DNA of 64,000 nt, taken from positions 1,240,001 through 1,304,000 of the forward strand of contig NZ_SDPW01000001.1 in NCBI RefSeq assembly GCF_004135645.1, read 5' to 3'. Below are positions 1 through 64,000 of the stretch, piece by piece. The first letter of the stretch is position 1. Each line of letters opens with the position of its first letter. The DNA comes from Senegalimassilia faecalis. Its GTDB lineage: Bacteria > Actinomycetota > Coriobacteriia > Coriobacteriales > Eggerthellaceae. Under the pieces are notes generated by a model. That model did no database searches and had not been told where the DNA came from. It saw only the letters and a program-made list of their open reading frames with translations. Made by a program: the position numbers and the translations under genes.

Positions 1-80
1 GTATTTCTCCCACACAATCGAATATTTTTGGTATCATTCCGGATTGCTGCGAAAAGACGAATTAGTTTGAAGGAGCACCG

Positions 81-299
81 TTGACCAAGCAAGATGTTAT
101 CGAACTGGGCGGTAAGGTTCTTGAAGCCCTGCCGAACGCCATGTTCAAGGTGGAGCTGGAAAACGGCCACCAAATCCTGGCCCACATTTCCGGCAAGATG
201 CGTATGCATTACATCAAGATCTTGCCCGGCGACAAGGTGACGGTCGAGCTGTCCGTCTACGACTTGAACCGCGGGCGCATCACGTACCGCTTCAAGTAG
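81..299 (+). CDS. infA: translation initiation factor IF-1
   Basis: This is the 72-residue IF-1, an OB-fold protein that binds the 30S A site during initiation in the cytoplasm. The length is the family norm, and the core motif [14 protein letters not shown] followed by [11 protein letters not shown] is diagnostic. It begins with TTG, preceded by GGAGC, and no ATG in frame would give a full protein. It opens the visible part of the ribosomal operon and is followed about 100 nt later by rpmJ, the usual bacterial order. Confidence 0.97.
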
Positions 300-399
300 T
301 CTCAGCCTGCGCGCAAGCCGGCGCGCTACTGTCCCCGAGAACAATCACCAGCGGCTGGGTGTGTACATATAGGACCGCATTAACCGAAAGGAAATTGAA

Positions 400-513
400 A
401 TGAAGGTACGTCCTTCGGTCAAGAAAATGTGCGACAAGTGCAAGATCATTCGACGCCATGGCAAGGTCCTCGTGATTTGCGAGAACCCCCGTCATAAGCA
501 GCGTCAAGGCTAG
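400..513 (+). CDS. rpmJ: 50S ribosomal protein L36
   Basis: This 37-codon gene starts [17 protein letters not shown] and ends HKQRQG. It is the zinc-ribbon form of L36: the ligands are C11, C14, C27 and H32 by position in the family, and the visible pattern CDKC...C..PRH fits. L36 binds 23S rRNA in the large subunit. GAAAGGAAATTGAA precedes the ATG. It sits between infA and rpsM as in most bacteria, and was easily missed because it is so short. Confidence 0.96.
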
Positions 514-535
514 GAAGAAAGAGGAGATATTACCT

Positions 536-904
536 ATGGCACGTCTTGTTGGTGTCGACCTTCCTCGCGGCAAGCGCATTGAAGTCGGCTTGACCTACAT
601 TTACGGCATTGGCCTGACCACGTCCAAGAAGATCTTGGCCGAGACGGGCATCAACCCCGACACGCGCACGAACGACCTCACCGAGGAAGAGCTCGTGAAG
701 CTCCGCGACTACATCCAGGGCAACCTCAAGGTTGAGGGCGATCTGCATCGCGAGGTTTCTCAGAACATTAAGCGCCTTATGGAAATCGGCTGCTACCGTG
801 GCCTGCGTCACCGCAAGGGCCTGCCCGTTCGCGGTCAGCGCACCCACACGAACGCTCGTACCCGCAAGGGTCCGCGCAAGCAAATCGGCGGCAAGAAGAA
901 GTAA
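536..904 (+). CDS. rpsM: 30S ribosomal protein S13
   Basis: S13 is a 122-residue head protein of the 30S subunit that contacts the P-site tRNA and the bridge to the 50S. The N-terminus [19 protein letters not shown], the helix-two-turn-helix core and the basic tail [20 protein letters not shown] with final KKK are standard. GAGGAGATATTACCT precedes the start. It is co-transcribed with rpmJ upstream and rpsK downstream (16-nt gap). Confidence 0.98.
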
Positions 905-920
905 GTAAGGGAGCTAAGAA

Positions 921-1319
921 GTGGCAACTAAGAAAAACGTGCGCACGCGCATCAAGCGCTCCGAGCGCAAGAACATTGCCGTTGGTGCTGCGCATATCAA
1001 GTCTACGTTCAACAACACCATCGTCAGCATCACCGATCCTCAGGGCAACGTGATCTCTTGGCAGTCCGCCGGTACCGTCGGCTTCAAGGGCTCTCGTAAG
1101 TCCACGCCGTTTGCCGCGCAGATGGCTGCTGAGGCTGCCGCCAAGACGGCTATGGAGCACGGCCTGAAGAAGGTCGCCGTGTACGTGAAGGGCCCGGGTT
1201 CTGGTCGCGAGACCGCTATCCGTTCCCTGCAGGCGACCGGCCTGGAAGTTTCCAGCATTCAGGACTGCACCCCCATCCCGCACAACGGCTGCCGCCCCAA
1301 GAAGCGTCGTCGCGTGTAA
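921..1319 (+). CDS. rpsK: 30S ribosomal protein S11
   Basis: S11 (132 residues) forms part of the 30S platform near the mRNA exit region. The motif [19 protein letters not shown] and the C-terminal [16 protein letters not shown] are family signatures. The start is GTG, preceded by GGGAGCTAAGAA, and gives the normal length. It belongs to the alpha operon between rpsM and rpsD. Confidence 0.98.
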
Positions 1320-1338
1320 CTGAAAGGATCTATTTACT

Positions 1339-1935
1339 ATGGCTATCAATAGAACTCCGGTTCTTAAGCGCTGCCGCCAGCTGGGCCTGGATCCCGTCGT
1401 GCTGGGTTACAGCAGCAACAAAACCTCCAAGCGCGAGCCCAAGCGTCGTCGTAAGGAATCCGAGTACGCGATGCAGCTGCGCGAGAAGCAGAAGGTCAAG
1501 TTCATCTACGGCGTGCTGGAGAAGCAGTTCCACGGCTACTTCAACAAGGCTAAGTCCATGCCCGGCATCACCGGCGACAACCTGATGATCATCCTCGAGT
1601 CCCGTCTCGACAGCGTTATCTTCCGTCTGGGCTTTGCTCGCACCCGCAAGGAAGCTCGTCAGATTGTGACCCACGGTCACATCACCGTGAACGGCCGTCG
1701 CGTGGACATCCCGTCCTACCGCGTCAAGGCCGGCGACAAGATTGCTGTTGCTGACAAGTCCAAGGAACTGCTGGTCATCAAGAGCGCTCTCGTTTCCAAC
1801 GCTCGTTTCCAGGTGCCTGCTTGGCTGGAAGTTGACATCGAGAAGCTGCAGGGCAGCGTTCTTGCTCTTCCGACCCGCGATCAGATTGATCTCGACATCC
1901 GCGAACAGCTCATCGTCGAGCTCTACTCCAAGTAA
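1339..1935 (+). CDS. rpsD: 30S ribosomal protein S4
   Basis: S4 (198 residues) nucleates 30S assembly on the 5' domain of 16S rRNA; in some bacteria it also represses the alpha operon by binding its mRNA. The S4 RNA-binding domain is visible at about residues 88-150 (RLDSVIFRLGFARTRKEARQ...HGHITVNGRRVDIPSY). The N-terminus lacks the four-cysteine zinc knuckle seen in some S4 proteins (MAINRTPVLKRCRQLGLDP has only one Cys), so this is a zinc-independent form. It lies between rpsK and rpoA. Confidence 0.98.
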   Translation: MAINRTPVLKRCRQLGLDPVVLGYSSNKTSKREPKRRRKESEYAMQLREKQKVKFIYGVLEKQFHGYFNKAKSMPGITGDNLMIILESRLDSVIFRLGFARTRKEARQIVTHGHITVNGRRVDIPSYRVKAGDKIAVADKSKELLVIKSALVSNARFQVPAWLEVDIEKLQGSVLALPTRDQIDLDIREQLIVELYSK

Positions 1936-1964
1936 TCGCGCGATAGTAAGGAGGCTTACCCAAC

Positions 1965-2915
1965 ATGACAGAGTTCATGAGGCCGACGGTAACAACGGAA
2001 GAAGTCAACGATACTGTTGCGCGTTTCATCGTGGAACCGCTGGAGCGTGGCTACGGCTATACGCTGGGTAACAGCATGCGTCGCGTTCTGCTGTCTTCTC
2101 TGGACGGCGCCAAGGCGACGGCCATCCAGATCGAAGGTGTGCAGCACGAGTTCACCACGGCCGAGGGCGTCATCGAGGATATCACCGATATCGTCCTGAA
2201 CGTCAAGGGCCTGGTCTTCTCGGCTCTGAGCGATGACATCGAAGAGGCTACGGCGCATGTGTCCGCCGAGGGTCCCTGCGTTGTCACCGGTGCGGACCTG
2301 CAGGTTCCCGCCGAGTTCACGCTGATCAACCCCGAGCATGTTATTGCCACGGTTGCCGACGGCGGCCAGCTTGACATGACGGTGCGCATCGGTGTGGGCC
2401 GCGGTTACGTGTCTGCTGAGCGCAACAAGCGCACGGAAGACCCCATCGGCGTCATCCATGTCGACTCGCTGTTCTCCCCGGTTCGTCGTTGCACGATGAA
2501 CGTCACCGACACCCGCGTGGGTCAGCGCACCGACTACGATAAGCTGGTTCTGGAAGTTGAGACGGACGGCTCCATTGCGCCTATCGACGCAGTCACCCGC
2601 GCCGCCAACATCATCAACCAGTACATGGGTGCGTTCCTCAGCCTGACCAGCACCCCCGAAGAGGAAGAGGGCGAAGTGCCGTCCATCTTTGCTCCGGAGG
2701 GTCAGGAGTCGAACGCCGAGCTTGACAAGCAGATCGAAGACCTCGACCTGTCCGTCCGCTCGTACAACTGCCTGAAGCGTGCCGGTATCCACTCGGTGCG
2801 CCAGCTGGTCGAGTTCTCCGAGAACGACCTGCTGAACATCAGGAACTTTGGTGCGAAGTCCATCGAGGAAGTGAAGGACAAGCTTATTTCCATGGACCTC
2901 AATTTGAAGCAATAG
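1965..2915 (+). CDS. rpoA: RNA polymerase alpha subunit
   Basis: The alpha subunit (316 residues) dimerises to scaffold RNA polymerase assembly and carries a C-terminal domain for UP elements and activators. The N-terminal domain shows GYGYTLGNSMRRVLLSSLDG, the family signature. The C-terminal domain begins near residue 255 (LDLSVRSYNCLKRAGI) and includes NIRNFGAKSIEEVKDKL. The two are joined by an acidic linker (TPEEEEGEV). The start follows GTAAGGAGGCTTACCCAAC, a strong ribosome site. It is placed between rpsD and rplQ as usual. Confidence 0.98.
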   Translation: MTEFMRPTVTTEEVNDTVARFIVEPLERGYGYTLGNSMRRVLLSSLDGAKATAIQIEGVQHEFTTAEGVIEDITDIVLNVKGLVFSALSDDIEEATAHVSAEGPCVVTGADLQVPAEFTLINPEHVIATVADGGQLDMTVRIGVGRGYVSAERNKRTEDPIGVIHVDSLFSPVRRCTMNVTDTRVGQRTDYDKLVLEVETDGSIAPIDAVTRAANIINQYMGAFLSLTSTPEEEEGEVPSIFAPEGQESNAELDKQIEDLDLSVRSYNCLKRAGIHSVRQLVEFSENDLLNIRNFGAKSIEEVKDKLISMDLNLKQ

Positions 2916-2927
2916 GAGATACCTACC

Positions 2928-3431
2928 ATGAGGCATAACTACAAGGGCCGCAAGCTGGGCACCGACTTCGCCCACACTAAGGCCATGAAGCGTTCCCTGG
3001 TGCAGGCGCTGTTCTTGAACGACCGCATCAAGACCATCGAGTCCCGCGCCAAGGAAATCCGCCCCGATGTTGACAAGATCATCACCTGGGCGAAGAAGGG
3101 CGACCTGCACAGCCGTCGTCTGGCCATCGCTGCGCTGGGCAACGACAAGGAGCTCGTCCGCGAGATCTTCGAGAAGGTCGCGCAGGGCATGTTCGCCGAT
3201 CGTCAGGGTGGCTACACCCGCATCATGAAGCTGGGCAACCGCAAGGGCGACAATGCTCCCATGGTTATCATGGAGCTGTGCACCGAGCCGGTGGCCAAGA
3301 AGGCTGAGAAGGCCGCTGCCCCGAAGGCTGCTCCGAAGAAGGTCGAGGCTGTTGAGGAGCCGAAGGCCGAGGAGAAGGCTGAGGAAGCTGCTGAGGCTCC
3401 CGAGGCTGCTGCCGAGGAGAAGGCCGAATAA
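2928..3431 (+). CDS. rplQ: 50S ribosomal protein L17, with long charged tail
   Basis: L17 lines the polypeptide exit region of the 50S subunit. Residues 1-118 match the family (MRHNYKGRKLGTDFAHTKAM...GGYTRIMKLGNRKGDNAPM). Residues from about 120 to 167 form an Ala/Glu/Lys-rich, probably disordered extension (repeats of EEKAEEAAEAPEAA). Such tails occur in several actinobacterial L17 proteins and lengthen it beyond the core of about 120 residues. It is the last gene of the operon; a terminator follows 30 nt later. Confidence 0.97.
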   Translation: MRHNYKGRKLGTDFAHTKAMKRSLVQALFLNDRIKTIESRAKEIRPDVDKIITWAKKGDLHSRRLAIAALGNDKELVREIFEKVAQGMFADRQGGYTRIMKLGNRKGDNAPMVIMELCTEPVAKKAEKAAAPKAAPKKVEAVEEPKAEEKAEEAAEAPEAAAEEKAE

Positions 3432-3460
3432 GCTCAGGCTTTCAAGCAAAACTCGTTTTG

Positions 3461-3489
3461 AAAGGACCCTTCGGGGTCCTTTCTTTTTT
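3461..3489 (+). terminator. intrinsic terminator of the ribosomal operon
   Basis: The arms AAGGACCC and GGGTCCTT enclose a TTCG tetraloop and are followed by a run of T residues (CTTTTTT). The position directly after rplQ fits termination of the alpha operon. Confidence 0.93.
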
Positions 3490-3513
3490 CAAACAACTAG
3501 GTCGCGTGCGCTA

Positions 3514-3545
3514 AACCTGACAGGGGACAGGTCACTTGTCAGGTT
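3514..3545. repeat. REP-like palindromic repeat (single copy)
   Basis: Perfect 9-bp arms AACCTGACA and TGTCAGGTT enclose GGGGACAGGTCACT. The core GGGGACAGGTCACTTGTC reappears with two changes (GGGGACAGGTCGTTTGTC) at about 27483-27500. Motifs of this shape are typical of REP sequences mobilised by RAYT-type TnpA proteins. No such transposase is in this window, so the assignment rests on the two related copies and on palindromy. Confidence 0.6.
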
Positions 3546-3657
3546 TTGAGACTTTGCCATGCTTGTATCGACGAGGGGTGAGAGCCCCTGATACTGCGCG
3601 CATGTCGTTATTGGCAAGGTCGAAAGCGCTTGCTATAAGCATCAAGCCTGCGTGCGC

Positions 3658-3670
3658 TATACTTCGCTTC
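3658..3670 (+). promoter_or_regulatory. -10 box abutting the ecfT start (leaderless promoter)
   Basis: TATACT at 3658-3663 ends 7 nt before the ATG at 3671, so transcription should begin at or next to the start codon. There is no purine-rich ribosome site between them. No convincing -35 box was seen. The gene is therefore probably translated from a leaderless mRNA, which is common in actinobacteria. Confidence 0.55.
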
Positions 3671-4414
3671 ATGCAATTGCAGACGAGCGCATATATTCCG
3701 GGTTCCAGCATCGTTCATGCGTGCGACGCGCGCGTGAAGGTGATGCTGCTGTTTGGATTTACCATCTCGCTGTTTTGGGTGGATTCCTGGGTGGGGCAGG
3801 GTCTGCTTGCGGCGTTGTTCGTTGCGTCAATTTTGCTTGCGCGAATTCCGGTTGTGCGGGTGCTTGCCATGGGGATTCCCGTATATGTGTTGGCGGCATT
3901 TACGGTGGTGTTCGCATCGATAAACCAGCAGGTGGGGCTTGGACTGGGAGTTTTCTACGGCATCCGCATGATTTTACTGGTGTTGGCAAGTTTGGCGGTG
4001 GTGCTTACCACTACGTCTTCGCAGCTGACCGATGCCTTGCAATCGTTTTTGCGGCCGCTTCGCGTGCTGAAAGTCCCCGTTGACGATTTCGCTATGGTGG
4101 CCTGTATGGCGCTGCGTTTTATCCCCGTGATGGCACAGGAGCTGTGCGCAGTGCATGACGCCCAGTGGTCGCGCGGTGCTCCGTTTACGGATGGCAGCCT
4201 TCTGAAGCGCCTGTCTGCATGGTCATCGGTGTTCATTCCTCTGTTCGTTGGCATGTTCCGCCGGGCGGATAAACTGTCCGTTGCCATGGATGCGCGCTGC
4301 TATGGGCTTGATGTTAAGCGAAGCGTTTTGCGGCAGCCGCGTATGAACGTTGCTGATGTGGTTTCTCTGGTTGGTGGACTCGCGTTCATGGCGGTTGTTG
4401 CGGCGTTCCTGTAA
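3671..4414 (+). CDS. EcfT/CbiQ-like energy-coupling transmembrane protein (orphan)
   Basis: This 247-residue membrane protein resembles the T component of ECF importers, which links two ATPases to substrate-binding S components. Several hydrophobic segments precede a cytoplasmic coupling region. The two family motifs are visible as QWSRGAPF and AMDARCYGL (the X-R-G / A-R-x coupling signatures). The ATG at 3671 gives a normal N-terminus (MQLQTSAYIPGSSIVHACD); upstream in-frame codons look non-native. No ATPase or S gene is adjacent, so it either borrows ATPases encoded elsewhere or is all that remains of a set often found next to rplQ. A second EcfT lies at 30701-31471. Confidence 0.85.
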   Translation: MQLQTSAYIPGSSIVHACDARVKVMLLFGFTISLFWVDSWVGQGLLAALFVASILLARIPVVRVLAMGIPVYVLAAFTVVFASINQQVGLGLGVFYGIRMILLVLASLAVVLTTTSSQLTDALQSFLRPLRVLKVPVDDFAMVACMALRFIPVMAQELCAVHDAQWSRGAPFTDGSLLKRLSAWSSVFIPLFVGMFRRADKLSVAMDARCYGLDVKRSVLRQPRMNVADVVSLVGGLAFMAVVAAFL

Positions 4415-5848
<1,434 letters not shown>

Positions 5849-5884
5849 CTCGCAAAGCCAAAGACAGGCACTTGTTTGAAATCT

Positions 5885-5920
5885 CAAGCGCCCTCGCATC
5901 GTGCGGGGGCGCTTGTTGTT
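5885..5920 (+). terminator. intrinsic terminator after eno
   Basis: Arms CAAGCGCCC and GGGCGCTTG (with further imperfect pairing inward) are followed by the T-rich TTGTTGCTT. It separates eno from leuS. A -10-like TACAAT at 5930-5935 follows and could start the leuS transcript about 37 nt before its ATG. Confidence 0.85.
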
Positions 5921-5978
5921 GCTTGCTGCTACAATGGCTAACGTGTGAATTACCGCGTCAGTCAAGGAAAGATAGACG

Positions 5979-8552
5979 ATGAAACAGTACAACCCTCACG
6001 AGATTGAGCCTCGTTGGCAGAAGGTTTGGGAGGACTCCAACCTGCACAAGGTGACGGAAGACCATTCCAAGCCGAAGAAGTACGTGCTTGAGATGTTCCC
6101 GTATCCGTCGGGCGACATCCACATGGGCCACGTGCGCAACTACACCATCGGCGACGTGATTGCCCGTTACTCCAAGATGCGCGGCTTCGACGTGCTGCAC
6201 CCCATGGGCTGGGACGCGTTTGGTCTGCCGGCTGAAAACGCTGCCATCAAACATCATAGCCACCCCGCAAAGTGGACGTACGCGAATATCGAAACGCAGA
6301 AGGCCAGCTTCAAGCGCATGGGCCTGTCCTATGACTGGGATCGCACCGTTGTGGCGTGCGACCCCGAATATTACCGCTGGGGCCAGTGGATTTTCCTGCA
6401 GTTCTGGAAGCGCGGCCTGGTGGAGCGCCGCAATTCTCCGGTGAACTGGTGCCCGAAGTGCCAGACGGTGCTTGCAAACGAGCAGGTCACCGAAGGTGAA
6501 TGCTGGCGTTGCAACAGCGCGGTTGAGAAGCGCGACCTGACGCAGTGGTACTTCAAGATCACCGATTACGCGCAGGAGCTGCTTGACGACCTTGATCAGC
6601 TGGACGGCTGGCCCGAGCGCGTCAAGCAGATGCAGGCGAACTGGATCGGCCGCTCCGAGGGCGCCGAAGTGAAGTTCACGCTGTGCGACAAAGACGGCAA
6701 CGTGCCGGAAAACCCCACGGATGACGACCTGATCACCGTGTTCACCACGCGCGCCGATACGCTGTTCGGCTGCAGCTTCTTCCTGCTTGCTCCCGAAAGC
6801 CCCATCCTGAAGGGCCTGGTGGAGGGCACGGAATACGAGGCTGCCGTCATGCAGGTGGTCGAGGACGCGAAGAAGATCACCGCTGTTGAGCGCGCGCAGG
6901 GCAACAAGGAAAAGCACGGTGCGTTCACGGGCCGCTATGTGGTGAACCCCGTCAACGGCGAGAAGGTGCCCGTATGGGTGGCCGACTACATCGTGGCCGA
7001 CTACGGCACCGGCGCGGTTATGGCCGTGCCGTGCGGCGACCAGCGCGACTTCGAGTTCGCAAAGAAGTACGACCTGCCTATCATCCCCATCATCTTGGGC
7101 GATGACGACCCGCTGTTCGAGCAGCTCAAAGACGAGCAGAACCGCGTGGTCACCCGCGTTGACTGGGATGCGGCCATGGAGGCCGAGGGGCGCCTGGTGC
7201 AGTCTGGCAAGTACACGGGCCTGACCGGCGGCAAGCATTCCGAGGGCGAAGAGGCCATCGTCGCCGACCTGGAGGCCATGGGCCGCGGCCGTCGCAAGGT
7301 GGAGTTCCGCCTGCGCGATTGGCTGATTTCCCGCCAGCGCTATTGGGGCAACCCCATCCCCATGATTTATTGCGACAAGTGCGGCCTGGTGCCGGTTCCC
7401 GAAGAGGACCTGCCGGTGCGCCTGCCCGAGGACATCGACCTGGCTGCCGGCGAAACGCTGGCCACGCACGAGGGTTTCGCGAAGTGCACGTGCCCGAAGT
7501 GCGGTGGCGAGGCGCGTCGCGAGACGGACACCATGGACACGTTCACGTGCTCGAGCTGGTATTACCTACGCTACACCGATCCGCACAACACCGAGCTGCC
7601 GTTCGATAGCGCCAAGACGAACCGCTGGATGCCCGTTGACCAGTACATCGGCGGCATTGAGCACGCAATTTTGCACTTGCTGTACAGCCGCTTCTTCACG
7701 AAGGTGCTGCGCGACATGGGCATGGTGGACTTTGACGAGCCGTTCAAGAACCTGCTGTGCCAGGGCATGGTGCTTGACGAGCACGGCGACGTTATGAGCA
7801 AGTCGAAGGGCAACGTCATCTCGCCCGAGGACATGATCGCCGGTTACGGCTGCGATGCCGTGCGCGCGTACATCCTGTTCATGGCTCCGCCTGACAAGGA
7901 ACTGCAGTGGAACGAGGACGGCCTGGCCGGCATGCACAAGTTCCTCAACCGCGTGTGGCGCATGGTGAACGACCTGGCGGGTGCGGCCGACGAGGACACG
8001 CTGTTCCAGCCCGGCGCCTCCGACGCCGACGTTACGGCAGCGCGCAAGGTGCTGCTGCGCGAGCGTCACCGTGTGGCGGGCAAGGTTGTGGACGACTTCG
8101 ACCGCAACAACTTCAACACCGCCATCGCCGCCATCATGGAGCTGGCCAACGCTGCGGGCGACTACCTGCGCAAGGTCGGCCCCGAGCAGCGCGCCGCTTC
8201 CGCAGATGAGCAGGCATTTGCCACCGAGATTGCCGAGGTGCTGGTGAAGCTGCTGGCGCCTATCTGCCCGCACATGACCGAAGAGCTGTGGCACGACGTG
8301 CTGGGTCACGAGGGCTCCATCCACACTGAGGAGTGGCCCGAGTTCGACCCCGAGAAGGCCAAGGACGACGAGGTTGAGCTGGCCGTGCAGGTCAACGGCA
8401 AGGTGAAGGCGCGCATCACTGTTGCGGCCGATGCTGCCGAGGACGACGTGAAGGCCGTGGCGCTTGAAGCCGTGAAGGCCGCCGTGGAGGGCAAGGACCT
8501 GAAGAAGGTTATCGTGGTGCCCGGCCGCCTGGTAAACATTGTGGCCAAATAG
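5979..8552 (+). CDS. leuS: leucyl-tRNA synthetase
   Basis: This class I synthetase (857 residues) charges tRNA-Leu and edits mischarged products. The HIGH-type motif reads [18 protein letters not shown]. The CP1 editing domain is centred near residues 230-420 and includes [10 protein letters not shown] zinc-type insert is visible (CPKC...C..C near 150-175, and CDKCG...CTCPKCGG near 465-510). The KMSKS motif is [10 protein letters not shown]. The tail has a normal C-terminal domain ([13 protein letters not shown]). No T-box is seen upstream. A terminator lies 38 nt downstream. Confidence 0.98.
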
Positions 8553-8589
8553 CGAATAGCGTTTCGGCGCTTTCGCGAAGGCAACCGCT

Positions 8590-8630
8590 GCGGGCGGTGC
8601 TGCAGAACATGCGGCACCGCCCGCTTTTTG
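8590..8630 (+). terminator. intrinsic terminator after leuS
   Basis: Perfect 11-bp arms GCGGGCGGTGC and GCACCGCCCGC flank a 12-nt loop and are followed by TTTTTGTTT. Confidence 0.95.
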
Positions 8631-8633
8631 TTT

Positions 8634-8930
8634 GGGCGGGGTTGCAGGAGGCGCGATGGACGACAAGGCTCGATGGTGGATGGAGAGTGGCGCGGGGGCG
8701 GATGGGGGAACCCGGTGGGTGTGCGGGCGCAAGACGCTCCGGCGGCGATGCTGAGTAGCAGGGGGCGGCGATAGTAAGGTGGTAGCGTCCGGGCCCTTTG
8801 CCATTCCTCTGGTGACGCTAGCCATGCCCCTGTTGCCTGGAGCGTTCGTGGGAACCTTAAGGAAGCCTTTGGGCTCTTTGCTTTTCCGGTTAAGTTTGAG
8901 TGACGTTGTTGCGCCGTTATTCGCAAACGC
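8634..8930. other. gene-free stretch with a degenerate T-box-like motif
   Basis: No convincing gene is present. A 32-codon reading frame with a good ribosome site (AGGAGGCGCG then ATG at 8656) has a WW pair and another W, but nothing downstream explains it. At about 8775-8788 the sequence AAGGTGGTAGCG resembles the T-box core AAGGTGGTACCGCG but lacks the CC needed for the antiterminator helix. A weak hairpin followed by T residues (GCCTTTGGGCTCTTTGCTTTT) lies near 8865-8886. This may be a decayed leader or a coincidence. Confidence 0.3.
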
Positions 8931-8960
8931 TTGCGAGGGGCTTTCGCCGTTTGCTATTGT
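8931..8960 (+). promoter_or_regulatory. promoter of the SanA/YdcF-like gene
   Basis: TTGCGA (8931-8936) and TATTGT (8955-8960) are separated by 18 bp. The -10 box ends 9 nt before the ATG at 8970, which would give a 5' leader of only a few nucleotides and no ribosome site. Confidence 0.55.
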
Positions 8961-8969
8961 CGGTTGCCT

Positions 8970-9653
8970 ATGAGCAGTGCGAAGAAACATAAGGGATGCC
9001 TAAGGCGGGTGCTGGATATGGTCGTAGCCGTTGCGCTTGCGATCGTTGCGGTGTTTGCCGTGACGAATGTGGCGACCATCGTGGGGGCGAAGGGTTCCAT
9101 CGTGAGCGCCGATGAAGCCAGCATCAGCAGTGCGGACGCCATTGTGGTGCTGGGCGCATCCGTGTTCGCCGATGGCACGCCGTCGGGCATTTTGCAAGAC
9201 CGTCTGGACGACGGCATCGCGCTGTATTTCGCCGGAGTTGCGCCGAAACTTATCATGAGCGGCGACAACGGCACCGAATCGTACAACGAGGTGCGCGTTA
9301 TGAAGCAATACGCCATTGCGCAAGGCGTGCCCAGCGAGGACATCTTCTGCGACCACGCGGGGTTCTCCACGTACGAAAGCATGTATCGCGCGAAGTACGT
9401 GTTCGGGTGCCAGCACATTGTGGTGGCAACGCAGACGTATCACCTGTATCGCGCGCTGTGGTCGGCGAAAAGCCTGGGGATGCAGGCTACGGGCGTGCCG
9501 AGCGACTATCACGAGTACCAAAAGCAGCTGCAGTACGACATACGCGAGGTGCCCGCGCGCACGAAAGACTTCTTCAAGGCGTTGTTCCGCATGCCTTCAA
9601 CGTATGTGGGCGATGCCATCAGCCTTGACCAGGACGGCGACGTGACGAACTGA
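8970..9653 (+). CDS. SanA/YdcF-like DUF218 membrane protein
   Basis: The 227-residue protein has a short basic N-terminus, one transmembrane helix (about residues 12-35, MVVAVALAIVAVFAVTNVA) and an extracytoplasmic DUF218 domain. Typical motifs are DAIVVLGASVFADGTPS, the GDNGTESYNE segment and VVATQTYHLYRALWSAK. Family members such as E. coli SanA affect envelope permeability, but no reaction is established. The start at 8970 is chosen because an upstream in-frame codon lacks support and a -10 box directly precedes this ATG. It stands alone and converges on the LuxR gene at 9989. Confidence 0.85.
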   Translation: MSSAKKHKGCLRRVLDMVVAVALAIVAVFAVTNVATIVGAKGSIVSADEASISSADAIVVLGASVFADGTPSGILQDRLDDGIALYFAGVAPKLIMSGDNGTESYNEVRVMKQYAIAQGVPSEDIFCDHAGFSTYESMYRAKYVFGCQHIVVATQTYHLYRALWSAKSLGMQATGVPSDYHEYQKQLQYDIREVPARTKDFFKALFRMPSTYVGDAISLDQDGDVTN

Positions 9654-9701
9654 TGGCCGGCTGGCTAGCCGCGAGGCCCGCTCGGCAGTTTGCGGCGCAA
9701 G

Positions 9702-9976
9702 GTTGGCAGGGATCAGAGGTTTTGTAGTTCGAGCGCGAAACTTTGCGTGAGGCTGGCAAGAATCAGGGGTTTCTGTAGCCGAAGGTCGCGAAATCGGTTG
9801 TGCTGGCAAGAAACCCGCAATTCTGTAGCTATATCTGGCTTGCCGAGGGCTCTTTTGGCACGAATCCTCGATTTCTGTATCTTGCAAGCCGAAAGGGAGC
9901 TACAGGAAGCCTTATTTCTTGCCAGAATTTTGATTCAGGAGCGCTGCATCTACAGAAAGCTTGAATTCTTGCCATA
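9702..9976. repeat. 50-bp-pitch array of six ~27-bp units, four direct then two inverted
   Basis: Units read TGGCAAGAATC, about 6 variable bases, then TTCTGTAGC. Direct copies begin near 9703, 9753, 9803 and 9855. Reverse-complement copies end near 9925 and 9975. The pitch is 50-52 bp within each half. Spacers are mostly unrelated to each other, although the spacer after unit 1 (GCGCGAAACTTTGCG) nearly matches the one at the same place in the array at 14757. It fills the gap between the convergent SanA-like and LuxR genes. Confidence 0.8.
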
Positions 9977-9988
9977 CACCGGGGTCGC

Positions 9989-12067
9989 TTATGAGTGCGT
10001 GCGATTCTCGAAGAGGCTGATGAGCTCCTCGCGGGAGTGGATGCCTAGCTTCGCGTAGACGTTTTTCGAGTGCGTGCGCACGGTGTTTTCCGAGATGAAA
10101 AGTTCGTTTGCAATGAAGGTCTTGCTGCGCCCGCGCGCGATGAGCAGCGCGACGTCGATTTCGCGAGCCGTTAGGCCGTGCTTGGTGCGCAGCCATTCTC
10201 GCACCTGCTCGTCGGAGCTTGCCACTGCGGGCTTTTCGAGCTGCGCGCCGGGCGTGGAGCTTTTCGTCTGCGGGGCGGGGCCTTCCGCGTGAGGTTCCGC
10301 TTGGGTTCGCGAATCTGGAGCGGCGGTTTCGCAATTTGCTGGGAGAGCGGCGGAACTTGCTGCTGCGACGTTGGCTGCTGTGCTGCCTTCGCTTTCCGTC
10401 TCGTAAGCGGCGGGACCTGAAGCAGTGCGGCTGGCTGCTGCTTCGCCGGATTCGTCGTCGTAGATGAAGAGCTTGCGCGTGCGGGGGAGGTTGTCCGTCA
10501 GCAGGCATACCATGCTCAGCGACAGCGCGAACACGATGACGCCGAGCACGGCGCTTTCCGATTGCGTCATGGGCGACAGGGCGAAAACCACGGTGCGGCC
10601 CAGGTTACGCGACAGCACGCGCGCGGCCCAGGCGCCGCCGAAGATGACGAACGGGTGCAGCGACGAGTGACGCGCCACGTCTTGCGCGGTGATGAACAGC
10701 ACGCACAGCATCAGCATGTCAGCGATGTTGACGATTGCCACGGCAATTTCCGTGGCGGCGCCCGGAAGCACCATCAGGATAAACGCACCGGTTGCGGCGA
10801 TGACGATTTCAAGGCGCCACAGCAAAGAGAAACTGATGTGCCGGCCTTTCGCGCCGATCCACCACAGAAAGCCGGCGCTGATGGCCACTACGCCAAGCTG
10901 GTGAACGAAGCGCACGGGAAGGCCGAACGGCACGGGGCTGCCTGCGGGAAACCCGCGCGAGAGGCCCAGCGCCAGGCCGAAGACGGCGATGCCGCCGATG
11001 ATGAGGGCAAGCGAAAGCTTCGGCTCGTTGTCATAGGGGTGGCTGGCGGCTTTCCCAAAACGCATGGTAGCCGCGTCGGCGTTGCGGCCGGGCGTTTGCG
11101 TGCTGGCGGTCTCGCGGTTCTCGTTTGTCGGCGTGGTTTGCGCGTCGCTAGCGTTTGCGGCTAGCGGAGTTGCGCCGTGGCTGTTGCCTGCCAGTTCACC
11201 AAGCGGCATGTCGCCGGTGTACGTACGTGTGCGCTCGAAGCACAGGAGGGAAAGCGCGGGCATGAACAGGCTAGCGATATAGCGCGACCCCTCGGGCAGG
11301 AAGCTGACCGCAAGCCCGCCGAGCGAGCCGAGCGCCAGCGAGGCGAACGCGTACATGAGCGCAGGTTTCAGCGGCAAGCGTGTGTAGGCGCATGCCCACA
11401 TGCCGCCGCCGAACGCGCCGGCCACGCCGACCAGCAGCGCGCCTGCCGTGGCAACCGCGCCGGCGTTCGGCGCGAGCCCGGCCAGCATCAGCAGCGGGGC
11501 GACCAGCATGAGCGCTGCGGCAATGAAGGCGATGGCGTGCTCGGTGCGCGGTGTGGGCGGCTTGCGCCATGCGACGGCCGCGGCTATCAAGAACGTCAGG
11601 CCGTACGTGAGGTTGCTGAGGATGGTGATGATGCCGTTGTCCGACTGCGCGTAGCCGCCGAATTCGTTGACTTGCAGCCAAACGCGCAGTGCGGCAAGGC
11701 CCAGAAAGCACGGCATGAATGGCGCGCCGAACCAGCGGGAAAGCGCACCGTTGCTCGATGATTGGGATTGCGATGAATTTGCGCCTGCGCCTGTGTCCTC
11801 ATGCCCGGCATGCGGGGCGGTGTGGGTGGTGCTTAAGTTTGCGGGCGCGCTGGCGGCATGGGTATAAGCTGCTGCGCCCGATGCGTCTTGGGTTTGCGAC
11901 GCGGAGTGATTGGCGGCGGAAACGCTATCTGACTCATTGGCCACCACGCAAGCGAAACTCGTGCCGCCCGGAGCGTCTGGCACGTTGCCCACGTTATACG
12001 GTGCGGCGGCGCAAAATGTCGCATTCCGTCGTGCGTCCGTGCCGTTGGTGCCGGGTTGTGCGGCCAT
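9989..12067 (-). CDS. LuxR-family regulator with multi-pass membrane sensor domain
   Basis: This 692-residue protein combines a membrane domain with a DNA-binding tail. Residues 1 to about 110 are Ala/Ser/Thr-rich and low in complexity. Residues about 115-560 hold roughly twelve hydrophobic segments interrupted by a low-complexity loop near 300-345. After another low-complexity linker, residues about 625-690 form a LuxR/GerE helix-turn-helix (GLTAREIDVALLIARG then FISENTVRTHSKNVYAKLGI). Such membrane LuxR proteins are abundant in Eggerthellaceae beside reductase genes. It is divergent from the FrdA-like gene at 12378, so it probably controls that operon. GAAGGGA precedes the start. The ligand is unknown. 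Confidence 0.88.
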   Translation of the reverse strand: MAAQPGTNGTDARRNATFCAAAPYNVGNVPDAPGGTSFACVVANESDSVSAANHSASQTQDASGAAAYTHAASAPANLSTTHTAPHAGHEDTGAGANSSQSQSSSNGALSRWFGAPFMPCFLGLAALRVWLQVNEFGGYAQSDNGIITILSNLTYGLTFLIAAAVAWRKPPTPRTEHAIAFIAAALMLVAPLLMLAGLAPNAGAVATAGALLVGVAGAFGGGMWACAYTRLPLKPALMYAFASLALGSLGGLAVSFLPEGSRYIASLFMPALSLLCFERTRTYTGDMPLGELAGNSHGATPLAANASDAQTTPTNENRETASTQTPGRNADAATMRFGKAASHPYDNEPKLSLALIIGGIAVFGLALGLSRGFPAGSPVPFGLPVRFVHQLGVVAISAGFLWWIGAKGRHISFSLLWRLEIVIAATGAFILMVLPGAATEIAVAIVNIADMLMLCVLFITAQDVARHSSLHPFVIFGGAWAARVLSRNLGRTVVFALSPMTQSESAVLGVIVFALSLSMVCLLTDNLPRTRKLFIYDDESGEAAASRTASGPAAYETESEGSTAANVAAASSAALPANCETAAPDSRTQAEPHAEGPAPQTKSSTPGAQLEKPAVASSDEQVREWLRTKHGLTAREIDVALLIARGRSKTFIANELFISENTVRTHSKNVYAKLGIHSREELISLFENRTHS

Positions 12068-12377
12068 GCTGTTGCTTCCCTTCTTTTATATTCTCGCAAA
12101 TTATAACAGGCTGCCAGGGTGTACGGTCGTAAGCGTTTGCAGCCTGCAAAAAGGTACCTCGCACGAACCGTGTGAGGATAAAACACCAGGTCACATGCTT
12201 GTATAGAAATCACCCGCTGCATTTTCACACGATAGGTGGCTTCTGGGCGTGCGCGTGCGCGCCTACTATGGGGCGCGTTGAAAGCCCAAGGATGCGAACG
12301 GCCGGGAAGGCAAAACGCAGCAGGCTTCCCGCCAAAAGACGGGCGCTGCGCTGTTCGCAACGGAGAAGGAGGGACGG
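12068..12377. promoter_or_regulatory. divergent control region between LuxR gene and FrdA-like operon
   Basis: On the minus strand a -10 box TATAAT (12100-12105) precedes the LuxR start by about 33 nt. On the plus strand TTGTATAGA near 12199-12207 is a possible -10 for the flavoprotein operon. Candidate operator half-sites are GTGTGAGGATAAAA (about 12170), GGTCACATG (about 12189) and TTCACACGATA (about 12224). The same GTCACATG and CGTGTGA words occur in the other LuxR divergent region at 17008-17082. Confidence 0.5.
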
Positions 12378-13871
12378 ATGAGACAATCCGAAAGCGCGCG
12401 GTCGCTGACGCGCCGTCAGTTCGCCACGCTGGTGGGCGGCGGCATGTTGGCGCTGGCGGGCGGTGGCCTGTTCGGCTGCACGCCGAAAAGCGAGGCGTCC
12501 GCAAACGTGTCGAAAACGGTGTCGTGCGACGTGCTGGTGGTCGGCGGCGGCGGTGCGGGCGTGTCGGCAGCCGCGATGGCGGCATGCGCCGGCGCGAGCA
12601 CCATCCTCATCGAGAAGGAGGCGTGGCTTGCCGGGTCGAGCTCGCTGGCGCTTGGCACGCTGTACGGCGCGAACACGCAGATGCAGAAGGAGAAAGGCGT
12701 CGACGACAGCGCCGAGGACTTCTTGGCGTACCTGCTCCGTCGCGGCGGCGACAAGCTTGACCGCGACATCCAAGTGATGTGCTCGGAGGAGTTCGGCAAG
12801 ACCATCGACTGGCTGCGCGAAGACCTGCATGTGCCGTTCAAGGACACGCTGTCGCTGAAAGGCACCGACACGGTGGCCCGCGCCCACAACTGCAAGAACA
12901 GCGCCTACGACGCGTTAAGCGCCGTGACGGCGCTGGCGCGCGAGAATGGCGTGCAGTTCCACTTCGGCATGCCGGCCGAATCGCTGGTGGTAGACAACGG
13001 CGCCGTTACCGGCGTGCTGGCGCGCAGCGGCGCAGGCGAGCTGGTGCAGTACAGCGCGAAGAAAACCATCATGGCAACGGGTGGCTTCTGCCGCAACCCC
13101 GAGATGATCGACAAGTACATGCCCGACTATTCCGGCGTGTACACCGAGGTGGGCGTGGGCTTGACGGGCGAAGGCCTGCAGATGGGCCTGGACATCGGTG
13201 CCGACTACGTGGGCCACGGCGGCACAAACGGCATCCTGGCGTGTCCGGTCGAGCCCGGCCAGTCGAAGCTTATCAGCACGAAGGCCATGTGGGTGAACTC
13301 TGCGGGCGAGCGCTTCGCCAACGAGGGCGGCCAGACGCACGACATCTACTACCAGGTGGCTCACTTCCACGACCAGAAGTTCTTCGCCGTGTACGACCAG
13401 GCCATGTACGACGCGCTGAGCAGCGGGTTGAAGGCAAACTTCGACCGCGGGCTGAAAAGTGGCGTGTTTGCGAAGGGCGATACGGCGGCCGAGGCGGCCG
13501 AGGCGTTAGGCATTTCGGGGCAGGCGCTGCAGGCATCGCTGGACGCGTACAACGAGATGGCGCGCGCTGGCGAGGACACGCAGTTCAAGAAGAAGGCGGC
13601 GAACCTGGTTCCCATCGAGAAGGCGCCGTTCTACGTGCTGACCATGGGCGTGTGCACGCACGGCAGCTTCGGCGGCTACCACGTGAACACGGATCTGCAG
13701 GTGCTTGACACGTCCGGCAACCCCATCCCGAACTACTATTCGGCGGGCGAGGTGTGTTGCGGCTCGTTCATCTACGACGACTACCCGTCGGGTGGTTGCG
13801 GCCTGAACTGGTCGTATACGTCCGGCAGGCTTGCGGGCCAGAAGGCCGCGGCTGCGGCGGCGCAGGCGTAA
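12378..13871 (+). CDS. Tat-exported FrdA-like flavoprotein reductase
   Basis: The 497-residue protein belongs to the fumarate reductase/flavocytochrome c flavoprotein family. A twin-arginine signal (SLTRRQFATLVGGG, residues 9-22) ends in a lipobox-like LFGC, so it may be a Tat lipoprotein. The FAD-binding motif is VVGGGGAGVSAAAMAAC. The Arg of NSAGERFANEGG aligns with the catalytic acid of the family, and THGSFGG keeps the substrate-side His. The C-terminal substrate Arg normally found in GANRLGGNA is missing: here it reads YPSGGCGLN. The substrate is therefore probably not fumarate. Electrons likely come from the cytochrome encoded 33 nt downstream. Confidence 0.88.
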   Translation: MRQSESARSLTRRQFATLVGGGMLALAGGGLFGCTPKSEASANVSKTVSCDVLVVGGGGAGVSAAAMAACAGASTILIEKEAWLAGSSSLALGTLYGANTQMQKEKGVDDSAEDFLAYLLRRGGDKLDRDIQVMCSEEFGKTIDWLREDLHVPFKDTLSLKGTDTVARAHNCKNSAYDALSAVTALARENGVQFHFGMPAESLVVDNGAVTGVLARSGAGELVQYSAKKTIMATGGFCRNPEMIDKYMPDYSGVYTEVGVGLTGEGLQMGLDIGADYVGHGGTNGILACPVEPGQSKLISTKAMWVNSAGERFANEGGQTHDIYYQVAHFHDQKFFAVYDQAMYDALSSGLKANFDRGLKSGVFAKGDTAAEAAEALGISGQALQASLDAYNEMARAGEDTQFKKKAANLVPIEKAPFYVLTMGVCTHGSFGGYHVNTDLQVLDTSGNPIPNYYSAGEVCCGSFIYDDYPSGGCGLNWSYTSGRLAGQKAAAAAAQA

Positions 13872-13904
13872 CGGGCATCGAGGAAACGTTAGGAGGCAAG
13901 AGAA

Positions 13905-14612
13905 ATGACCGAGAACGAAAACCGCGATGAGCGCGCGCAGGGCGAAGGCGCTTCGCCGGCTGCTCCGGCGCCGCGCAGGCATAAGCGCGGCATCACCGTT
14001 GCCGTAGTGGTTGTGGCGGTGCTGGTGGTGGCCGGCTGCGGCATGCTGGCGTGGCACGAGACGCCGAGCTTCTGCGGCATAGTGTGCCATACGCCCATGT
14101 CAACGTACCTTGACACGTACGAGGCCACGCCGAACACGCAGGGCGTCGACGCGTACGGCAACGAGGTTTCGAACACGAACTCCATGCTGGCCGTTGTGCA
14201 CGCAAGCGCAGGTCAGGGTTGTATGGGCTGCCACGAGCCCTCGCTTGACCAGCAGATGAGCGAAGGCATGGCGTGGGTTTCGGGCAACTACGAGTACCCG
14301 CTGCCCGAGCGCAGCGTGAACGACCTGATGGTGGATTCAGACAAGGACGGCGGCTCTGAGGCATTCTGCCTGAAGAGCGGCTGCCACGACGCCATCGGCA
14401 TCACGTCGCGCGACGATTTGGAGCAGGCGACGGCCGACATGCCGTTCAACCCGCACACGCGCCAGCACGGCGACATCGACTGCGGCACGTGCCACAAGGC
14501 GCACCGCGCGTCCACGCTGTACTGCACGCAGTGCCACGCCGAGGCGGTAGACGAGCTGCCGGCCGGCTGGGTGACGTACCAGGACTCCCAAGCGCAGATC
14601 GCCGAGATGTAG
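13905..14612 (+). CDS. membrane-anchored multiheme cytochrome c
   Basis: This 235-residue protein has a disordered, charged N-terminus, one transmembrane helix (about residues 28-48) and an extracytoplasmic heme domain. Three standard heme sites are seen (CMGCH, CGTCH, CTQCH). Two more are irregular: CGIVCH (CX3CH) just after the helix and CLKSGCH (CX4CH). FCGIVCHTPM sits where NrfH/NapC proteins carry their first heme. It probably takes electrons from the quinol pool and passes them to the flavoprotein encoded just upstream. AGGAGGCAAGAGAA precedes the ATG. Confidence 0.88.
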   Translation: MTENENRDERAQGEGASPAAPAPRRHKRGITVAVVVVAVLVVAGCGMLAWHETPSFCGIVCHTPMSTYLDTYEATPNTQGVDAYGNEVSNTNSMLAVVHASAGQGCMGCHEPSLDQQMSEGMAWVSGNYEYPLPERSVNDLMVDSDKDGGSEAFCLKSGCHDAIGITSRDDLEQATADMPFNPHTRQHGDIDCGTCHKAHRASTLYCTQCHAEAVDELPAGWVTYQDSQAQIAEM

Positions 14613-14665
14613 CAGTCTGTGCGGCAATAGCCTTGATGGCTGGGACGCGAACCGAATTGGGCTTT

Positions 14666-14702
14666 GCGCGAGGGGGTGCCGAGATGCGGCACCCCCTCGC
14701 GC
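14666..14702 (+). terminator. strong GC-rich hairpin after the cytochrome gene
   Basis: Perfect 15-bp arms GCGCGAGGGGGTGCC and GGCACCCCCTCGCGC flank a 7-nt loop. There is no T run, so it may act as a poor or Rho-assisted terminator, or as an mRNA 3'-end stabiliser. Confidence 0.6.
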
Positions 14703-14756
14703 CGTCTGCGGCGAATCTGAGCGCTGCGGGTGTGATCTTGCGAGCGGAAGGTTGGT

Positions 14757-14981
14757 TTGGGCAAGAATCGGGGCTTTCTGTAGCTTGGGCGCAAAACTTT
14801 GCGCGGGGTGGCAAGAATCGAGGGTTCCTGTATCCCCTTCGGTCCTCAAAGGCTTCGATTTGGCAAGAATTGGGGATGCCTGTATCTCGGGAGGGGGCGA
14901 GAAGCTGCAGGAATGGCAGATTCTTGCCAACGGAAGCCGCTATTCGAATTCTAGCTACAGAAAGCCCCGATTCTTGCCATC
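14757..14981. repeat. second 50-bp-pitch array: three direct and two inverted units
   Basis: The same unit as at 9702 recurs (TGGCAAGAATC, variable core, TTCTGTAGC). The GCAAG landmarks fall at 14761, 14811 and 14863 in direct orientation. The reverse-complement landmarks CTTGC fall at 14924 and 14974. The outermost units (14757 and 14953-14981) match each other almost perfectly as a long inverted repeat. The array again occupies the gap between a plus-strand gene and the 3' end of a LuxR membrane regulator. Confidence 0.8.
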
Positions 14982-14990
14982 ACAGAGGCG

Positions 14991-16853
14991 CTATTCCTTG
15001 AGGTCTTTCGGGTTGAACGTTTCCACAAGGTCGAGCAGCTCTTGCTTTTTGTGGATGTCGAGCTTGGCGTAGATGCGCTTGCTGTGCGTGCGGATGGTGT
15101 TCTCGGACACCACCAGCTGCTCGGCGATGCGTGCGACGGTGTTGCCGCGCGCGATGAGCTCCATAACCTCGGTTTCGCGCGCTGACAGGCGGTAATGCTG
15201 GCGCACAAGCGCTGCCTGCTTCGAAAGACGGTCCTGGTACGTGGGGCCGTCGGCGCTCCTGGCGGGTGTGGGCTGCGGGGCCGTGGCGTGATCGTTGGCG
15301 GTTGCAATGCCTTGCTCGGCGGTGCTGCGGCCGCCGCTTGCGGATTGCTCGCCAACGGCTTTGCGCGCATCGCTTTCGCCGCGGGCTTCGGCGCTTGCTG
15401 TACCGCCCTCGCCGCCGGGGCCCGCATTTCCTTCGACCGCCAGCGGGATGATGATGGGCTTGACGTTGCTGCCCGAGCCTTGGCCCGCGTAGGGGCAGGC
15501 GGCGGCGCAGCTGTCAAGCATTACGGTGGCGCGCGCGGTCTCGCCGCCGGGGGCCGCTTCGCCTTCATCAAGATCGGTCAGACGCTCCTCAACATCGGCT
15601 GCGCTTAAAGCACCTGCCGCCGCGCCGGCCATAAGCTCGATGTCCTCGGCGTCGGCGCCTGCCAGCGCGCGCTTGAAGCCGCCCTGCCCGATGAAGAACA
15701 TAAGCCCCAGCAAATACACGGCCACCAGCGCCACGATGGCCGTGGGCTCCATGCCGATGACGCGGATTTGCTCGGCGAACGTGCCGGCCAGAAATCCCAC
15801 GTCGTGCAGCGCGTATACCACGCCGGCCACGAAGCCGTAGATGAACACGGGGTTGATGCCGCGGTCGCGCGAGACTTGCGCGCATTGGATCATCATAAGC
15901 ATGATGCCCACGCTGTACACGGCGTACAGGATGGCAGCCTGCCGGCGCGCGTAGCCGATGGTCAAAAACGGCAGCAGCAGAAACGACGTGATGATGATGG
16001 GAAACGCCACGCGATAGGCGCCGCTGACGTTCATGCGCACGTTCTTGAACTGCCACAGCACCAGCACGCCGGCACCGGCAACAAGGCAGCCGAGCATGGA
16101 CATCATGTTCACCAGGCTGCCTACTTGCGGCTCGCCGATGGCAAGCGCGCGCATGACGCCCGCGCAAAACGCCATGGCGCCGATGCACAGAGCGGGGCGC
16201 CAGTAGTCGCGCAGTACGCGTCGATACACCTGCGGATGGTCTCGCGGGATGTCGTCGAACATGGGCTGGCGCAGGTCGATTTCGCGGCTTTTCAGCGTGA
16301 TGGCAAGTGCGAACAGCGGCATGAACACCAGCGGGATCAAAAACGCGGTAACAGCCTGCGGGATGGCATACAGCGCGAAATAGAGAAGCGCGCCGTACGC
16401 GGTTCCCAGGATAAGGTCGTGGTTGCCGCGGTCGGCGTCAAGGCTGGCGAACAGGCGCTGCCACAGCATATAGAAGCCCGCTGAGCCAAGGCCCAGCAGC
16501 GCGCCGCCGGCTACAACAAGCGGCAGCGCGGCATCGTGAACGTAGATGGCGCCGATAAGGCAGCACCAACCCAGCAGGTACGGCGCGCTGGCAAGCATGA
16601 CGATGAACTTGCGCGTGGGGCCGGGGAAGTAGTACACACCTACGGCGCTGGCGAAGTAACACAGCGAGAACACAAGCGATTGCGCCAAGAAGAACCAGAA
16701 CGTGATCTCCGGCGTTTGGAAATTCATGGGCAGAAACGGGAACACGCCGCCCCAAACGCCGGCGGCGTTGATGGCCAAGAACAGCGCATAGCCAAGCGCC
16801 GCAACGTTTGGCTTGAACGTGCGTGCTATATCGGAGAAGCGGGTTTGTGCCAC
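14991..16853 (-). CDS. LuxR-family regulator with multi-pass membrane sensor domain
   Basis: The 620-residue protein has about twelve membrane segments over residues 15-400, a low-complexity linker of about 130 residues, and a C-terminal LuxR/GerE domain (about residues 550-612, LSARETEVMELIARGN then VVSENTIRTHSKRIYAKLDIH). It has the same architecture as the protein at 9989-12067 but lacks the long N-terminal extension and has little sequence similarity in the membrane part. It is divergent from dmsA and probably controls the molybdoenzyme operon. The input signal cannot be read from the sequence. Confidence 0.88.
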   Translation of the reverse strand: MAQTRFSDIARTFKPNVAALGYALFLAINAAGVWGGVFPFLPMNFQTPEITFWFFLAQSLVFSLCYFASAVGVYYFPGPTRKFIVMLASAPYLLGWCCLIGAIYVHDAALPLVVAGGALLGLGSAGFYMLWQRLFASLDADRGNHDLILGTAYGALLYFALYAIPQAVTAFLIPLVFMPLFALAITLKSREIDLRQPMFDDIPRDHPQVYRRVLRDYWRPALCIGAMAFCAGVMRALAIGEPQVGSLVNMMSMLGCLVAGAGVLVLWQFKNVRMNVSGAYRVAFPIIITSFLLLPFLTIGYARRQAAILYAVYSVGIMLMMIQCAQVSRDRGINPVFIYGFVAGVVYALHDVGFLAGTFAEQIRVIGMEPTAIVALVAVYLLGLMFFIGQGGFKRALAGADAEDIELMAGAAAGALSAADVEERLTDLDEGEAAPGGETARATVMLDSCAAACPYAGQGSGSNVKPIIIPLAVEGNAGPGGEGGTASAEARGESDARKAVGEQSASGGRSTAEQGIATANDHATAPQPTPARSADGPTYQDRLSKQAALVRQHYRLSARETEVMELIARGNTVARIAEQLVVSENTIRTHSKRIYAKLDIHKKQELLDLVETFNPKDLKE

Positions 16854-17250
16854 GGTCGTCCTCGTCTATGATGGCGCACCGATGCGGTGCGGCCGTCGCC
16901 CTTCTTGGCGTTTTCGGCGGCCGCGCCTTGTCGTGCGCAAGCGTTGAGCTGCATGTGCGCGCAGCAATAATCTCCCTTGAACAGTATAGCGTCCCGTAAG
17001 GCTCGTTGTGTCACATGTTGCCGCGTGTGATAGCTTTTGACCTGGGTAAACGTAAAATTCGCACGTTTTATGTGACACGACCGCGCAGGCGGCGCGGTAA
17101 GGTTTGCCCATCAAATCCGCGCTCAAGGGAATGACGAATCCCGCTGAGGATGGGTGCGGCGCGCGGCGGAAAACGCCGTGCGAAGGAGGCGTGTCTGCCG
17201 CAGCAAGAGGCTGTTTCGGCAAGGCGCGAAACGAAACGAAGGGGGAGGCA
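16854..17250. promoter_or_regulatory. divergent control region between LuxR gene and dmsA
   Basis: On the minus strand TATACT (about 16982-16987, read as CTATACTGTTC) can serve the LuxR gene. A perfect 9-bp inverted pair GTGTCACAT (17008-17016) and ATGTGACAC (17070-17078) flanks a 53-bp centre that also holds GCGTGTGATAG. These are candidate operators. A long untranslated leader (about 150 nt) would precede dmsA. Confidence 0.5.
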
Positions 17251-19662
17251 ATGCAAGACATGCCATGCATGAACCGTCGCACGTTCGTCAAGTCGACTGG
17301 TGCGCTGGGTGCTCTGGCAGCTGTCGGCGGCGCTGCTGCAACGGGCGCAAACCTGTTCAACGCCACTGAACCTGCGCACGCAGAATCCGAGGAGAAGATC
17401 GTCTACACGCATTGCGCCGTGAACTGCGGTTGCTGCTGCGTGTGGAAGTGCCACGTCCAGGACGGGGAAATCAAGTACATCGAGTCCGACAACACGGGCT
17501 CCGGCGATTTCGCCGATCCGCAGATGCGCGCTTGCCTGCGCGGCCGCTCTGCTCGCCGCTGGCTGCAAAGCTCCGAGCGCCTGAACTACCCCATGAAGCG
17601 CGCGGAGGGTGCAAAGCGCGGCGAAGGCAAGTTCGAGCGCATCTCGTGGGACGAGGCTCTCGACACCATCGCAAGCGAGATGAAGCGTATTCGCGAAAAG
17701 TACGGCGACGAGTCCATGTACCTGCAGTACGCCTCTGGCGTGACCATGGGTGTTTGGGGTTCCAGCCCGGTCGGCCGTTTGCTGAACCTTACGGGCGGCT
17801 ACCTTACCTACTATGGTACGTACAGCAACGGTCAGCTGATGCGTTCTTCTTTCTATACGTATGGCGAAGCGGGCGGCTACGGTAGCAACTATCAAACGTT
17901 GCAGGACAACGAGCTTGTGGTCATGTTCGGCTCGAGCCCCGTTGAAACCCGCATGGGCGGCACCGGTCAGGGCAACAACCTGGTGTACGCTCGCGAAAAA
18001 CACAACCTGCGCATCATCAACATCGACCCGCGCCTGAACGACACGGCAGCTGGCGACAACACCGAGTGGATTCCGATTCGCACGGGCACTGACGCCGCGC
18101 TGTGCGCAGCTCTGTCGTATGAGATCATCAACAACGGTTGGGCTGACGAAGAGTTCCTGCACAAGTATTGCGTCGGCTATGACGAGGAGACGCTGCCTGA
18201 GTCTGCAAAGGGCAAGAACGCCTCGTACAAAGACTACATCCTGGGCACTGGCTACGACATGACGCCGAAGACCCCTGCATGGGCTTCGAAGATCACGTTG
18301 GTTCCCGAACAGCGCATCAAGGACCTTGCTCGCGAAATGCACGAGGCGAACCCTGTGTTCATCACCCAGGGTTACGGCTCTCAGCGCCACTCCAACGGCG
18401 AGGCAACGGGCCGTGCCATCATGGTTCTGCCGCAGCTGCTTGGCCAGATCGGCAAGCCGGGCATGAACGACGGCCGCCGCGAAAACAAGATCGGTTTCGC
18501 CATGAGCGGCTTCCCCGCGGGCAAAAACGCGGTGAGCACGCAGATTCCGTTCTTCCTGTGGTACAAGGCCATCGAGGCGCCTGAAACCATGACGAACCTG
18601 AACTCCGGCATCATGAAGGCCGAGAAGTTGAAGAGCGGCATCAAGTTCCTGTTCAACTATGCCGGCAACGCTTTGACCAACCAGCATTCCGACATCAACC
18701 ACTCGCACGACGTGCTGGTTGACGAATCGAAGTGCGAGTTCATCGTGTGCTGCGACGTCTTCATGACCGACTCTTGCAAGTACGCTGACATCATTCTGCC
18801 TGACCTGACCAGCCAAGAGCAGCTGAGCCTGGTTGGCGCGCCGTACAACGACAACCTGAAGGCCATCATCTACGGCCAGCCGGTGTACGAAGAGAAGTTC
18901 GAGCGCCGTGGCATCTACGAGGTGTGCTCGGAACTTGCGAAGCGCCTGGGCGTATACGACGAGTACACCGACGGCGGCAAGACGCGCGAAGACTGGACGA
19001 AGAAGCTCTACGAGGACTTCCGTGCGAAGAACCCGCAAATCCCCACGTGGGAAGAGGGCGTCAAGATGGGCTTCTACAAGGAAGAGCGCGTCGGCGAACT
19101 TATCGCGCACCAAAAGTTCATTGCTGATCCTGAGGCCAATCCGCTGAAGACTCCTTCCGGCAAGATCGAGATTTACTCCGAGGACCTGGCGAAGATCAGG
19201 GACACGTGGGATCTTGAAGAGGGAACCGTTGAGCCGATTCCGTTCTTCGACCCAGGCTTTGAGAGCTACCAGGACCTGAGCGACGAGTACCCGCTGCTGA
19301 TTCAGGGATTCCACTACAAGGCGCACACGCACTCTTCGTACGCGAACAACCAGATCGTGCAAGATGCTGCTCCGCACTTCGCGTGGATGAACCCTGCCGA
19401 TGCCGAATCTCGCGGCATCAAGGACGGTGACACCGTGAAGGTGTTCAACGATCGTGGCGAGATTCGCATCCTTGCGAAGGTCACGCCGCGCGCCATGCCT
19501 GGCCATGTGTTCATTCCGCAGGGCTCTTGGCACAACGCCGACATGTCTGGCGATCGCGTTGACTACGGTGGATGCATCAACACGCTGACCATTGCGAAGC
19601 CGACGCCGCTCGGCAAGTGCAATCCGCAGCACAGCAACGTCGGTCAGGTTGAGAAGGCATAA
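17251..19662 (+). CDS. DMSO-reductase-family molybdopterin oxidoreductase, catalytic subunit
   Basis: The 803-residue protein starts with a Tat signal (NRRTFVKSTGALGALAAVGG) and is exported folded. The [4Fe-4S] ligands are in THCAVNCGCCCVWKCHV (Cys from residue 55) with a fourth in RACLRGRS. The region YGTYSNGQ aligns with the DmsA segment that supplies the Ser ligand to molybdenum. A molydopterin-binding C-terminal domain is visible (HYKAHTHSS to GGCINTLT). The start at 17251 is chosen because GGGGGAGGCA precedes it and it places the Tat signal at the N-terminus. It forms an operon with the B and C subunits. The electron acceptor may be DMSO, TMAO or another S/N-oxide; the sequence does not decide. 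Confidence 0.9.
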   Translation: MQDMPCMNRRTFVKSTGALGALAAVGGAAATGANLFNATEPAHAESEEKIVYTHCAVNCGCCCVWKCHVQDGEIKYIESDNTGSGDFADPQMRACLRGRSARRWLQSSERLNYPMKRAEGAKRGEGKFERISWDEALDTIASEMKRIREKYGDESMYLQYASGVTMGVWGSSPVGRLLNLTGGYLTYYGTYSNGQLMRSSFYTYGEAGGYGSNYQTLQDNELVVMFGSSPVETRMGGTGQGNNLVYAREKHNLRIINIDPRLNDTAAGDNTEWIPIRTGTDAALCAALSYEIINNGWADEEFLHKYCVGYDEETLPESAKGKNASYKDYILGTGYDMTPKTPAWASKITLVPEQRIKDLAREMHEANPVFITQGYGSQRHSNGEATGRAIMVLPQLLGQIGKPGMNDGRRENKIGFAMSGFPAGKNAVSTQIPFFLWYKAIEAPETMTNLNSGIMKAEKLKSGIKFLFNYAGNALTNQHSDINHSHDVLVDESKCEFIVCCDVFMTDSCKYADIILPDLTSQEQLSLVGAPYNDNLKAIIYGQPVYEEKFERRGIYEVCSELAKRLGVYDEYTDGGKTREDWTKKLYEDFRAKNPQIPTWEEGVKMGFYKEERVGELIAHQKFIADPEANPLKTPSGKIEIYSEDLAKIRDTWDLEEGTVEPIPFFDPGFESYQDLSDEYPLLIQGFHYKAHTHSSYANNQIVQDAAPHFAWMNPADAESRGIKDGDTVKVFNDRGEIRILAKVTPRAMPGHVFIPQGSWHNADMSGDRVDYGGCINTLTIAKPTPLGKCNPQHSNVGQVEKA

Positions 19663-19676
19663 GGGGGGTAGCAAGG

Positions 19677-20297
19677 ATGACTCAGAAAGCGTTCTTTTTC
19701 CATGGTCAGCGCTGCACCGGCTGCAAAACCTGCCAGCTGGCTTGCGCCGACTACCATGATTTGAGCAAAGAGTTCTGGTATCGCCGCGTGTATGAAGTGT
19801 GCGACGGCTCTTGGAAGCAGGATTCCGATGGCTGCTGGACGGCGGACACGTTCGCGTACTACACGTCGGTGGCTTGCAACCATTGCGACAATCCGGCGTG
19901 CACGAAAGTGTGCCCGACAACCGCCATGCACAAAGATCCCGAAACGGGCCTGGTCACGGTTGATGCCGACAAGTGCATCGGCTGCGGTTACTGCCACATG
20001 GCTTGCCCGTACAACGCTCCGCGCGTCGATCGCGAAAAGGGCCATAGCGTGAAGTGCGACGGCTGCGCTGAGCGCGTTGCCGAGGGCAAAATGCCCATCT
20101 GCGTCGAGGCGTGCCCGATGCACGCCCTGGAGTTCGGCGATGTCGATGAGATGAAGAAGAAGGGCGAGCAGGCAGATTTCGCGCCGCTGCCCGAGAAAAA
20201 GTACACGTCTCCTAACCTGTACGCGACCGCATCGAAGCACGCCGTGCCGAGCGGAAGCGAAAAAGGTAAGGTTATGAATCCCCTGGAGGTGATGTAG
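19677..20297 (+). CDS. DmsB-like four-cluster ferredoxin subunit
   Basis: This 206-residue electron-transfer subunit has four cysteine groups for [4Fe-4S] clusters: CTGCKTCQLAC, CNHCDNPACTKVCP, CIGCGYCHMACP and CDGCAERV...CVEACP. It would carry electrons from the membrane anchor to the molybdoenzyme on the outer face of the membrane. It has no signal of its own and would be exported with the catalytic subunit. It starts 14 nt after dmsA and ends 1 nt before dmsC. Confidence 0.92.
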   Translation: MTQKAFFFHGQRCTGCKTCQLACADYHDLSKEFWYRRVYEVCDGSWKQDSDGCWTADTFAYYTSVACNHCDNPACTKVCPTTAMHKDPETGLVTVDADKCIGCGYCHMACPYNAPRVDREKGHSVKCDGCAERVAEGKMPICVEACPMHALEFGDVDEMKKKGEQADFAPLPEKKYTSPNLYATASKHAVPSGSEKGKVMNPLEVM

Positions 20298-20298
20298 C

Positions 20299-21156
20299 AT
20301 GATGGCCGAGCTGCCTTTGGCTCTGTTCACCACGCTGGCGCCTGTTGCCGCAGGCGCGTTCATCGCGCTGGCCGTGGCTTTCTTCACCACGAAGTTCTCT
20401 GACGAGCAGCTGAAGAAAATCGACCGCATGACCACCATCCCGGTTGTTGTGCTGATCGCGGGCTTCATCTGCGCGTTCTTCCACCTGGCCAACCCCATGC
20501 ATGCATTCGGCGTGTTCGCCGGCGTGGGTTCAAGCCCGCTGTCAAACGAGCTGGTTGCCGGCTGCGTGTTCGCCGTGCTGGCCATCGTGTACTGGATCGT
20601 GGCGCTTGCCGGCAAGCTGGGCGAGGGTGCTCGCAAGGGCTTCTCCGCCGTGGTCGCCGTGATGGCCGTGGTGTTCGCGTGCTTCACGGGCGCTGCCTAC
20701 ATGATGGGCACCATCGCCTCGTGGAACACCCCCATGGTTCCCGTTGCCATCGTGGGCTTCTGCCTGCTGGGCGGCGTGTCTTTGGGCGTGCTGGTGCTGG
20801 CGCTGGCCGGCGCTCTTGAGGATGCCGTGGCCGGCAGCTTCAAGATGGCGGCCCTGGTTGTGGCCGCACTTGGCCTGGTGCTGGGCATTGCCGGTACGGT
20901 TGCCCAGGTCATGGGCGTCTCCGGCATGAGCAACGCGCTGGTTGACGGCGCCGACCTGGTTGCCGGCGCAACCGCTCCCATGTGGGTGGGCGTCATCTGC
21001 CTGGTGGTTGCCGCCGCCGCTGCGTTCGCCGCGCTGCGCAACACGAAGTCCGCGGCGCTGGCCGCCGTGGCCCCCGTGGTTGCCTTGGTGGGCGTGTTCG
21101 CTTGCCGCATGGCGTTCTACGCGGTGCAGCTGAGCGTTGGCCTGTACGTCGGCTAG
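20299..21156 (+). CDS. DmsC-like membrane anchor subunit
   Basis: The 285-residue protein is hydrophobic throughout, with about eight predicted membrane helices, and matches the DmsC anchor family. It should oxidise menaquinol-type quinones and feed the B subunit. The N-terminus MMAELPLALFTTLAPVAAGAF and the C-terminal CRMAFYAVQLSVGLYVG are typical. It follows the B subunit with a 1-nt gap, implying translational coupling. Confidence 0.88.
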   Translation: MMAELPLALFTTLAPVAAGAFIALAVAFFTTKFSDEQLKKIDRMTTIPVVVLIAGFICAFFHLANPMHAFGVFAGVGSSPLSNELVAGCVFAVLAIVYWIVALAGKLGEGARKGFSAVVAVMAVVFACFTGAAYMMGTIASWNTPMVPVAIVGFCLLGGVSLGVLVLALAGALEDAVAGSFKMAALVVAALGLVLGIAGTVAQVMGVSGMSNALVDGADLVAGATAPMWVGVICLVVAAAAAFAALRNTKSAALAAVAPVVALVGVFACRMAFYAVQLSVGLYVG

Positions 21157-21176
21157 TAGTTTAGCGATTCGATTCG

Positions 21177-21207
21177 GGGCGCGTCCGGCATGCGGGCGCG
21201 CCCTTTG
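21177..21207 (+). terminator. hairpin after dmsC
   Basis: GGGCGCG and CGCGCCC flank a 13-nt loop and are followed by TTTGC. The short T run suggests partial termination before the chaperone gene. Confidence 0.55.
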
Positions 21208-21246
21208 CTATATCATGGTTGTTTGCGAACAACGAGAGGGGATTGC

Positions 21247-21918
21247 ATGGCCAATCTTGATGAAGCGACGCTTGAGGGCGTTGCGTTTCTGGGCAACACG
21301 CTGGGCCCGTTTTTCTTGCAGGACCCGCGCACGGGCTTGGCGGGCGCCGAGTTCGCCGCCGTTGCCGCGCTTGACGCGCAGGCCGCCGGCGCGGAGTGGC
21401 CGTTTGCAGACGAGGCCGAGGCCACGCGCGATTTGGCGATGATGGTGGAAGGCCTTGCCGCAAGCCGCGCAATGAGCGAGGGCGGCGCGTTTTGCGGTGA
21501 CGACGATTTGATGTGGGAATATCGCCGCTTGTTCATCGGCCCCGGCGCGAAGCCCGCACCGCCGTGGGGTTCGGTGTATACCGATCGCGAGTGCGTGGTG
21601 TTCGGCGATACCACGCTTGAGCTGCGCGCATGGATGCGCGAGCACGGCGTGGCGCGCATCGTTGACGAGCGCACGCCCGAGGACCACATCGGCCTGCTGC
21701 TGGCTTTGATGGCGTGGCTGGCGCAGTATCAGCCCGAGAATCTGGAAGAGTTCCTTCGCCTGCACCTGCTGACGTGGGCGGGGCACTTCCTGGACGAGCT
21801 GGCCGAAGCTGCTGAGCACTCGTTTTACGAGGGGCTTGCGCGCCTGACGAAGGCAAGCTTGGACGGCTTGCAAGACGCACTGGGGCTTGAGGTGGAAACG
21901 CCCCGATTCTATCGATAA
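21247..21918 (+). CDS. TorD/DmsD-family redox-enzyme chaperone
   Basis: This 223-residue cytoplasmic protein resembles TorD-family chaperones that bind the Tat signal and protect the apo-molybdoenzyme until cofactor loading. Family features include the EYRRLFIGPGAKPAPPWGSVY loop (shown here shortened to its core RRLFIGPG and PPWGSVY), the ERTPEDHIGLLLALMAWL helix (core PEDHIGLLL) and a Trp-rich C-terminal helix. The start at 21247 has GAGAGGGGATTGC before it. Its place right after dmsABC points to the enzyme encoded upstream as client. Confidence 0.88.
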   Translation: MANLDEATLEGVAFLGNTLGPFFLQDPRTGLAGAEFAAVAALDAQAAGAEWPFADEAEATRDLAMMVEGLAASRAMSEGGAFCGDDDLMWEYRRLFIGPGAKPAPPWGSVYTDRECVVFGDTTLELRAWMREHGVARIVDERTPEDHIGLLLALMAWLAQYQPENLEEFLRLHLLTWAGHFLDELAEAAEHSFYEGLARLTKASLDGLQDALGLEVETPRFYR

Positions 21919-21929
21919 CCATTGCTGTG

Positions 21930-21964
21930 CAGGTTGGTTGGGCGTGTGCCCGGCCAACCTGTTT
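21930..21964 (+). terminator. hairpin after the TorD-like gene
   Basis: CAGGTTGG and CCAACCTG flank a 16-nt loop and are followed by TTTGCG. Moderate strength. Confidence 0.6.
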
Positions 21965-22011
21965 GCGTATGCGGGCGCACCGCCGGGTGCAGCCCGCCGT
22001 GGGGGAAGCTG

Positions 22012-22935
22012 ATGATTTCAGGGTTCGATACCGCATTCGGCGAAGTGACGCTGGTGCTGTTCACCACGCTGGCGCCGTCGGGCGCGGTTGCGCTTGCCAT
22101 TGTGGCGGCGGTGCTGCTGTTCGCGAAGCTGGGCAGCGACGTTCGCGCGCGCATCAACAAGTTCATGTGCATTCCGCTGGTGGTGACCATGGTGGGGCTT
22201 ATCGCGTCGGCTACGCACCTGGGCAATCCCGCCAACGCGCTGTACGTGTTCATGCACGTGGGGTTAAGCCCGCTGTCGAACGAGGTGAGCAGCGCCGTGG
22301 CGTTTCTGGCGTGCTGCGGCCTGTACTGGCTGTATTCGTTTTCGGCGAAGCCCGTGGCTTGGTTGCAGCGGGCGGTGCTTGTTTTGATTATGGTTACGGG
22401 CGCGGTGTTCGTTGCCATGGTGTCCGTTGCGTATTCCGTTGACACCATTCCCACGTGGAACCTGCCGACCGTGCCCGTTTCGCTATGGCTGAATGCGCTG
22501 GTGGGAGGGCCTTTGCTGGCGGCGCTCACCCTGTATGTTGCGCGCTGGGGCGCGCTTGCGGGGCGCTTCGGCCTGGCGTTGATGAGCGTTCCCGTGGTGG
22601 CGCTTTTCGCCAACGTGGCGGTGTACGTGGTGCAGGGGAGCATGATGGCCGGGCTGGGCAACCCGGCGACAACCGCGGTTGAGCTGGTTCCGCATTACTG
22701 GCAGATGCTTGCCGCAGCAACGGTGCTTGCGCTTGCCGGGTGCGTGCTGGCGGCCGCCACGATGCACGTGGTGTCGCGGCGCGCAGGGCAAGTCCAAGCT
22801 GCCGGGGCGCTGCTTGCGTTTTCGAAACGGGTGGCAACCAGGCTGTGCGTTGCGTGCTTGTTGTCGTTCGCCGGCATCTTCATCATGCGTTTCGCGTTCT
22901 ATATGATGCGCCTAACGGTGGGCGTTGCCGTGTAG
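22012..22935 (+). CDS. second DmsC-like membrane anchor
   Basis: The 307-residue protein has about eight membrane helices and the DmsC-family ends (FDTAFGEVTLVLFTTLAPSG and RFAFYMMRLTVGVAV). It is clearly related to the anchor at 20299 but diverged. There is no second A or B subunit beside it, so it may be an alternative quinol-oxidising anchor for the same DmsAB, or serve an enzyme elsewhere. The ATG at 22012 follows GGGGGAAGCTG. A bidirectional terminator closes the island. Confidence 0.83.
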   Translation: MISGFDTAFGEVTLVLFTTLAPSGAVALAIVAAVLLFAKLGSDVRARINKFMCIPLVVTMVGLIASATHLGNPANALYVFMHVGLSPLSNEVSSAVAFLACCGLYWLYSFSAKPVAWLQRAVLVLIMVTGAVFVAMVSVAYSVDTIPTWNLPTVPVSLWLNALVGGPLLAALTLYVARWGALAGRFGLALMSVPVVALFANVAVYVVQGSMMAGLGNPATTAVELVPHYWQMLAAATVLALAGCVLAAATMHVVSRRAGQVQAAGALLAFSKRVATRLCVACLLSFAGIFIMRFAFYMMRLTVGVAV

Positions 22936-23156
22936 GCGGGTTTTCGTCGTGCGTGCGACAGCTTGCCGCGCATGCCGTGCTGGCTATAGCTGTTGTGGGC
23001 GGTTTCGGCGTTTCTGGCGCTTGATTTTGCCTTGCCTCCAACGGTTCTGGATGGTTTTGGGAGCCCTTGCTCGCGCTTTGATTTTAAAATGCCTGGTCGC
23101 AAAGCTTCCGTAGGCGAAAAGCGCGACGCTTCACCGGCAAAGCCGCCCAGAACCGT

Positions 23157-23194
23157 AAAGTGGCTCCAACCAAGAGCGGTTGGAGCCACTTTCG
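23157..23194. terminator. bidirectional intrinsic terminator
   Basis: AAAGTGGCTCCAACC and GGTTGGAGCCACTTT pair perfectly around AAGAGC. The arms end in A or T runs on both strands, so it can stop both the dmsC2 and the exporter transcripts, which converge here. The 220 bp before it also contain a distant 10-bp inverted pair (ACGGTTCTGG at 23041 and CCAGAACCGT at 23147). Confidence 0.93.
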
Positions 23195-23195
23195 T

Positions 23196-25109
23196 TTACT
23201 GTGCTTCGGCGCGGTCGGCCAGGTAGCGTTCCATGCTGAAGTGCGTGATGTCGCTGCGGTTGATCACGCCGACGATGATGCCGTTGTCAAGCACGGGCAC
23301 CTTCTTTAGGTGGTTCTCGCCAAGCACGCGGCACACTTCGGGCAGGTCGGCGTGCACGTTCACGCCGATAATGCCCTTCGCCCCGATGTCGGAGGCTTTC
23401 ATGCTCATAAGGTGCTCGAGCTTGTGCGCGTAGTCCTTGTGGTCGGCGTAGGCGTCCACGGTCTGCACGATCATGACCACGGGGTCCATGATCATCTGGC
23501 CGCGCTTGGACAGGTAGCGCATGATGTCGCCGTCGGAGATGAACCCGGTGGGCTTGCCGGTTGCGTCCACCAGCGGTGCGGCGCTGATGTGGTTGTTCAC
23601 CAGCAGCTGCATGGCCTCAAGCACGGTGGCGTCCTCGGGCAACGTGTACACGTCGCGCTTCATGATCTGCTCGATAAGGCTGCGATGCTTGTTGTCCTCG
23701 TCGGCGGCTGCTTCGTCGCCGGGCTTGTTGCGCACCAGCGCCACGGTCAGCACGAAGCCGATGACGCACAGCGCCGTGGCAACCACGAACGCCATGTGGA
23801 TGCCGAACACGCCGGCGGTTGTGGCGTCGGTGGAGCCGGCCACGGCGTTTTGCACGGCCGTGGACGTCGACACGATGATGGCGGTGCCCAGCGAGCCTGC
23901 CACCTGGCGAAATGTGTTCTGCACCGATGTGCCGTGGTTCACCAGCTTATCGGGCAGGGCGTTCATGCCCCACGTGGAGATGGGCATGTTCACCAGCGAC
24001 AGGCTGAACAGGCGCACGGTGTAGATGGCGGTGAGCGTAACCAGCCCCGTGCCCGGGCCCATGAAGACGAACGCCGACGTGGTCAGCGCCAGGATGCCGG
24101 TGCCGGTGACGGCCAGCACGCGCGGGCCGTGCTTGTCGAACAGGCGGCCGGCAACCGGGCCCATGGCGCCCATGATAATGGCGCCGGGCAGCAGCACCAG
24201 GCCCGATGTGGTGGCCGAAAAGCCCATGTAGGACTGCAGCAGGATGGGCAGCAGGATGCCGCCGGCAAGCAGCGCGCCCTGCACCAGCATGACGATGATG
24301 GTGGCGATGAGGAATTTGCGGTTGGCCAGTACGCGCACCTGGAGCATGGGTTGCTCCATACGCAGCTGACGGCGGAAGAAGAACGCGAGCGCCACGGCGC
24401 CGATGACCACGCCGGCGGCGGAATCGGCGGTCACGCCGTAGCTGCCGATGGCCGAAAGCCCGTACAAAAGCCCGCCGAAGCCGATGGTGGACAGGATGAC
24501 GGAGGGCACGTCAAGCGTGACGTCCTTGTTCGTTTCGCCGCCGCGCTCAAGCACCGCGCCGGCGAAGAAGATGACCACCAGGCACAACGCCGCGATGATC
24601 CAGAACATGACATGCCAGTTCGCCTGGTCGATGATGATGCCGGCAACGGTGGGGCCGGCGGCAGGGGCGAACGCGATGACGATGCCGAACACGCCCATGG
24701 CCGTGCCGCGGCGGTCGACGGGGAACGTCCACATGAGCACGGTCATCACCAGCGGCATAAGGATGCCGGCGCCGGCGGCCTGCACCAAACGGCCGCCCAG
24801 CAGCACGGGGAAGCTTGGGCCCCAGGCGGCAAGCGCGGTGCCGCACGTGAACAAAATCATGGACGTCAAGAACAGCCGGCGCGTGGTGAAGCGGTCGGTC
24901 AGGAAAGCGGTGATGGGTACCATGATGGCGTTGACCAGCGTAAACCCGGTGGTCAACCACTGCGCCGTTGCGGCGTCGACGTTCATTTCGGACATGATGG
25001 ACGGCAGCGCCGGCGACACCACCGTTTGGTTGAGTACCGTGACGAACGTGCCGAACACCAGCACGGCCAGCATGACGATCTGCTTGCGGGTCAAGCCCCA
25101 GTTAGCCAT
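23196..25109 (-). CDS. DHA2-family MFS exporter fused to a CBS-domain pair
   Basis: The 637-residue protein has about fourteen membrane helices over residues 1-480 (N-terminus MANWGLTRKQIVMLAVLVFG, motif LTDRFTTRRLFL) like EmrB/QacA drug:H+ antiporters. Residues about 495-637 hold two CBS domains (MKRDVYTLPEDATVLEAMQL; GFISDGDIMRYLSKRGQ; VPVLDNGIIVGVINRSD). CBS pairs usually bind adenine nucleotides and could gate transport. The start at 25109 is supported by GAGAGGAGCCGCTC. The intrinsic terminator upstream (25233-25278) may regulate it. Substrates are unknown. Confidence 0.88.
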   Translation of the reverse strand: MANWGLTRKQIVMLAVLVFGTFVTVLNQTVVSPALPSIMSEMNVDAATAQWLTTGFTLVNAIMVPITAFLTDRFTTRRLFLTSMILFTCGTALAAWGPSFPVLLGGRLVQAAGAGILMPLVMTVLMWTFPVDRRGTAMGVFGIVIAFAPAAGPTVAGIIIDQANWHVMFWIIAALCLVVIFFAGAVLERGGETNKDVTLDVPSVILSTIGFGGLLYGLSAIGSYGVTADSAAGVVIGAVALAFFFRRQLRMEQPMLQVRVLANRKFLIATIIVMLVQGALLAGGILLPILLQSYMGFSATTSGLVLLPGAIIMGAMGPVAGRLFDKHGPRVLAVTGTGILALTTSAFVFMGPGTGLVTLTAIYTVRLFSLSLVNMPISTWGMNALPDKLVNHGTSVQNTFRQVAGSLGTAIIVSTSTAVQNAVAGSTDATTAGVFGIHMAFVVATALCVIGFVLTVALVRNKPGDEAAADEDNKHRSLIEQIMKRDVYTLPEDATVLEAMQLLVNNHISAAPLVDATGKPTGFISDGDIMRYLSKRGQMIMDPVVMIVQTVDAYADHKDYAHKLEHLMSMKASDIGAKGIIGVNVHADLPEVCRVLGENHLKKVPVLDNGIIVGVINRSDITHFSMERYLADRAEAQ

Positions 25110-25232
25110 GAGCGGCTCCTCTCTGCGCGGCGCGGGTACGGCCGCGCGCTTGCCCGATGAGCGCACAAGCCAAGGGCGGCCCGCGGGCTCGCCAAACGCA
25201 TATGCGCTCTCGGATTCGGATAGGGAAGGCGT

Positions 25233-25278
25233 CGGACAAAAACAACGTCCCCGGTGCTGGCAAGCAAGCCGGGGACGT
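25233..25278 (-). terminator. intrinsic terminator upstream of the MFS-CBS gene (possible attenuator)
   Basis: On the minus strand ACGTCCCCGG and CCGGGGACGT flank a 14-nt loop and are followed by TGTTTTTG. It lies 124 nt before the exporter start. The sequence between it and the gene is GC-rich with no clear promoter, whereas TTGACA (25370-25375, minus strand) lies upstream of it. It may attenuate the exporter, or simply end the degraded Crp gene. Confidence 0.75.
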
Positions 25279-25467
25279 CGAGCAAGACGCCGTTGTGTTG
25301 TTCACGATAGTAACGCGCGCAAAGGATGCCGCCCAGAGGTGCGCGGGTCGAATCACACAATCCTTTCGCTGTCAACAAATCTTTCTCACAATGTGGGGTA
25401 GAAGTGGCTGCGGAACCTGCCCTCTTGCCGGATGCTTGCCGCATTCCTGCCGGTGCGTCAACGGCGC

Positions 25468-25632
25468 CTATTTCTTCACAATGAGGTTTTCCGCTACGTT
25501 TTTGAGCTTCTTGAAATCGGTGATGACCAGCGCGCCGCGCTGGCGCTCCACGCATTCTGCCTTGCGCAGCGCGCTGACACTGTTCGTGATGGAGTTCACG
25601 TGCACGCCAAGCATTTCGGCCAGCTCATCGTG
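25468..25632 (-). pseudogene. C-terminal remnant of a Crp/Fnr-type regulator
   Basis: Only the DNA-binding tail survives: about 53 codons beginning DELAEMLGVHVNSITNSVSA and ending KKLKNVAENLIVKK, which matches the winged helix-turn-helix at the C-terminus of Crp/Fnr proteins. The cyclic-nucleotide-like sensor domain is missing. Upstream codons (to 25689) are non-native readthrough of the adjoining ferredoxin remnant on the other strand. A deletion appears to have joined two divergent genes near 25633-25640. Confidence 0.75.
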
Positions 25633-25640
25633 GAAAACGG

Positions 25641-26081
25641 CACGATGGCGACGTGTTGTACCAGGCCACGGGCGCGTTCCCGCGCACACATCTGGCGTTT
25701 CGCCCCATGCTGTGCAACCACTGCGAAGACCCGGCGTGCGTGAAGCATTGCCCCACCCACGCCATGCACAAGGACGCGGAAACCGGCCTGGTGCTGGTGG
25801 ACCAGGACCGCTGCATCGCGTGCGGGTATTGCACGTGGACCTGCCCCTACGGAGCCCCGTCCATGGACGACGTGCACCACATCATGAGCAAGTGCACGTT
25901 CTGCAAAGACCGCATTTCCGAAGGTCAGAAGCTGTTTTGCGCTGAAGCCTGCCCGGCAAACGCGCGCGTGTTCGGCGACTTGAACGACCCGGAAAGCGAG
26001 CTGAGCAAGCTGCTGCAGCAGAAAAAGGGCGTTCAGTACCTTCCCGAGATGGGTACGAACCCGTCGGTCTATTACGTGTAA
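25641..26081 (+). pseudogene. N-terminally truncated DmsB-like ferredoxin
   Basis: About 145 codons remain of a four-cluster ferredoxin of roughly 190-200 residues. Three cysteine groups are intact: CNHCEDPACVKHCP, CIACGYCTWTCP and CTFCKDRI...CAEACP. The first group (CxxCxxC near the N-terminus) and the start are gone. A GTG at 25653 could restart translation, but no ribosome site supports it. The gene is fused at its 5' edge to the Crp remnant, as if a deletion removed the catalytic-subunit gene that should lie between them. Confidence 0.78.
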
Positions 26082-26095
26082 GGCGGTTGGTGAAC

Positions 26096-26520
26096 ATGAT
26101 TTTGCATGTGCTTCCTTTGTTGGCGTTCACGACATTCGCCGGTTTTGCGGCGGGTGCGTATGCCGTTGACGCGGTGTGCGGCAACGGCCGCGAGGCGAAG
26201 ACGCCTTGGCTGTTCCCGCTGGTGTGCGTGGTGCCGCTGGGCATCGGCTTGTGCGGCACGTTGGCGCATCTGGGTCAGCCGCTGCGCTTCATGAACGGCA
26301 TGGCGAACCCGGCGTCGGGCATTTCACAGGAGTCGTACTGGGCGATTGCGCTGGGCATCGTTATTGTTGTTGACCTGGTGATTTCTTGGCGCGGCGGCAA
26401 GACCGCGCGCGTTGCGGCAAGCTGGCGGGGAAGACGGCTGCGGTTGCCGTGCTTGTCCTGACGTTTGCCAGCGTGGCCGTTGCCCGCTACGCGTTCTTCG
26501 CGATGGGCGTCGGCGCGTAA
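26096..26520 (+). pseudogene. DmsC/NrfD-like anchor remnant, shortened and frameshifted
   Basis: The N-terminal part (MILHVLPLLAFTTFAGFAAG...GTLAHLGQPLRF) runs in one frame to about 26418. The natural C-terminus (KLAGKTAAVAVLVLTFASV...RYAFFAMGVGA, stop at 26520) continues in another frame, so an indel lies near 26405-26418. Even repaired, it would have only about 140 residues against about 280 for the family, so an internal deletion is also likely. It follows the truncated ferredoxin by 14 nt, the relic of a second dms-type operon. Confidence 0.75.
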
Positions 26521-26585
26521 CAGCGAAGCGCGGCAGGGTTGTTTTCGCCCCGACTTCGCGCGATAACGTTTGCCCCCCTCCTTAG

Positions 26586-26626
26586 GAAGCCCGATGAGCA
26601 AGCATTGCCCATCGGGCTTCTTTGCG
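26586..26626 (+). terminator. intrinsic terminator after the degraded anchor gene
   Basis: GAAGCCCGATG and CATCGGGCTTC flank a 13-nt loop and are followed by TTTGCG. Confidence 0.8.
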
Positions 26627-26749
26627 TTGGCCGGGCGAAACTGGCGGGCTGGCAAGTGTGATGGCCGGTGCGCCCGCAAATGCGGGTAAACTCGTTTGGC
26701 GAAAGAAACACGGCGGCGCTTGTCGCCCAAGTGGAAGGAACGACTCTGC

Positions 26750-27219
26750 ATGTTGACTATCGATATCCCGGGGCGGGGCGTGCTTGAGGTTTGCCACGTG
26801 GTGTGCGACTACAACGGCACCATTGCCACCGATGGGCACCTTGCGGATGGTGTGGCGCAGCGCGTTCAACGCTTGGCCGAGTTTGCGCAGGTCAGCGTGC
26901 TGACTGCAGACACGTTCGGCACGGTGCGCGCGCAATGCGAGGGGCTTCCGGTCAACGTGCGCGTGTTCGACCGCGATGATGCCAGCGTCTGCAAGGCGTC
27001 TATCGTGCGCGAGTTGGGCGCCGCGGGCTGCGTGTGCATTGGCAACGGCTTCAACGACATCGCCATGTTCGGCGAAGCGGCGCTGTCCATCGCGGTTATA
27101 GGGGCGAAGGCGCCTGCGCTAAGCTTCTGACCTGCGCCGACGTCGTAGTAACCAGCCCGCTTGACGCCTTCGACCTGCTACTGAACCCCAATCGTCTGCG
27201 CGCCACGCTGCGCGGGTAA
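26750..27219 (+). pseudogene. HAD-family (soluble P-ATPase-like) hydrolase with a frameshift
   Basis: The N-terminal 117 residues (MLTIDIPGRGVLEVCHVVCDYNGTIATDG...CIGNGFNDIAMFGEAALSIAVIG, HAD motifs I and IV) read in one frame and then end early at 27130. The expected C-terminus (GACAKLLTCADVVVTSPLDAFDLLLNP) continues in another frame to 27219. A single lost base in GGGGCGAAGG near 27100-27108 explains this. Motif I is DYNGT rather than DxDGT. It is either a recent pseudogene or a sequencing error. GGAAGGA precedes the ATG. Confidence 0.78.
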
Positions 27220-27296
27220 CAAGGGCGGTTCCCTCTGCTCCGTTTTGCGGTGTCAGGCTGACGCTCGAGTTCAGTCGGGCAACCCGTTGCTGCGTT

Positions 27297-27467
27297 TTGG
27301 CACGTTTTCGAACTTTCCGAATCGAATTTCCGCCGACGAGGCTCGGAAAGTTCGAAATCGTGCCCATTTGGCGAGAATCGGCCGCAAACAGGCCCGGAAA
27401 GTTCAAAATCGTGCCAAAAAATCCCGCGCGAATGTTTTCAGGCTTGGAAAGTTCGATTTCGTGCCAC
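27297..27467. repeat. third 50-bp-pitch array (different unit): one direct, three inverted
   Basis: The unit reads TGGCACGATTTCGAACTTTCC. One direct copy lies at 27298-27321. Three reverse-complement copies (GGAAAGTTCGAAATCGTGCC and close variants) have GTGCC at 27360, 27411 and 27461, a pitch of 50-51 bp. The TGGCA start, unit length and pitch match the arrays at 9702 and 14757, but the rest of the unit is different. Confidence 0.75.
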
Positions 27468-27471
27468 TCGA

Positions 27472-27573
27472 CATCTGGCAAGGGGGACAGGTCGTTTGTC
27501 GCATGGAGGCGGGCTTTCCGTTAAGGGGGCGAGCCTTGCCGTGTGGCAACCGCCCTGCCCCCCTTGCCAGATG
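27472..27573. repeat. REPIN-like imperfect palindrome of 102 bp
   Basis: Perfect 15-bp ends CATCTGGCAAGGGGG and CCCCCTTGCCAGATG face each other, and similarity continues inward (ACAGGTCGTTTGTC against GCAGGGCGGTTGCC when inverted). The left arm contains GGGGACAGGTCGTTTGTC, related to the REP-like repeat at 3514-3545. Two inverted REPs with a short centre is the REPIN arrangement. No coding capacity. Confidence 0.65.
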
Positions 27574-27694
27574 CGCTTGGTTGCCGTTAACCGGGCTTTT
27601 GTTTCGCGATGGTAAATTCGCGAAATTTGGGTCTTGCGCGAACGCGGGCCATCACGTATCTTTCTGATACAACTTAATACCTTGAAACCGTTGA

Positions 27695-27977
27695 GGCGAA
27701 AGTCAAGCCATCATAAGCGCTCACAGAGAGCGGGTGTTGCTGGGAATCCCGCAGAAATGCTGGGTGGTAAATGGTTCGCCGAGGGAAAGGGGAAAGGTTG
27801 GCAGGTGCGACACAACCGTGCGGCACGTGGCAACTGAGTATCTGGACCGTGAGCCTGCGTTAAGGGCAGAACATGTGTTGGCATGTTCGTGAGAGGGTTC
27901 CTTCGGGAGCCAAGTAAAGGTGGCACCGCAGATGTAACGTCTGTCCTTTATCTCAAAGGACAGACGTTTTTTATTTT
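27695..27977 (+). promoter_or_regulatory. T-box riboswitch, probably tRNA-Trp specific
   Basis: The T-box core AAAGGTGGCACCGCAG is at 27916-27931, followed by a terminator with arms AACGTCTGTCCTTT and AAAGGACAGACGTT and a T run. GGCGAA (27695) pairs with TTCGCC to close stem I, with an internal loop carrying AAATGG, so the specifier is plausibly TGG. The TGGC bulge predicts a tRNA with discriminator G73, as tRNA-Trp has. Uncharged tRNA would let transcription reach the importer genes downstream. The promoter may be TTGCGC with TATCTT (27633-27662). Confidence 0.88.
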
Positions 27978-28140
27978 GCGGAAACTCGGGCCACGGGCAC
28001 GGCGAGTCGCCATAGCCGCAAGCCCAGCTTTACTTGCACCCGCGGGTTGCACAACCTCATTCGCGTTCGTTGCCGGCAGACCGAAAGCCCGGGGACGGGC
28101 AATGACCGGCGGAAACTCCGCCAAGAAAGGAATGAGGATC

Positions 28141-28728
28141 ATGTCGAACAATGTTGCAGCCCAGAAGCGTACGGTGGCCGCCTCCACGAAGAAGGAGGGC
28201 CTGTCCGTACAAGATCTGATTTTGGTGGCCGTGCTCATTGCCGCCGGCGCCGTGCTCAAGCTTACCGTTTCCAGCTTCCTTAGCTTTGCGGGCATGAAGC
28301 CCAACTTCATGATTGCCATGTATTGCCTGGCCATCATCCTTACGCGTCCGAAAGTGTTCCAGTCCGTCATCATCGGCTTGCTGGTCGGCCTGGTCAGCCA
28401 GCTGCCCATGTTGAACGCCACGCCGCTGGTGAACATCGCCTCCGAGATGCTGGGTGCTTTGGTGTGCGGCCTTTTGGTCACCGCGTTCGTGAAGGTTGCC
28501 GCCGACAACAAGGCGTTTCAGAACGTTGCCGCCCCTGCCATCATCACCTTCCTGTCCACCGTTGTTTCCGGTTACACGTTTGCCCTGATCGTGGGTGTGG
28601 CCGTGGCGCATCTGTCCCCGATTGCCGTGTTCGGCGTGTACGCCGTCATGGTGTTCGGCACCGCAACCATGAACGCTGTGCTGGCCGCCATCCTCGCCCC
28701 CGTCCTGCGTGCGGTCCTGAAGCGCTAG
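28141..28728 (+). CDS. TrpP-like tryptophan-specific S component of an ECF importer
   Basis: The 195-residue membrane protein has five to six helices after a short cytoplasmic tail. The segment FAGMKPNFMIAMYCLAIIL resembles the TrpP/YhaG family of tryptophan transporters. The start at 28141 has GAAAGGAATGAGGATC before it; the longer frame upstream runs through the riboswitch. The T-box before it and ATPase and T genes after it make it the substrate-binding subunit of a dedicated importer. Tryptophan is inferred from the family resemblance and from the T-box features together. Confidence 0.82.
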   Translation: MSNNVAAQKRTVAASTKKEGLSVQDLILVAVLIAAGAVLKLTVSSFLSFAGMKPNFMIAMYCLAIILTRPKVFQSVIIGLLVGLVSQLPMLNATPLVNIASEMLGALVCGLLVTAFVKVAADNKAFQNVAAPAIITFLSTVVSGYTFALIVGVAVAHLSPIAVFGVYAVMVFGTATMNAVLAAILAPVLRAVLKR

Positions 28729-28763
28729 TAGGGTTCCGTTTTGCCTACGGCAAAACGAAAACG

Positions 28764-28948
28764 CTCGACGCTGCGGCCGCTTCTGGCACCCCATCTTGCC
28801 CTTCAGCTTCACGGGCATGGCCGAAAGGCCAATGCCCAGCTGAGCTGGGCGCGCCCGCTCGGGCGCATAGATGGTTTGTGAACAAGCCACTGGCTTGTTC
28901 GCTCAGGGCAATCTTGGGCACCAGAAGCGCCCTCGCTGACTCTTCGCC
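28764..28948 (+). repeat. dispersed structured element, copy 1
   Basis: The ends CTCGACGCTGCGG and CCTCGCTGACTCTTCGC, and the core CAGCTTCACGGGCATGGCC, are shared with 37859-37988. The core hairpin is GGGCATGGCC-GAAA-GGCCAATGCCC. An outer stem CGCTTCTGG/CCAGAAGCG and an inner stem TTGCCCT/AGGGCAA close it. Two more hairpins (GCGCCCG/CGGGCGC and GAACAAGCCA/GGCTTGTTC) are found only in this copy. It lies between the S component and the ATPase genes of the ECF operon. Confidence 0.7.
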
Positions 28949-29004
28949 ACCTGCGTTATTTGCCAGCTTTCCACTTGCTTGCCCGCTTACCTGAAGGGGT
29001 TTCC

Positions 29005-29862
29005 ATGATCGAGATTTCGCAATTGTCGTTTCGCTATCGGGAGGGGGCCGAGCCCATCCTGCACGGCATCGACCTGGTCATTCCCGATGGCGCGTTCGTC
29101 GGCATCACCGGCGCGGCGGGCAGCGGCAAGTCCACACTCACCTACGCGTTCAACGGCATCATCCCGCATTGCTACCCGGGTGATTTCTACGGCAGCGTGC
29201 TTATCGACGGCCTTGACACGTGCGAGGCGTCGCTTACCGACATCAGCCGCTTGGTGGGCAGCGTGTGCCAGGACATCGATTCGCAGATGGTGTCGTCGGT
29301 GGTGGAGGACGAGGTGCTGTACGGCCTCGAGAACTTCGGCGTGCCGAAGGACGAGGTGGAGGCGCGCGTGGCCGAGGCGCTTGACGCCATGGGAATCGCT
29401 GACCTGCGGCATCGCGGCATCGCCGAGCTTTCAGGCGGGCAGAAGCAGAAGGTGGCGGTTGCGTCGGTCATCGCGCTGAAGCCGCGCGTGCTGGTGCTCG
29501 ACGAACCTACGGCCGAGCTTGACCCCGCGTCGTCGCTGGCCGTGTTCGAGTTGCTGGCACGCTACGCTCGCGAAAACGACACGACGGTCATCGTGGTGGA
29601 ACAGAAGATCGCGCTGCTGTCGGATTTCGCGGATATGCTGCTGATCGTCGACGACGGCAAAATCCGCTTCCAGGGCACGCCGGCCGAGGTGCTCGAGCAT
29701 TCCGACGAGCTGCTGGAGATTGGCGTGAACTGCCCGCGTTCCACCAGCTTGGTGAATCGCCTGCGCGCCGGCGGCTTGGTGAACGCGCCGGCGGCGCGCA
29801 ACGTCGACGAGGCGGTTGCGGTGTGCAAGCGCGTTTTGAGCGGGGAAGGGGCCGTCGCATGA
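29005..29862 (+). CDS. ECF importer ATPase 1
   Basis: This 285-residue ABC ATPase has Walker A GAAGSGKST, Q-loop VCQDIDSQM, signature LSGGQKQKVAVAS, Walker B VLVLDEPTAELD and the H-loop region VIVVEQKIA. The usual switch His is not obvious (VEQK where many have VTH), as in some EcfA proteins. It energises the importer together with the next gene, with which it overlaps by 4 nt (ATGA). The start at 29005 follows GAAGGGG. The C-terminal 60 residues form the EcfA-type extension. Confidence 0.9.
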   Translation: MIEISQLSFRYREGAEPILHGIDLVIPDGAFVGITGAAGSGKSTLTYAFNGIIPHCYPGDFYGSVLIDGLDTCEASLTDISRLVGSVCQDIDSQMVSSVVEDEVLYGLENFGVPKDEVEARVAEALDAMGIADLRHRGIAELSGGQKQKVAVASVIALKPRVLVLDEPTAELDPASSLAVFELLARYARENDTTVIVVEQKIALLSDFADMLLIVDDGKIRFQGTPAEVLEHSDELLEIGVNCPRSTSLVNRLRAGGLVNAPAARNVDEAVAVCKRVLSGEGAVA

Positions 29863-30704
29863 TCGAGTTCAAGAACGTGGGCGCGTCGTACGACGGCGAG
29901 CTCGCTATCCTGCGGGACGTGAGTTTCCGCATCCCCGACGGTGACTTCGTGGCGTTCGTCGGCACGAACGGCGCGGGCAAGTCCACCACGATGCGCCTGG
30001 TCAATGGGCTGTTGAAGCCCACGGCGGGCGAAGTGCTCATCGACGGCGTGCCCACTACGCAGCTGCGCACCAGCCAACTTGCAGCGAAGGTGGGCTTCCT
30101 GTTTCAAAACCCCGACCGGCAGATTTGCTGCGCAACCGTGCGCGAGGAGCTGCTGTTCGGCTTCCGGGCGCAGGGGCGGGCCGATGCCGAAGCCGAGGCG
30201 CGCGTGGACGCCATGATCGAGCGTTTCGGGTTCGATGCCGATGCCGAGCCGTTTTTGCTCAACCGCGGTACGCGGCAGCTTTTGGCGTTGGCGTCCATCA
30301 TCGTGCTCGAGCCGCCCGTGGTGGTGCTCGACGAGCCGACGACCGGCCTCGACTTCCGCGAGTGCGCGAAGGTCATGGACACCATCGCGGACATGAACGC
30401 GCGTGGCACCACGGTGATCATGGTGTGCCACGACATGGAGGTGGTTGCCGACTACGCGCGTCGCGTCATTGCTATGACCGCAGGTCAGGTGGTTGCCGAT
30501 GGCGCCACGTTCGACGTGCTGCGCAACCGCGACGTCCTGGCGCGCACGCACTTGCTGCCGCCGCAGGTGGTCGATGTTGCGCTGCGGCTGGCCGAGGACG
30601 GCGCCGTTGCGGCCGATTCGGCGGTGGCTGCGGCCAATACGCTTGACGAGATGACCGAGGCGCTTGCAGCGGCAGGCGCGAACGCGAAGGTGGGTGCATC
30701 ATGA
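29859..30704 (+). CDS. ECF importer ATPase 2, with atypical signature motif
   Basis: This 281-residue ABC ATPase has Walker A GTNGAGKST, Q-loop FQNPDRQICCATV, Walker B VVVLDEPTTGLD and switch VCHDME. The ABC signature, usually LSGGQ, reads LNRGTRQLL. In a heterodimer this would leave one of the two ATP sites with a degenerate signature, a known arrangement in asymmetric ABC proteins. It overlaps both neighbours by 4 nt, so the three ATPase/T genes are translationally coupled. Confidence 0.9.
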   Translation: MIEFKNVGASYDGELAILRDVSFRIPDGDFVAFVGTNGAGKSTTMRLVNGLLKPTAGEVLIDGVPTTQLRTSQLAAKVGFLFQNPDRQICCATVREELLFGFRAQGRADAEAEARVDAMIERFGFDADAEPFLLNRGTRQLLALASIIVLEPPVVVLDEPTTGLDFRECAKVMDTIADMNARGTTVIMVCHDMEVVADYARRVIAMTAGQVVADGATFDVLRNRDVLARTHLLPPQVVDVALRLAEDGAVAADSAVAAANTLDEMTEALAAAGANAKVGAS

Positions 30705-31471
30705 AGGGCTTTCTGGAATACGTGCCGGGCGACAGCTTTCTGCACCGCATGAACCCGGTGGCGAAGCTGGGGGCGGCGTTGCTGCTGGTCATTGCCGCTT
30801 TCGCCACGGGCAACTTCGTGCTGCTGGCGCTTTTGGCCGTGCTTGACGTTATACTGGCCGCGCAGTGCAAGATGCTGCCGCAAACGCTGGGCCTGGCACG
30901 CGCGGTGGCGCTGTTCTCGCTGCTGCTGGCCCTTATCGCGCTGTTGTTTACGCCGCAGGGCGATGTGCTGGTGGCGCTGCCGTGGGGCTATATCGGCACC
31001 AAAAGCGTCATTGCAGCCGTGCTCATTGTGGTGCGCCTGGTGGTGTGCGCCGTGCCGCTGTTTCTGGTGTTCTATGTGACCAAACTTACCGATATGGCGA
31101 ATGCCCTGGTCAAAGTGCTGCACGTGCCGTACAAGTACGCGTTCACGTTCATGTCTACCGTGCATTTCATCCCCGTGTTCATGAACGATATGTCCGGCAT
31201 CATGGAAGCGCAAACGGCGCGCGGCGTGGAGTTCGACGGCGGCATCGCGAAGAAGATTCGCCTGATGATGCCGCTGTGCGTGCCGCTTCTGGTGTCGTCG
31301 GTGCGCAAAACGAACTCGGCCGCCATCGCCGCCGAGGTGCGCGGCTTCAACCTGCGCACTCGCGAAAGCGGCTTCAAGGAATACCCCCTCGCCGGCATGG
31401 ACTACGCCGCCCTCGCGGCAGCGGTCGTAATCCTGGCGGCAGCCATCGCCCTGACCGTGCTGGGGTTATAA
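30701..31471 (+). CDS. EcfT transmembrane coupling protein
   Basis: The 256-residue membrane protein links the S component to the two ATPases. It has about five to six helices and both coupling motifs (AQTARGVEFD and AAEVRGFNL). It overlaps the previous gene by 4 nt and completes the order S, A, A', T, so the locus encodes a full ECF importer of the dedicated (group I) type. Confidence 0.9.
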   Translation: MKGFLEYVPGDSFLHRMNPVAKLGAALLLVIAAFATGNFVLLALLAVLDVILAAQCKMLPQTLGLARAVALFSLLLALIALLFTPQGDVLVALPWGYIGTKSVIAAVLIVVRLVVCAVPLFLVFYVTKLTDMANALVKVLHVPYKYAFTFMSTVHFIPVFMNDMSGIMEAQTARGVEFDGGIAKKIRLMMPLCVPLLVSSVRKTNSAAIAAEVRGFNLRTRESGFKEYPLAGMDYAALAAAVVILAAAIALTVLGL

Positions 31472-31503
31472 CGACAGGGCTCGAAATAAGAGAGAGCAAA
31501 ACC

Positions 31504-31545
31504 AAAGGGCGGGGCGATTCGCTCAGAATCGCCCCGCCTTGCAGT
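31504..31545. terminator. hairpin terminator after the ECF operon
   Basis: GGCGGGGCGATT and AATCGCCCCGCC pair perfectly around CGCTCAG. AAAGG and CTTTGG flank it, and T-rich sequence follows on the minus strand, so it may act in both directions between the convergent ECF and macrodomain genes. Confidence 0.75.
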
Positions 31546-31592
31546 CCGAGCTGCGTACTGCTTGAAAACGGTTGGCGGGATGCGCGGCGAAT

Positions 31593-31629
31593 CGTCTCAA
31601 ATCCGGAGTGGCATTCCGGATTTGAGACG
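31593..31629. repeat. perfect 15-bp palindrome
   Basis: CGTCTCAAATCCGGA and TCCGGATTTGAGACG flank GTGGCAT. No T run follows on the plus strand (AAATCAAACG); on the minus strand the hairpin is followed by ATTCGCCG. It could be a binding site, a mobile-element scar or a second transcription end. It lies between two convergent genes. Confidence 0.7.
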
Positions 31630-31751
31630 AAATCAAACGAGCTTGGTAATAATTTTGCCCCTAGGTCTCGTCCGCACCGCTTCCTAGCGTAGCGCGCCTC
31701 GCGCCTTGATGGCTTCTTCGCCTGTTCGATCGCTTGCAAACCGCCTCTTGC

Positions 31752-32597
31752 TTACTCCTCTGCAGCCTCTTCGCCGGCCTTGGCATCGGGGCCAAGAATC
31801 TCGCGGTAGTATTCTTCGTCTTCCTCGGTGTAGACGTCGAAAATGACATGCATGTCTGCGCCCGGTTCGCCGGGTTTGCGCGTATCGAGCCACGTCTTCG
31901 CGGCGTTCGTGGCAATGGCCGCGCCTTCTTGCTGCGGAAAGCCGAACACGCCGGTGGAAATGCAGCAGAACGCGATGGATTTCGCACCGTCAAGGGCGGC
32001 GGCGTCAAGGCAACTCAAGTAGCACTGCGTCAGCTGTTTGCGCTGCTCGACGGTGGGCGAGCCCTTCGTCATGGGGCCGACGGTGTGGATGATGCGCTTG
32101 GCGGGCAGGTTGTAGCCGGGCGTGATCTTCGCGCGGCCGACGGGCTCTTCGTAACCTTGCTGCTGCATGATCTGCGCGCACTTCAGGCGCAGCTGCACGC
32201 CGGCGAACGTGTGGATGGCGTTATCGATGCACAGGTGGCCGGGAATCCAGCAACCCAGAAGCGCGCTGTTCGCGGCGTTGACGATGGCGTCGCAACGCAG
32301 CGCCGTGATGTCGCCGCGCCACAGGGTCAGGCGCTCGTCGGAGGCAATGCGCGGCAGCTCGTCGGCCTCGGTGATGCCCGGCTCGGCCACCATCAGCTGC
32401 AGAACGCGGTCTTGCACCTTCAGAAACGCCGGCGAGGCGGGCTTCGGCTCGCGCGTGTTCACCAGCGCGCGGAACTGCTCCCACTGCTCCATGAACCAAC
32501 GCGGGTCCTCCTGCGGCTCAACGTGCTGCGCGCCGGCGCCGCGTTCATCCATCAGGTAGTTCACCAGGTACGTGATGTCTTCGACTAGCTGCATCAT
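31752..32597 (-). CDS. zinc-type macrodomain ADP-ribose hydrolase
   Basis: The 281-residue protein has an N-terminal helical extension (about 90 residues) and a macrodomain (DAIVNAANSALLGCWIPGH to the C-terminus). The motif CWIPGHLCIDNAIH with its Cys, His and Cys is typical of the zinc-dependent macrodomains of staphylococci and streptococci that reverse protein ADP-ribosylation. There, they sit beside sirtuin and lipoylation genes; none is here. The start at 32597 has AAGGAGCAGCAGC before it. Confidence 0.88.
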   Translation of the reverse strand: MMQLVEDITYLVNYLMDERGAGAQHVEPQEDPRWFMEQWEQFRALVNTREPKPASPAFLKVQDRVLQLMVAEPGITEADELPRIASDERLTLWRGDITALRCDAIVNAANSALLGCWIPGHLCIDNAIHTFAGVQLRLKCAQIMQQQGYEEPVGRAKITPGYNLPAKRIIHTVGPMTKGSPTVEQRKQLTQCYLSCLDAAALDGAKSIAFCCISTGVFGFPQQEGAAIATNAAKTWLDTRKPGEPGADMHVIFDVYTEEDEEYYREILGPDAKAGEEAAEE

Positions 32598-33062
32598 GCT
32601 GCTGCTCCTTACTATATAGTGCTGCGTCCGCGTGTCCGGTGGGCAGGGACGAATTTTCCGAAGAGGGAAGGGAAAATCTGCCCCCGTCATTTCGGCGACA
32701 CTTGCCCCATCGCTTGCCCACCGTTTCATTGAGACTTTCGCGAACGAAATCGTTTGGCATGTAGCATAGCGCAACGTATCGGTGCGGTGACGCTAGCGCC
32801 GCTGCAGTTTGGCAAAGCTGCGCAACCATTTTCGCGTTTGCAACCTTATTTGCTAGCGCGTTTGCGTCATCCGCGCAGGTTGCTTCTCGTGCGCCGCCGC
32901 CTTAGGTTACGTGGGGTACACCAGCGGATGTAATTCGATGACATACGGGTGACGAAACGGTGCAAGGGCTGCTCAGCGGCGCTTTCGCGTGGTAAGGTCA
33001 CCGTGTCAAAAAGAACGCGGGGCGAAAGGAAGCCCCGCATCTCCCATAACAAGGAGCCGACC
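32598..33062. other. divergent intergenic region before htrA
   Basis: No gene is seen. ACTATATAGTG near 32611-32621 is an AT-rich palindrome that may contain the macrodomain promoter. An imperfect inverted repeat (GGGCAG...ATTTTCC and GGAAAATCTGCCC) lies near 32641-32685. The htrA promoter should lie between about 32900 and 33030, but no clear boxes were found. Confidence 0.4.
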
Positions 33063-34490
33063 ATGACCGATCAATTCAACAACCAGAACGGCTACACGCC
33101 TCAGTCCGGCCAGCCGTATCAGCAACCGAACTTCCAGCACTCCTACCAGCAGCCGGTGGTGAACCCGCAGCAGCCGCACCCGGCAAAGCCCTCTACGGGC
33201 CGCACGTTCGGCACGGCGTTCGCCGGCGCGGCGCTGGCCTGCGTTATCGCGTTTGGCGGCTTCACCGTGTATCAAAACGTGACGGAGACCCCTTCCGACA
33301 GCAACGTTACGCTGGGCGCGTCCACGAACACCGAGATCCAGGCCCAGTCAACCGATGACACGCTGCCCGAGGCCGTGGCGCAGAAGTGCCTGCCTTCCGT
33401 GGCCGCCATCGACGTGTATACGCAGCAAACGTCTACCGACATGCTCGGCCGCAGCACGTCAAGCTCCGGAACGCTTACCGAAAGCTCCCTGGGCAGCGGC
33501 GTGGTGCTTTCGGAGGATGGCTACATCGTCACGAACAACCATGTGGTCGCGGGTGCCGATGCCTTGAAGGTCACCGTGGGCGGCGAGGAGTACGATGCCG
33601 ACGTGGTGGGCACCGACGAGTCCAGCGACATCGCAGTGGTGAAGCTGCAGGGCGCAAGCGGCCTGACGCCCATCGAGATCGGCGACTCGGACAACCTGAC
33701 CATCGGCGAATGGGTCATGTCCATCGGCAGCCCGTTCGGCCTGGAGCAGTCCGTGGCAACCGGCATCGTGTCGGCCACCAGCCGTTCGCAGATCATGAGC
33801 AACGCCGAAAGCAGCGGCAGCGATGGCTATGGGTACGGCTACGGCAACTCATCCAGCCAGTCCAGTGGCTACACCATCTACCCGAACATGATTCAAACCG
33901 ACGCGGCCATCAACCCGGGCAACTCCGGCGGCGCGCTGGTTGACTCCAACGGCAAGCTCATCGGCATCAACACGCTGATCACCTCGTATTCCGGCAACTA
34001 TTCGGGCGTCGGCTTCGCCATCCCGGTAAACTACGCGGTCAACATCGCGCAGCAGATCATCGAAGGCAAAACGCCCACGCACGCGCAGCTTGGCGTGTCG
34101 CTTTCAACGGTGAACTCGCAAAACGCGAAGCGCTACGGCCTGAAGGTTGACAGCGGTGCGTACATTGCCGCGGTCAGCGCGGGCTCCGGTGCGGCCGATG
34201 CGGGCCTTGAGGAAGGCGACATCGTCACGAAGTTCGACGGCAACGCGGTTGATTCCGCCAGCGATCTGATGCTTGACGTGCGCTCGAAGAACCCCGGCGA
34301 CACGGTGACGCTTGAGGTGAACCGCAACGGCGAAACGAAGCAGCTGCAGGTGACGCTCGGCTCCGACGAGTCCTCGCAGGCCGCGCCCACCACGCAGAAC
34401 TCCAGCAAGAACGGCTCGAGCTCGGGTTCGAACGAGTTGTTGAACCGCCTGTTCAACAACGGTTCGTCCAGCCAAGGCAACGCTGCCTAA
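33063..34490 (+). CDS. HtrA/DegP-like membrane-anchored serine protease
   Basis: The 475-residue protein has a Gln/Pro/Asn-rich cytoplasmic N-terminus (residues 1-45), one transmembrane helix (about 48-70), a linker, and a trypsin-like protease domain outside. The triad is visible: His in TNNHVVAGAD, Asp in ESSDIAVVKL and Ser in NPGNSGGALVDS. One PDZ domain follows (AQLGVSLSTVN to LQVTLG), then a Ser/Asn-rich tail. It probably degrades or refolds damaged extracytoplasmic proteins. ACAAGGAGCCGACC precedes the ATG. Confidence 0.93.
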   Translation: MTDQFNNQNGYTPQSGQPYQQPNFQHSYQQPVVNPQQPHPAKPSTGRTFGTAFAGAALACVIAFGGFTVYQNVTETPSDSNVTLGASTNTEIQAQSTDDTLPEAVAQKCLPSVAAIDVYTQQTSTDMLGRSTSSSGTLTESSLGSGVVLSEDGYIVTNNHVVAGADALKVTVGGEEYDADVVGTDESSDIAVVKLQGASGLTPIEIGDSDNLTIGEWVMSIGSPFGLEQSVATGIVSATSRSQIMSNAESSGSDGYGYGYGNSSSQSSGYTIYPNMIQTDAAINPGNSGGALVDSNGKLIGINTLITSYSGNYSGVGFAIPVNYAVNIAQQIIEGKTPTHAQLGVSLSTVNSQNAKRYGLKVDSGAYIAAVSAGSGAADAGLEEGDIVTKFDGNAVDSASDLMLDVRSKNPGDTVTLEVNRNGETKQLQVTLGSDESSQAAPTTQNSSKNGSSSGSNELLNRLFNNGSSSQGNAA

Positions 34491-34616
34491 GCTGTAACGG
34501 GGCCACGCGCCCCGGGGCTGCCCGCTATCCGGGCGGCCCCGCGCAGGCCGCGCCATGCGCGCAGTCTGCGCGGGGCCAACCACCCCCGTTCCTTTCTCTC
34601 CCTTTCCCTTTTTTCC

Positions 34617-34650
34617 GAAGAAGGCGGCCACTTCCCGGGCCGCCTTCTTC
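34617..34650 (+). terminator. intrinsic terminator after htrA
   Basis: GAAGAAGGCGGCC and GGCCGCCTTCTTC pair around ACTTCCCG. A pyrimidine-rich stretch lies upstream. The gap from htrA is about 125 nt, so the transcript has a long 3' tail. Confidence 0.75.
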
Positions 34651-34829
34651 ATGTTTGAGGCCGGCACGCCGTTTCAGGACAGCTGCATCCGCGGCGAAGC
34701 CGTCCGCGTTCCCATTTAGGAAGGAAGGGAAAACTGGCTGCTGGCGATTCGCCTAGCCCAGCCGTTTGCCGTTTTCTGCGTTCGGCGAACACGATGATGC
34801 ATTCTCTTGAATAAAAGTAAGCAATCCTA

Positions 34830-34968
34830 TTGAACTACTAGGCGAAGTAGGCGCATAATAATCGGCACGCAAAACAAGGGGCGTGGCGATGTACGCACGG
34901 GCGGCGGCTGAAAGAGCCGCCGCCCGTTTGTTCGCCGGCGCGCCCTGCAACCAAAGGAGACGAGAATC
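34830..34968 (+). promoter_or_regulatory. promoter and terminator-like leader of the cystine symporter gene
   Basis: TTGAAC (34830-34835) and CATAAT (34854-34859) are spaced by 18 bp. Transcription from there crosses a strong hairpin (ACGGGCGGCGGCT, GAAA-type loop, AGCCGCCGCCCGT; about 34898-34927) followed by TTGTT, then AAAGGAGACGAGAATC and the ATG. The hairpin lies inside the leader, about 40 nt before the start codon, so it can act as an attenuator. Confidence 0.6.
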
Positions 34969-36384
34969 ATGTCTTTTGACGTAGTGGGACCGGTGCTTGG
35001 CGTGCTGGTCATCTTCGCCGTGCTGCTTGCAGTGCTGTGGTACCTGAACCGCAAAGCGAAGAAAAGCTTCACGTTCCGCGTGTTCACCGCGCTTGGCCTG
35101 GGCATTGTTCTGGGCGCGGGCATTCAGCTGGCGCTTGGCCGCGGCAGCGACGCCGCAACGGTGGCGCTTGACTGGATGTCGCTGGTAGGCACCGGCTACA
35201 TCGATTTGCTGCGCATGCTGGTTATGCCGCTGGTGTTCGTGGCCATCGTCGGCGCGTTCACGCGCACGAAGGCCGTTGACAACCTGGGCAAAATCGGCGG
35301 CTCGGTGCTTGCCGTGCTGCTGATCACCGTGGCCATCGCCGCGCTGTTCGGCTGGGCCACCATCGCGCTGTCGGGCCTGGCGGGCGCCGACTTCACGCAG
35401 GGTTCGGTTGACGCCACGAAGCTTGACGCGCTGCAGACGCGCCAGGACAAGGTTGCCGACACCACCATTCCGCAGACCATCCTGTCCATGATTCCCGTCA
35501 ACGTGTTCGCCGACCTGGCCGGCACGCGTTCCACGTCCACCATCGCCGTGGTCATCTTCTCGGCTATCGTGGGCCTGGCGTACCTGAAGCTGCGCGACCG
35601 CGACTCCGAGCAGGCGCAGTTCTTCAACAACCTCATCGACAGCCTGTACGGCATCGTCATGTGCATCGTGAAGATGGTGGTGGGCCTGACCCCGTACGGC
35701 GTGCTGGCGCTTATTGCCAACGTCATGGCCACCAGCGACTACGCCGCCATCCTTGACCTGGGCAAATTCATTATCTTCAGCTACGTGGCCATCATCGCCA
35801 TGTTCCTGGTGCACCTGCTTATCCTGGCCGGCAACCGCGTTAGCCCCGTCGTGTACCTGAAGAAGGCGTTCCCCGTGCTATCGTTCGCGTTCGTGTCCCG
35901 CACCAGCGCCGGCGCCCTGCCCATGAACATCGAGACGCAGTCCAAGGCGCTTGGCGTTGATCCGGCAACGGCGAACTTCGCGGCCAGCTTCGGCATGTCC
36001 ATCGGCCAGAACGGCTGCGCGGGCATTTACCCGGCCATGATGGCAACGCTCATCGCGCCGACCGTGGGCATCAACGTGTTCGATCCCACGTGGGTCATCG
36101 GGCTGATTGCTGTCATCGTCATCAGCTCGTTCGGCGTGGCCGGTGTTGGCGGCGGCGCCACGTTCGCCAGCCTAATCGTGCTGGGCACCATGGGCCTGCC
36201 CATCGAGATCGTGGGCCTGATGGCGTCCGTTGAACCGCTTATCGACATGGGCCGTACCGCCTTGAACGTCAGCGACTCCATGGTTGCCGGTGTCACGTCG
36301 TCGAACTTCACGGGCGGGCTTGACCGCGACAGGTACAACAACCCCGAGGCAACGGTCAGCACCGATTTCACTGAAACCGCCTAA
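34969..36384 (+). CDS. TcyP-like L-cystine:cation symporter
   Basis: This 471-residue protein of the dicarboxylate/amino-acid:cation symporter family has about nine membrane helices. The N-terminus and the segments FTFRVFTALGLGIVLGAGIQ and MPLVFVAIVGAFTRTK resemble the TcyP (YhcL/YdjN) branch, which imports L-cystine. Family core motifs SRTSAGALPMN (in place of SSSAALP), FGMSIGQNGCAGIYPAMMA and NVSDSMVAGV are visible. Cystine is inferred from branch similarity only. It is monocistronic between terminators. Confidence 0.83.
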   Translation: MSFDVVGPVLGVLVIFAVLLAVLWYLNRKAKKSFTFRVFTALGLGIVLGAGIQLALGRGSDAATVALDWMSLVGTGYIDLLRMLVMPLVFVAIVGAFTRTKAVDNLGKIGGSVLAVLLITVAIAALFGWATIALSGLAGADFTQGSVDATKLDALQTRQDKVADTTIPQTILSMIPVNVFADLAGTRSTSTIAVVIFSAIVGLAYLKLRDRDSEQAQFFNNLIDSLYGIVMCIVKMVVGLTPYGVLALIANVMATSDYAAILDLGKFIIFSYVAIIAMFLVHLLILAGNRVSPVVYLKKAFPVLSFAFVSRTSAGALPMNIETQSKALGVDPATANFAASFGMSIGQNGCAGIYPAMMATLIAPTVGINVFDPTWVIGLIAVIVISSFGVAGVGGGATFASLIVLGTMGLPIEIVGLMASVEPLIDMGRTALNVSDSMVAGVTSSNFTGGLDRDRYNNPEATVSTDFTETA

Positions 36385-36414
36385 GCGCTCTTTGTCCTTT
36401 GCGTGAATCGCCAA

Positions 36415-36450
36415 GAAACGGCCGCCATCATGGGCGGCCGTTTTCATTTT
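36415..36450 (+). terminator. intrinsic terminator after the cystine symporter
   Basis: AAACGGCCGCC and GGGCGGCCGTTTT flank a short loop (ATCAT) and are followed by CATTTTCA. TAAGAT at 36453-36458 just after it may be the pyrH -10 box. Confidence 0.9.
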
Positions 36451-36502
36451 CAGGTAAGATAGGCAAGCTAAGCGAATCCAAGTTAACCGGGAGGTTTTAC
36501 CT

Positions 36503-37219
36503 ATGGCCGAGGAATACCGATATAAGCGCGTGCTGTTGAAGCTGTCCGGCGAGGCATTGGCAGGTGACCTCGGTTATGGCATCGACCCGAAGGTGGTCGA
36601 TTCGCTGGCTGACGAAATCGCCGACGTGGTGCACGACGGCGTGCAGCTGGCCATCGTCGTGGGCGGCGGCAACATTTTCCGCGGTGTGTCCGGCGCCACC
36701 GAGGGCATGGACCGCGCGCAGGCCGACTACATCGGCATGCTGGCCACGGTCATGAACGCCCTGGCGCTGCAGGACGCCTTCGAGCGCCACGGCATCTTCA
36801 GCCGCGTGCAAAGCGCCATTAACATGCAGGAAGTGTCCGAGCCCTACATCCGTCGTCGCGCCATCCGTCACATGGAGAAGGGCCGTGTGGTCATCCTGGC
36901 CGCCGGCACTGGCAACCCGTACTTCACTACCGACACCACTGCGGCGCTGCGCGCGTGCGAGCTGGACGTCGACGTGCTTATGAAAGCCACGAAGGTTGAC
37001 GGCGTGTACGACGCCGACCCGGTGAAGAATCCCGACGCCAAGCGCTACGACCGCATCAGCTACATGGAGGTGCTGTCGCAGGGCCTCAACGTCATGGATT
37101 CCACGGCTACCAGCCTGTGCATGGACAACAACGTGCCTATGATCGTGTTCGACCTGACCGTTGAAGGTAACATTTCCCGCGCGCTTAAGGGCGAAAACGT
37201 GGGAACCACGGTAGAATAG
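36503..37219 (+). CDS. pyrH: UMP kinase
   Basis: The 238-residue hexameric amino-acid-kinase-fold enzyme phosphorylates UMP to UDP. Motifs include [34 protein letters not shown] and [30 protein letters not shown] precedes the ATG. It heads a cluster in the common order pyrH, frr, uppS, cdsA, dxr. Confidence 0.98.
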
Positions 37220-37267
37220 GCATATGCGCGCCCGCTTGGGGGCGGGCGTTTAAGGAAAGGAACCACA

Positions 37268-37825
37268 ATGATCGACGAGATCATGCTGGAAACCGAGGAG
37301 AAGATGCAGCGCGCCCTGGGCGGCCTGCACAACGCGTTCGGCACCGTGCGCACGGGCCGCGCGAACGCCATGATCCTCGACCGCATCAAAGTTGACTACT
37401 ACGGCGTGCCCACTCCCATCAACCAGATGGCCGGCGTGAAAACGCCCGACGCGCATCTGCTGGTCATCGAGCCGTGGGACAAGGGCGTTCTGGGTGCCAT
37501 CGAGCACGCCATCCTGGAAAGCGACCTGGGTGTCACGCCGAACAACGATGGCTCGGTCATCCGTCTGCCGTTCCCGGCGCTGACGGAGGATCGTCGTCGT
37601 GAACTGGTGAAACAGTGCAAGGAATACGCCGAGGAAGCGCGCGTGGCCGTGCGCAACGCTCGCCGTGACGGCAACAGCCACGTGGCGAAGTGCGTCAAGG
37701 AAGACAACCTTCCCGAAGACGAGCAGCGCCGCGCCGAGGCTGAGATCCAAAAGCTCACCGACAAGTACGTTGCCGAAGTGGATGCTGCTTTCAAAAAGAA
37801 GGAAGCAGAAGTAATGGAGATCTAG
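37268..37825 (+). CDS. frr: ribosome recycling factor
   Basis: The 185-residue factor splits post-termination ribosomes together with EF-G. Typical features are VRTGRANAMILDRIKVDYYG, IRLPFPALTEDRRRELVKQ and the C-terminal helices ending KKEAEVMEI. The ATG is preceded by AAGGAAAGGAACCACA. It follows pyrH after 48 nt. Confidence 0.98.
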   Translation: MIDEIMLETEEKMQRALGGLHNAFGTVRTGRANAMILDRIKVDYYGVPTPINQMAGVKTPDAHLLVIEPWDKGVLGAIEHAILESDLGVTPNNDGSVIRLPFPALTEDRRRELVKQCKEYAEEARVAVRNARRDGNSHVAKCVKEDNLPEDEQRRAEAEIQKLTDKYVAEVDAAFKKKEAEVMEI

Positions 37826-37858
37826 GTGGTTTCGCCGGCCTGCCGGCCGGCGAATTTA

Positions 37859-37988
37859 CTCGACGCTGCGGGGCACTCTCGCACCCCGCCTTCGTCCTCA
37901 GCTTCACGGGCATGGCCCAAAGGCCTATGCCCGCTTGCTTCGAACGAATTCGGGGCACGAGAGCGCCCCTCGCTGACTCTTCGCTGCC
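37859..37988 (+). repeat. dispersed structured element, copy 2
   Basis: It shares both ends and the core of 28764-28948. The core hairpin is GGGCATGGCC-CAAA-GGCCTATGCCC. The outer stem is GGGGC-CTCTCG against CGAGAG-GCCCC, and the inner stem CCCCG..TTCGT against ACGAA..CGGGG. These stems differ in sequence from copy 1 but still pair. The element fills most of the frr-uppS gap. Another hairpin (GCCAACCTGC/GCAGGTTGGC, 38114-38142) follows before uppS. Confidence 0.7.
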
Positions 37989-38167
37989 TATGGCGTTTTT
38001 CGATTCGTTCGTGGGGCTTTCGGTGGTTGCTGGGGTTGGAGGGGTTTGGCTTTTGCGTTTGCGTCGAGGGTTTCCGTTTCATTTTGCAAGGCTTTCTTGC
38101 TGCTTTTTTGTTTGCCAACCTGCGGGGGTCCTGCAGGTTGGCTTTCCGGTATATATGAGGTTCGCTT

Positions 38168-38950
38168 ATGAATAAGCCGCTTGATTACATTTTCCCGAAT
38201 CCGCCCGAGGGGCTTAACCTGGGGGCGCTTGATTTGGACAACATCCCGCAGCACGTGGCCGTCATCATGGACGGAAACGGGCGTTGGGCGAAAAAGCGCG
38301 CCATGAACCGCCTGAAGGGTCACAAGGCCGGTATCGAAGCGGTTCGCGAAACCATTCGCTGCGCTTCTGACCTGGGCGTTCGCTACCTTACCATCTACTC
38401 GTTCTCCACGGAGAACTGGAAGCGCCCGCAGGATGAGGTTGTGGGGCTTATGGACCTGTTCGCCAAAACCATGCTGGCCGAGGTCGATGGGCTGCACGAG
38501 GAAAACGTGCGCGTGCGAACCATCGGTGACCTGTCGGCGCTGCCGGCCGAAACGCGCGAGGCGTTCGAGGAAGCGTGGCAGAAGACGCGCAACAACACGG
38601 GCATGACGCTGGTGGTGGCCGTGAACTACGGCTCGCGCCAGGAAATCCTCAATGCGGCCGAGGCGTGCGTGCGCCGTGCATTGGCGCGTGCCGCGGAAGG
38701 CGAGGACCCTACGGTTGCCTTGACCGAGGCCGATTTTGCGCGCGGCCTGTACACGGCCGACATTCCCGATCCCGAGGTGGTCATCCGCACGTCGGGCGAG
38801 CTGCGTTTGTCGAACTTCTTGCTGTGGCAGGTGGCGTATTCCGAGTTTGTGATCACCGATACGCTGTGGCCTGATTTCGACCGCTATGAGTTTTTGCGCT
38901 GCCTGCTTGCCTACCAGGGCCGCGACCGTCGCTTCGGGGCGGTGAAATAG
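38168..38950 (+). CDS. uppS: undecaprenyl diphosphate synthase
   Basis: This cis-prenyltransferase (260 residues) makes the C55 lipid carrier for cell-wall synthesis. The catalytic Asp and phosphate loop are in VIMDGNGRWAKKRAM. SFSTENWKRP and the C-terminal RTSGELRLSNFLLWQVAYSE are signatures. GAGGTTCGCTT precedes the ATG, and TATATA at 38150 may be a -10 box. cdsA begins directly after its stop codon. Confidence 0.97.
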   Translation: MNKPLDYIFPNPPEGLNLGALDLDNIPQHVAVIMDGNGRWAKKRAMNRLKGHKAGIEAVRETIRCASDLGVRYLTIYSFSTENWKRPQDEVVGLMDLFAKTMLAEVDGLHEENVRVRTIGDLSALPAETREAFEEAWQKTRNNTGMTLVVAVNYGSRQEILNAAEACVRRALARAAEGEDPTVALTEADFARGLYTADIPDPEVVIRTSGELRLSNFLLWQVAYSEFVITDTLWPDFDRYEFLRCLLAYQGRDRRFGAVK

Positions 38951-39919
38951 GTGGTGCAGCGCCAGGTGGACAACCGGGATGCGCACTCTCAGAAGCAAGC
39001 GGCAGGCCAAGCGCAGGCCGCTGACGAGCGTTCGCGCGGCGAGCGTTTGAAAGACTATGCGTACGCCAAAACGCCGCAAAAGTTCAAAAACGCATCTGAC
39101 CTGCAGGTTCGCTTCCGCACGGGTTTCGTGTACGTTACGGTTTCCGTGCTGTGCATCCTTATCAACGACTGGACCACGCTGGCGCTTTTGTGCGCCACGG
39201 CGGCATTGTGCGCGGGCGAGTTCTACTACATGCTGCGCGCCGATGCAAAGCTTCCTAACGAGATGCTCGGCATCATCGCTGCGGCGCTGTATCCCATAAG
39301 CGTGTACTTTTTAGGCCTGCAAGGTGCGTTGCTGGTAAGCCTGGCGCTGCTTTTGGCGCTTCTTGTGTGGTACGTGTTCTGGATGCGCGCCCGCATTCCC
39401 GACGTGGGCGTCAGCTTTTTCGGCGCGGCGTACTGCGGCATGCTGCTGTCTAGTTTGGTACTGGTGCGTCAAGCGCTGCCGCACCCTTGGGGCGGCGTGC
39501 TGGTGCTCGGCATCTTCTTGAGCGTGTGGGCGAACGACTCGTTCGCGTATTTGGTGGGCAGCAAGTTCGGCAAGCACAAGCTGGCGCCCCGCGTTTCGCC
39601 GAAGAAAAGCTGGGAAGGCTTTTTCGCCGGCTTGGCCGGGTCGGCCCTGTTCTGGTGCTTGTTCACGCTCATTCCGGGCGTGAACCTGTCTATTCCCATG
39701 GCGCTTGTGTTTGGCGTGGTCAGCGGCCTGTGCGGCGTGCTGGGCGATTTGGCGGAAAGCCGCATCAAGCGCAACGTCGGGTTCAAGGACTCGGGTACGT
39801 TGTTGCCGGGCCACGGCGGCTTGCTTGACCGCTGCGATAGCTTGTTTTTGGTGGCGGTGGCTTCGGCGATTTTGCTGGTAGCGGGTAACTGCATCCCGTT
39901 CACCTGGCATTTCATGTAG
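38951..39919 (+). CDS. cdsA: phosphatidate cytidylyltransferase
   Basis: This integral membrane enzyme (322 residues, about eight helices) makes CDP-diacylglycerol, the precursor of all phospholipids. A charged cytoplasmic tail of about 60 residues precedes the first helix. The family signature is in SRIKRNVGFKDSGTLLPGHGG followed by LLDRCDSL. The GTG start abuts the uppS stop codon; a second GTG follows at once, so the exact start is uncertain by a codon. Confidence 0.94.
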   Translation: MVQRQVDNRDAHSQKQAAGQAQAADERSRGERLKDYAYAKTPQKFKNASDLQVRFRTGFVYVTVSVLCILINDWTTLALLCATAALCAGEFYYMLRADAKLPNEMLGIIAAALYPISVYFLGLQGALLVSLALLLALLVWYVFWMRARIPDVGVSFFGAAYCGMLLSSLVLVRQALPHPWGGVLVLGIFLSVWANDSFAYLVGSKFGKHKLAPRVSPKKSWEGFFAGLAGSALFWCLFTLIPGVNLSIPMALVFGVVSGLCGVLGDLAESRIKRNVGFKDSGTLLPGHGGLLDRCDSLFLVAVASAILLVAGNCIPFTWHFM

Positions 39920-39999
39920 GTGTTCAGGCGTTCGGGCCGGCGTTGCGCTGCAGCGCTGGCCCGAACCTTTTCGTTTCGGGCTTACAAACGGAGGCTGTT

Positions 40000-41214
40000 A
40001 TGAGGCGCATAGTTGTTTTAGGGTCCACAGGTTCTATCGGCACGCAAACGGTGGATGTGGTTCGCCAGCATCTCGACGAACTGGAAATCGTCGGCCTGGC
40101 GGTGAACACGCGTGTTGCCGACATGCTGGAACAGGCGCGCGCCCACAACGTGCACAACCTTGCCGTGGGCGATGAGCGCTTGGCTGCCGACGCCGTGGCG
40201 GCCGATGTGCGCGAGCAGGCGGGCAGCCAGGGCATATGGGGCTTCGGCATGGACGCCGTGGTCAACCTGGTGCGCCTGCCCGAGGTCGACGTGGTGGTAA
40301 ACGCGCTGGTGGGCGCAGCGGGCCTGCGCGCAAGCTACGAGACGCTGGCTGCGGGCAAGGTGCTGGCGCTGGCGAACAAGGAAAGCCTGGTGGTGGGCGG
40401 CGACTTGATCATGCCGCTGGCGGCGCAGGTGGACGCGCAGCGCCGGCAGGCGGGCGTGGCCCCGAAGATGGGCCCGGCGGGCGCGCTTATGCCCATCGAC
40501 TCCGAGCATGGCGCCATCTATCAGTGCCTGTTGGGCGAATCCGAGCGCGAGGTGTCGCGCTTGTGGGTAACGGCTTCGGGCGGCCCGTTCCGCGGCAAGA
40601 AGCGCGCGGATCTGGAGGGCATCACGCCTGCTCAGGCGCTGAAACATCCCACGTGGAACATGGGCGCGAAAATCTCGATTGACTCGTCCACGCTTATGAA
40701 CAAGGGCCTGGAAGTTATCGAGGCGCACCACCTGTTCAACATGCCCTACGACAAGATCAGCGTGGTGGTGCAGCCGCAAAGCGCCATCCATTCCATGGTG
40801 GAGTTCACGGACGGCAGCGTGAAGGCGCATCTGGGCACCACCGACATGCGCATTCCCATCCAGTTCGCGCTCAGCTACCCTGCGCGCTGGGCTGCGCCGG
40901 TCGAGCCGCTTGACTTCACGAAGCTGGGCAGCCTTGAGTTTGCGCCGGCCGACACGGACACGTTCCGTTGCCTGGCGCTTGCCCGCCACGCGGGTACGGT
41001 TGGCGGCACGCTGCCGTGCGTCATGAACGCGGCGAATGAAGTGGCCGTGGCGGCATTTTTGGCTGAGCAGGGCAGCTATCTGGGCATCGCCGAATGCGTG
41101 GAGGCGGTTATGGACGCGCACGAACGCGAAGGCGTGCAGCGCGTCGAAAGCCTTGAACAGCTGCAAGAGCTGGACGCCTGGGCGCGCGAAACCGCCCGCA
41201 AATCGGTGCGCTAG
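40000..41214 (+). CDS. dxr: 1-deoxy-D-xylulose-5-phosphate reductoisomerase
   Basis: The enzyme (404 residues) makes 2-C-methyl-D-erythritol 4-phosphate, the second step of the MEP isoprenoid pathway. The NADPH-binding motif is VVLGSTGSIGTQT. Metal and substrate residues lie in MPIDSEHGAIYQCL, ASGGPFRGK and STLMNKGLEVIEAHHLF. The start is placed at 40000 because AACGGAGGCTGTT precedes it and the Rossmann motif follows directly. It is grouped with uppS, cdsA and ispG. Confidence 0.97.
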   Translation: MRRIVVLGSTGSIGTQTVDVVRQHLDELEIVGLAVNTRVADMLEQARAHNVHNLAVGDERLAADAVAADVREQAGSQGIWGFGMDAVVNLVRLPEVDVVVNALVGAAGLRASYETLAAGKVLALANKESLVVGGDLIMPLAAQVDAQRRQAGVAPKMGPAGALMPIDSEHGAIYQCLLGESEREVSRLWVTASGGPFRGKKRADLEGITPAQALKHPTWNMGAKISIDSSTLMNKGLEVIEAHHLFNMPYDKISVVVQPQSAIHSMVEFTDGSVKAHLGTTDMRIPIQFALSYPARWAAPVEPLDFTKLGSLEFAPADTDTFRCLALARHAGTVGGTLPCVMNAANEVAVAAFLAEQGSYLGIAECVEAVMDAHEREGVQRVESLEQLQELDAWARETARKSVR

Positions 41215-41365
41215 CCGGCGCCGCGTTCGCCTTGCTCCTCGTGTAGTTCTGGTTCCGCTTCGGTAACGGGGTGGAACCTCTTTTTATAATGGGTCGGATT
41301 GAAATTGCGCGCCGGCGTGCTTGCGGCGCGCGTCGCTTCCTCTTCAAGCAAAAGGAGCTTTGCCT

Positions 41366-42481
41366 GTGGACGTTGTCCTGATGATTTTGTATTGCACCAT
41401 CGTGCTGAGCATTCTGGTGGTCATTCACGAAGGCGGTCACTACCTGGCCTCGCGTGCGTTCGGCGTGCGCGTCACCGAATTCATGCTGGGTATGCCCGGC
41501 CCGAACATCGGCTTCAAGAAATGGGGTACGAAGTTCGGCGTCACGCCCATCCTGCTTGGCGGCTATGCGCGCGTGTGCGGCATGGAGCCAGGCGAGATGA
41601 GCCCGCATCTTGAGCCGGTGCTTGCGGCGCTGTATCGCCGCGGCACGGCGAACATGGAAGACATTGCTGCAGATTGCGGCATCACCGACGACGAGGCGCT
41701 TGAAGCGCTTGATGAGCTGGTGGAATGGGGCAGCTGCACGGGCCCCACGAAGAAAGACGAGTACAACACGTACCGCGCCATGGAGGTTATCCCCACCAAA
41801 AAGCAGATCAAGGCTGCCCGCGAAGCGGGCCTGCCGGAGCCGGCGCGCTACGAAGAGGGGCAGGCGCGCCCGGTTGACGATGCGCACGCACTGTTCGAAA
41901 GCGAATACCGGCAGCAGTACCGCAGCCTGCCGTTCTGGAAACGCACGGTCATTTTGCTGGCGGGCATCGCGGTGAACCTGCTGTTCGCCATCGTGGTATT
42001 CGTGGTGCTGTTCAGCATCATCGGCTTCGATGTGCAGCTGCAATCGGGCGAGGTCACGCACATGACGGTGGACCCCGGCCGCGCCATCGTGGCGGGCTTT
42101 ACGTACATCGGCATGGTGGCTCAGGCCGTAGCGGGCCTGTTCAACCCCGCAACCGCGGCGCAAACCGTGTCCGATTCGTCGTCGGTGGTGGGCATCGCCG
42201 TTATGTCCAAGCAGTTTGCCGACGCGGGCCTGGCGCCGTTTATGGAGTTCATGGCCATGATCTCGGTGTCGCTGGGCATCATGAACCTGCTGCCCATCCC
42301 GCCGCTTGACGGTGGCCGCTTCGTCATCGAGGTGTTCCAGAAGCTGTCGAAGAAAGTGGTGTCGCTGCGCGCCATGAACGCCATGAGCATGGCAGGCATG
42401 GCGCTGTTCGTGGTGTTTTTCCTGGTTATGGTGAACCAAGACGTGCAACGCATCATCTCGGGCACGTTCTTCGGGCAATAA
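41366..42481 (+). CDS. site-2 protease family protein (RseP-like), PDZ not recognisable
   Basis: The 371-residue membrane metalloprotease has the zinc motif HEGGH (residues 21-25) in helix 1 and LLPIPPLDGGRF near the C-terminus. Between them, residues about 76-190 form a cytoplasmic-looking insert that includes a compact helical part (LAALYRRGTANMEDIAADCG) and a charged stretch. The PDZ domain normally placed between the second and third helices is not apparent. The GTG at 41366 is preceded by AAAGGAGCTTTGCCT. It lies between dxr and ispG as RseP usually does. Confidence 0.85.
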   Translation: MDVVLMILYCTIVLSILVVIHEGGHYLASRAFGVRVTEFMLGMPGPNIGFKKWGTKFGVTPILLGGYARVCGMEPGEMSPHLEPVLAALYRRGTANMEDIAADCGITDDEALEALDELVEWGSCTGPTKKDEYNTYRAMEVIPTKKQIKAAREAGLPEPARYEEGQARPVDDAHALFESEYRQQYRSLPFWKRTVILLAGIAVNLLFAIVVFVVLFSIIGFDVQLQSGEVTHMTVDPGRAIVAGFTYIGMVAQAVAGLFNPATAAQTVSDSSSVVGIAVMSKQFADAGLAPFMEFMAMISVSLGIMNLLPIPPLDGGRFVIEVFQKLSKKVVSLRAMNAMSMAGMALFVVFFLVMVNQDVQRIISGTFFGQ

Positions 42482-42652
42482 GCGCAGGCGCGCGGCGTTC
42501 GTTGGCCCCAGGCACCTTCCGCGCTTTTCGAAGGCGGCCTTGCTTGAACGGCAAGGCCGCCTTTGTTGCGTTTTGGCGCCAATTCCCGTGTTTGCAGCAA
42601 CTTATTCGCCTGTTGCTTCTATACGTTTCGGCAACGCTGCGCCCGGCGCTGG

Positions 42653-42665
42653 TAGAATACGCGCT
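42653..42665 (+). promoter_or_regulatory. -10 box abutting the ispG start (leaderless promoter)
   Basis: TAGAAT (42653-42658) ends 7 nt before the ATG at 42666. No ribosome site lies between. This would give ispG a leaderless transcript in addition to any readthrough from rseP. Confidence 0.5.
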
Positions 42666-43802
42666 ATGGAAAATTACGAACATAAGGCGAACGGGTGCGC
42701 TGCAGCCTCTTCGGAGGACGCGGCGTTTTCGTCTACGCCGGACGCAACGCGTCCCAATCAAAAAACGCACCAGGTCATGGTGGGCAACGTGCCGCTTGGC
42801 GGCGGCGCCCCCGTTGTGGTGCAATCCATGCTCAACGCGCAGGCCGACAGCGTGGAGGAAAACCTTGCGCAAATCCAGCGCCTGGCCGATGCCGGCTGCG
42901 AAGTGGTGCGCATGGCCATCCCGCGGCGCAACTGCTTGGACACGTTCCAGGCGGTATGCGAAGCATCGCCGCTACCGGTGGTGGCCGACGTGCACTTCGA
43001 CGCCACCATCGCCATCGAGGCGGCCCGGCGCGGCGCGGCGAAGCTGCGCATCAACCCCGGCAACATCGGCGGCCTGGCAAAAACCGACGCCGTGCTTGAC
43101 GCGGCGGGCGAAGCGGGCATTCCCATTCGCATCGGCGTGAACGCCGGTTCGCTTGACCAGCAGCTTGCTGCGCGCAGCTACCTGACGTTGCCGCAGAAGC
43201 TGGCCGCTTCGGCGCGCCAGTACGTGGAATACTGCGAAGGCCGCGGCTTTCACGACCTGGTGGTTAGCGCGAAGGCGCACGACGTCATGGCCACGGTGCG
43301 CACGTATCGCCAGCTGGCCCACGACATCCCGCACATTCCGCTGCACATCGGCATCACCGAGGCGGGCACCACGTTCCAAGGCGTCATCAAAAGCGCCTCG
43401 GGGCTGGGCATCCTGCTTGAGCAGGGCATCGGCGACACCATGCGCATTTCGCTTACCGACGATCCCGTTACGGAAATGCGTGCGTGCTGGACGTTGCTTG
43501 GCGCACTTGACCTGCGCAGACGCAATCCCGAACTCATCAGCTGCCCCACATGCGGTCGTTGCCAGGTGAACCTTATCGGCCTGGCGAACGAGGTGGAGCA
43601 GCGCATTTCCGGCTTGAACAAGCCGCTGAAGGTTGCCGTTATGGGCTGCGTGGTGAACGGCCCGGGCGAGGCGGCCGACGCCGATATCGGCGTGGCGTGC
43701 GGCAAGGGCGCGGGCATTGTGTTCCGCCACGGCAAAACCGTTCGCAAAGTGGAAGAAAGCGCCATCGTCGACGCTTTAATGGAAGAGATAAAGGAACTGT
43801 AA
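42666..43802 (+). CDS. ispG: 4-hydroxy-3-methylbut-2-enyl diphosphate synthase
   Basis: IspG (378 residues) carries out the penultimate step of the MEP pathway using a [4Fe-4S] cluster. The cluster ligands lie in CPTCGRC and GCVVNGPGE. Other landmarks are LGGGAPVVVQSMLNAQ, ADVHFDATIA and IGITEAGTTFQG. The start is chosen at 42666; the in-frame region before it resembles no IspG. The first 35 residues are a Cys/Ser-rich extension. proS begins directly after the stop. Confidence 0.96.
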   Translation: MENYEHKANGCAAASSEDAAFSSTPDATRPNQKTHQVMVGNVPLGGGAPVVVQSMLNAQADSVEENLAQIQRLADAGCEVVRMAIPRRNCLDTFQAVCEASPLPVVADVHFDATIAIEAARRGAAKLRINPGNIGGLAKTDAVLDAAGEAGIPIRIGVNAGSLDQQLAARSYLTLPQKLAASARQYVEYCEGRGFHDLVVSAKAHDVMATVRTYRQLAHDIPHIPLHIGITEAGTTFQGVIKSASGLGILLEQGIGDTMRISLTDDPVTEMRACWTLLGALDLRRRNPELISCPTCGRCQVNLIGLANEVEQRISGLNKPLKVAVMGCVVNGPGEAADADIGVACGKGAGIVFRHGKTVRKVEESAIVDALMEEIKEL

Positions 43803-45563
43803 ATGACGAACCCCAACATCACGCGCATGAGCACCTTGTATGCTCCCACGCTGAAAGAAGACCCCACCGACGCCGAGATTGCCAGCCACAAGCTGCTGCT
43901 GCGCGCCGGCTTCATCCGCAAAACGGCCGCGGGCATCTACACGTTCTTGCCGCTGGGCAAGCGCGCGCTGTCGAAGATCGAGAACATCGTGCGCGAGGAA
44001 ATGGACGCGTGCGGTGCGCAGGAAATCCGCATGCCCATGCTGCAGCCCGAAGAGCTGTGGCAGGAATCCGGCCGCGCCGACGCGTACGGCCCCGAGCGCA
44101 TGCGCCTGAACGATCGCCACGACCACGAGTTCTGCCTTGGCCCCACGCACGAGGAGCTCATCACGGCGCTGGTGCGCGCCGAGCTGCGCTCTTACAAGCA
44201 ACTGCCGCTGAACATGTATCAGATTCAGACGAAGTTCCGCGACGAGATTCGCCCGCGCTTCGGCCTGCTGCGCAGCCGCGAGTTCGTCATGAAGGATGGC
44301 TACAGCTTCCACGATTCCCAGGAGTCGCTACAGGAAGAATACGACAAGATGTATGCGGCCTACGAGCGCATTTGCGAGCGCTGCGGGCTTGAGTATCGTC
44401 CCGTGCAGGCCGACGCCGGCCAAATCGGCGGCGCGGTAACCTGCGAGTTCCACGCGCTTGCCGAAGCGGGCGAGTCGGCGCTGGTGTACTGCGACTGCGG
44501 TTACGCCGCCAGCGACGAGGTGGGCGAGGGCATGGCACGCCCCACGGTGTACGACGTGCCCGAAATGAAGAAGGTTGCTACGCCCGGCGTGCACACCATC
44601 GCTGAGCTGGCCGAATTCCTGAACATTCCCGAAACGTCCACGGTCAAAGCCTTGTCCGGCAAAAACGACGAAGGCAAGCTGGTGGTGCTGTTCGTGCCCG
44701 GCGACCACGAGGTCAACGAGGAGAAGGCGGCTCGCGTGGCCGGTGGCTTCACGCTGCTTACCGACGAGGACATGGAGACCTACGGTCTGCACAAGGGTTC
44801 CATGGGCCCGGTGGGCCTTCCCGAGCAGGCTTACGTCATTGCGGCGAACAGCTTGAAGGCCGTGCCGAAGTGGGTTGTGGGCGCCAACGAGGACGGCTAC
44901 CACTATGTGGGCGCTGAACTGGGCAAAGACTTCCAGGTTGACGAATGGGCCGACATCATCACCGTCAAGCCCGGCGACTGCTGCCCGAAGTGCGGCCTGG
45001 AGCTGAAGGGTGCGCGCGGCATCGAGGTGGCGCAGGTGTTCCAGCTTGGCGACAAGTACTCGCGTGCCATGGGCGCCACGTTCATGAACAAGGACGGCAA
45101 GGAACAGCCGTTCATCATGGGTTGCTACGGCGTGGGCGTGTCCCGCACATTGGCCGCCATCATCGAGCAGCACAACGACGAGAACGGCATGATTTGGCCG
45201 ATGTCGGTGGCGCCGGCGCATGTGTGCATCCTGCCGTTGGCAACCGGCGACGACCTGGTGCAGCCCGCTGCCGAGAAGCTGGCCGAAGAGCTTGCGAATC
45301 TGGGCCTGGAAGTGGTTATCGACGACCGCAAGGAACGCGCCGGCGTGAAATTCGCCGAAGCGGACCTGATGGGCTGGCCGCTGCAGGTCATCATGGGCAA
45401 GCGCGGCTTGGCCGAGGGCAAGGTCGAGATCAAGCGCCGTTCCACGGGCGAGCGTCGCGACATCTCGCTGGACGCGCTGCGCGAGGCGCTCGGCTTCGCG
45501 AAGGGCGCGCAGCGCCGCTGGGGCAACAGCCTCAACGCGTTCTCGCCTCTGTTCACCGACTAG
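43803..45563 (+). CDS. proS: prolyl-tRNA synthetase (bacterial type)
   Basis: ProS (586 residues) charges tRNA-Pro. The class II core shows RLNDRHDHEFCLGPTHEE and motif 2 IQTKFRDEIRPRFGLLRSRE. A YbaK-type editing insertion occupies about residues 225-380 (VHTIAELAEFLNIPETSTVKA, here shown only in part as IPETSTVKAL). Motif 3 is MGCYGVGVSRTLAAIIEQ and the anticodon domain follows. ATG at 43803 directly follows the ispG stop, so the two are coupled. A terminator follows. Confidence 0.97.
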   Translation: MTNPNITRMSTLYAPTLKEDPTDAEIASHKLLLRAGFIRKTAAGIYTFLPLGKRALSKIENIVREEMDACGAQEIRMPMLQPEELWQESGRADAYGPERMRLNDRHDHEFCLGPTHEELITALVRAELRSYKQLPLNMYQIQTKFRDEIRPRFGLLRSREFVMKDGYSFHDSQESLQEEYDKMYAAYERICERCGLEYRPVQADAGQIGGAVTCEFHALAEAGESALVYCDCGYAASDEVGEGMARPTVYDVPEMKKVATPGVHTIAELAEFLNIPETSTVKALSGKNDEGKLVVLFVPGDHEVNEEKAARVAGGFTLLTDEDMETYGLHKGSMGPVGLPEQAYVIAANSLKAVPKWVVGANEDGYHYVGAELGKDFQVDEWADIITVKPGDCCPKCGLELKGARGIEVAQVFQLGDKYSRAMGATFMNKDGKEQPFIMGCYGVGVSRTLAAIIEQHNDENGMIWPMSVAPAHVCILPLATGDDLVQPAAEKLAEELANLGLEVVIDDRKERAGVKFAEADLMGWPLQVIMGKRGLAEGKVEIKRRSTGERRDISLDALREALGFAKGAQRRWGNSLNAFSPLFTD

Positions 45564-45587
45564 GGAAGCGCACAGGCAGTTGCAAGC

Positions 45588-45617
45588 GAAAGGGCGGCCA
45601 GCTTGGCCGCCCTTTTT
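45588..45617 (+). terminator. intrinsic terminator after proS
   Basis: AAAGGGCGGCC and GGCCGCCCTTTTT flank a tiny AGCTT loop. It closes the pyrH-proS cluster. Confidence 0.95.
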
Positions 45618-45686
45618 CGCCTCTGGGGTGGTGCTCGAGTTTCGGCTCGGCAGCGGTACGCGGGCCATCCGCTGCGTTGCCGGCCG

Positions 45687-46577
45687 CTAGCCTTCCTGGT
45701 GATAGCGATTCGCCACCCAGGTGCGGGTGGTTTCGATGAACGCGCGCGTGGCCGCCGATGCCGTTTCCGTGGAACGCACGGCAATGGCTATCTCGCGCGT
45801 GGTTTCCACCTGCGGCGGAACCACGGCCAAAGGAAACGGCGTGGTGTCCAACAGCAGGCTGGATAAAACGCTGAAGCCCAGCCCCGCGCTTACCATGCTC
45901 ATGACGGCGTAGTCGTTGTCGATGGTGAACCGCACGTGCGGGTCTACGCCGTTGTTGCGAAACACCGCGGCCATCTCGGAAAGCGTGCCGCTTTGCAGGC
46001 AGATGTAGGGCTCTTCGGCAAGCGTGCGCGCGGGAACGTGCGCGGCGTTGGCCAGCGTATGGTTGGGCGGCAACAGCACCATTAGTGGGTCGTGGTACAG
46101 CGAAAAGGCCTCAAGCGGCTGCTTGATGGGCACCACGAAGAACCCGCAGTCAACGTCGCCGCGCCATACGGCCTGCTCAAGATCGTCTTCGTTATCAAGG
46201 CACACCAATTGCAAATCGATGCCGGGATGCTTCGCCAAAAACGTTTTGGCAATGCCGGGGAACCACTGGATGGAGACGCTGGTGAACGCGGCAACGCGCA
46301 CCACGCCGCTTTCAAGGTGCTTCAGCTCGGCAATGCGCCCAGCCAGCTGACGCTCGTCGTTGCAGATGTTGCGGATCCAGGGCAGCAGCTCGGCGCCTTC
46401 GCTGGTAAGGTGCGCGCCGCCGTAATCGCGCACGAACAGCGGGATGCCCAGCTCGCGCTCCATGGAGCTGATAAGGTAGCTGATGCCGGCCTGCGTGTAG
46501 CCCAGGTCGTGCGCGGCTTGCTTGAAGCTGCCGGTTTCGGCGATGTGCAAAAACGCCTCGTACTTTTGGTTCGCCAT
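45687..46577 (-). CDS. LysR-family transcriptional regulator
   Basis: The 296-residue protein has the LysR helix-turn-helix at residues 3-60 (FLHIAETGSFKQAAHDLGYT then SYLISSMERELGIPLFVRD) and a periplasmic-binding-like effector domain. ACAGGAGATACGC precedes the ATG at 46577. It is divergent from the DMT-family transporter at 46860, the usual sign that it controls that gene. The intergenic region has two copies of GCAAGAATTG (46649 and 46711). Confidence 0.92.
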   Translation of the reverse strand: MANQKYEAFLHIAETGSFKQAAHDLGYTQAGISYLISSMERELGIPLFVRDYGGAHLTSEGAELLPWIRNICNDERQLAGRIAELKHLESGVVRVAAFTSVSIQWFPGIAKTFLAKHPGIDLQLVCLDNEDDLEQAVWRGDVDCGFFVVPIKQPLEAFSLYHDPLMVLLPPNHTLANAAHVPARTLAEEPYICLQSGTLSEMAAVFRNNGVDPHVRFTIDNDYAVMSMVSAGLGFSVLSSLLLDTTPFPLAVVPPQVETTREIAIAVRSTETASAATRAFIETTRTWVANRYHQEG

Positions 46578-46859
46578 GCGTATCTCCTGTCGCTTGCGGT
46601 GACTTGCGAGGGAAATGTGAACGGCAAGGCCATTCACCTGCTATTGTGGCAAGAATTGTTCACGTGTACAAGGTGTTTACCTGCAAAGATAAGGGTTTCT
46701 TTATTTCCTTGCAAGAATTGCCCGTTTTACTTTCATTAGGCAAAGCCATACCATACGAATCAATCCGGAACAACGTTATAGGAAAAAGCCCCCTTTTGCA
46801 GGGCTTGGCATTTTACGCGCCTTACGACGCGGCGCGCGCGGGAAAGGAACGCGAAAAAC

Positions 46860-47828
46860 ATGGCGAACGCAACGAAAAGATGGCTGTTCATTGCCTTGGT
46901 GGTGCTGCAGACCGTGATTTTCGGCTTCGGCAACGTGCTCACGAAAATCGCCTACAGCGACATCACGCCGCTGTGGTGCCTTGTGCTGCGCTTTGGCCTG
47001 GCGCTTGTCGTGTTCGGCGCCCTGTTCGGGCACCGTATCGTGCGTCAGTTGCGACAGGTCAGCGTGCGTTCGTGGTTGCCGGCGGCGGTGTGCATGGCGC
47101 TTTCCTACATTGCGTGCAACGTGGCGCTTGACCTGACCACGGCCACGAACGTGGGCTTTTTGGTGGCGCTGCCGGTGGTGTTTGCGCCGCTTCTGTCGTC
47201 GCTGGTGAACCGCAAGCGCTATCCGGTGGCGTTCCTGCCGCTTCAGGGCGCCGTGGTGGTAGGGCTGTTCCTGCTGTGCGGCAACGGCGGCACGTTGGCG
47301 TTCGGGCTGGGCGAGGCGCTGGCGCTGCTGTCGTCGGTGGCGCTTGCCGGCGCGCTGGTGTTCGGCGAGCGCGGCCTGGAAAACCTGGACGTCTGCACCG
47401 TTGCGGGCACCCAGATTGCGGCAACGCTGGTCATTTCGTTGGCGTTTGCCCTGGTGGCGGAGCCGGTGGTCAACATTGCCGCCGTCACGCCACTTGCGTG
47501 GGGCACCATCGCGTTTCTGGCGCTTGCCTCAACGTGCCTGACATTCTTCCTGCAAAACAAGGCGCTGACGGTGTTGAAATCGTCCACGGTTTCGCTGCTG
47601 CTTACCGGCGAGCCGGTGTTCACGGCCGTGTTCTCGCTTCCCATGCTCGGCGAGATGCTCGACGGGCGCGGCTTTGCCGGGGCTGCCATCATCGTGGTGG
47701 CGGTGGTGTGCGCAACCATGCTCGAAGGCCGCAAGGGCAAGCAGCCCGCGGCGGCGCCCGCGTTCGGTATCGCGGAATTCCCTCACGCTGTTATCGAGCC
47801 GACGTGGCGCGACCGCCGGGCAGCGTAA
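46860..47828 (+). CDS. EamA/DMT-family transporter
   Basis: The 322-residue protein has ten predicted membrane helices in two EamA repeats (VLTKIAYSDITPLWCLVLRF and the SLLLTGEPVFTAVFSLPMLG end). Members export metabolites or amino acids, but the substrate cannot be read from sequence. A 40-residue cytoplasmic tail follows the last helix. It is divergent from the LysR gene. The start has GGAAAGGAACGCGAAAAAC before it. Confidence 0.88.
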   Translation: MANATKRWLFIALVVLQTVIFGFGNVLTKIAYSDITPLWCLVLRFGLALVVFGALFGHRIVRQLRQVSVRSWLPAAVCMALSYIACNVALDLTTATNVGFLVALPVVFAPLLSSLVNRKRYPVAFLPLQGAVVVGLFLLCGNGGTLAFGLGEALALLSSVALAGALVFGERGLENLDVCTVAGTQIAATLVISLAFALVAEPVVNIAAVTPLAWGTIAFLALASTCLTFFLQNKALTVLKSSTVSLLLTGEPVFTAVFSLPMLGEMLDGRGFAGAAIIVVAVVCATMLEGRKGKQPAAAPAFGIAEFPHAVIEPTWRDRRAA

Positions 47829-47942
47829 GGTATCGGTTCGCTTTCAAGTCGGCGATAGTCGTTGTCCCTCCCGTCGCAATAGTGCATCATAGTAGGATAA
47901 GGCCCGCGTATCGGGCGCCGTTTCGAAAAAGGGGAGGCTGTT

Positions 47943-48329
47943 ATGGCTACGATCGGTGATGGTTTCAAAGACATTTTCCTGGCAGGCGTTGGCGCCATGG
48001 CCATTACGGGCGAGAAGGCGAAAGACCTGGTAGATACGCTCATCTCGAAGGGTGAGCTGACGGTTGACCAGGGCAAGCAGATCAACACAGAGCTTAAGCA
48101 CAAGGCTGATGCGGCTGTTGAGTCCATGCGCTTCGACGCGCTTGAGGCCCGCATGTCGGTCATGACGCCCGAAGAGCGCGCTGCGTTCGCCGCGAAGGCG
48201 GCCGAAATTGCCGCCCGTCCCGTGGCTGCGCCGGCAACCAAAGAGCAGCCTGCGGCTGAAGCCGAGCCCGCCGAAGCTGCTGCCGCGCCCGAAACGGCCG
48301 AGGAAGCTCCTGCAGCTGCTGCTGAATAG
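47943..48329 (+). CDS. phasin-like small protein with Ala/Pro/Glu tail
   Basis: This 128-residue protein resembles the phasin / PHA-granule-associated family: an amphipathic helical N-terminal part (GDGFKDIFLAGVGAMAITGE, then EKAKDLVDTLISKGELTVDQ) and a low-complexity tail. In actinobacteria and firmicutes such genes often precede UbiB-like kinases, as here (17-nt gap), so the two probably work together at the membrane. No polyhydroxyalkanoate genes are in the window. AGGGGAGGCTGTT precedes the ATG. Confidence 0.7.
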   Translation: MATIGDGFKDIFLAGVGAMAITGEKAKDLVDTLISKGELTVDQGKQINTELKHKADAAVESMRFDALEARMSVMTPEERAAFAAKAAEIAARPVAAPATKEQPAAEAEPAEAAAAPETAEEAPAAAAE

Positions 48330-48346
48330 CGGGGCTGTGCGCTTTC

Positions 48347-50002
48347 ATGGCAGAAAACACATTCCTGAAATACTTTTTCGGCTCCGGTGCCACGTTTGAC
48401 CCCGAAGGCCAGTTCGACCTCACGCGCAAAACGCGCATCCGCAGGTTGCGTGAGTTCTACACCATCATGCAGAAGCACCACTTCACGAAGGGGTTCACGC
48501 CGGAATCTTTTCGGTCCATGCTTGAGAATTTGGGCCCAAGCTTCGTGAAAATCGGGCAGACGTTGTCAACGCGTTCCGAAATTCTGCCGAAAGCGTATTG
48601 CGACGAGCTGAAGAAGCTGCAGGCCAGCAGCGACCCGCTGCCGTTTGACGAAATGCTTGCCGCCATGGACGACATCTACGGGGCGCAGCGCACGCAGCTG
48701 TTCGCGGAAATCGATCCAACGCCGCTTGGCAGCGCTTCGCTGGCGCAGGTGCACAAGGCGCGCCTGGCCGACGGCAGCGTTGTTGCGGTGAAAATCCAGC
48801 GGCCGGGCGTTCGCGCCACCATGGCGCAGGACATCGACATCATGCGCATCGTTGCGCGGCAGGCCTCGCGCGTCATGAAAGACGACCAAATGCTTGACGT
48901 GCGCGACGTGGTCGAGGAACTGTGGGCAACGTTCCTGGAGGAAACCGACTTCAAGCGAGAAGCGGCCAATTTGCAGGAATTCGCGCTGCTGAACAAAGAC
49001 GTCAACTATATTGCCTGCCCGAAGGTGTATCCCGAGCTGTGCCGCGAAAACATCCTGGTTATGGAATACGTCGACGGCATTCCCATCAACAACTTCGACA
49101 AGTTGCGCGCCGCAGGCTACGACTTGGAGGAAATCGGCAAGAAAATCCTGGACAACTATGCCACGCAGGTGCTTGACCACGGGTTTTTCCACGCCGATCC
49201 TCATCCGGGCAACATGCTTGTGCGCGACGGGAAAATCGTGTACATCGACTTGGGCATGATGGGCCGCTTGTCGGCGCGCGACCGCGCGGGGTTCGGCGCC
49301 ATCATCAACGCGGTGGGCATGCAAAGCTCGTCCGAGCTGAAAGACGCGCTTCTGGCGTTTGCCATCCAGCGCGACAACGGGGCCATCGACCACACGCGCT
49401 TTCTGGCTGACCTGGACTTGTTGCTGAAAGATTACGGCTCGTGCGATGTGTCCGAAATCGATGTGGGCCAGCTGCTTACCGACATCCTCAACCTTACACG
49501 CCAGTGCAAGGTTACGCTGCCGCCGTCCATCACCAGCGTTTCGCGCGGCATCGTCACGCTTGAAGGCACGGTCATGCCGCTTATTCCGAACGAGAGCATG
49601 GTATCCATCATCAATGCGCACATTCAGCGCACGAAGGATCCGAAAAGCGAGCTGGTCGATGCCATGCAGGACCTAACGCTTGCGTTACGCGGCGCGGGCA
49701 AAGGCTCGCTTGATGCGGCGAAGTATGCGGGGCAGGCGCTGCGCATGCTCACGCGCGGCCAGGTGAAGGTGAACATGGAGGTGCTCGGCTCGGAAGCCCC
49801 CATGAGCAGCTTGGCGCTTATCGTGAACCGCTTGACGCTTGGCATCATCATTGCCGGCTTGTTCATCGGCTCGTCCATGGTGGCGCTGTCTTCCATGGAA
49901 CCGCGCTGGCTGGGCGTGCCCGTGCTGTCGTTCTTCGGCTATTTGGGCGCGTTCATCTTGTCCGTGTGGGTGGTGTCCGATATTCTGCGCAAGCGCAGAT
50001 AG
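48347..50002 (+). CDS. UbiB/AarF/ABC1-family atypical kinase
   Basis: The 551-residue protein has the family's KxGQ motif (FVKIGQTLSTRSEILP), an Ala-rich nucleotide loop (PLGSASLAQVHKA), the Lys in VAVKIQRPG, the catalytic HADPHPGNM and the metal loop IDLGMMG. Two membrane helices close the C-terminus. UbiB proteins support isoprenoid quinone synthesis or handling; in this anaerobe the quinone would be a menaquinone type, which fits the respiratory islands at 10-23 kb. It is coupled to the phasin-like gene. Confidence 0.9.
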   Translation: MAENTFLKYFFGSGATFDPEGQFDLTRKTRIRRLREFYTIMQKHHFTKGFTPESFRSMLENLGPSFVKIGQTLSTRSEILPKAYCDELKKLQASSDPLPFDEMLAAMDDIYGAQRTQLFAEIDPTPLGSASLAQVHKARLADGSVVAVKIQRPGVRATMAQDIDIMRIVARQASRVMKDDQMLDVRDVVEELWATFLEETDFKREAANLQEFALLNKDVNYIACPKVYPELCRENILVMEYVDGIPINNFDKLRAAGYDLEEIGKKILDNYATQVLDHGFFHADPHPGNMLVRDGKIVYIDLGMMGRLSARDRAGFGAIINAVGMQSSSELKDALLAFAIQRDNGAIDHTRFLADLDLLLKDYGSCDVSEIDVGQLLTDILNLTRQCKVTLPPSITSVSRGIVTLEGTVMPLIPNESMVSIINAHIQRTKDPKSELVDAMQDLTLALRGAGKGSLDAAKYAGQALRMLTRGQVKVNMEVLGSEAPMSSLALIVNRLTLGIIIAGLFIGSSMVALSSMEPRWLGVPVLSFFGYLGAFILSVWVVSDILRKRR

Positions 50003-50130
50003 CGGCATGGTTTTAGCTGTGCGATAACAGGGACGGCGTTTCGGAAAAGGGGGAGGGGGAACGGCGCCTTATCGTCTTGGCGAACCTGTTCTCTTCCTGC
50101 CGCTTTCCGAGCCGGCTGCAGCCTAGTAAA

Positions 50131-50160
50131 AGAAAAGCGCCCGAACAGGCGCTTTTCTGC
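50131..50160. terminator. bidirectional intrinsic terminator
   Basis: AGAAAAGCGCC and GGCGCTTTTCT flank CGAACA. A and T runs are inside the arms, so both the UbiB and the zinc-ribbon transcripts, which converge here, can end. Confidence 0.85.
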
Positions 50161-50184
50161 GTTGCTGACCCTGTTGAGCGGCAG

Positions 50185-50601
50185 CTACGACTTCATCTGC
50201 GTTTCTTTCTTGCACTTCGGGCACACCACGCGCAGCGTGCCCTTGCCGCGTGGCACCGACAACTCCTGCCCACAGCCTTTGCAGCGGAAGTATTTCGTGG
50301 TCTTGCGGTTCACCCACTTCTTTTTCGCCAGTTCATAGCTGCGCCGCGGCTTGGCCGTTACGCGCAGGTACGTTTGGTTCTCGCTTGAGCGCTTCAAAAT
50401 GTTTTTCGAGCACGTACGCCATATGGCTATGACCAGCGCAATCAGTGCAATGTAGGAAAGCCATCCGCAGTGCGGGAAAATGGAAAGCAGCATGGTGATG
50501 ATGCCCAGCGCCACCAGGCCGTTTGAAAAATCGTCGTTGCCGTAACGTCCTTGCATCCAAACGGCCATTTTGTACGTCATGCGTTGAAAGAACTGCTTCA
50601 T
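50185..50601 (-). CDS. small membrane protein with C-terminal zinc ribbon
   Basis: The 138-residue protein has two membrane helices (about residues 30-62) and a C-terminal zinc ribbon (FRCKGCGQELSVP then VVCPKCKKE). A basic linker lies between. Similar hypothetical proteins occur widely in firmicutes and actinobacteria without known role. It is preceded by GAAGGCACCACG at its start and followed by the terminator at 50131. Confidence 0.8.
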   Translation of the reverse strand: MKQFFQRMTYKMAVWMQGRYGNDDFSNGLVALGIITMLLSIFPHCGWLSYIALIALVIAIWRTCSKNILKRSSENQTYLRVTAKPRRSYELAKKKWVNRKTTKYFRCKGCGQELSVPRGKGTLRVVCPKCKKETQMKS

Positions 50602-50633
50602 CGTGGTGCCTTCGCTTCATAGTCGGAAACCAA

Positions 50634-50672
50634 CGCGCCTCGCAGGGTGAGTTTGAAGCCCTGCGAGGCGCG
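50634..50672 (-). terminator. terminator after the GNAT gene
   Basis: CGCGCCTCGCAGGG and CCCTGCGAGGCGCG pair perfectly around an 11-nt loop. On the minus strand it is followed by TTGGTTTCC. Confidence 0.8.
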
Positions 50673-50724
50673 ATTCATACTGTATGGCTATCGCGCTTGC
50701 GCGTCATGCGATTTTGCGGCGCTG

Positions 50725-51357
50725 TTACGCAACGGTTGCCTTGTCTTCGCATGTTCGACGAATGCTGTCGTTGGCGGCGCCCAAAATGCGCCCGACCGTT
50801 TCCGGTTGCGTGCGGCATAGCTGGGGAAACGGCACTGGTGCGGCGGGATCGTCATTAAACGCGTCGGTCAAGTACTTCACGTACCATGTGACGTCATGCC
50901 AGGCACCGCACGTGAATCCGGCGTGGCGCTGTAGGCCCATCACTTCGAACCCGAAGGCGTTGTGCAGCCGTTCGCTGGGAACGTTTGGGCTGGTCACAAT
51001 GCCATATACAACTTTGATGCCCTGCGCAGCGCACGAATCGATAAGCGCACGGTACAGCGCGCTGCCCAGGCGATGACCTTGCGCAGCCGGTGCCAGGTAC
51101 ACGGAAAGCTCTGCGTTCCACTGGAAAGCGGCACGCTCGCGCAGCTCGTGCGCATAGGCATAACCCACAATGGCCCCGTCAAGCTCGGCAACCAGGAAGG
51201 GGTGCGCCGCCAGGATGCCGTCCGTGCGCGTCTGAAAGGCTTCGCGCGAGGGGACGTCCTCCTCGAACGTGATGGGCGTCTCGATGTACGGCGTATAGAT
51301 GTCCAGAATGGCGTCGGAATCCGCGCTGGTTGCAAGGCGAATAACGGGGGTGGTCAT
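50725..51357 (-). CDS. GNAT-family N-acetyltransferase (Pat/MddA-like)
   Basis: The 210-residue protein has a GNAT fold. The N-terminus IRLATSADSDAILDIYTPYI and ITFEEDVPS resemble the phosphinothricin/methionine-sulfone acetyltransferase group. The acetyl-CoA loop is seen in AQGHRLGSALYRALI, and NVPSERLHNAFGFEVMG follows. A 35-residue extension follows the usual C-terminus. AAGGAGCCTCTTTTC precedes the ATG at 51357. The real substrate may be an amino acid or its analogue. Confidence 0.87.
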   Translation of the reverse strand: MTTPVIRLATSADSDAILDIYTPYIETPITFEEDVPSREAFQTRTDGILAAHPFLVAELDGAIVGYAYAHELRERAAFQWNAELSVYLAPAAQGHRLGSALYRALIDSCAAQGIKVVYGIVTSPNVPSERLHNAFGFEVMGLQRHAGFTCGAWHDVTWYVKYLTDAFNDDPAAPVPFPQLCRTQPETVGRILGAANDSIRRTCEDKATVA

Positions 51358-51429
51358 GAAAAGAGGCTCCTTATCGCAAGTGGATAGGAGCCCCATGATA
51401 TCACTGGCGTGTGGCAAAGCCGTTGCGCG

Positions 51430-52197
51430 CTACGCGGGGTTCTTCGCGGCAAGGATGAGCTCGACGTCGCTGTCGGTCAAGCTGTAGTTCAGGTACGTCT
51501 TGTAGAAGTCCTTCACCTTGCTGTTGATGTCGAGGTCGCTGAACAGTTCGGAGTGCAGCGTAGCGGCAGCCCACTTAAGGCCGCACAGCACCAGCAGCAG
51601 AATCTGGCTTCCGCCGCGTCCGTTGCTGCGGGCGCTGAAATACGTCAGCCCTACGGCGATGAAGCCCATGGTAAACGCCATAACTTGCACCGCATGGTTG
51701 TCGAAGTTCCACAGCAGTGCCAGCGCGGCGCCAAACGATGCGCCGGCCGATGCGCCCAAAATGTCGGGCGACACCATGGGATTTCTGAACAGGCCCTGAT
51801 AGCTTGCGCCCGAAATGGCAAGTGCCGCGCCAATAAGCAGGGCGGCAACTACGCGCGGAAGGCGCACGTTAAGCACGATGTTCGTGGCCATATCGGAATA
51901 GCTTGCGCCCGTGCCCAGCAGCGCGTTCGCAAGGATTCCCACCACGTCGCTTGGCGCTATGCCCGCGCGGCCCGCGCCAAGCGCAAGCACGAACAGCACC
52001 ACAAGCGCTGCGCAGCATGCAATGGCCAGCACGGCATTGACCTTGCGGTGAGCGAAGTACGAGGCAGTGCCGCTTTGCTTTGCGGGTACTGCAGCCTCGC
52101 AGCCGTCTGGCTTCGCTGTCACTTCCGTTGTTGGTGACGGCTTTCTCGAATCCGAATGGCCATCGGCCTCGAGAAAGCCGTCGTTCACCCGCTTCAT
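51430..52197 (-). pseudogene. deletion fusion: FecCD permease front half joined to siderophore-binding-protein tail
   Basis: The 255-codon frame begins as an iron/cobalamin ABC permease (ALVVLFVLALGAG; LPRVVAALLIGAALAISGAS; YQGLFRNPMVSPDILGASAG). It breaks off after GGSQILLLVLCG, where half of the helices should still follow. The last 49 codons (LKWAAATLHSELFSDLD and FYKTYLNYSLTDSDVE) match the C-terminus of FecB/BtuF-type binding proteins. A deletion with ends near 51575-51585 appears to have removed the rest of both genes and anything between, leaving an in-frame fusion that cannot work as either. Confidence 0.8.
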
Positions 52198-52369
52198 CCT
52201 GAAAACACCCCGAATCGCGTGGGAGAGCTCGAACGAATGCGGAAGTGTATTGCGGGTCGCACCAGGTGCCGGGCGCCTTGACGTTCGGGCGCAAGGGCGT
52301 GCCTGCGGCGGTGCCTTCGCTGCGCGTGCGCGCGGCGTGAAAAAATGCCCACGCACGCGTTCGTTGCGG

Positions 52370-52683
52370 TATACTTCATGGGCACATGCAACGACGAAGA
52401 CAGCAGCTCGCATCATTGCGGTCGGCAGAGACGGGTTTCATCGGCTGAAAGAACCCGGGCGGCAAGCAGGCTGATTCCCTTCCGAGCATCGCAGTTGAAC
52501 GCGGGGCGCTTTTGCGCGGACGTTTACGTAGGCTGCGACGGCCGCTTCCCGTCACGAAGCAAATGAAGCGGGCGGTTCGCGCTTTAAGCACGCAGCTGCC
52601 AACCAAGGTGGTACCGCGAGAGCCTTCTCTCGTCCTTGGACTGGGAAACCCCAGGCCAATGGCGAAGAGGGCTCTTTTTTATT
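52370..52683 (+). promoter_or_regulatory. promoter and T-box riboswitch before pheS
   Basis: A -10 box TATACT lies at 52370-52375. The T-box core AACCAAGGTGGTACCGCG is at 52601-52618. The terminator uses AGAGCCTTCTC and GAAGAGGGCTCT and ends in a T run. The TGGT bulge predicts a discriminator A73, as in tRNA-Phe, and a TTC followed by A at 52437-52440 is a plausible Phe specifier. Uncharged tRNA-Phe should raise pheST expression. Confidence 0.88.
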
Positions 52684-52727
52684 GGGTCGCGAATGCGGAC
52701 GAACTAAAACAGAAAGGGATCGGACAC

Positions 52728-53810
52728 ATGGCAATCGTGGACGAACTTGCGGCGTTGCGCGAAAGCACGCTTGCTGCCATCAGCGCGGCGGCTGACACTT
52801 CCGCGCTTGACGAGGTGCGCGTGGCCGTGCTGGGCAAGGCCGGTACGCTGACGGGCTACCTGCGCAGCATGGGCCAGGTGGCGAAAGAAGAGCGCGCCGC
52901 CGTCGGCAAAACGGTGAACGAGGTACGCAACGTGGTGGAGGCTGCGCTCGAAGATCGCAAGCGCGCGCTTGAGGCGCAGGAGCTTGAGGCTGCCATCAGC
53001 GCGGCGGCCGTCGACGTGACGCTTCCGGGCCGCAGCCAACAGGTTGGCACGCGCCACCTTATCAATCGCATCACCGACGAGATTTCCGAGATCTTCTTGG
53101 GCTTGGGCTATACCGTGGCGCAGGGCCCCGAAGTTGAAACCGATTATTACAACTTCGAAGCGCTGAACGCTCCGGCTGACCATCCCAGCCGCAGCATGCA
53201 GGACACGTTCTACGTGGTCGATCGTTCAGGCGAGGCTTCCGCAGTGCGCGGCGAATCGAAGGTGCTGCTGCGCACGCAAACCTCAGGCGTGCAGGTGCAC
53301 GTCATGGAACAGCAAAAGCCGCCCATCTACATCATCGCGCCAGGCAAAGTGTATCGCCGCGACGTTGCCGACCCCAGCCACTTGCCGCAGTTTACGCAGG
53401 TTGAGGGCCTGGTTGTAGACAAGGGCATCACGTTTGGCGACCTGAAGGGCACGCTGGACTACTTCTGCAAGCAAATGTTCGGTCCCGACCGCAAAACGCG
53501 TTTCCGCGCTCACTACTTCCCGTTTACCGAGCCCTCTGCCGAAGCCGACGTCAGCTGCGGCGTGTGCGGCGGCACGGGCCATCTGCACGACGGCGAGCGC
53601 TGCCGCATGTGCAAGGGCACGGGCTGGCTGGAAATCCTGGGCTGCGGCATGGTCGACCCGAACGTGCTCAGCATGTCCGGCGTTGACCCCGAGCAGTACT
53701 CGGGCTTCGCGTTCGGCGTGGGCGTCGAGCGTGTTGCATGCCTGAAGTACAACGTCCCCGACCTGCGTATGCTCCTTGAGGGTGACATGCGCTTCCTTCG
53801 CCAGTTCTAA
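52728..53810 (+). CDS. pheS: phenylalanyl-tRNA synthetase alpha subunit
   Basis: The 360-residue catalytic subunit works as an (alpha-beta)2 tetramer. An N-terminal coiled-coil arm (residues 1-85) is followed by class II motifs (FTEPSAEADVSC, GVGVERVACLKYNVPDLR). A DnaJ-like cysteine pair (CGVCGGTGHLHDGERCRMCK) is inserted before motif 3; such zinc-knob forms are known in many bacterial PheS proteins. The ATG at 52728 is the only start that places the arm correctly; upstream codons are in the T-box. Confidence 0.97.
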   Translation: MAIVDELAALRESTLAAISAAADTSALDEVRVAVLGKAGTLTGYLRSMGQVAKEERAAVGKTVNEVRNVVEAALEDRKRALEAQELEAAISAAAVDVTLPGRSQQVGTRHLINRITDEISEIFLGLGYTVAQGPEVETDYYNFEALNAPADHPSRSMQDTFYVVDRSGEASAVRGESKVLLRTQTSGVQVHVMEQQKPPIYIIAPGKVYRRDVADPSHLPQFTQVEGLVVDKGITFGDLKGTLDYFCKQMFGPDRKTRFRAHYFPFTEPSAEADVSCGVCGGTGHLHDGERCRMCKGTGWLEILGCGMVDPNVLSMSGVDPEQYSGFAFGVGVERVACLKYNVPDLRMLLEGDMRFLRQF

Positions 53811-53823
53811 GGAGTAAACAGCA

Positions 53824-56319
53824 ATGAAAGTATCGCTGAAATGGCTGAACGAATACGTTGAGGTGCCCACGGACATCAAGGCGTTCTGCGACAAGCTTGA
53901 CCTGACGGGCACGGGCGTAGAAGGCGTTGAAACGCTTGGCGCCACGTTCGACCATGTGGTCACCGCCAAGGTTCTGAAGAAGGAGCACCATCCCGATTCC
54001 GATCACATGTGGGTGTGCTCCGTTGACGTGGGAGAGCAAAACCTCGGCAAGGACGGCAAGCCCGAGCCGCTGCAAATCGTGTGCGGCGCACAGAACTTCA
54101 ACGAAGGCGACCACATCGTCACCGCTATGGTGGGCGCCGAGCTTCCTGGCGATGTGAAAATCAAGAAGTCCAAGCTGCGCGGCGTTGCCAGCTGCGGCAT
54201 GAACTGCTCTGCGCGCGAGCTGGGCTTCGGCTCCGATCACAGCGGCATCATGATTCTGCCCGAGGATGCTCCGGTGGGCATGCCGTTTGCTGAATACGCT
54301 GGCCTTACCGACACGGTGCTTGACCTGGAAATCACTCCGAACCGCCCCGACAGCCTTTCCATTGCCGGCCTGGCACGCGAGGTGGGCGCCATGTACCGTC
54401 GCGATTGGAAAGACCCGCTGTCCGAGATGGCGGCGAAGCTTCAGCTTGATGCTGCGGCAACGCCCATTGACGAAGAGGTTAAAATCACCATCGACGACGC
54501 CGTGCGCTGCCCGCGCTATACGGCGCGCGTCATTCGCGGCTGCAAAGTTGGCCCCAGCCCCGACTGGATGGTCGAGCGTCTTTCGGCCATCGGACAGCGC
54601 TCCATCAACAACATCGTTGACGTTACTAACTATATTCTGTTCCTGTTCGGCCAGCCGCTGCACGCGTTTGACCTGGACAAGCTGAAGAACGCCGACGGCC
54701 ATGCGCACATCGTGGTGCGCGCCGCGCAAGACGGCGAGCCGCTGACCACGCTTGATGGCGAGAAGCGTACGCTCACCAGCGACATGACCGTTATTTCCAC
54801 GCCCGAGCGCGGCGCGGTGGCGCTTGCGGGTGTCATGGGCGGTCTTGACACCGAAGTCACCGACGAAACGGTTGACATCTTGCTGGAGGCGGCAACGTTC
54901 GAGGCGGGTCGCACCAGCCGCACCAGCCGCAACCTGGGCCTTATCAGCGAAAGCTCCATGCGCTACGAGCGCGGCGTGGACGACCACGACATCGACGTGC
55001 GTTCGGCTGCCGCGGCGGCGCTTATCGCCGAAGTTGCAGGTGGCACGGTCAGCGCCTGCTCGGCCAATGACCTGGGCATCATCGACCAGTGGCCGCTTGT
55101 TTCCGAAGAGGCGCACCTGAAGTTCCGCATCCCGCGCTTCTGCGGCATGATGGGCGCGCAGATCCCGCGCGAGTTCATCGTCGAGATTCTCGAGCGCCTG
55201 GGTTGCAAGGTTTCCGATTCCGCCGATCCCGACGTGCTTGACGTGGTGTCGCCGACGTTCCGTCCCGACCTGCCGCGCGAAATCGACCTGTACGAGGAGG
55301 TGCTGCGCCTGTACGGCATGGACCTTATCCCCGAAACGCTGCCGGGCGGCCGCGGGCGCTTCGGCGTTCGCTCGCATATGGAGCACGTGCTGGCCACCAT
55401 CAACCGCACCATGTGCGCCAGCGGCCTGAACGAAACCATGACGTATTCGTTCGCCGAACCCACCGAACTCGACCGCCTGCGCATGCCCAAGGACGGTCTT
55501 GGCGATGCCGTGGAGCTGATCAACCCCATGAATGCCGACCAGTCGGTCATGCGCCAAAGCATCATCCCTGGCCTTCTGCGCTCGGTTGCGCACAACCAGG
55601 CGCGCGGCGTGAAGAACATCCAACTCTATGAGCAGGGCATGGTGTTCTACGCGCACGAGGGCAGAAAGCAGCCGAAGGAGCGCCGCAAGCTTGCCGGCGT
55701 CATGGCGGGTGCGTTTGCCGATGCGGGCTGGAATCAGCAGCCGGCGACGTTCGACTTCTTCGACGGCAAGGGCGCCGTGGAAAACCTCATGCGCGAGCTG
55801 GCCATCCCGAAGGTTCGCTACAAGGCGCTTTCCGCTGACGAGGCTCCGCATTTGCAGCCTGGTCGCGCCGCGCAGGTGCTTACGGGCGGTACGGTGCTTG
55901 GCTGGGTTGGCGAGGTTCATCCTTTGGCTTGCGCTGCCTACGATGCGCAGGCGCCCGTTGTGGCGTTCGAACTTGACGTGGACGCGCTGGCGAAAGCTGC
56001 ACGCCCGGCGCGCGACTACGTTGACGTGCCCACGTTCCCCGCAGTGTCCATTGACCAGGCATTTGTGGTGGACGAGTCCGTTACGCACGAGCGCCTGGAG
56101 CAGTGCGTGACGTCTGCTGGCGGCAAGCTTTTGTCCGATGTGCGCTTGTTCGACGTGTATCGCGACGAGGAGCGTATCGGCACAGGCAAGAAGTCCATGG
56201 CATACGCGCTGACGTATCGCGCAGCTGACCGCACACTCACCAGCGAAGAGGTTGACAAGGCGCATGCGAAGCTTGTGAAGAAGGTCTGCGGCGCCACGGG
56301 GGCCGAGGTTCGCGGCTAG
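53824..56319 (+). CDS. pheT: phenylalanyl-tRNA synthetase beta subunit
   Basis: The 831-residue subunit has an EMAP-type tRNA-binding domain (residues 40-150, DHMWVCSVDVGE), the B3/B4 editing domain (ITPNRPDSLSIAGLAREV), B5 and a C-terminal ferredoxin-fold anticodon domain (VPTFPAVSIDQAFVVDE). It follows pheS by 13 nt. A terminator (GGAAAGCCG and CGGCTTTCC) follows at 56382. Confidence 0.97.
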   Translation: MKVSLKWLNEYVEVPTDIKAFCDKLDLTGTGVEGVETLGATFDHVVTAKVLKKEHHPDSDHMWVCSVDVGEQNLGKDGKPEPLQIVCGAQNFNEGDHIVTAMVGAELPGDVKIKKSKLRGVASCGMNCSARELGFGSDHSGIMILPEDAPVGMPFAEYAGLTDTVLDLEITPNRPDSLSIAGLAREVGAMYRRDWKDPLSEMAAKLQLDAAATPIDEEVKITIDDAVRCPRYTARVIRGCKVGPSPDWMVERLSAIGQRSINNIVDVTNYILFLFGQPLHAFDLDKLKNADGHAHIVVRAAQDGEPLTTLDGEKRTLTSDMTVISTPERGAVALAGVMGGLDTEVTDETVDILLEAATFEAGRTSRTSRNLGLISESSMRYERGVDDHDIDVRSAAAAALIAEVAGGTVSACSANDLGIIDQWPLVSEEAHLKFRIPRFCGMMGAQIPREFIVEILERLGCKVSDSADPDVLDVVSPTFRPDLPREIDLYEEVLRLYGMDLIPETLPGGRGRFGVRSHMEHVLATINRTMCASGLNETMTYSFAEPTELDRLRMPKDGLGDAVELINPMNADQSVMRQSIIPGLLRSVAHNQARGVKNIQLYEQGMVFYAHEGRKQPKERRKLAGVMAGAFADAGWNQQPATFDFFDGKGAVENLMRELAIPKVRYKALSADEAPHLQPGRAAQVLTGGTVLGWVGEVHPLACAAYDAQAPVVAFELDVDALAKAARPARDYVDVPTFPAVSIDQAFVVDESVTHERLEQCVTSAGGKLLSDVRLFDVYRDEERIGTGKKSMAYALTYRAADRTLTSEEVDKAHAKLVKKVCGATGAEVRG

Positions 56320-56381
56320 CTGTCTGCGGCAGCGCTGACTGCAGGTAGGACCGGCGCGGCTTGCGAAAAGCGAAACGAAGC

Positions 56382-56418
56382 GGAAAGCCGTCGAGCATTC
56401 GGCGGCTTTCCTTATTTG
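56382..56418 (+). terminator. intrinsic terminator after pheT
   Basis: GGAAAGCCG and CGGCTTTCC flank a 12-nt loop and are followed by TTATTTG. Confidence 0.85.
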
Positions 56419-56544
56419 CGGCAGCGCGTTTTGCTGGGAGAGTGGCCGCAGCCTACTTTGCGCACGGCGTCTGTATTCGCGTGATTTCAAGGTTTAGCCG
56501 AAGCTAACAGCGTTACAATAGGCCGCAAAACGAAAGGAAATCGC

Positions 56545-57429
56545 ATGTACGACAATCTCAAAAGCCCCGGGCGCAACGACGAATGCTGGTGCGGCAGCGG
56601 GCGTAAGTATAAGAAGTGCCACCTTGATTCCGATGAGCGCCTGCAGGAGCTCTACGAGCAAGGTTTCGAGGTTCCGCAGCGCAGCCTGCTGAAAACCGCT
56701 GCAGATATCGAGGGCATCAAGAAAAGCGCGGCCATTAACATCGGCGTGCTTGATTACGTGGCCGAACGCATCGGGCCGGGCATTTCCACCGAGGAAATCG
56801 ACAAGTGGATTTACGACTACACCGTCGAGCACGGCGGCATTCCTGCCGATTTGAACTACGAGGGCTATCCGAAAAGCGTATGCACGTCCATCAACGAAGT
56901 GGTGTGCCACGGAATCCCCTCGCCCGACGACGTGCTGAAAGACGGCGACATCGTCAACGTGGACTGCTCCACCATCCTCGACGGCTATTTCTCCGATTCG
57001 TCCCGCATGTTCTGCATCGGTAACGTTTCGGACGAGAAGCGCCGTTTGGTGGAGGAAACGAAGAAGGCGCTTGAGGCGGGCCTTGCCGCGGTCAAGCCGT
57101 GGGGGCTGCTCGGCGACGTGGGCGCTGCGGTTCACGAGTACGCGCACGCGCAGGGGTTCTCGGTTGTGCGCGAGTTTGGCGGCCATGGCATTGGGCTTGA
57201 GTTCCATGAAGACCCGTTCGTAAGCCACGTGTCCGAGCCGGGCACCGGCATGGTGCTTGCGCCGGGCAGCTGCTTTACCATCGAGCCCATGATCAATATG
57301 GGCGCGCATGACATCGACATGTCCGACCCGAACGGCTGGACGGTTCGCACGGCCGACCGCATGCCTTCCGCTCAGTGGGAGGTTCAGCTTGTGGTAACGG
57401 AAACGGGCTACGAGCTCCTGAGCTGGTAA
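56545..57429 (+). CDS. map: type I methionine aminopeptidase with SEC-C zinc motif
   Basis: The 294-residue enzyme removes the initiator methionine from nascent proteins. Residues 8-30 form a SEC-C motif (GRNDECWCGSGRKYKKCH), which may dock it to the ribosome or bind zinc. The peptidase domain shows SINEVVCHGIPS, the first metal Asp in NVDCSTILDGYFSDSSRM, the His in EFGGHGIGLEFHEDP and the Glu in FTIEPMI. Bacteria with two Map proteins often have one of this extended type; the other is not in this window. A -10-like TACAAT lies at about 56514. Confidence 0.95.
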   Translation: MYDNLKSPGRNDECWCGSGRKYKKCHLDSDERLQELYEQGFEVPQRSLLKTAADIEGIKKSAAINIGVLDYVAERIGPGISTEEIDKWIYDYTVEHGGIPADLNYEGYPKSVCTSINEVVCHGIPSPDDVLKDGDIVNVDCSTILDGYFSDSSRMFCIGNVSDEKRRLVEETKKALEAGLAAVKPWGLLGDVGAAVHEYAHAQGFSVVREFGGHGIGLEFHEDPFVSHVSEPGTGMVLAPGSCFTIEPMINMGAHDIDMSDPNGWTVRTADRMPSAQWEVQLVVTETGYELLSW

Positions 57430-57440
57430 GAAGCCGCTAG

Positions 57441-57486
57441 ATGGCCTCTTTGGATTGAACCATCATCCAAAGAGGCCATATTTTTG
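57441..57486 (+). terminator. intrinsic terminator after map
   Basis: ATGGCCTCTTTGGAT and ATCCAAAGAGGCCAT pair perfectly around TGAACC, followed by ATTTTTG. Confidence 0.95.
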
Positions 57487-57492
57487 CAATTT

Positions 57493-57526
57493 CGTACGAA
57501 CAAACGTACGTGTATATGCTATACTA
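57493..57526 (+). promoter_or_regulatory. promoter with palindromic operator before the Cys-rich gene pair
   Basis: CGTACG-AACAAA-CGTACG (57494-57511) is a perfect inverted repeat that falls over the -35 position. TATACT at 57520-57525 is a good -10 box. A regulator bound to the repeat would block the polymerase. About 130 nt of leader separate it from the first start codon. Confidence 0.55.
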
Positions 57527-57665
57527 GCGCCATCGCATAAGAGCCAGTGCAAACGCTTCTCCTATAACCGGGGGTTGTCCATAGATGGTAGCGGTGTTCC
57601 TCGTTGCCCGTACCACGTTTGCAAGATCCTCTTCACCCTTGGAACAGAATAAGTAGGTGTTCTCC

Positions 57666-57956
57666 ATGGTCGAAATCGGCTCTCGCTCGTGCTGCTCTCA
57701 TCCGCAGGCTTTGGTTGTTATGGCCGCCATTCCGTTGTGCCAGGCAGAAGCGCTGCAAAGTGTGTTGGAAGACGAGTGCCTTGATAATTGCTCTGGCGGC
57801 GGGCTCGGCAACATGTTGTGCAATGAAGAAGCGTTCAGTGCTGATCAATGGTATGACCAGGAATTTCTCGATTTTTTGCCATTGCGATGCGCGTGCGTCA
57901 TGGATTGCCAGGACGCCATCTGCCTCATGCAGGAGGTGGGCCATGTCGTGCTCTAA
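57666..57956 (+). CDS. cysteine-rich protein of unknown function
   Basis: The 96-residue product has ten cysteines, including CC at residues 9-10, a CAC near the C-terminal third, and single ones scattered between. It is acidic and has no signal peptide or membrane helix. I do not recognise the family. The ATG is placed at 57666 after AGGTGTTCTCC; a GTG nine bases earlier is possible. It overlaps the next gene by 14 nt, so the two are translationally coupled and probably act together. Confidence 0.6.
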   Translation: MVEIGSRSCCSHPQALVVMAAIPLCQAEALQSVLEDECLDNCSGGGLGNMLCNEEAFSADQWYDQEFLDFLPLRCACVMDCQDAICLMQEVGHVVL

Positions 57957-58785
57957 GTTGCTTTGGGATGAGCAGGTCTTCTCGCGCAAACAGGTTCCAA
58001 CCGTCCAAGACGCCCTTGCGTGCTGCGATAAGCAAACGTTGCTCTATGTGGTAGAACGCACTTTCGCCTCGCGTATGCCTGGGTGGGAAACCGCAACGCC
58101 TCAGCAACGTCGCGTGGCGCGAAAGCGCATGGCCAGGGCGCTTGGCGCCATGCGGCAATGCCAGGTCAAACGCAAAGAAGGCAAATCGTATTGCGTGTTT
58201 CCCCAGGAAGAATTCGTGGTGCACATCTCAGGTGGCCGAAGCGTCATAGAACGCGTGCTGCAAGGGCGCGTGGTCGATGTGTCTTCTCGGCACAATTGTC
58301 CTGAAGGCGTACAGAATATGCTGACGTTTGGGTGCAAACCTTGGGCTGCTGCGCTTGCGTATCGTATCTGGCTTGAGGGTCCGTGGAATTGCCAGGAGCG
58401 CTATATGGTGCTGGCAAGCGTGTTTTGGCAGCTTACGCATCAGGGGTTTGAGGAGCCTTGTGAACTTCCCCTAGAAAGCGAATCGCGCTCAAACGGTTTT
58501 TATCAGGTCTATGGCACATGCTCGCCGCTATCGTCAAAACCGCTTTGCGGGTCACGCGCTTTAGAGGCAAATTGCTATGGATGGGATCGCATGCAAGATC
58601 GTGCTGTTTCACCTAATGAAGACTGCGTAAGCAAGGCGGAGTTCATGGGCCTTGGCGTTCCCGAGGCACTTGAGGAAACGTACAAAGAAAGGCTTATCGC
58701 TCGCGTTGCTCAGCTCAACAGCATCGGCCAGCAAGATCTTCAAGCGCGCGTTGTTCGCTTCTCGCAGCGCCTGCGCGCAGCATAA
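57943..58785 (+). CDS. protein of unknown function, partner of the Cys-rich gene
   Basis: The 280-residue product has thirteen cysteines, no membrane helix and no signal peptide. The N-terminal third looks helical and basic (QQRRVARKRMARALGAMRQ), and the centre reads FPQEEFVVHISGGRSVIER. I do not recognise the family; there is no obvious enzyme motif. The ATG at 57943 is supported by GCAGGAGGTGGGCC inside the end of the preceding gene. Base composition is lower in GC than its neighbours, which could mean transfer. Confidence 0.6.
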   Translation: MSCSKLLWDEQVFSRKQVPTVQDALACCDKQTLLYVVERTFASRMPGWETATPQQRRVARKRMARALGAMRQCQVKRKEGKSYCVFPQEEFVVHISGGRSVIERVLQGRVVDVSSRHNCPEGVQNMLTFGCKPWAAALAYRIWLEGPWNCQERYMVLASVFWQLTHQGFEEPCELPLESESRSNGFYQVYGTCSPLSSKPLCGSRALEANCYGWDRMQDRAVSPNEDCVSKAEFMGLGVPEALEETYKERLIARVAQLNSIGQQDLQARVVRFSQRLRAA

Positions 58786-58808
58786 AAAGGCCGCCATAGC
58801 GGCGGCCC
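58784..58808 (-). terminator. intrinsic terminator after the FKBP gene
   Basis: On the minus strand GGCCGCC and GGCGGCC flank GCTAT and are followed by TTTTTATG. The T run overlaps the stop codon of the convergent gene. Confidence 0.85.
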
Positions 58809-58832
58809 GAAATGCACTTTGAAAACGAAAGA

Positions 58833-59261
58833 CTAGCCTTCAATTTCAACAAGCGTAATCTCGAAGTTAAGATCCTTGCCGGCAAGCTCGTGGTTCATGT
58901 CGAACGTCACGATGCCGTTTTCAATGCCCTGAACGAAAACGGGGAAAGGCTGACCGGTCGGGCCCTGCATGTACACGGTCTGGCCAACGGGAAGCTGGTC
59001 GCCATTGGGGATGTTCTCCAAGGGAATGCGCTGCACCAGTTCCTCGTTGCGCTCACCGTAGGCGTCGGCTGCGGGAATGTACACCGTTTTGGTTTCGCCT
59101 TGCTCCATGGTCTCAACGGCGGCGTCGAAACCGGGGATCATCTGTCCGGCCATGCACGTGAACTCCAACGGCTCGCCGCGGTCGAGGGAAGAGTCGAACT
59201 TCGTTCCGTCGTCCAAGGTGCCGGTGTAGTGAACCTTAACCTTTTTGCCCTTGTTGCTCAT
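58833..59261 (-). CDS. SlyD-like FKBP-type peptidyl-prolyl isomerase
   Basis: The 142-residue cytoplasmic protein matches SlyD: a split FKBP domain (VKVHYTGTLDDGTKFDSS and ITLVEIEG) with an IF (chaperone) domain inserted (VETMEQGETKTVYIPAADAYG to VTFDMNHELAGKDLNFEI; motif DMNHELAGKDLNF is typical). The His-rich metal-binding tail of E. coli SlyD is absent. The start at 59261 has TTGGAGACACCC before it. It helps prolyl-limited folding. Confidence 0.92.
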   Translation of the reverse strand: MSNKGKKVKVHYTGTLDDGTKFDSSLDRGEPLEFTCMAGQMIPGFDAAVETMEQGETKTVYIPAADAYGERNEELVQRIPLENIPNGDQLPVGQTVYMQGPTGQPFPVFVQGIENGIVTFDMNHELAGKDLNFEITLVEIEG

Positions 59262-59378
59262 GGGTGTCTCCAATCATTAGGTAAATGCTCGGTTCAGTCT
59301 ACCCGAGTCTTCCGTCTTGTCCGTCACGAATTGCGGCGCGTTCGAAAAAGTTTCCGTTTCGTTGACCGTCGAAGAGCT

Positions 59379-60671
59379 TTAGCTCTCGGCGATATCGGCC
59401 AGGGTTGTGCGGTTTTGAACCAGCTGCATAAGCGGTTCAAGATACGTGGCATCTTCTGCTGAAAGGGCTTTTAGCGCAATGCCCATAATGCTGTCGCACA
59501 ATTCCGCTGCAGGCTTTCCGTAAACAACGGCATCGTAGCCGTGCTGCATAAGTTCGTCCTTTGCGGCCTCAAAGCTTTCTGCGGTAACGCCCTCGAACAA
59601 AGTATCCAATGCATCAAGGCTGTTTTCGCTATAGAACAGCCCCTTGATCAGCGCTGCATAAGCAATGACATAGGGGATGGGCATGGAGTCGGCAGGGCGA
59701 ATCTCCAAGTAGGTCTTCAGGCGAACATCGGGGAACTGCATGGAAACAGCATGCTCGATTTCCTGGTTCGTCATGATTTGGTTTGCGTAGATTTCGCCAA
59801 AGGTTTTTTCGCTGTAAGCCCAGCCGCCGTCCTGGGGCATCACTATGGCGGGGGTGTCCAAAACAAACTGGGCATAGCGCTCAAGCGTGAAGTCTTTGTT
59901 AAGCGCTCCCGGAACAAGTCCGCAGCGGTCGCAGTCCGTGTGCCTCCAAACGTCGGTTCTCATCAGCTTGTGCGTGCGGGGCTTCCCCTCAAACATGGGG
60001 GAGTTATCGCATATCAGGCTCAGCAACGGAACCAAGGCATACGCAAGGCGCATTTTCCGCAGGCAGTCATCAACGCTGGTGAAATCAATGGAAATCTGCG
60101 TAGAAGCGCTACCTCTCATCATGCAAGGGCCGTAAGAATCCTTTGCGCTCAGATAACGGTTCATGAAGTCGTATCGCTGTTTGGGGATAAGTTCGAGGCT
60201 TCGTGCGGTTGCGCTGGGGTGATATCCCTGCGCAACAATGCGCATCCCGTTTTGCGCAAGCAGATTTTGAAGCGTGCTCTCGTACGCTGAAAACACTTTG
60301 CTTGCATGCTCAAGCGTGTCGAATGGGCCTGCAGACAGTTCGACTTGCGCAGCGGGTTCGATGGTGATGGCTTCTCCGCGCCGCGCTACGCCCAGAAGAT
60401 CGCCTTCGCTGTCTACGGTTTTTTCGGGGTAGCTTTCGGAAAGCTGCGAAAGCAGCCAGGCAACGCCATGCTCCTCGCTGTACGACACGGGCGAGTTGTC
60501 GTTGCGTACAACAATTTGCTCAAGCTCTATGCCAAGCTTTCCGTGGCTTCCATGAGGTTTGATGCCGCTTTCGAAAAAGCGGACCAATGCATCGATATTG
60601 CTTTGTCTTGCAGGCTGCGACATGGGATAATGCTCGGTTTCGTCGCTAGATTGGCGGGCTGTAGTATTCAT
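59379..60671 (-). CDS. glutamate-cysteine ligase
   Basis: The 430-residue enzyme resembles the plant/alphaproteobacterial group of gamma-glutamylcysteine synthetases: GKLGIELEQIVV at the start, PAAQVELSAGPFDTL, and STQISIDFTSVDD and LEIRPADSMP further on. It would join glutamate and cysteine. No glutathione synthetase is nearby, so the product may be gamma-glutamylcysteine itself or glutathione made elsewhere. AAGGAGCTTGTTTC precedes the ATG. It is divergent from the dehydratase gene. Confidence 0.9.
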   Translation of the reverse strand: MNTTARQSSDETEHYPMSQPARQSNIDALVRFFESGIKPHGSHGKLGIELEQIVVRNDNSPVSYSEEHGVAWLLSQLSESYPEKTVDSEGDLLGVARRGEAITIEPAAQVELSAGPFDTLEHASKVFSAYESTLQNLLAQNGMRIVAQGYHPSATARSLELIPKQRYDFMNRYLSAKDSYGPCMMRGSASTQISIDFTSVDDCLRKMRLAYALVPLLSLICDNSPMFEGKPRTHKLMRTDVWRHTDCDRCGLVPGALNKDFTLERYAQFVLDTPAIVMPQDGGWAYSEKTFGEIYANQIMTNQEIEHAVSMQFPDVRLKTYLEIRPADSMPIPYVIAYAALIKGLFYSENSLDALDTLFEGVTAESFEAAKDELMQHGYDAVVYGKPAAELCDSIMGIALKALSAEDATYLEPLMQLVQNRTTLADIAES

Positions 60672-60784
60672 GAAACAAGCTCCTTAGCCGGTAATATCGC
60701 TGCAATAATACGACACTTTGGATACAATAAACCCTCAGTCGGCAGCCTTTGTAGGTAATCTGACACTATGAACTGTTCTATTTG

Positions 60785-62665
60785 ATGAAGATGAAGACGG
60801 GGCCGGGTTTGGACGTGCATATCACAAAAAGAACAGCGCTTTTGTTGCTGCTCGACATCGTTGCTACGTATATTTCGTATTGGCTTGCTTCCATCCTCAC
60901 GAACGTGAAGGGTGAAGTGTTCGTCAACAACGAGATTTACTTCGTTCTTGGTATTCTGGCATGCATCAATGTGCTGGTGCTTGCTGCATTTCGCTTGTAC
61001 AACAACCTCTGGGAATACGCCAGCATTGACGAGGTCGTTCAGATCGTCGGGGCAACGGTGCTTGGCACCCTTGGCGGTGCCGCGTTCCTGTGGATTATCG
61101 GCACGCGGCTTCCCATCAGGGTGTTTGTCGTATCGTGCTTTTTGCTGATTTTCTTCATGGGCGGCATGCGGTTTATATTCCGTTATATGCGCCAAAAGGG
61201 GCGCGCCTTCGTGTCGTCGCAGCGCACGTGCGATCGTCCTCGTACGCTTGTTGTCGGCGCGGGCGAAACGGGTTCCTTGGCAATCGGACGCATGGCGTCG
61301 AAAGACCCGCTGATGCCCGGTATTCCCATCATCGCAACGGATGATGATCCCGCAAAGCGTGGTCAGCGCATTCACGGCGTCAAGGTTGGCGGGTCAACCA
61401 AAGACATCGTTGATTTGGTCGATCGCTACGACATCCAGCAAATCGTCGTTGCCATTCCGTCGTCTACGCCTGAAGAGCGCAAGCGCATTTACGGCGAATG
61501 CACGAAAACCGATTGCCGTTTGCGCACGCTTCCGAACGTACGCGCCCTGTCCCTTGACGAAATCGGCGACGTTAGCCTGCGCGATGTTGACGTTGCAGAC
61601 CTGCTTGGTCGCGAGGAAATCGTTTTGAACACGCGTGCGGTTTCGGGCTATATCGCGGGGGAAACGGTGCTTGTCACCGGTGGCGGCGGCTCTATTGGCA
61701 GTGAACTGTGCCGGCAGCTTTGCACGGTTGCGCCTGCGCGCATCATCATTTTCGACATCTACGAGAACGATGCCTACATGCTGCGCAACGAGTTGCTTTC
61801 CGAATACAGCGACATCGAAATCATCATCGAAATCGGCAACGTGTGTGACATCGATCGCGTAAACGAGGTATTTGCGAAGTATCGTCCCGGCGCGGTGTTC
61901 CATGCGGCCGCCCACAAGCACGTTCCGCTTATGGAGCATTGTCCCCGAGAAGCAGTGCACAACAATGTTTTCGGTACGCTTAACGTTGTTCGCGCCGCCG
62001 ATGCATACGGTGCAGCTCGATTCATCTTCATCTCCACCGACAAAGCGGTGAATCCCACCAGCGTCATGGGCGCAACGAAGCGCATGGGCGAGATGGTCGT
62101 TCAGTACTATGCCCATTCTTCGAAAACCATCTTCACGGCCGTCCGGTTCGGCAACGTACTTGGCTCGAACGGCAGCGTCATCCCCGTATTCCAGCGGCAG
62201 ATCGCTGCGGGTGGCCCTGTTACCGTTACGCATCCCGATATCGAGCGCTTCTTCATGACCATCCCCGAAGCGTCGCGTCTTGTCATCCAGGCGGGAGGCA
62301 TGGCTCGCGGGGGCGAAATCTTCATTCTCGATATGGGCGAGCCCGTGAAGATCGTTGATTTGGCAAAAGGTTTGATTCAGTTGCAAGGTCTCATGCCTGA
62401 CGTCGACATCAAAATCGAGTTTACGGGCTTGCGCGAAGGTGAGAAGATGTACGAGGAACTGCTCATGGACGAGGAGAGCACGCTTCCTACTGATAACCAG
62501 TCCATCATGATTTCAACGGGGCAGGAAATCAGCTACGATCAGGTTGCCGCAAAGCTCGATGAGCTTGAGAACGCATTATCAGCAACCGATGAGGAAGCGA
62601 TTCGCATGCTCGAACAGGCGGTCCCAACGTATCATTACACCTCGAACGGGAAGGGTATCGTATGA
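60785..62665 (+). CDS. membrane-bound nucleoside-diphosphate-sugar 4,6-dehydratase (PglF/WbpM/CapD-like)
   Basis: The protein has four membrane helices (about residues 12-125), a first Rossmann-like domain (TLVVGAGETGSLAIGRM) and a C-terminal short-chain dehydrogenase domain. The latter shows VLVTGGGGSIGSELCRQL, HAAAHKHVPLMEHCP and STDKAVNPTSVMGATKRMGE, where the family's usual Tyr of YxxxK is Met, as in the C6-dehydratase subgroup. It would make 4-keto-6-deoxy UDP-GlcNAc for surface glycans or glycosylation. An ATG at 60785 is used; TTG at 60782 is possible. It overlaps argC by 4 nt. Confidence 0.9.
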   Translation: MKMKTGPGLDVHITKRTALLLLLDIVATYISYWLASILTNVKGEVFVNNEIYFVLGILACINVLVLAAFRLYNNLWEYASIDEVVQIVGATVLGTLGGAAFLWIIGTRLPIRVFVVSCFLLIFFMGGMRFIFRYMRQKGRAFVSSQRTCDRPRTLVVGAGETGSLAIGRMASKDPLMPGIPIIATDDDPAKRGQRIHGVKVGGSTKDIVDLVDRYDIQQIVVAIPSSTPEERKRIYGECTKTDCRLRTLPNVRALSLDEIGDVSLRDVDVADLLGREEIVLNTRAVSGYIAGETVLVTGGGGSIGSELCRQLCTVAPARIIIFDIYENDAYMLRNELLSEYSDIEIIIEIGNVCDIDRVNEVFAKYRPGAVFHAAAHKHVPLMEHCPREAVHNNVFGTLNVVRAADAYGAARFIFISTDKAVNPTSVMGATKRMGEMVVQYYAHSSKTIFTAVRFGNVLGSNGSVIPVFQRQIAAGGPVTVTHPDIERFFMTIPEASRLVIQAGGMARGGEIFILDMGEPVKIVDLAKGLIQLQGLMPDVDIKIEFTGLREGEKMYEELLMDEESTLPTDNQSIMISTGQEISYDQVAAKLDELENALSATDEEAIRMLEQAVPTYHYTSNGKGIV

Positions 62666-63726
62666 GCATCAAATGCGGCATTGTGGGAGCGGCGGGCTTC
62701 GCCGGCGTCGAACTGATTCGCGTGGCGCTTCGGCACCCTGAGTTCGAGTTGGTTGCGGTAACTTCTAACGAACTGGCAGGAACGCCTGTTGCGAAGGAGT
62801 ACCCGGGCTTTACGGGCGCAACGGATTTGGTGTTCGCGAAACACGACGATCCCGCAATCGATGAGTGCGACCTCGTGTTTCTTGCTGTTCCTCATACGGC
62901 GGCAATGGCAATGGCCCCGAAAATCGTCAACCGCGGCGGCGTGGTGGTCGATATCTCGGCAGACTTTCGCTTGAAAGACCCCGCGGTTTACGAGCAATGG
63001 TACAAAGTCCCTCATACGCAAACCGAACTTCTGAAACGCGCAGCATTTGGCTTGCCTGAGCTGTTCCCCGATGATCTTGCGCGCGCGGCGCAGGAAAGGG
63101 CGCAGGGTAAAGGCGCTCTGGTCGGTTGCGCTGGCTGCTATCCTACGGCAACGTCGCTTGCCGCCGCTCCTGCGGTGCGCATGGGCCTTGTTGCCGACAA
63201 CGCGCCGGTTGTGGTTGATGCAATCTCTGGCGTCACGGGTGCTGGCAAAAAGGCAACGGCACGCACTCATTTTTGCTTTGCCGATGAAAACCTTGAAGCA
63301 TACGGCGTTGCCACGCATCGCCATACGCCGGAAATCGAGCAAATCCTGGGCATTCCCGGTAGGCTGGTGTTTACGCCGCATCTGGCTCCGCTGAACAGGG
63401 GCCTGCTCTCAACGGTCAATCTGCCCCTTGCGGCCGATGCAACTCGAGATGCCCAAGAAATCATCGAGCAGTATAAGCGCTATTACCAGGACAGCACTTT
63501 TGTCACGGTGCTCGATAAGGGCGTTATGCCGAAAACGTCGTCGGTCGTGGGCACGAATTGCGCCCATATCGGCTTGGCCGTCAATGAGCGCGTAGGAATG
63601 CTTATTGCCGTCGGTGCAATCGATAATCTGGGCAAAGGCGCGGCAGATCAAGCCGTTCAGTGCGCCAACATCGTTTGGGGATTGCCCGAAAACCTTGGCC
63701 TTGATACAGTGGCAGTTCCGGTGTAG
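62662..63726 (+). CDS. argC: N-acetyl-gamma-glutamyl-phosphate reductase
   Basis: ArgC (354 residues) is the third enzyme of arginine synthesis. The NADP motif is GIVGAAGFAGVELIRVAL, the catalytic Cys lies in LVGCAGCYPTATSLA, and GVTGAGKKATARTHF and MPKTSSVVGTNCAHI are conserved. It starts with ATGA overlap with the preceding dehydratase gene, an unusual neighbour. argJ follows 46 nt later, the standard order. Confidence 0.97.
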   Translation: MSIKCGIVGAAGFAGVELIRVALRHPEFELVAVTSNELAGTPVAKEYPGFTGATDLVFAKHDDPAIDECDLVFLAVPHTAAMAMAPKIVNRGGVVVDISADFRLKDPAVYEQWYKVPHTQTELLKRAAFGLPELFPDDLARAAQERAQGKGALVGCAGCYPTATSLAAAPAVRMGLVADNAPVVVDAISGVTGAGKKATARTHFCFADENLEAYGVATHRHTPEIEQILGIPGRLVFTPHLAPLNRGLLSTVNLPLAADATRDAQEIIEQYKRYYQDSTFVTVLDKGVMPKTSSVVGTNCAHIGLAVNERVGMLIAVGAIDNLGKGAADQAVQCANIVWGLPENLGLDTVAVPV

Positions 63727-63772
63727 GGGATTTATTGTTGCGGGGCTTTAGGCTCCGGGAGAGAAGCGCATC

Positions 63773-64000
63773 ATGACGAATTCCGTTCCCTCTTCAGGTT
63801 CCGAAGCGGATGTCGCGCCATTAGGAAACGCAAGTACGGCCGAGCGCTATGCCGACTTGCCGTTTCTCCCGAATGGCGGAGTGGCATCCGCAAAAGGGTT
63901 TAAGGCTTGTGGCATCCATGCAGGTTTCCGCGCTGATCCAAAGCGGTTGGATTTTGCGCTGGTTGCCGCAGACCAGCCGGCGGCATGCGCTGCCGTGTTC
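63773..64000 (+). CDS. argJ: glutamate N-acetyltransferase / N-acetylglutamate synthase, 5' part
   Basis: Only the first 76 codons lie in the window and the gene runs off the end. The segment LPNGGVASAKGFKACGIHAG and LDFALVAADQPAACAAVF match the N-terminus of ArgJ, which makes ornithine and recycles the acetyl group. A 30-residue Ser/Ala-rich extension precedes the conserved part. GGGAGAGAAGCGCATC precedes the ATG. It continues the arginine operon begun by argC. Confidence 0.93.
   Translation, partial: MTNSVPSSGSEADVAPLGNASTAERYADLPFLPNGGVASAKGFKACGIHAGFRADPKRLDFALVAADQPAACAAVF

Follow-up and report, generated by a model that had tools for sequence, protein, structure and literature searches.

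Two structured stretches in the analysed window, 64,000 nucleotides of the Senegalimassilia faecalis genome, belong to what appears to be a Coriobacteriia-wide and previously undescribed family of dispersed hairpin repeats. Its members share a structure, a strand bias and a placement: a short and a long hairpin follow each other, as a rule directly behind a stop codon, and the long one pairs better on the bottom (antisense) strand than on the sense strand. The explanation that we put at a probability of roughly one half is a non-autonomous, hairpin-forming repeat family of the REP/MITE type, copied behind stop codons, whose folded bottom strand is acted on as single-stranded DNA. A search of the open-licence literature returned no description of such repeats or RNA motifs in Coriobacteria. 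In line with the sequence-only reading of this DNA, which had made novelty depend on the lack of a match to a known family, neither window copy nor any of eight further element loci is covered by a match to an Rfam 15 family, those known from Coriobacteria included, at the gathering score. The only Rfam match at those eight loci is an SRP RNA lying away from the element, and permissive Rfam searches with both window copies gave matches far below threshold only.

The unit, as read around the copies in the same genome, is ~165 nt long in total and consists of a hairpin of ~26 nt (hairpin A), a core of 119–121 nt and a tail ending near ACCTGCG. The core is a gap-free long hairpin of ~120 nt whose base motifs, CGACGCTGCGG and CCCTCGCTGAC, hardly vary, and it occurs in two apical subtypes, I (GGCC-NAAA-GGCC) and II (GTAC-CGAA-GTAC). 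The tail consensus (...ACCTGCG) is found in the copies of this genome as well as in other genera. Hairpin A lies directly upstream of the core, precedes nearly every copy and is part of the element, which the sequence-only reading had overlooked. Its CGCCGGCC type stands at 15 genomic places (matches to its own reverse palindrome left out), at 14 of which it is followed by the core and at one (L035) by a short remnant. The two window copies and their gene neighbours are arranged as follows.

28144–28728, plus strand: gene of a TrpP-like (ECF-type S component) transporter protein, upstream of copy 1 (Pfam PF17099, E 6.5e-10)
28734–28760, minus strand: hairpin A of copy 1, starting 5 nt past the stop codon
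28764–28837, minus strand: first part of the core of copy 1, with CTCGACGCTGCGG, the left arm and the subtype I apical hairpin (alignment, covariation, minus-strand fold)
28838–28904 (approximate limits), no strand assigned: repeat B within the core of copy 1, three further palindromes absent from the 120-nt copies
28905–28941, minus strand: second part of the core of copy 1, with the right arm and the base motif CCCTCGCTGACT (alignment)
28942–28955 (right end approximate), no strand assigned: tail of copy 1, CTTCGCCACCTGCG (tail consensus)
29005–29862, plus strand: ABC transporter ATPase gene of the same ECF-type operon, downstream of copy 1 (Pfam PF00005)
37268–37825, plus strand: frr, ribosome recycling factor, upstream of copy 2 (Pfam PF01765, E 1.6e-66)
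37831–37854, minus strand: hairpin A of copy 2, TTCGCCGGCC-TGCC-GGCCGGCGAA (sequence)
37859–37978, minus strand: core of copy 2, uninterrupted, 120 nt, subtype I (alignment, covariance model, shuffles)
37979–37993 (right end approximate), no strand assigned: tail of copy 2, diverged, CTTCGCTGCCTATGG (sequence)
38168–38950, plus strand: uppS, undecaprenyl diphosphate synthase, downstream of copy 2 (Pfam PF01255, E 7.6e-85)

Both copies lie where they had first been placed (28764–28941 and 37859–37978, plus-strand numbering). The apical hairpin GGGCATGGCC-GAAA/CAAA-GGCC.ATGCCC reads as claimed in the two of them, and so do the near-invariant flanks CTCGACGCTGCGG ... CCCTCGCTGACT and both pairs of outer stems. 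The gene upstream of copy 1 ends with a TAG at 28726–28728, its open frame running from 27883 with an approximate start, and the PF00005 match downstream is to a frame from 28960 in which the ATG at 29005 was picked by eye. Hairpin A of copy 1 has a 12-bp stem with one C.A mismatch on the plus strand and a TAC loop, which is GTA on the minus strand; that of copy 2 likewise starts 5 nt past the stop codon (the frr TAG at 37823–37825) and has the minus-strand loop GGCA.

The extra hairpins that had been noted in copy 1 are indeed present, but they are those of a separate repeat, B, which interrupts the core, and not the element's own. Modules related to B stand alone at two loci (L015, L018), lie inside other copies (L002–L004 and one G113 copy) and have left remains in the congener G002, where they adjoin a run of N (L393). 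Repeat B (L015, L018, window 28838–28904) represents a second family of dispersed palindromes, with three hairpins around GCGCCCGCTCGGGCGC and GAACA..TGTTC. Another palindrome, GGGACAAAGGGAC.GTCCCTTTGTCCC, recurs within ~100 nt downstream of the element (L002, L009, L011, L064, L065, L067, L068) and also elsewhere in the genome. The window further holds a perfect 26-nt inverted repeat with arms 167 nt apart (14760–14978; GGCAAGAATCGGGGCTTTCTGTAGCT) and, upstream of the TrpP-like gene, another inverted repeat (27472–27573) whose 35-nt arms are 83% complementary.

The claim that both sides of a stem change without loss of pairing, originally drawn from two copies, was confirmed by covariation with arm swaps and shuffles, and chance does not account for it. 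Among 12 gap-free subtype I copies, 20 of the 39 predicted pairs have both partners changed in one copy or more; the paired cells amount to 96.6% (83.2% in shuffles) and the doubly changed cells to 61 (20.6 in shuffles), and none of 500 shuffles reaches the observed value of either. A gap-free alignment of 68 subtype II copies with a mean identity of 60% yields minus-strand pairs that are 82.1% Watson–Crick, 12.2% G-U and 1.6% A-C. Swapping arms between these copies lowers the Watson–Crick share to 51.5% (55.7% in the highest of 500 shuffles), and double changes are found in 27 of the 32 pairs. Covariation of this strength supports the selection on structure that had been proposed from compensatory change.

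The fold under selection is, however, favoured on the minus strand, opposite to the plus strand on which it had first been drawn. Minus-strand G-U pairs outnumber A-C mismatches by 7.6 to 1, and the apparent C.A mismatches of the plus strand are conserved U.G pairs on the minus strand. With RNA parameters, the minus strand folds better in 104 of 108 cores (mean -78.7 vs -62.8 kcal/mol), and with DNA parameters in 105 of the 108; G-U pairs over these cores number 444 on the minus strand and 161 on the plus strand. A sense-strand RNA motif as the main reading was rejected on the ground of the better minus-strand pairing. A coding constraint on the core was likewise set aside, as no plus frame stays open across all copies. 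Over 123 copies, hairpin A contains few wobbles and mostly has a minus-strand loop of GNNA or GNA, and the apical loops of the core on the minus strand are often UUCG. Notable stability is a property of GNNA and GNA loops in DNA and of UUCG loops in RNA, so that the two hairpins disagree on the type of nucleic acid while both indicate the minus strand.

The placement of the element is equally characteristic. Of the 26 copies in this genome, 25 have a stop codon on the plus strand whose end falls in the interval from 6 nt ahead of hairpin A's first paired base to 1 nt past it; the remaining copy (L075) lies in frame within a gene. Nearly all of these copies lie between genes, and simple ORF calls put the upstream gene in sense in 25 of 25 copies checked; the gene that follows runs the same way in 21 of these and is convergent in 3. 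The stop codons at these copies match the usage of the genome (TGA is rare), and copies in other genera commonly have TGA, so that it is the stop codon as such that the element adjoins; a TAR-like DNA target motif was rejected on these grounds. In other Coriobacteriia, about 40 of the 99 listed copies adjoin a stop codon under a strict automatic rule, and a nearest-stop rule holds for 64 of 106 anchored copies (those of this genome included), both rules undercounting because the automatic anchoring often chose the wrong start.

Exceptions to the placement include copies just behind a tRNA (L095, L223), one behind a terminator T-run (L224) and several that are read in frame (L075, L114, L131, L163, L204, L221). 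The copy at L224 (near 230–420) starts right after the T-run, downstream of an apparent T-box leader (GGTGGCACCGC). In the gene of a TauE-like membrane protein, in this genome and in Ellagibacter, the element sits in frame between two protein halves (L075, L098, L131), an arrangement that resembles two genes fused through the element. As for intrinsic terminators, no T-run follows hairpin A or the core on either strand of the window copies, and separate terminators stand after some other copies in the genome (L005, L073).

Used as a query against the own genome, copy 1 returned 29 matching pieces. A covariance model built from the 12 gap-free copies, with the own copies found by search, gives ~28 full-length copies there and some weaker places, many loci, being palindromes, giving a second and weaker match on the opposite strand. 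In 84,980 species genomes, a pattern scan yielded at least 120 stretches. Among the matches listed from species genomes and viral contigs, 99 distinct ones pass the outer-stem test and 27 fail it. Nearly all passing matches among those listed come from Coriobacteriia, and a few from other groups pass by chance; the genera are Adlercreutzia, Gordonibacter, Eggerthella, Paraeggerthella, Slackia, Ellagibacter and Enteroscipio, and further ones among those listed lie in a Collinsella MAG and in Atopobiaceae MAGs. A viral origin was rejected, as all five viral-contig matches fail the outer-stem test. The covariance model has matches in 28 of 60 relatives, the weaker of which may be other palindromes; those of ~45–70 bits in distant genomes were read in part, and one of those read (L096) is not a copy.

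The element appears to be mobile, or to have been so once, and to have undergone both copying and loss, as judged from 98%-identical copies at unrelated loci, filled and empty sites, nested copies and one 11-bp duplication. The congener G002 carries two copies at unrelated loci which are 98% identical from TTGTTCCG to TTTTAC, and single Gordonibacter and Adlercreutzia genomes have cores 88–98% identical behind different genes. Since similar cores often come with different hairpins A, hairpin A and core behave as modules. Many sites of the own genome are empty or hold remnants in the congeners G001 and G002: L008, L010 and L013 are examples of sites that are filled here and empty in one of the two, the G002 counterpart of L008 being a gap of ~10 nt. 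At L006, the filled site is flanked by two copies of TATCATGACTA (the 11-bp duplication) and the G001 counterpart is an overlapping stop/start; over 129 copies, target-site duplications show no clear excess. L006 and L007, which lie near 1.784 Mb and 2.740 Mb, do not differ in the element or in the flanks read, suggesting a larger duplicated segment. Partial copies followed by complete ones occur (L113, L117, L126, L196, frr in G087), as do copies from which the whole stem is deleted. Sister species may carry different subtypes at the same site (I at L016 vs II at L349; II at L068 and L354 vs I at L360), and the upstream protein ends at such switched sites are 87–98% identical.

Of the two readings first offered, a new RNA motif or a hairpin-based mobile element, the latter fits better in view of the near-identical copies, the empty sites and the nested copies. 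The former is not supported in its plus-strand version, as covariation favours the minus strand, but may still hold for a minus-strand RNA. The frr site is filled in this genome, in G002 and in several other genera, decayed or deleted in others and empty in still others; its being filled across several genera suggests retention for function and not pure selfishness.

Searches for a mobilising partner covered Y1 transposases, reverse transcriptases and autonomous versions of the element. For Y1 transposases, the own genome has no match, and the element does not flank any of the Y1 loci retrieved from relatives. Reverse transcriptases have no match in most element-bearing relatives, and the one in the own genome looks diversity-generating. 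Its gene (L332, near 2.556 Mb) neighbours that of a C-type-lectin-like variable protein, which is the arrangement of diversity-generating retroelements. Neither kind of gene separates the genomes with the element from those lacking it, and 1.45 Mb of fetched loci showed no longer, autonomous form in which the base motifs enclose a gene.

On the preferred reading of a REP/MITE-like repeat, an enzyme acting in trans would recognise the folded bottom strand as single-stranded DNA, and new copies of the element would arise at sites that directly follow stop codons. The need for a folded bottom strand would in turn produce the compensatory changes. After insertion, hairpin A would lie in the mRNA within the footprint of a ribosome at the stop codon, so that the copies probably influence how translation of the upstream gene terminates, or the end of its mRNA, in the manner of E. 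coli REPs near stops. Structure, strand bias and placement are observed; a single-stranded DNA stage, an enzyme working in trans and an influence on expression are inferred. The UUCG (RNA-type) apical loops and the 12% of G-U pairs in the core, a share as in RNA helices, speak against a DNA element. The anchoring to stop codons is explained by no known transposase. A bolder proposal, rather improbable in our estimate, is that insertion senses translation stops or transcript ends through a folded bottom-strand nucleic acid, and that the element is then kept for long at junctions such as frr-uppS as a control element, its sequence turning over while shape and place stay constant.

The main rival, which we consider unlikely but with a real chance of being correct, is a bottom-strand non-coding RNA, namely an antisense RNA with a long helix that acts on the 3' end of the upstream gene or binds a protein. 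The minus-strand preference with its 12.2% G-U against 1.6% A-C, the conserved tandem U.G/G.U pairs and the UUCG-type apical loops are what such an RNA would display. Against it, no conserved promoter-like sequence is found past the tail (information is at background ~20 nt beyond the core), no U-run follows hairpin A on the minus strand, 21 of 25 copies lie between co-directional genes, and hairpin A has almost no wobbles. The position 1–6 nt after a stop codon, the upstream gene always in sense and the long retention at frr in several genera would also suit a cis-acting structure in the sense mRNA between operon genes, which controls mRNA ends or translation termination and is not itself mobile. 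Such a structure cannot explain the better pairing on the antisense strand, nor does it fit the nearly identical copies that occupy unrelated loci or the sites that are empty in congeners, and we regard it as improbable.

Two further explanations invoke other modes of movement. A SINE-like retroelement, in which the bottom-strand RNA is copied by a reverse transcriptase in trans, would agree with several partial copies that retain hairpin A and lose the far side; given that some partial copies are internal deletions retaining both ends, that most element-bearing relatives are without a reverse-transcriptase match and that the enzyme of the own genome looks diversity-generating, it is very unlikely. 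Slightest of all is the chance of an attC-like recombination site, that is, a folded bottom strand directly behind a gene that is used by a tyrosine recombinase. The length of ~120 nt, the position directly behind the stop codon and the bottom-strand fold resemble such a site, but the invariant boxes are CGACGCTGCGG and CCCTCGCTGAC and not RYYYAAC/GTTRRRY in alignments read by eye, and the copies are scattered among housekeeping genes in conserved order instead of forming cassette arrays.

The known systems that come closest include the REP sequences of E. coli and Pseudomonas with their RAYT transposases. E. coli REPs at most 15 nt from a stop codon have been reported to stall ribosomes, and ~11% of predicted REPs are that close (PMC12306157); REPs of the CGTC type occur without a dedicated transposase (PMC3733652). 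Like REPs, which are thought to be mobilised as single-stranded DNA, the element is a dispersed extragenic palindrome with many copies (~28 here). Unlike REPs, which measure 20–40 nt, its unit is ~165 nt long with two hairpins, and no GTAG/CGTC tag stands directly at the stem foot, a minus-strand CGTC lying in the base motif ~6–7 nt from hairpin A. While ~11% of E. coli REPs lie within 15 nt of a stop codon, nearly all own copies of the element lie within 6 nt, and, in contrast to REP/RAYT systems, the own genome has no RAYT and none was found flanked by the element.

ERIC elements are enterobacterial, intergenic, long imperfect palindromes, a subset of which carries an internal insert of ~70 nt. 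The likeness, which is by description, extends to a similar length, the intergenic position, the long palindrome and the insert-bearing subset; ERIC copies, however, share their sequence, whereas the stems here vary with compensation, and the element further differs in lying behind stop codons and in having a separate hairpin A. The attC sites of integrons have a folded bottom strand of ~120 nt directly behind a stop codon, with RYYYAAC/GTTRRRY boxes; unlike them, the element shows no such boxes in the alignments and occupies scattered housekeeping loci without cassette arrays. Rickettsia palindromic elements are palindromic repeats that can be read in frame within a protein, as a few copies are here, although this is the exception in a family placed behind stop codons. 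Bacterial repeats usually share their sequence; this family shares a shape, a strand and a position relative to stop codons, and the turnover of its stems extends even to copies that occupy one and the same site in sister species. How the element finds gene ends, and whether the folded antisense strand is the moving form, are testable questions. With copies at operon junctions of core genes (frr-uppS, transporter operons), the family also bears on gene expression in gut Eggerthellaceae.
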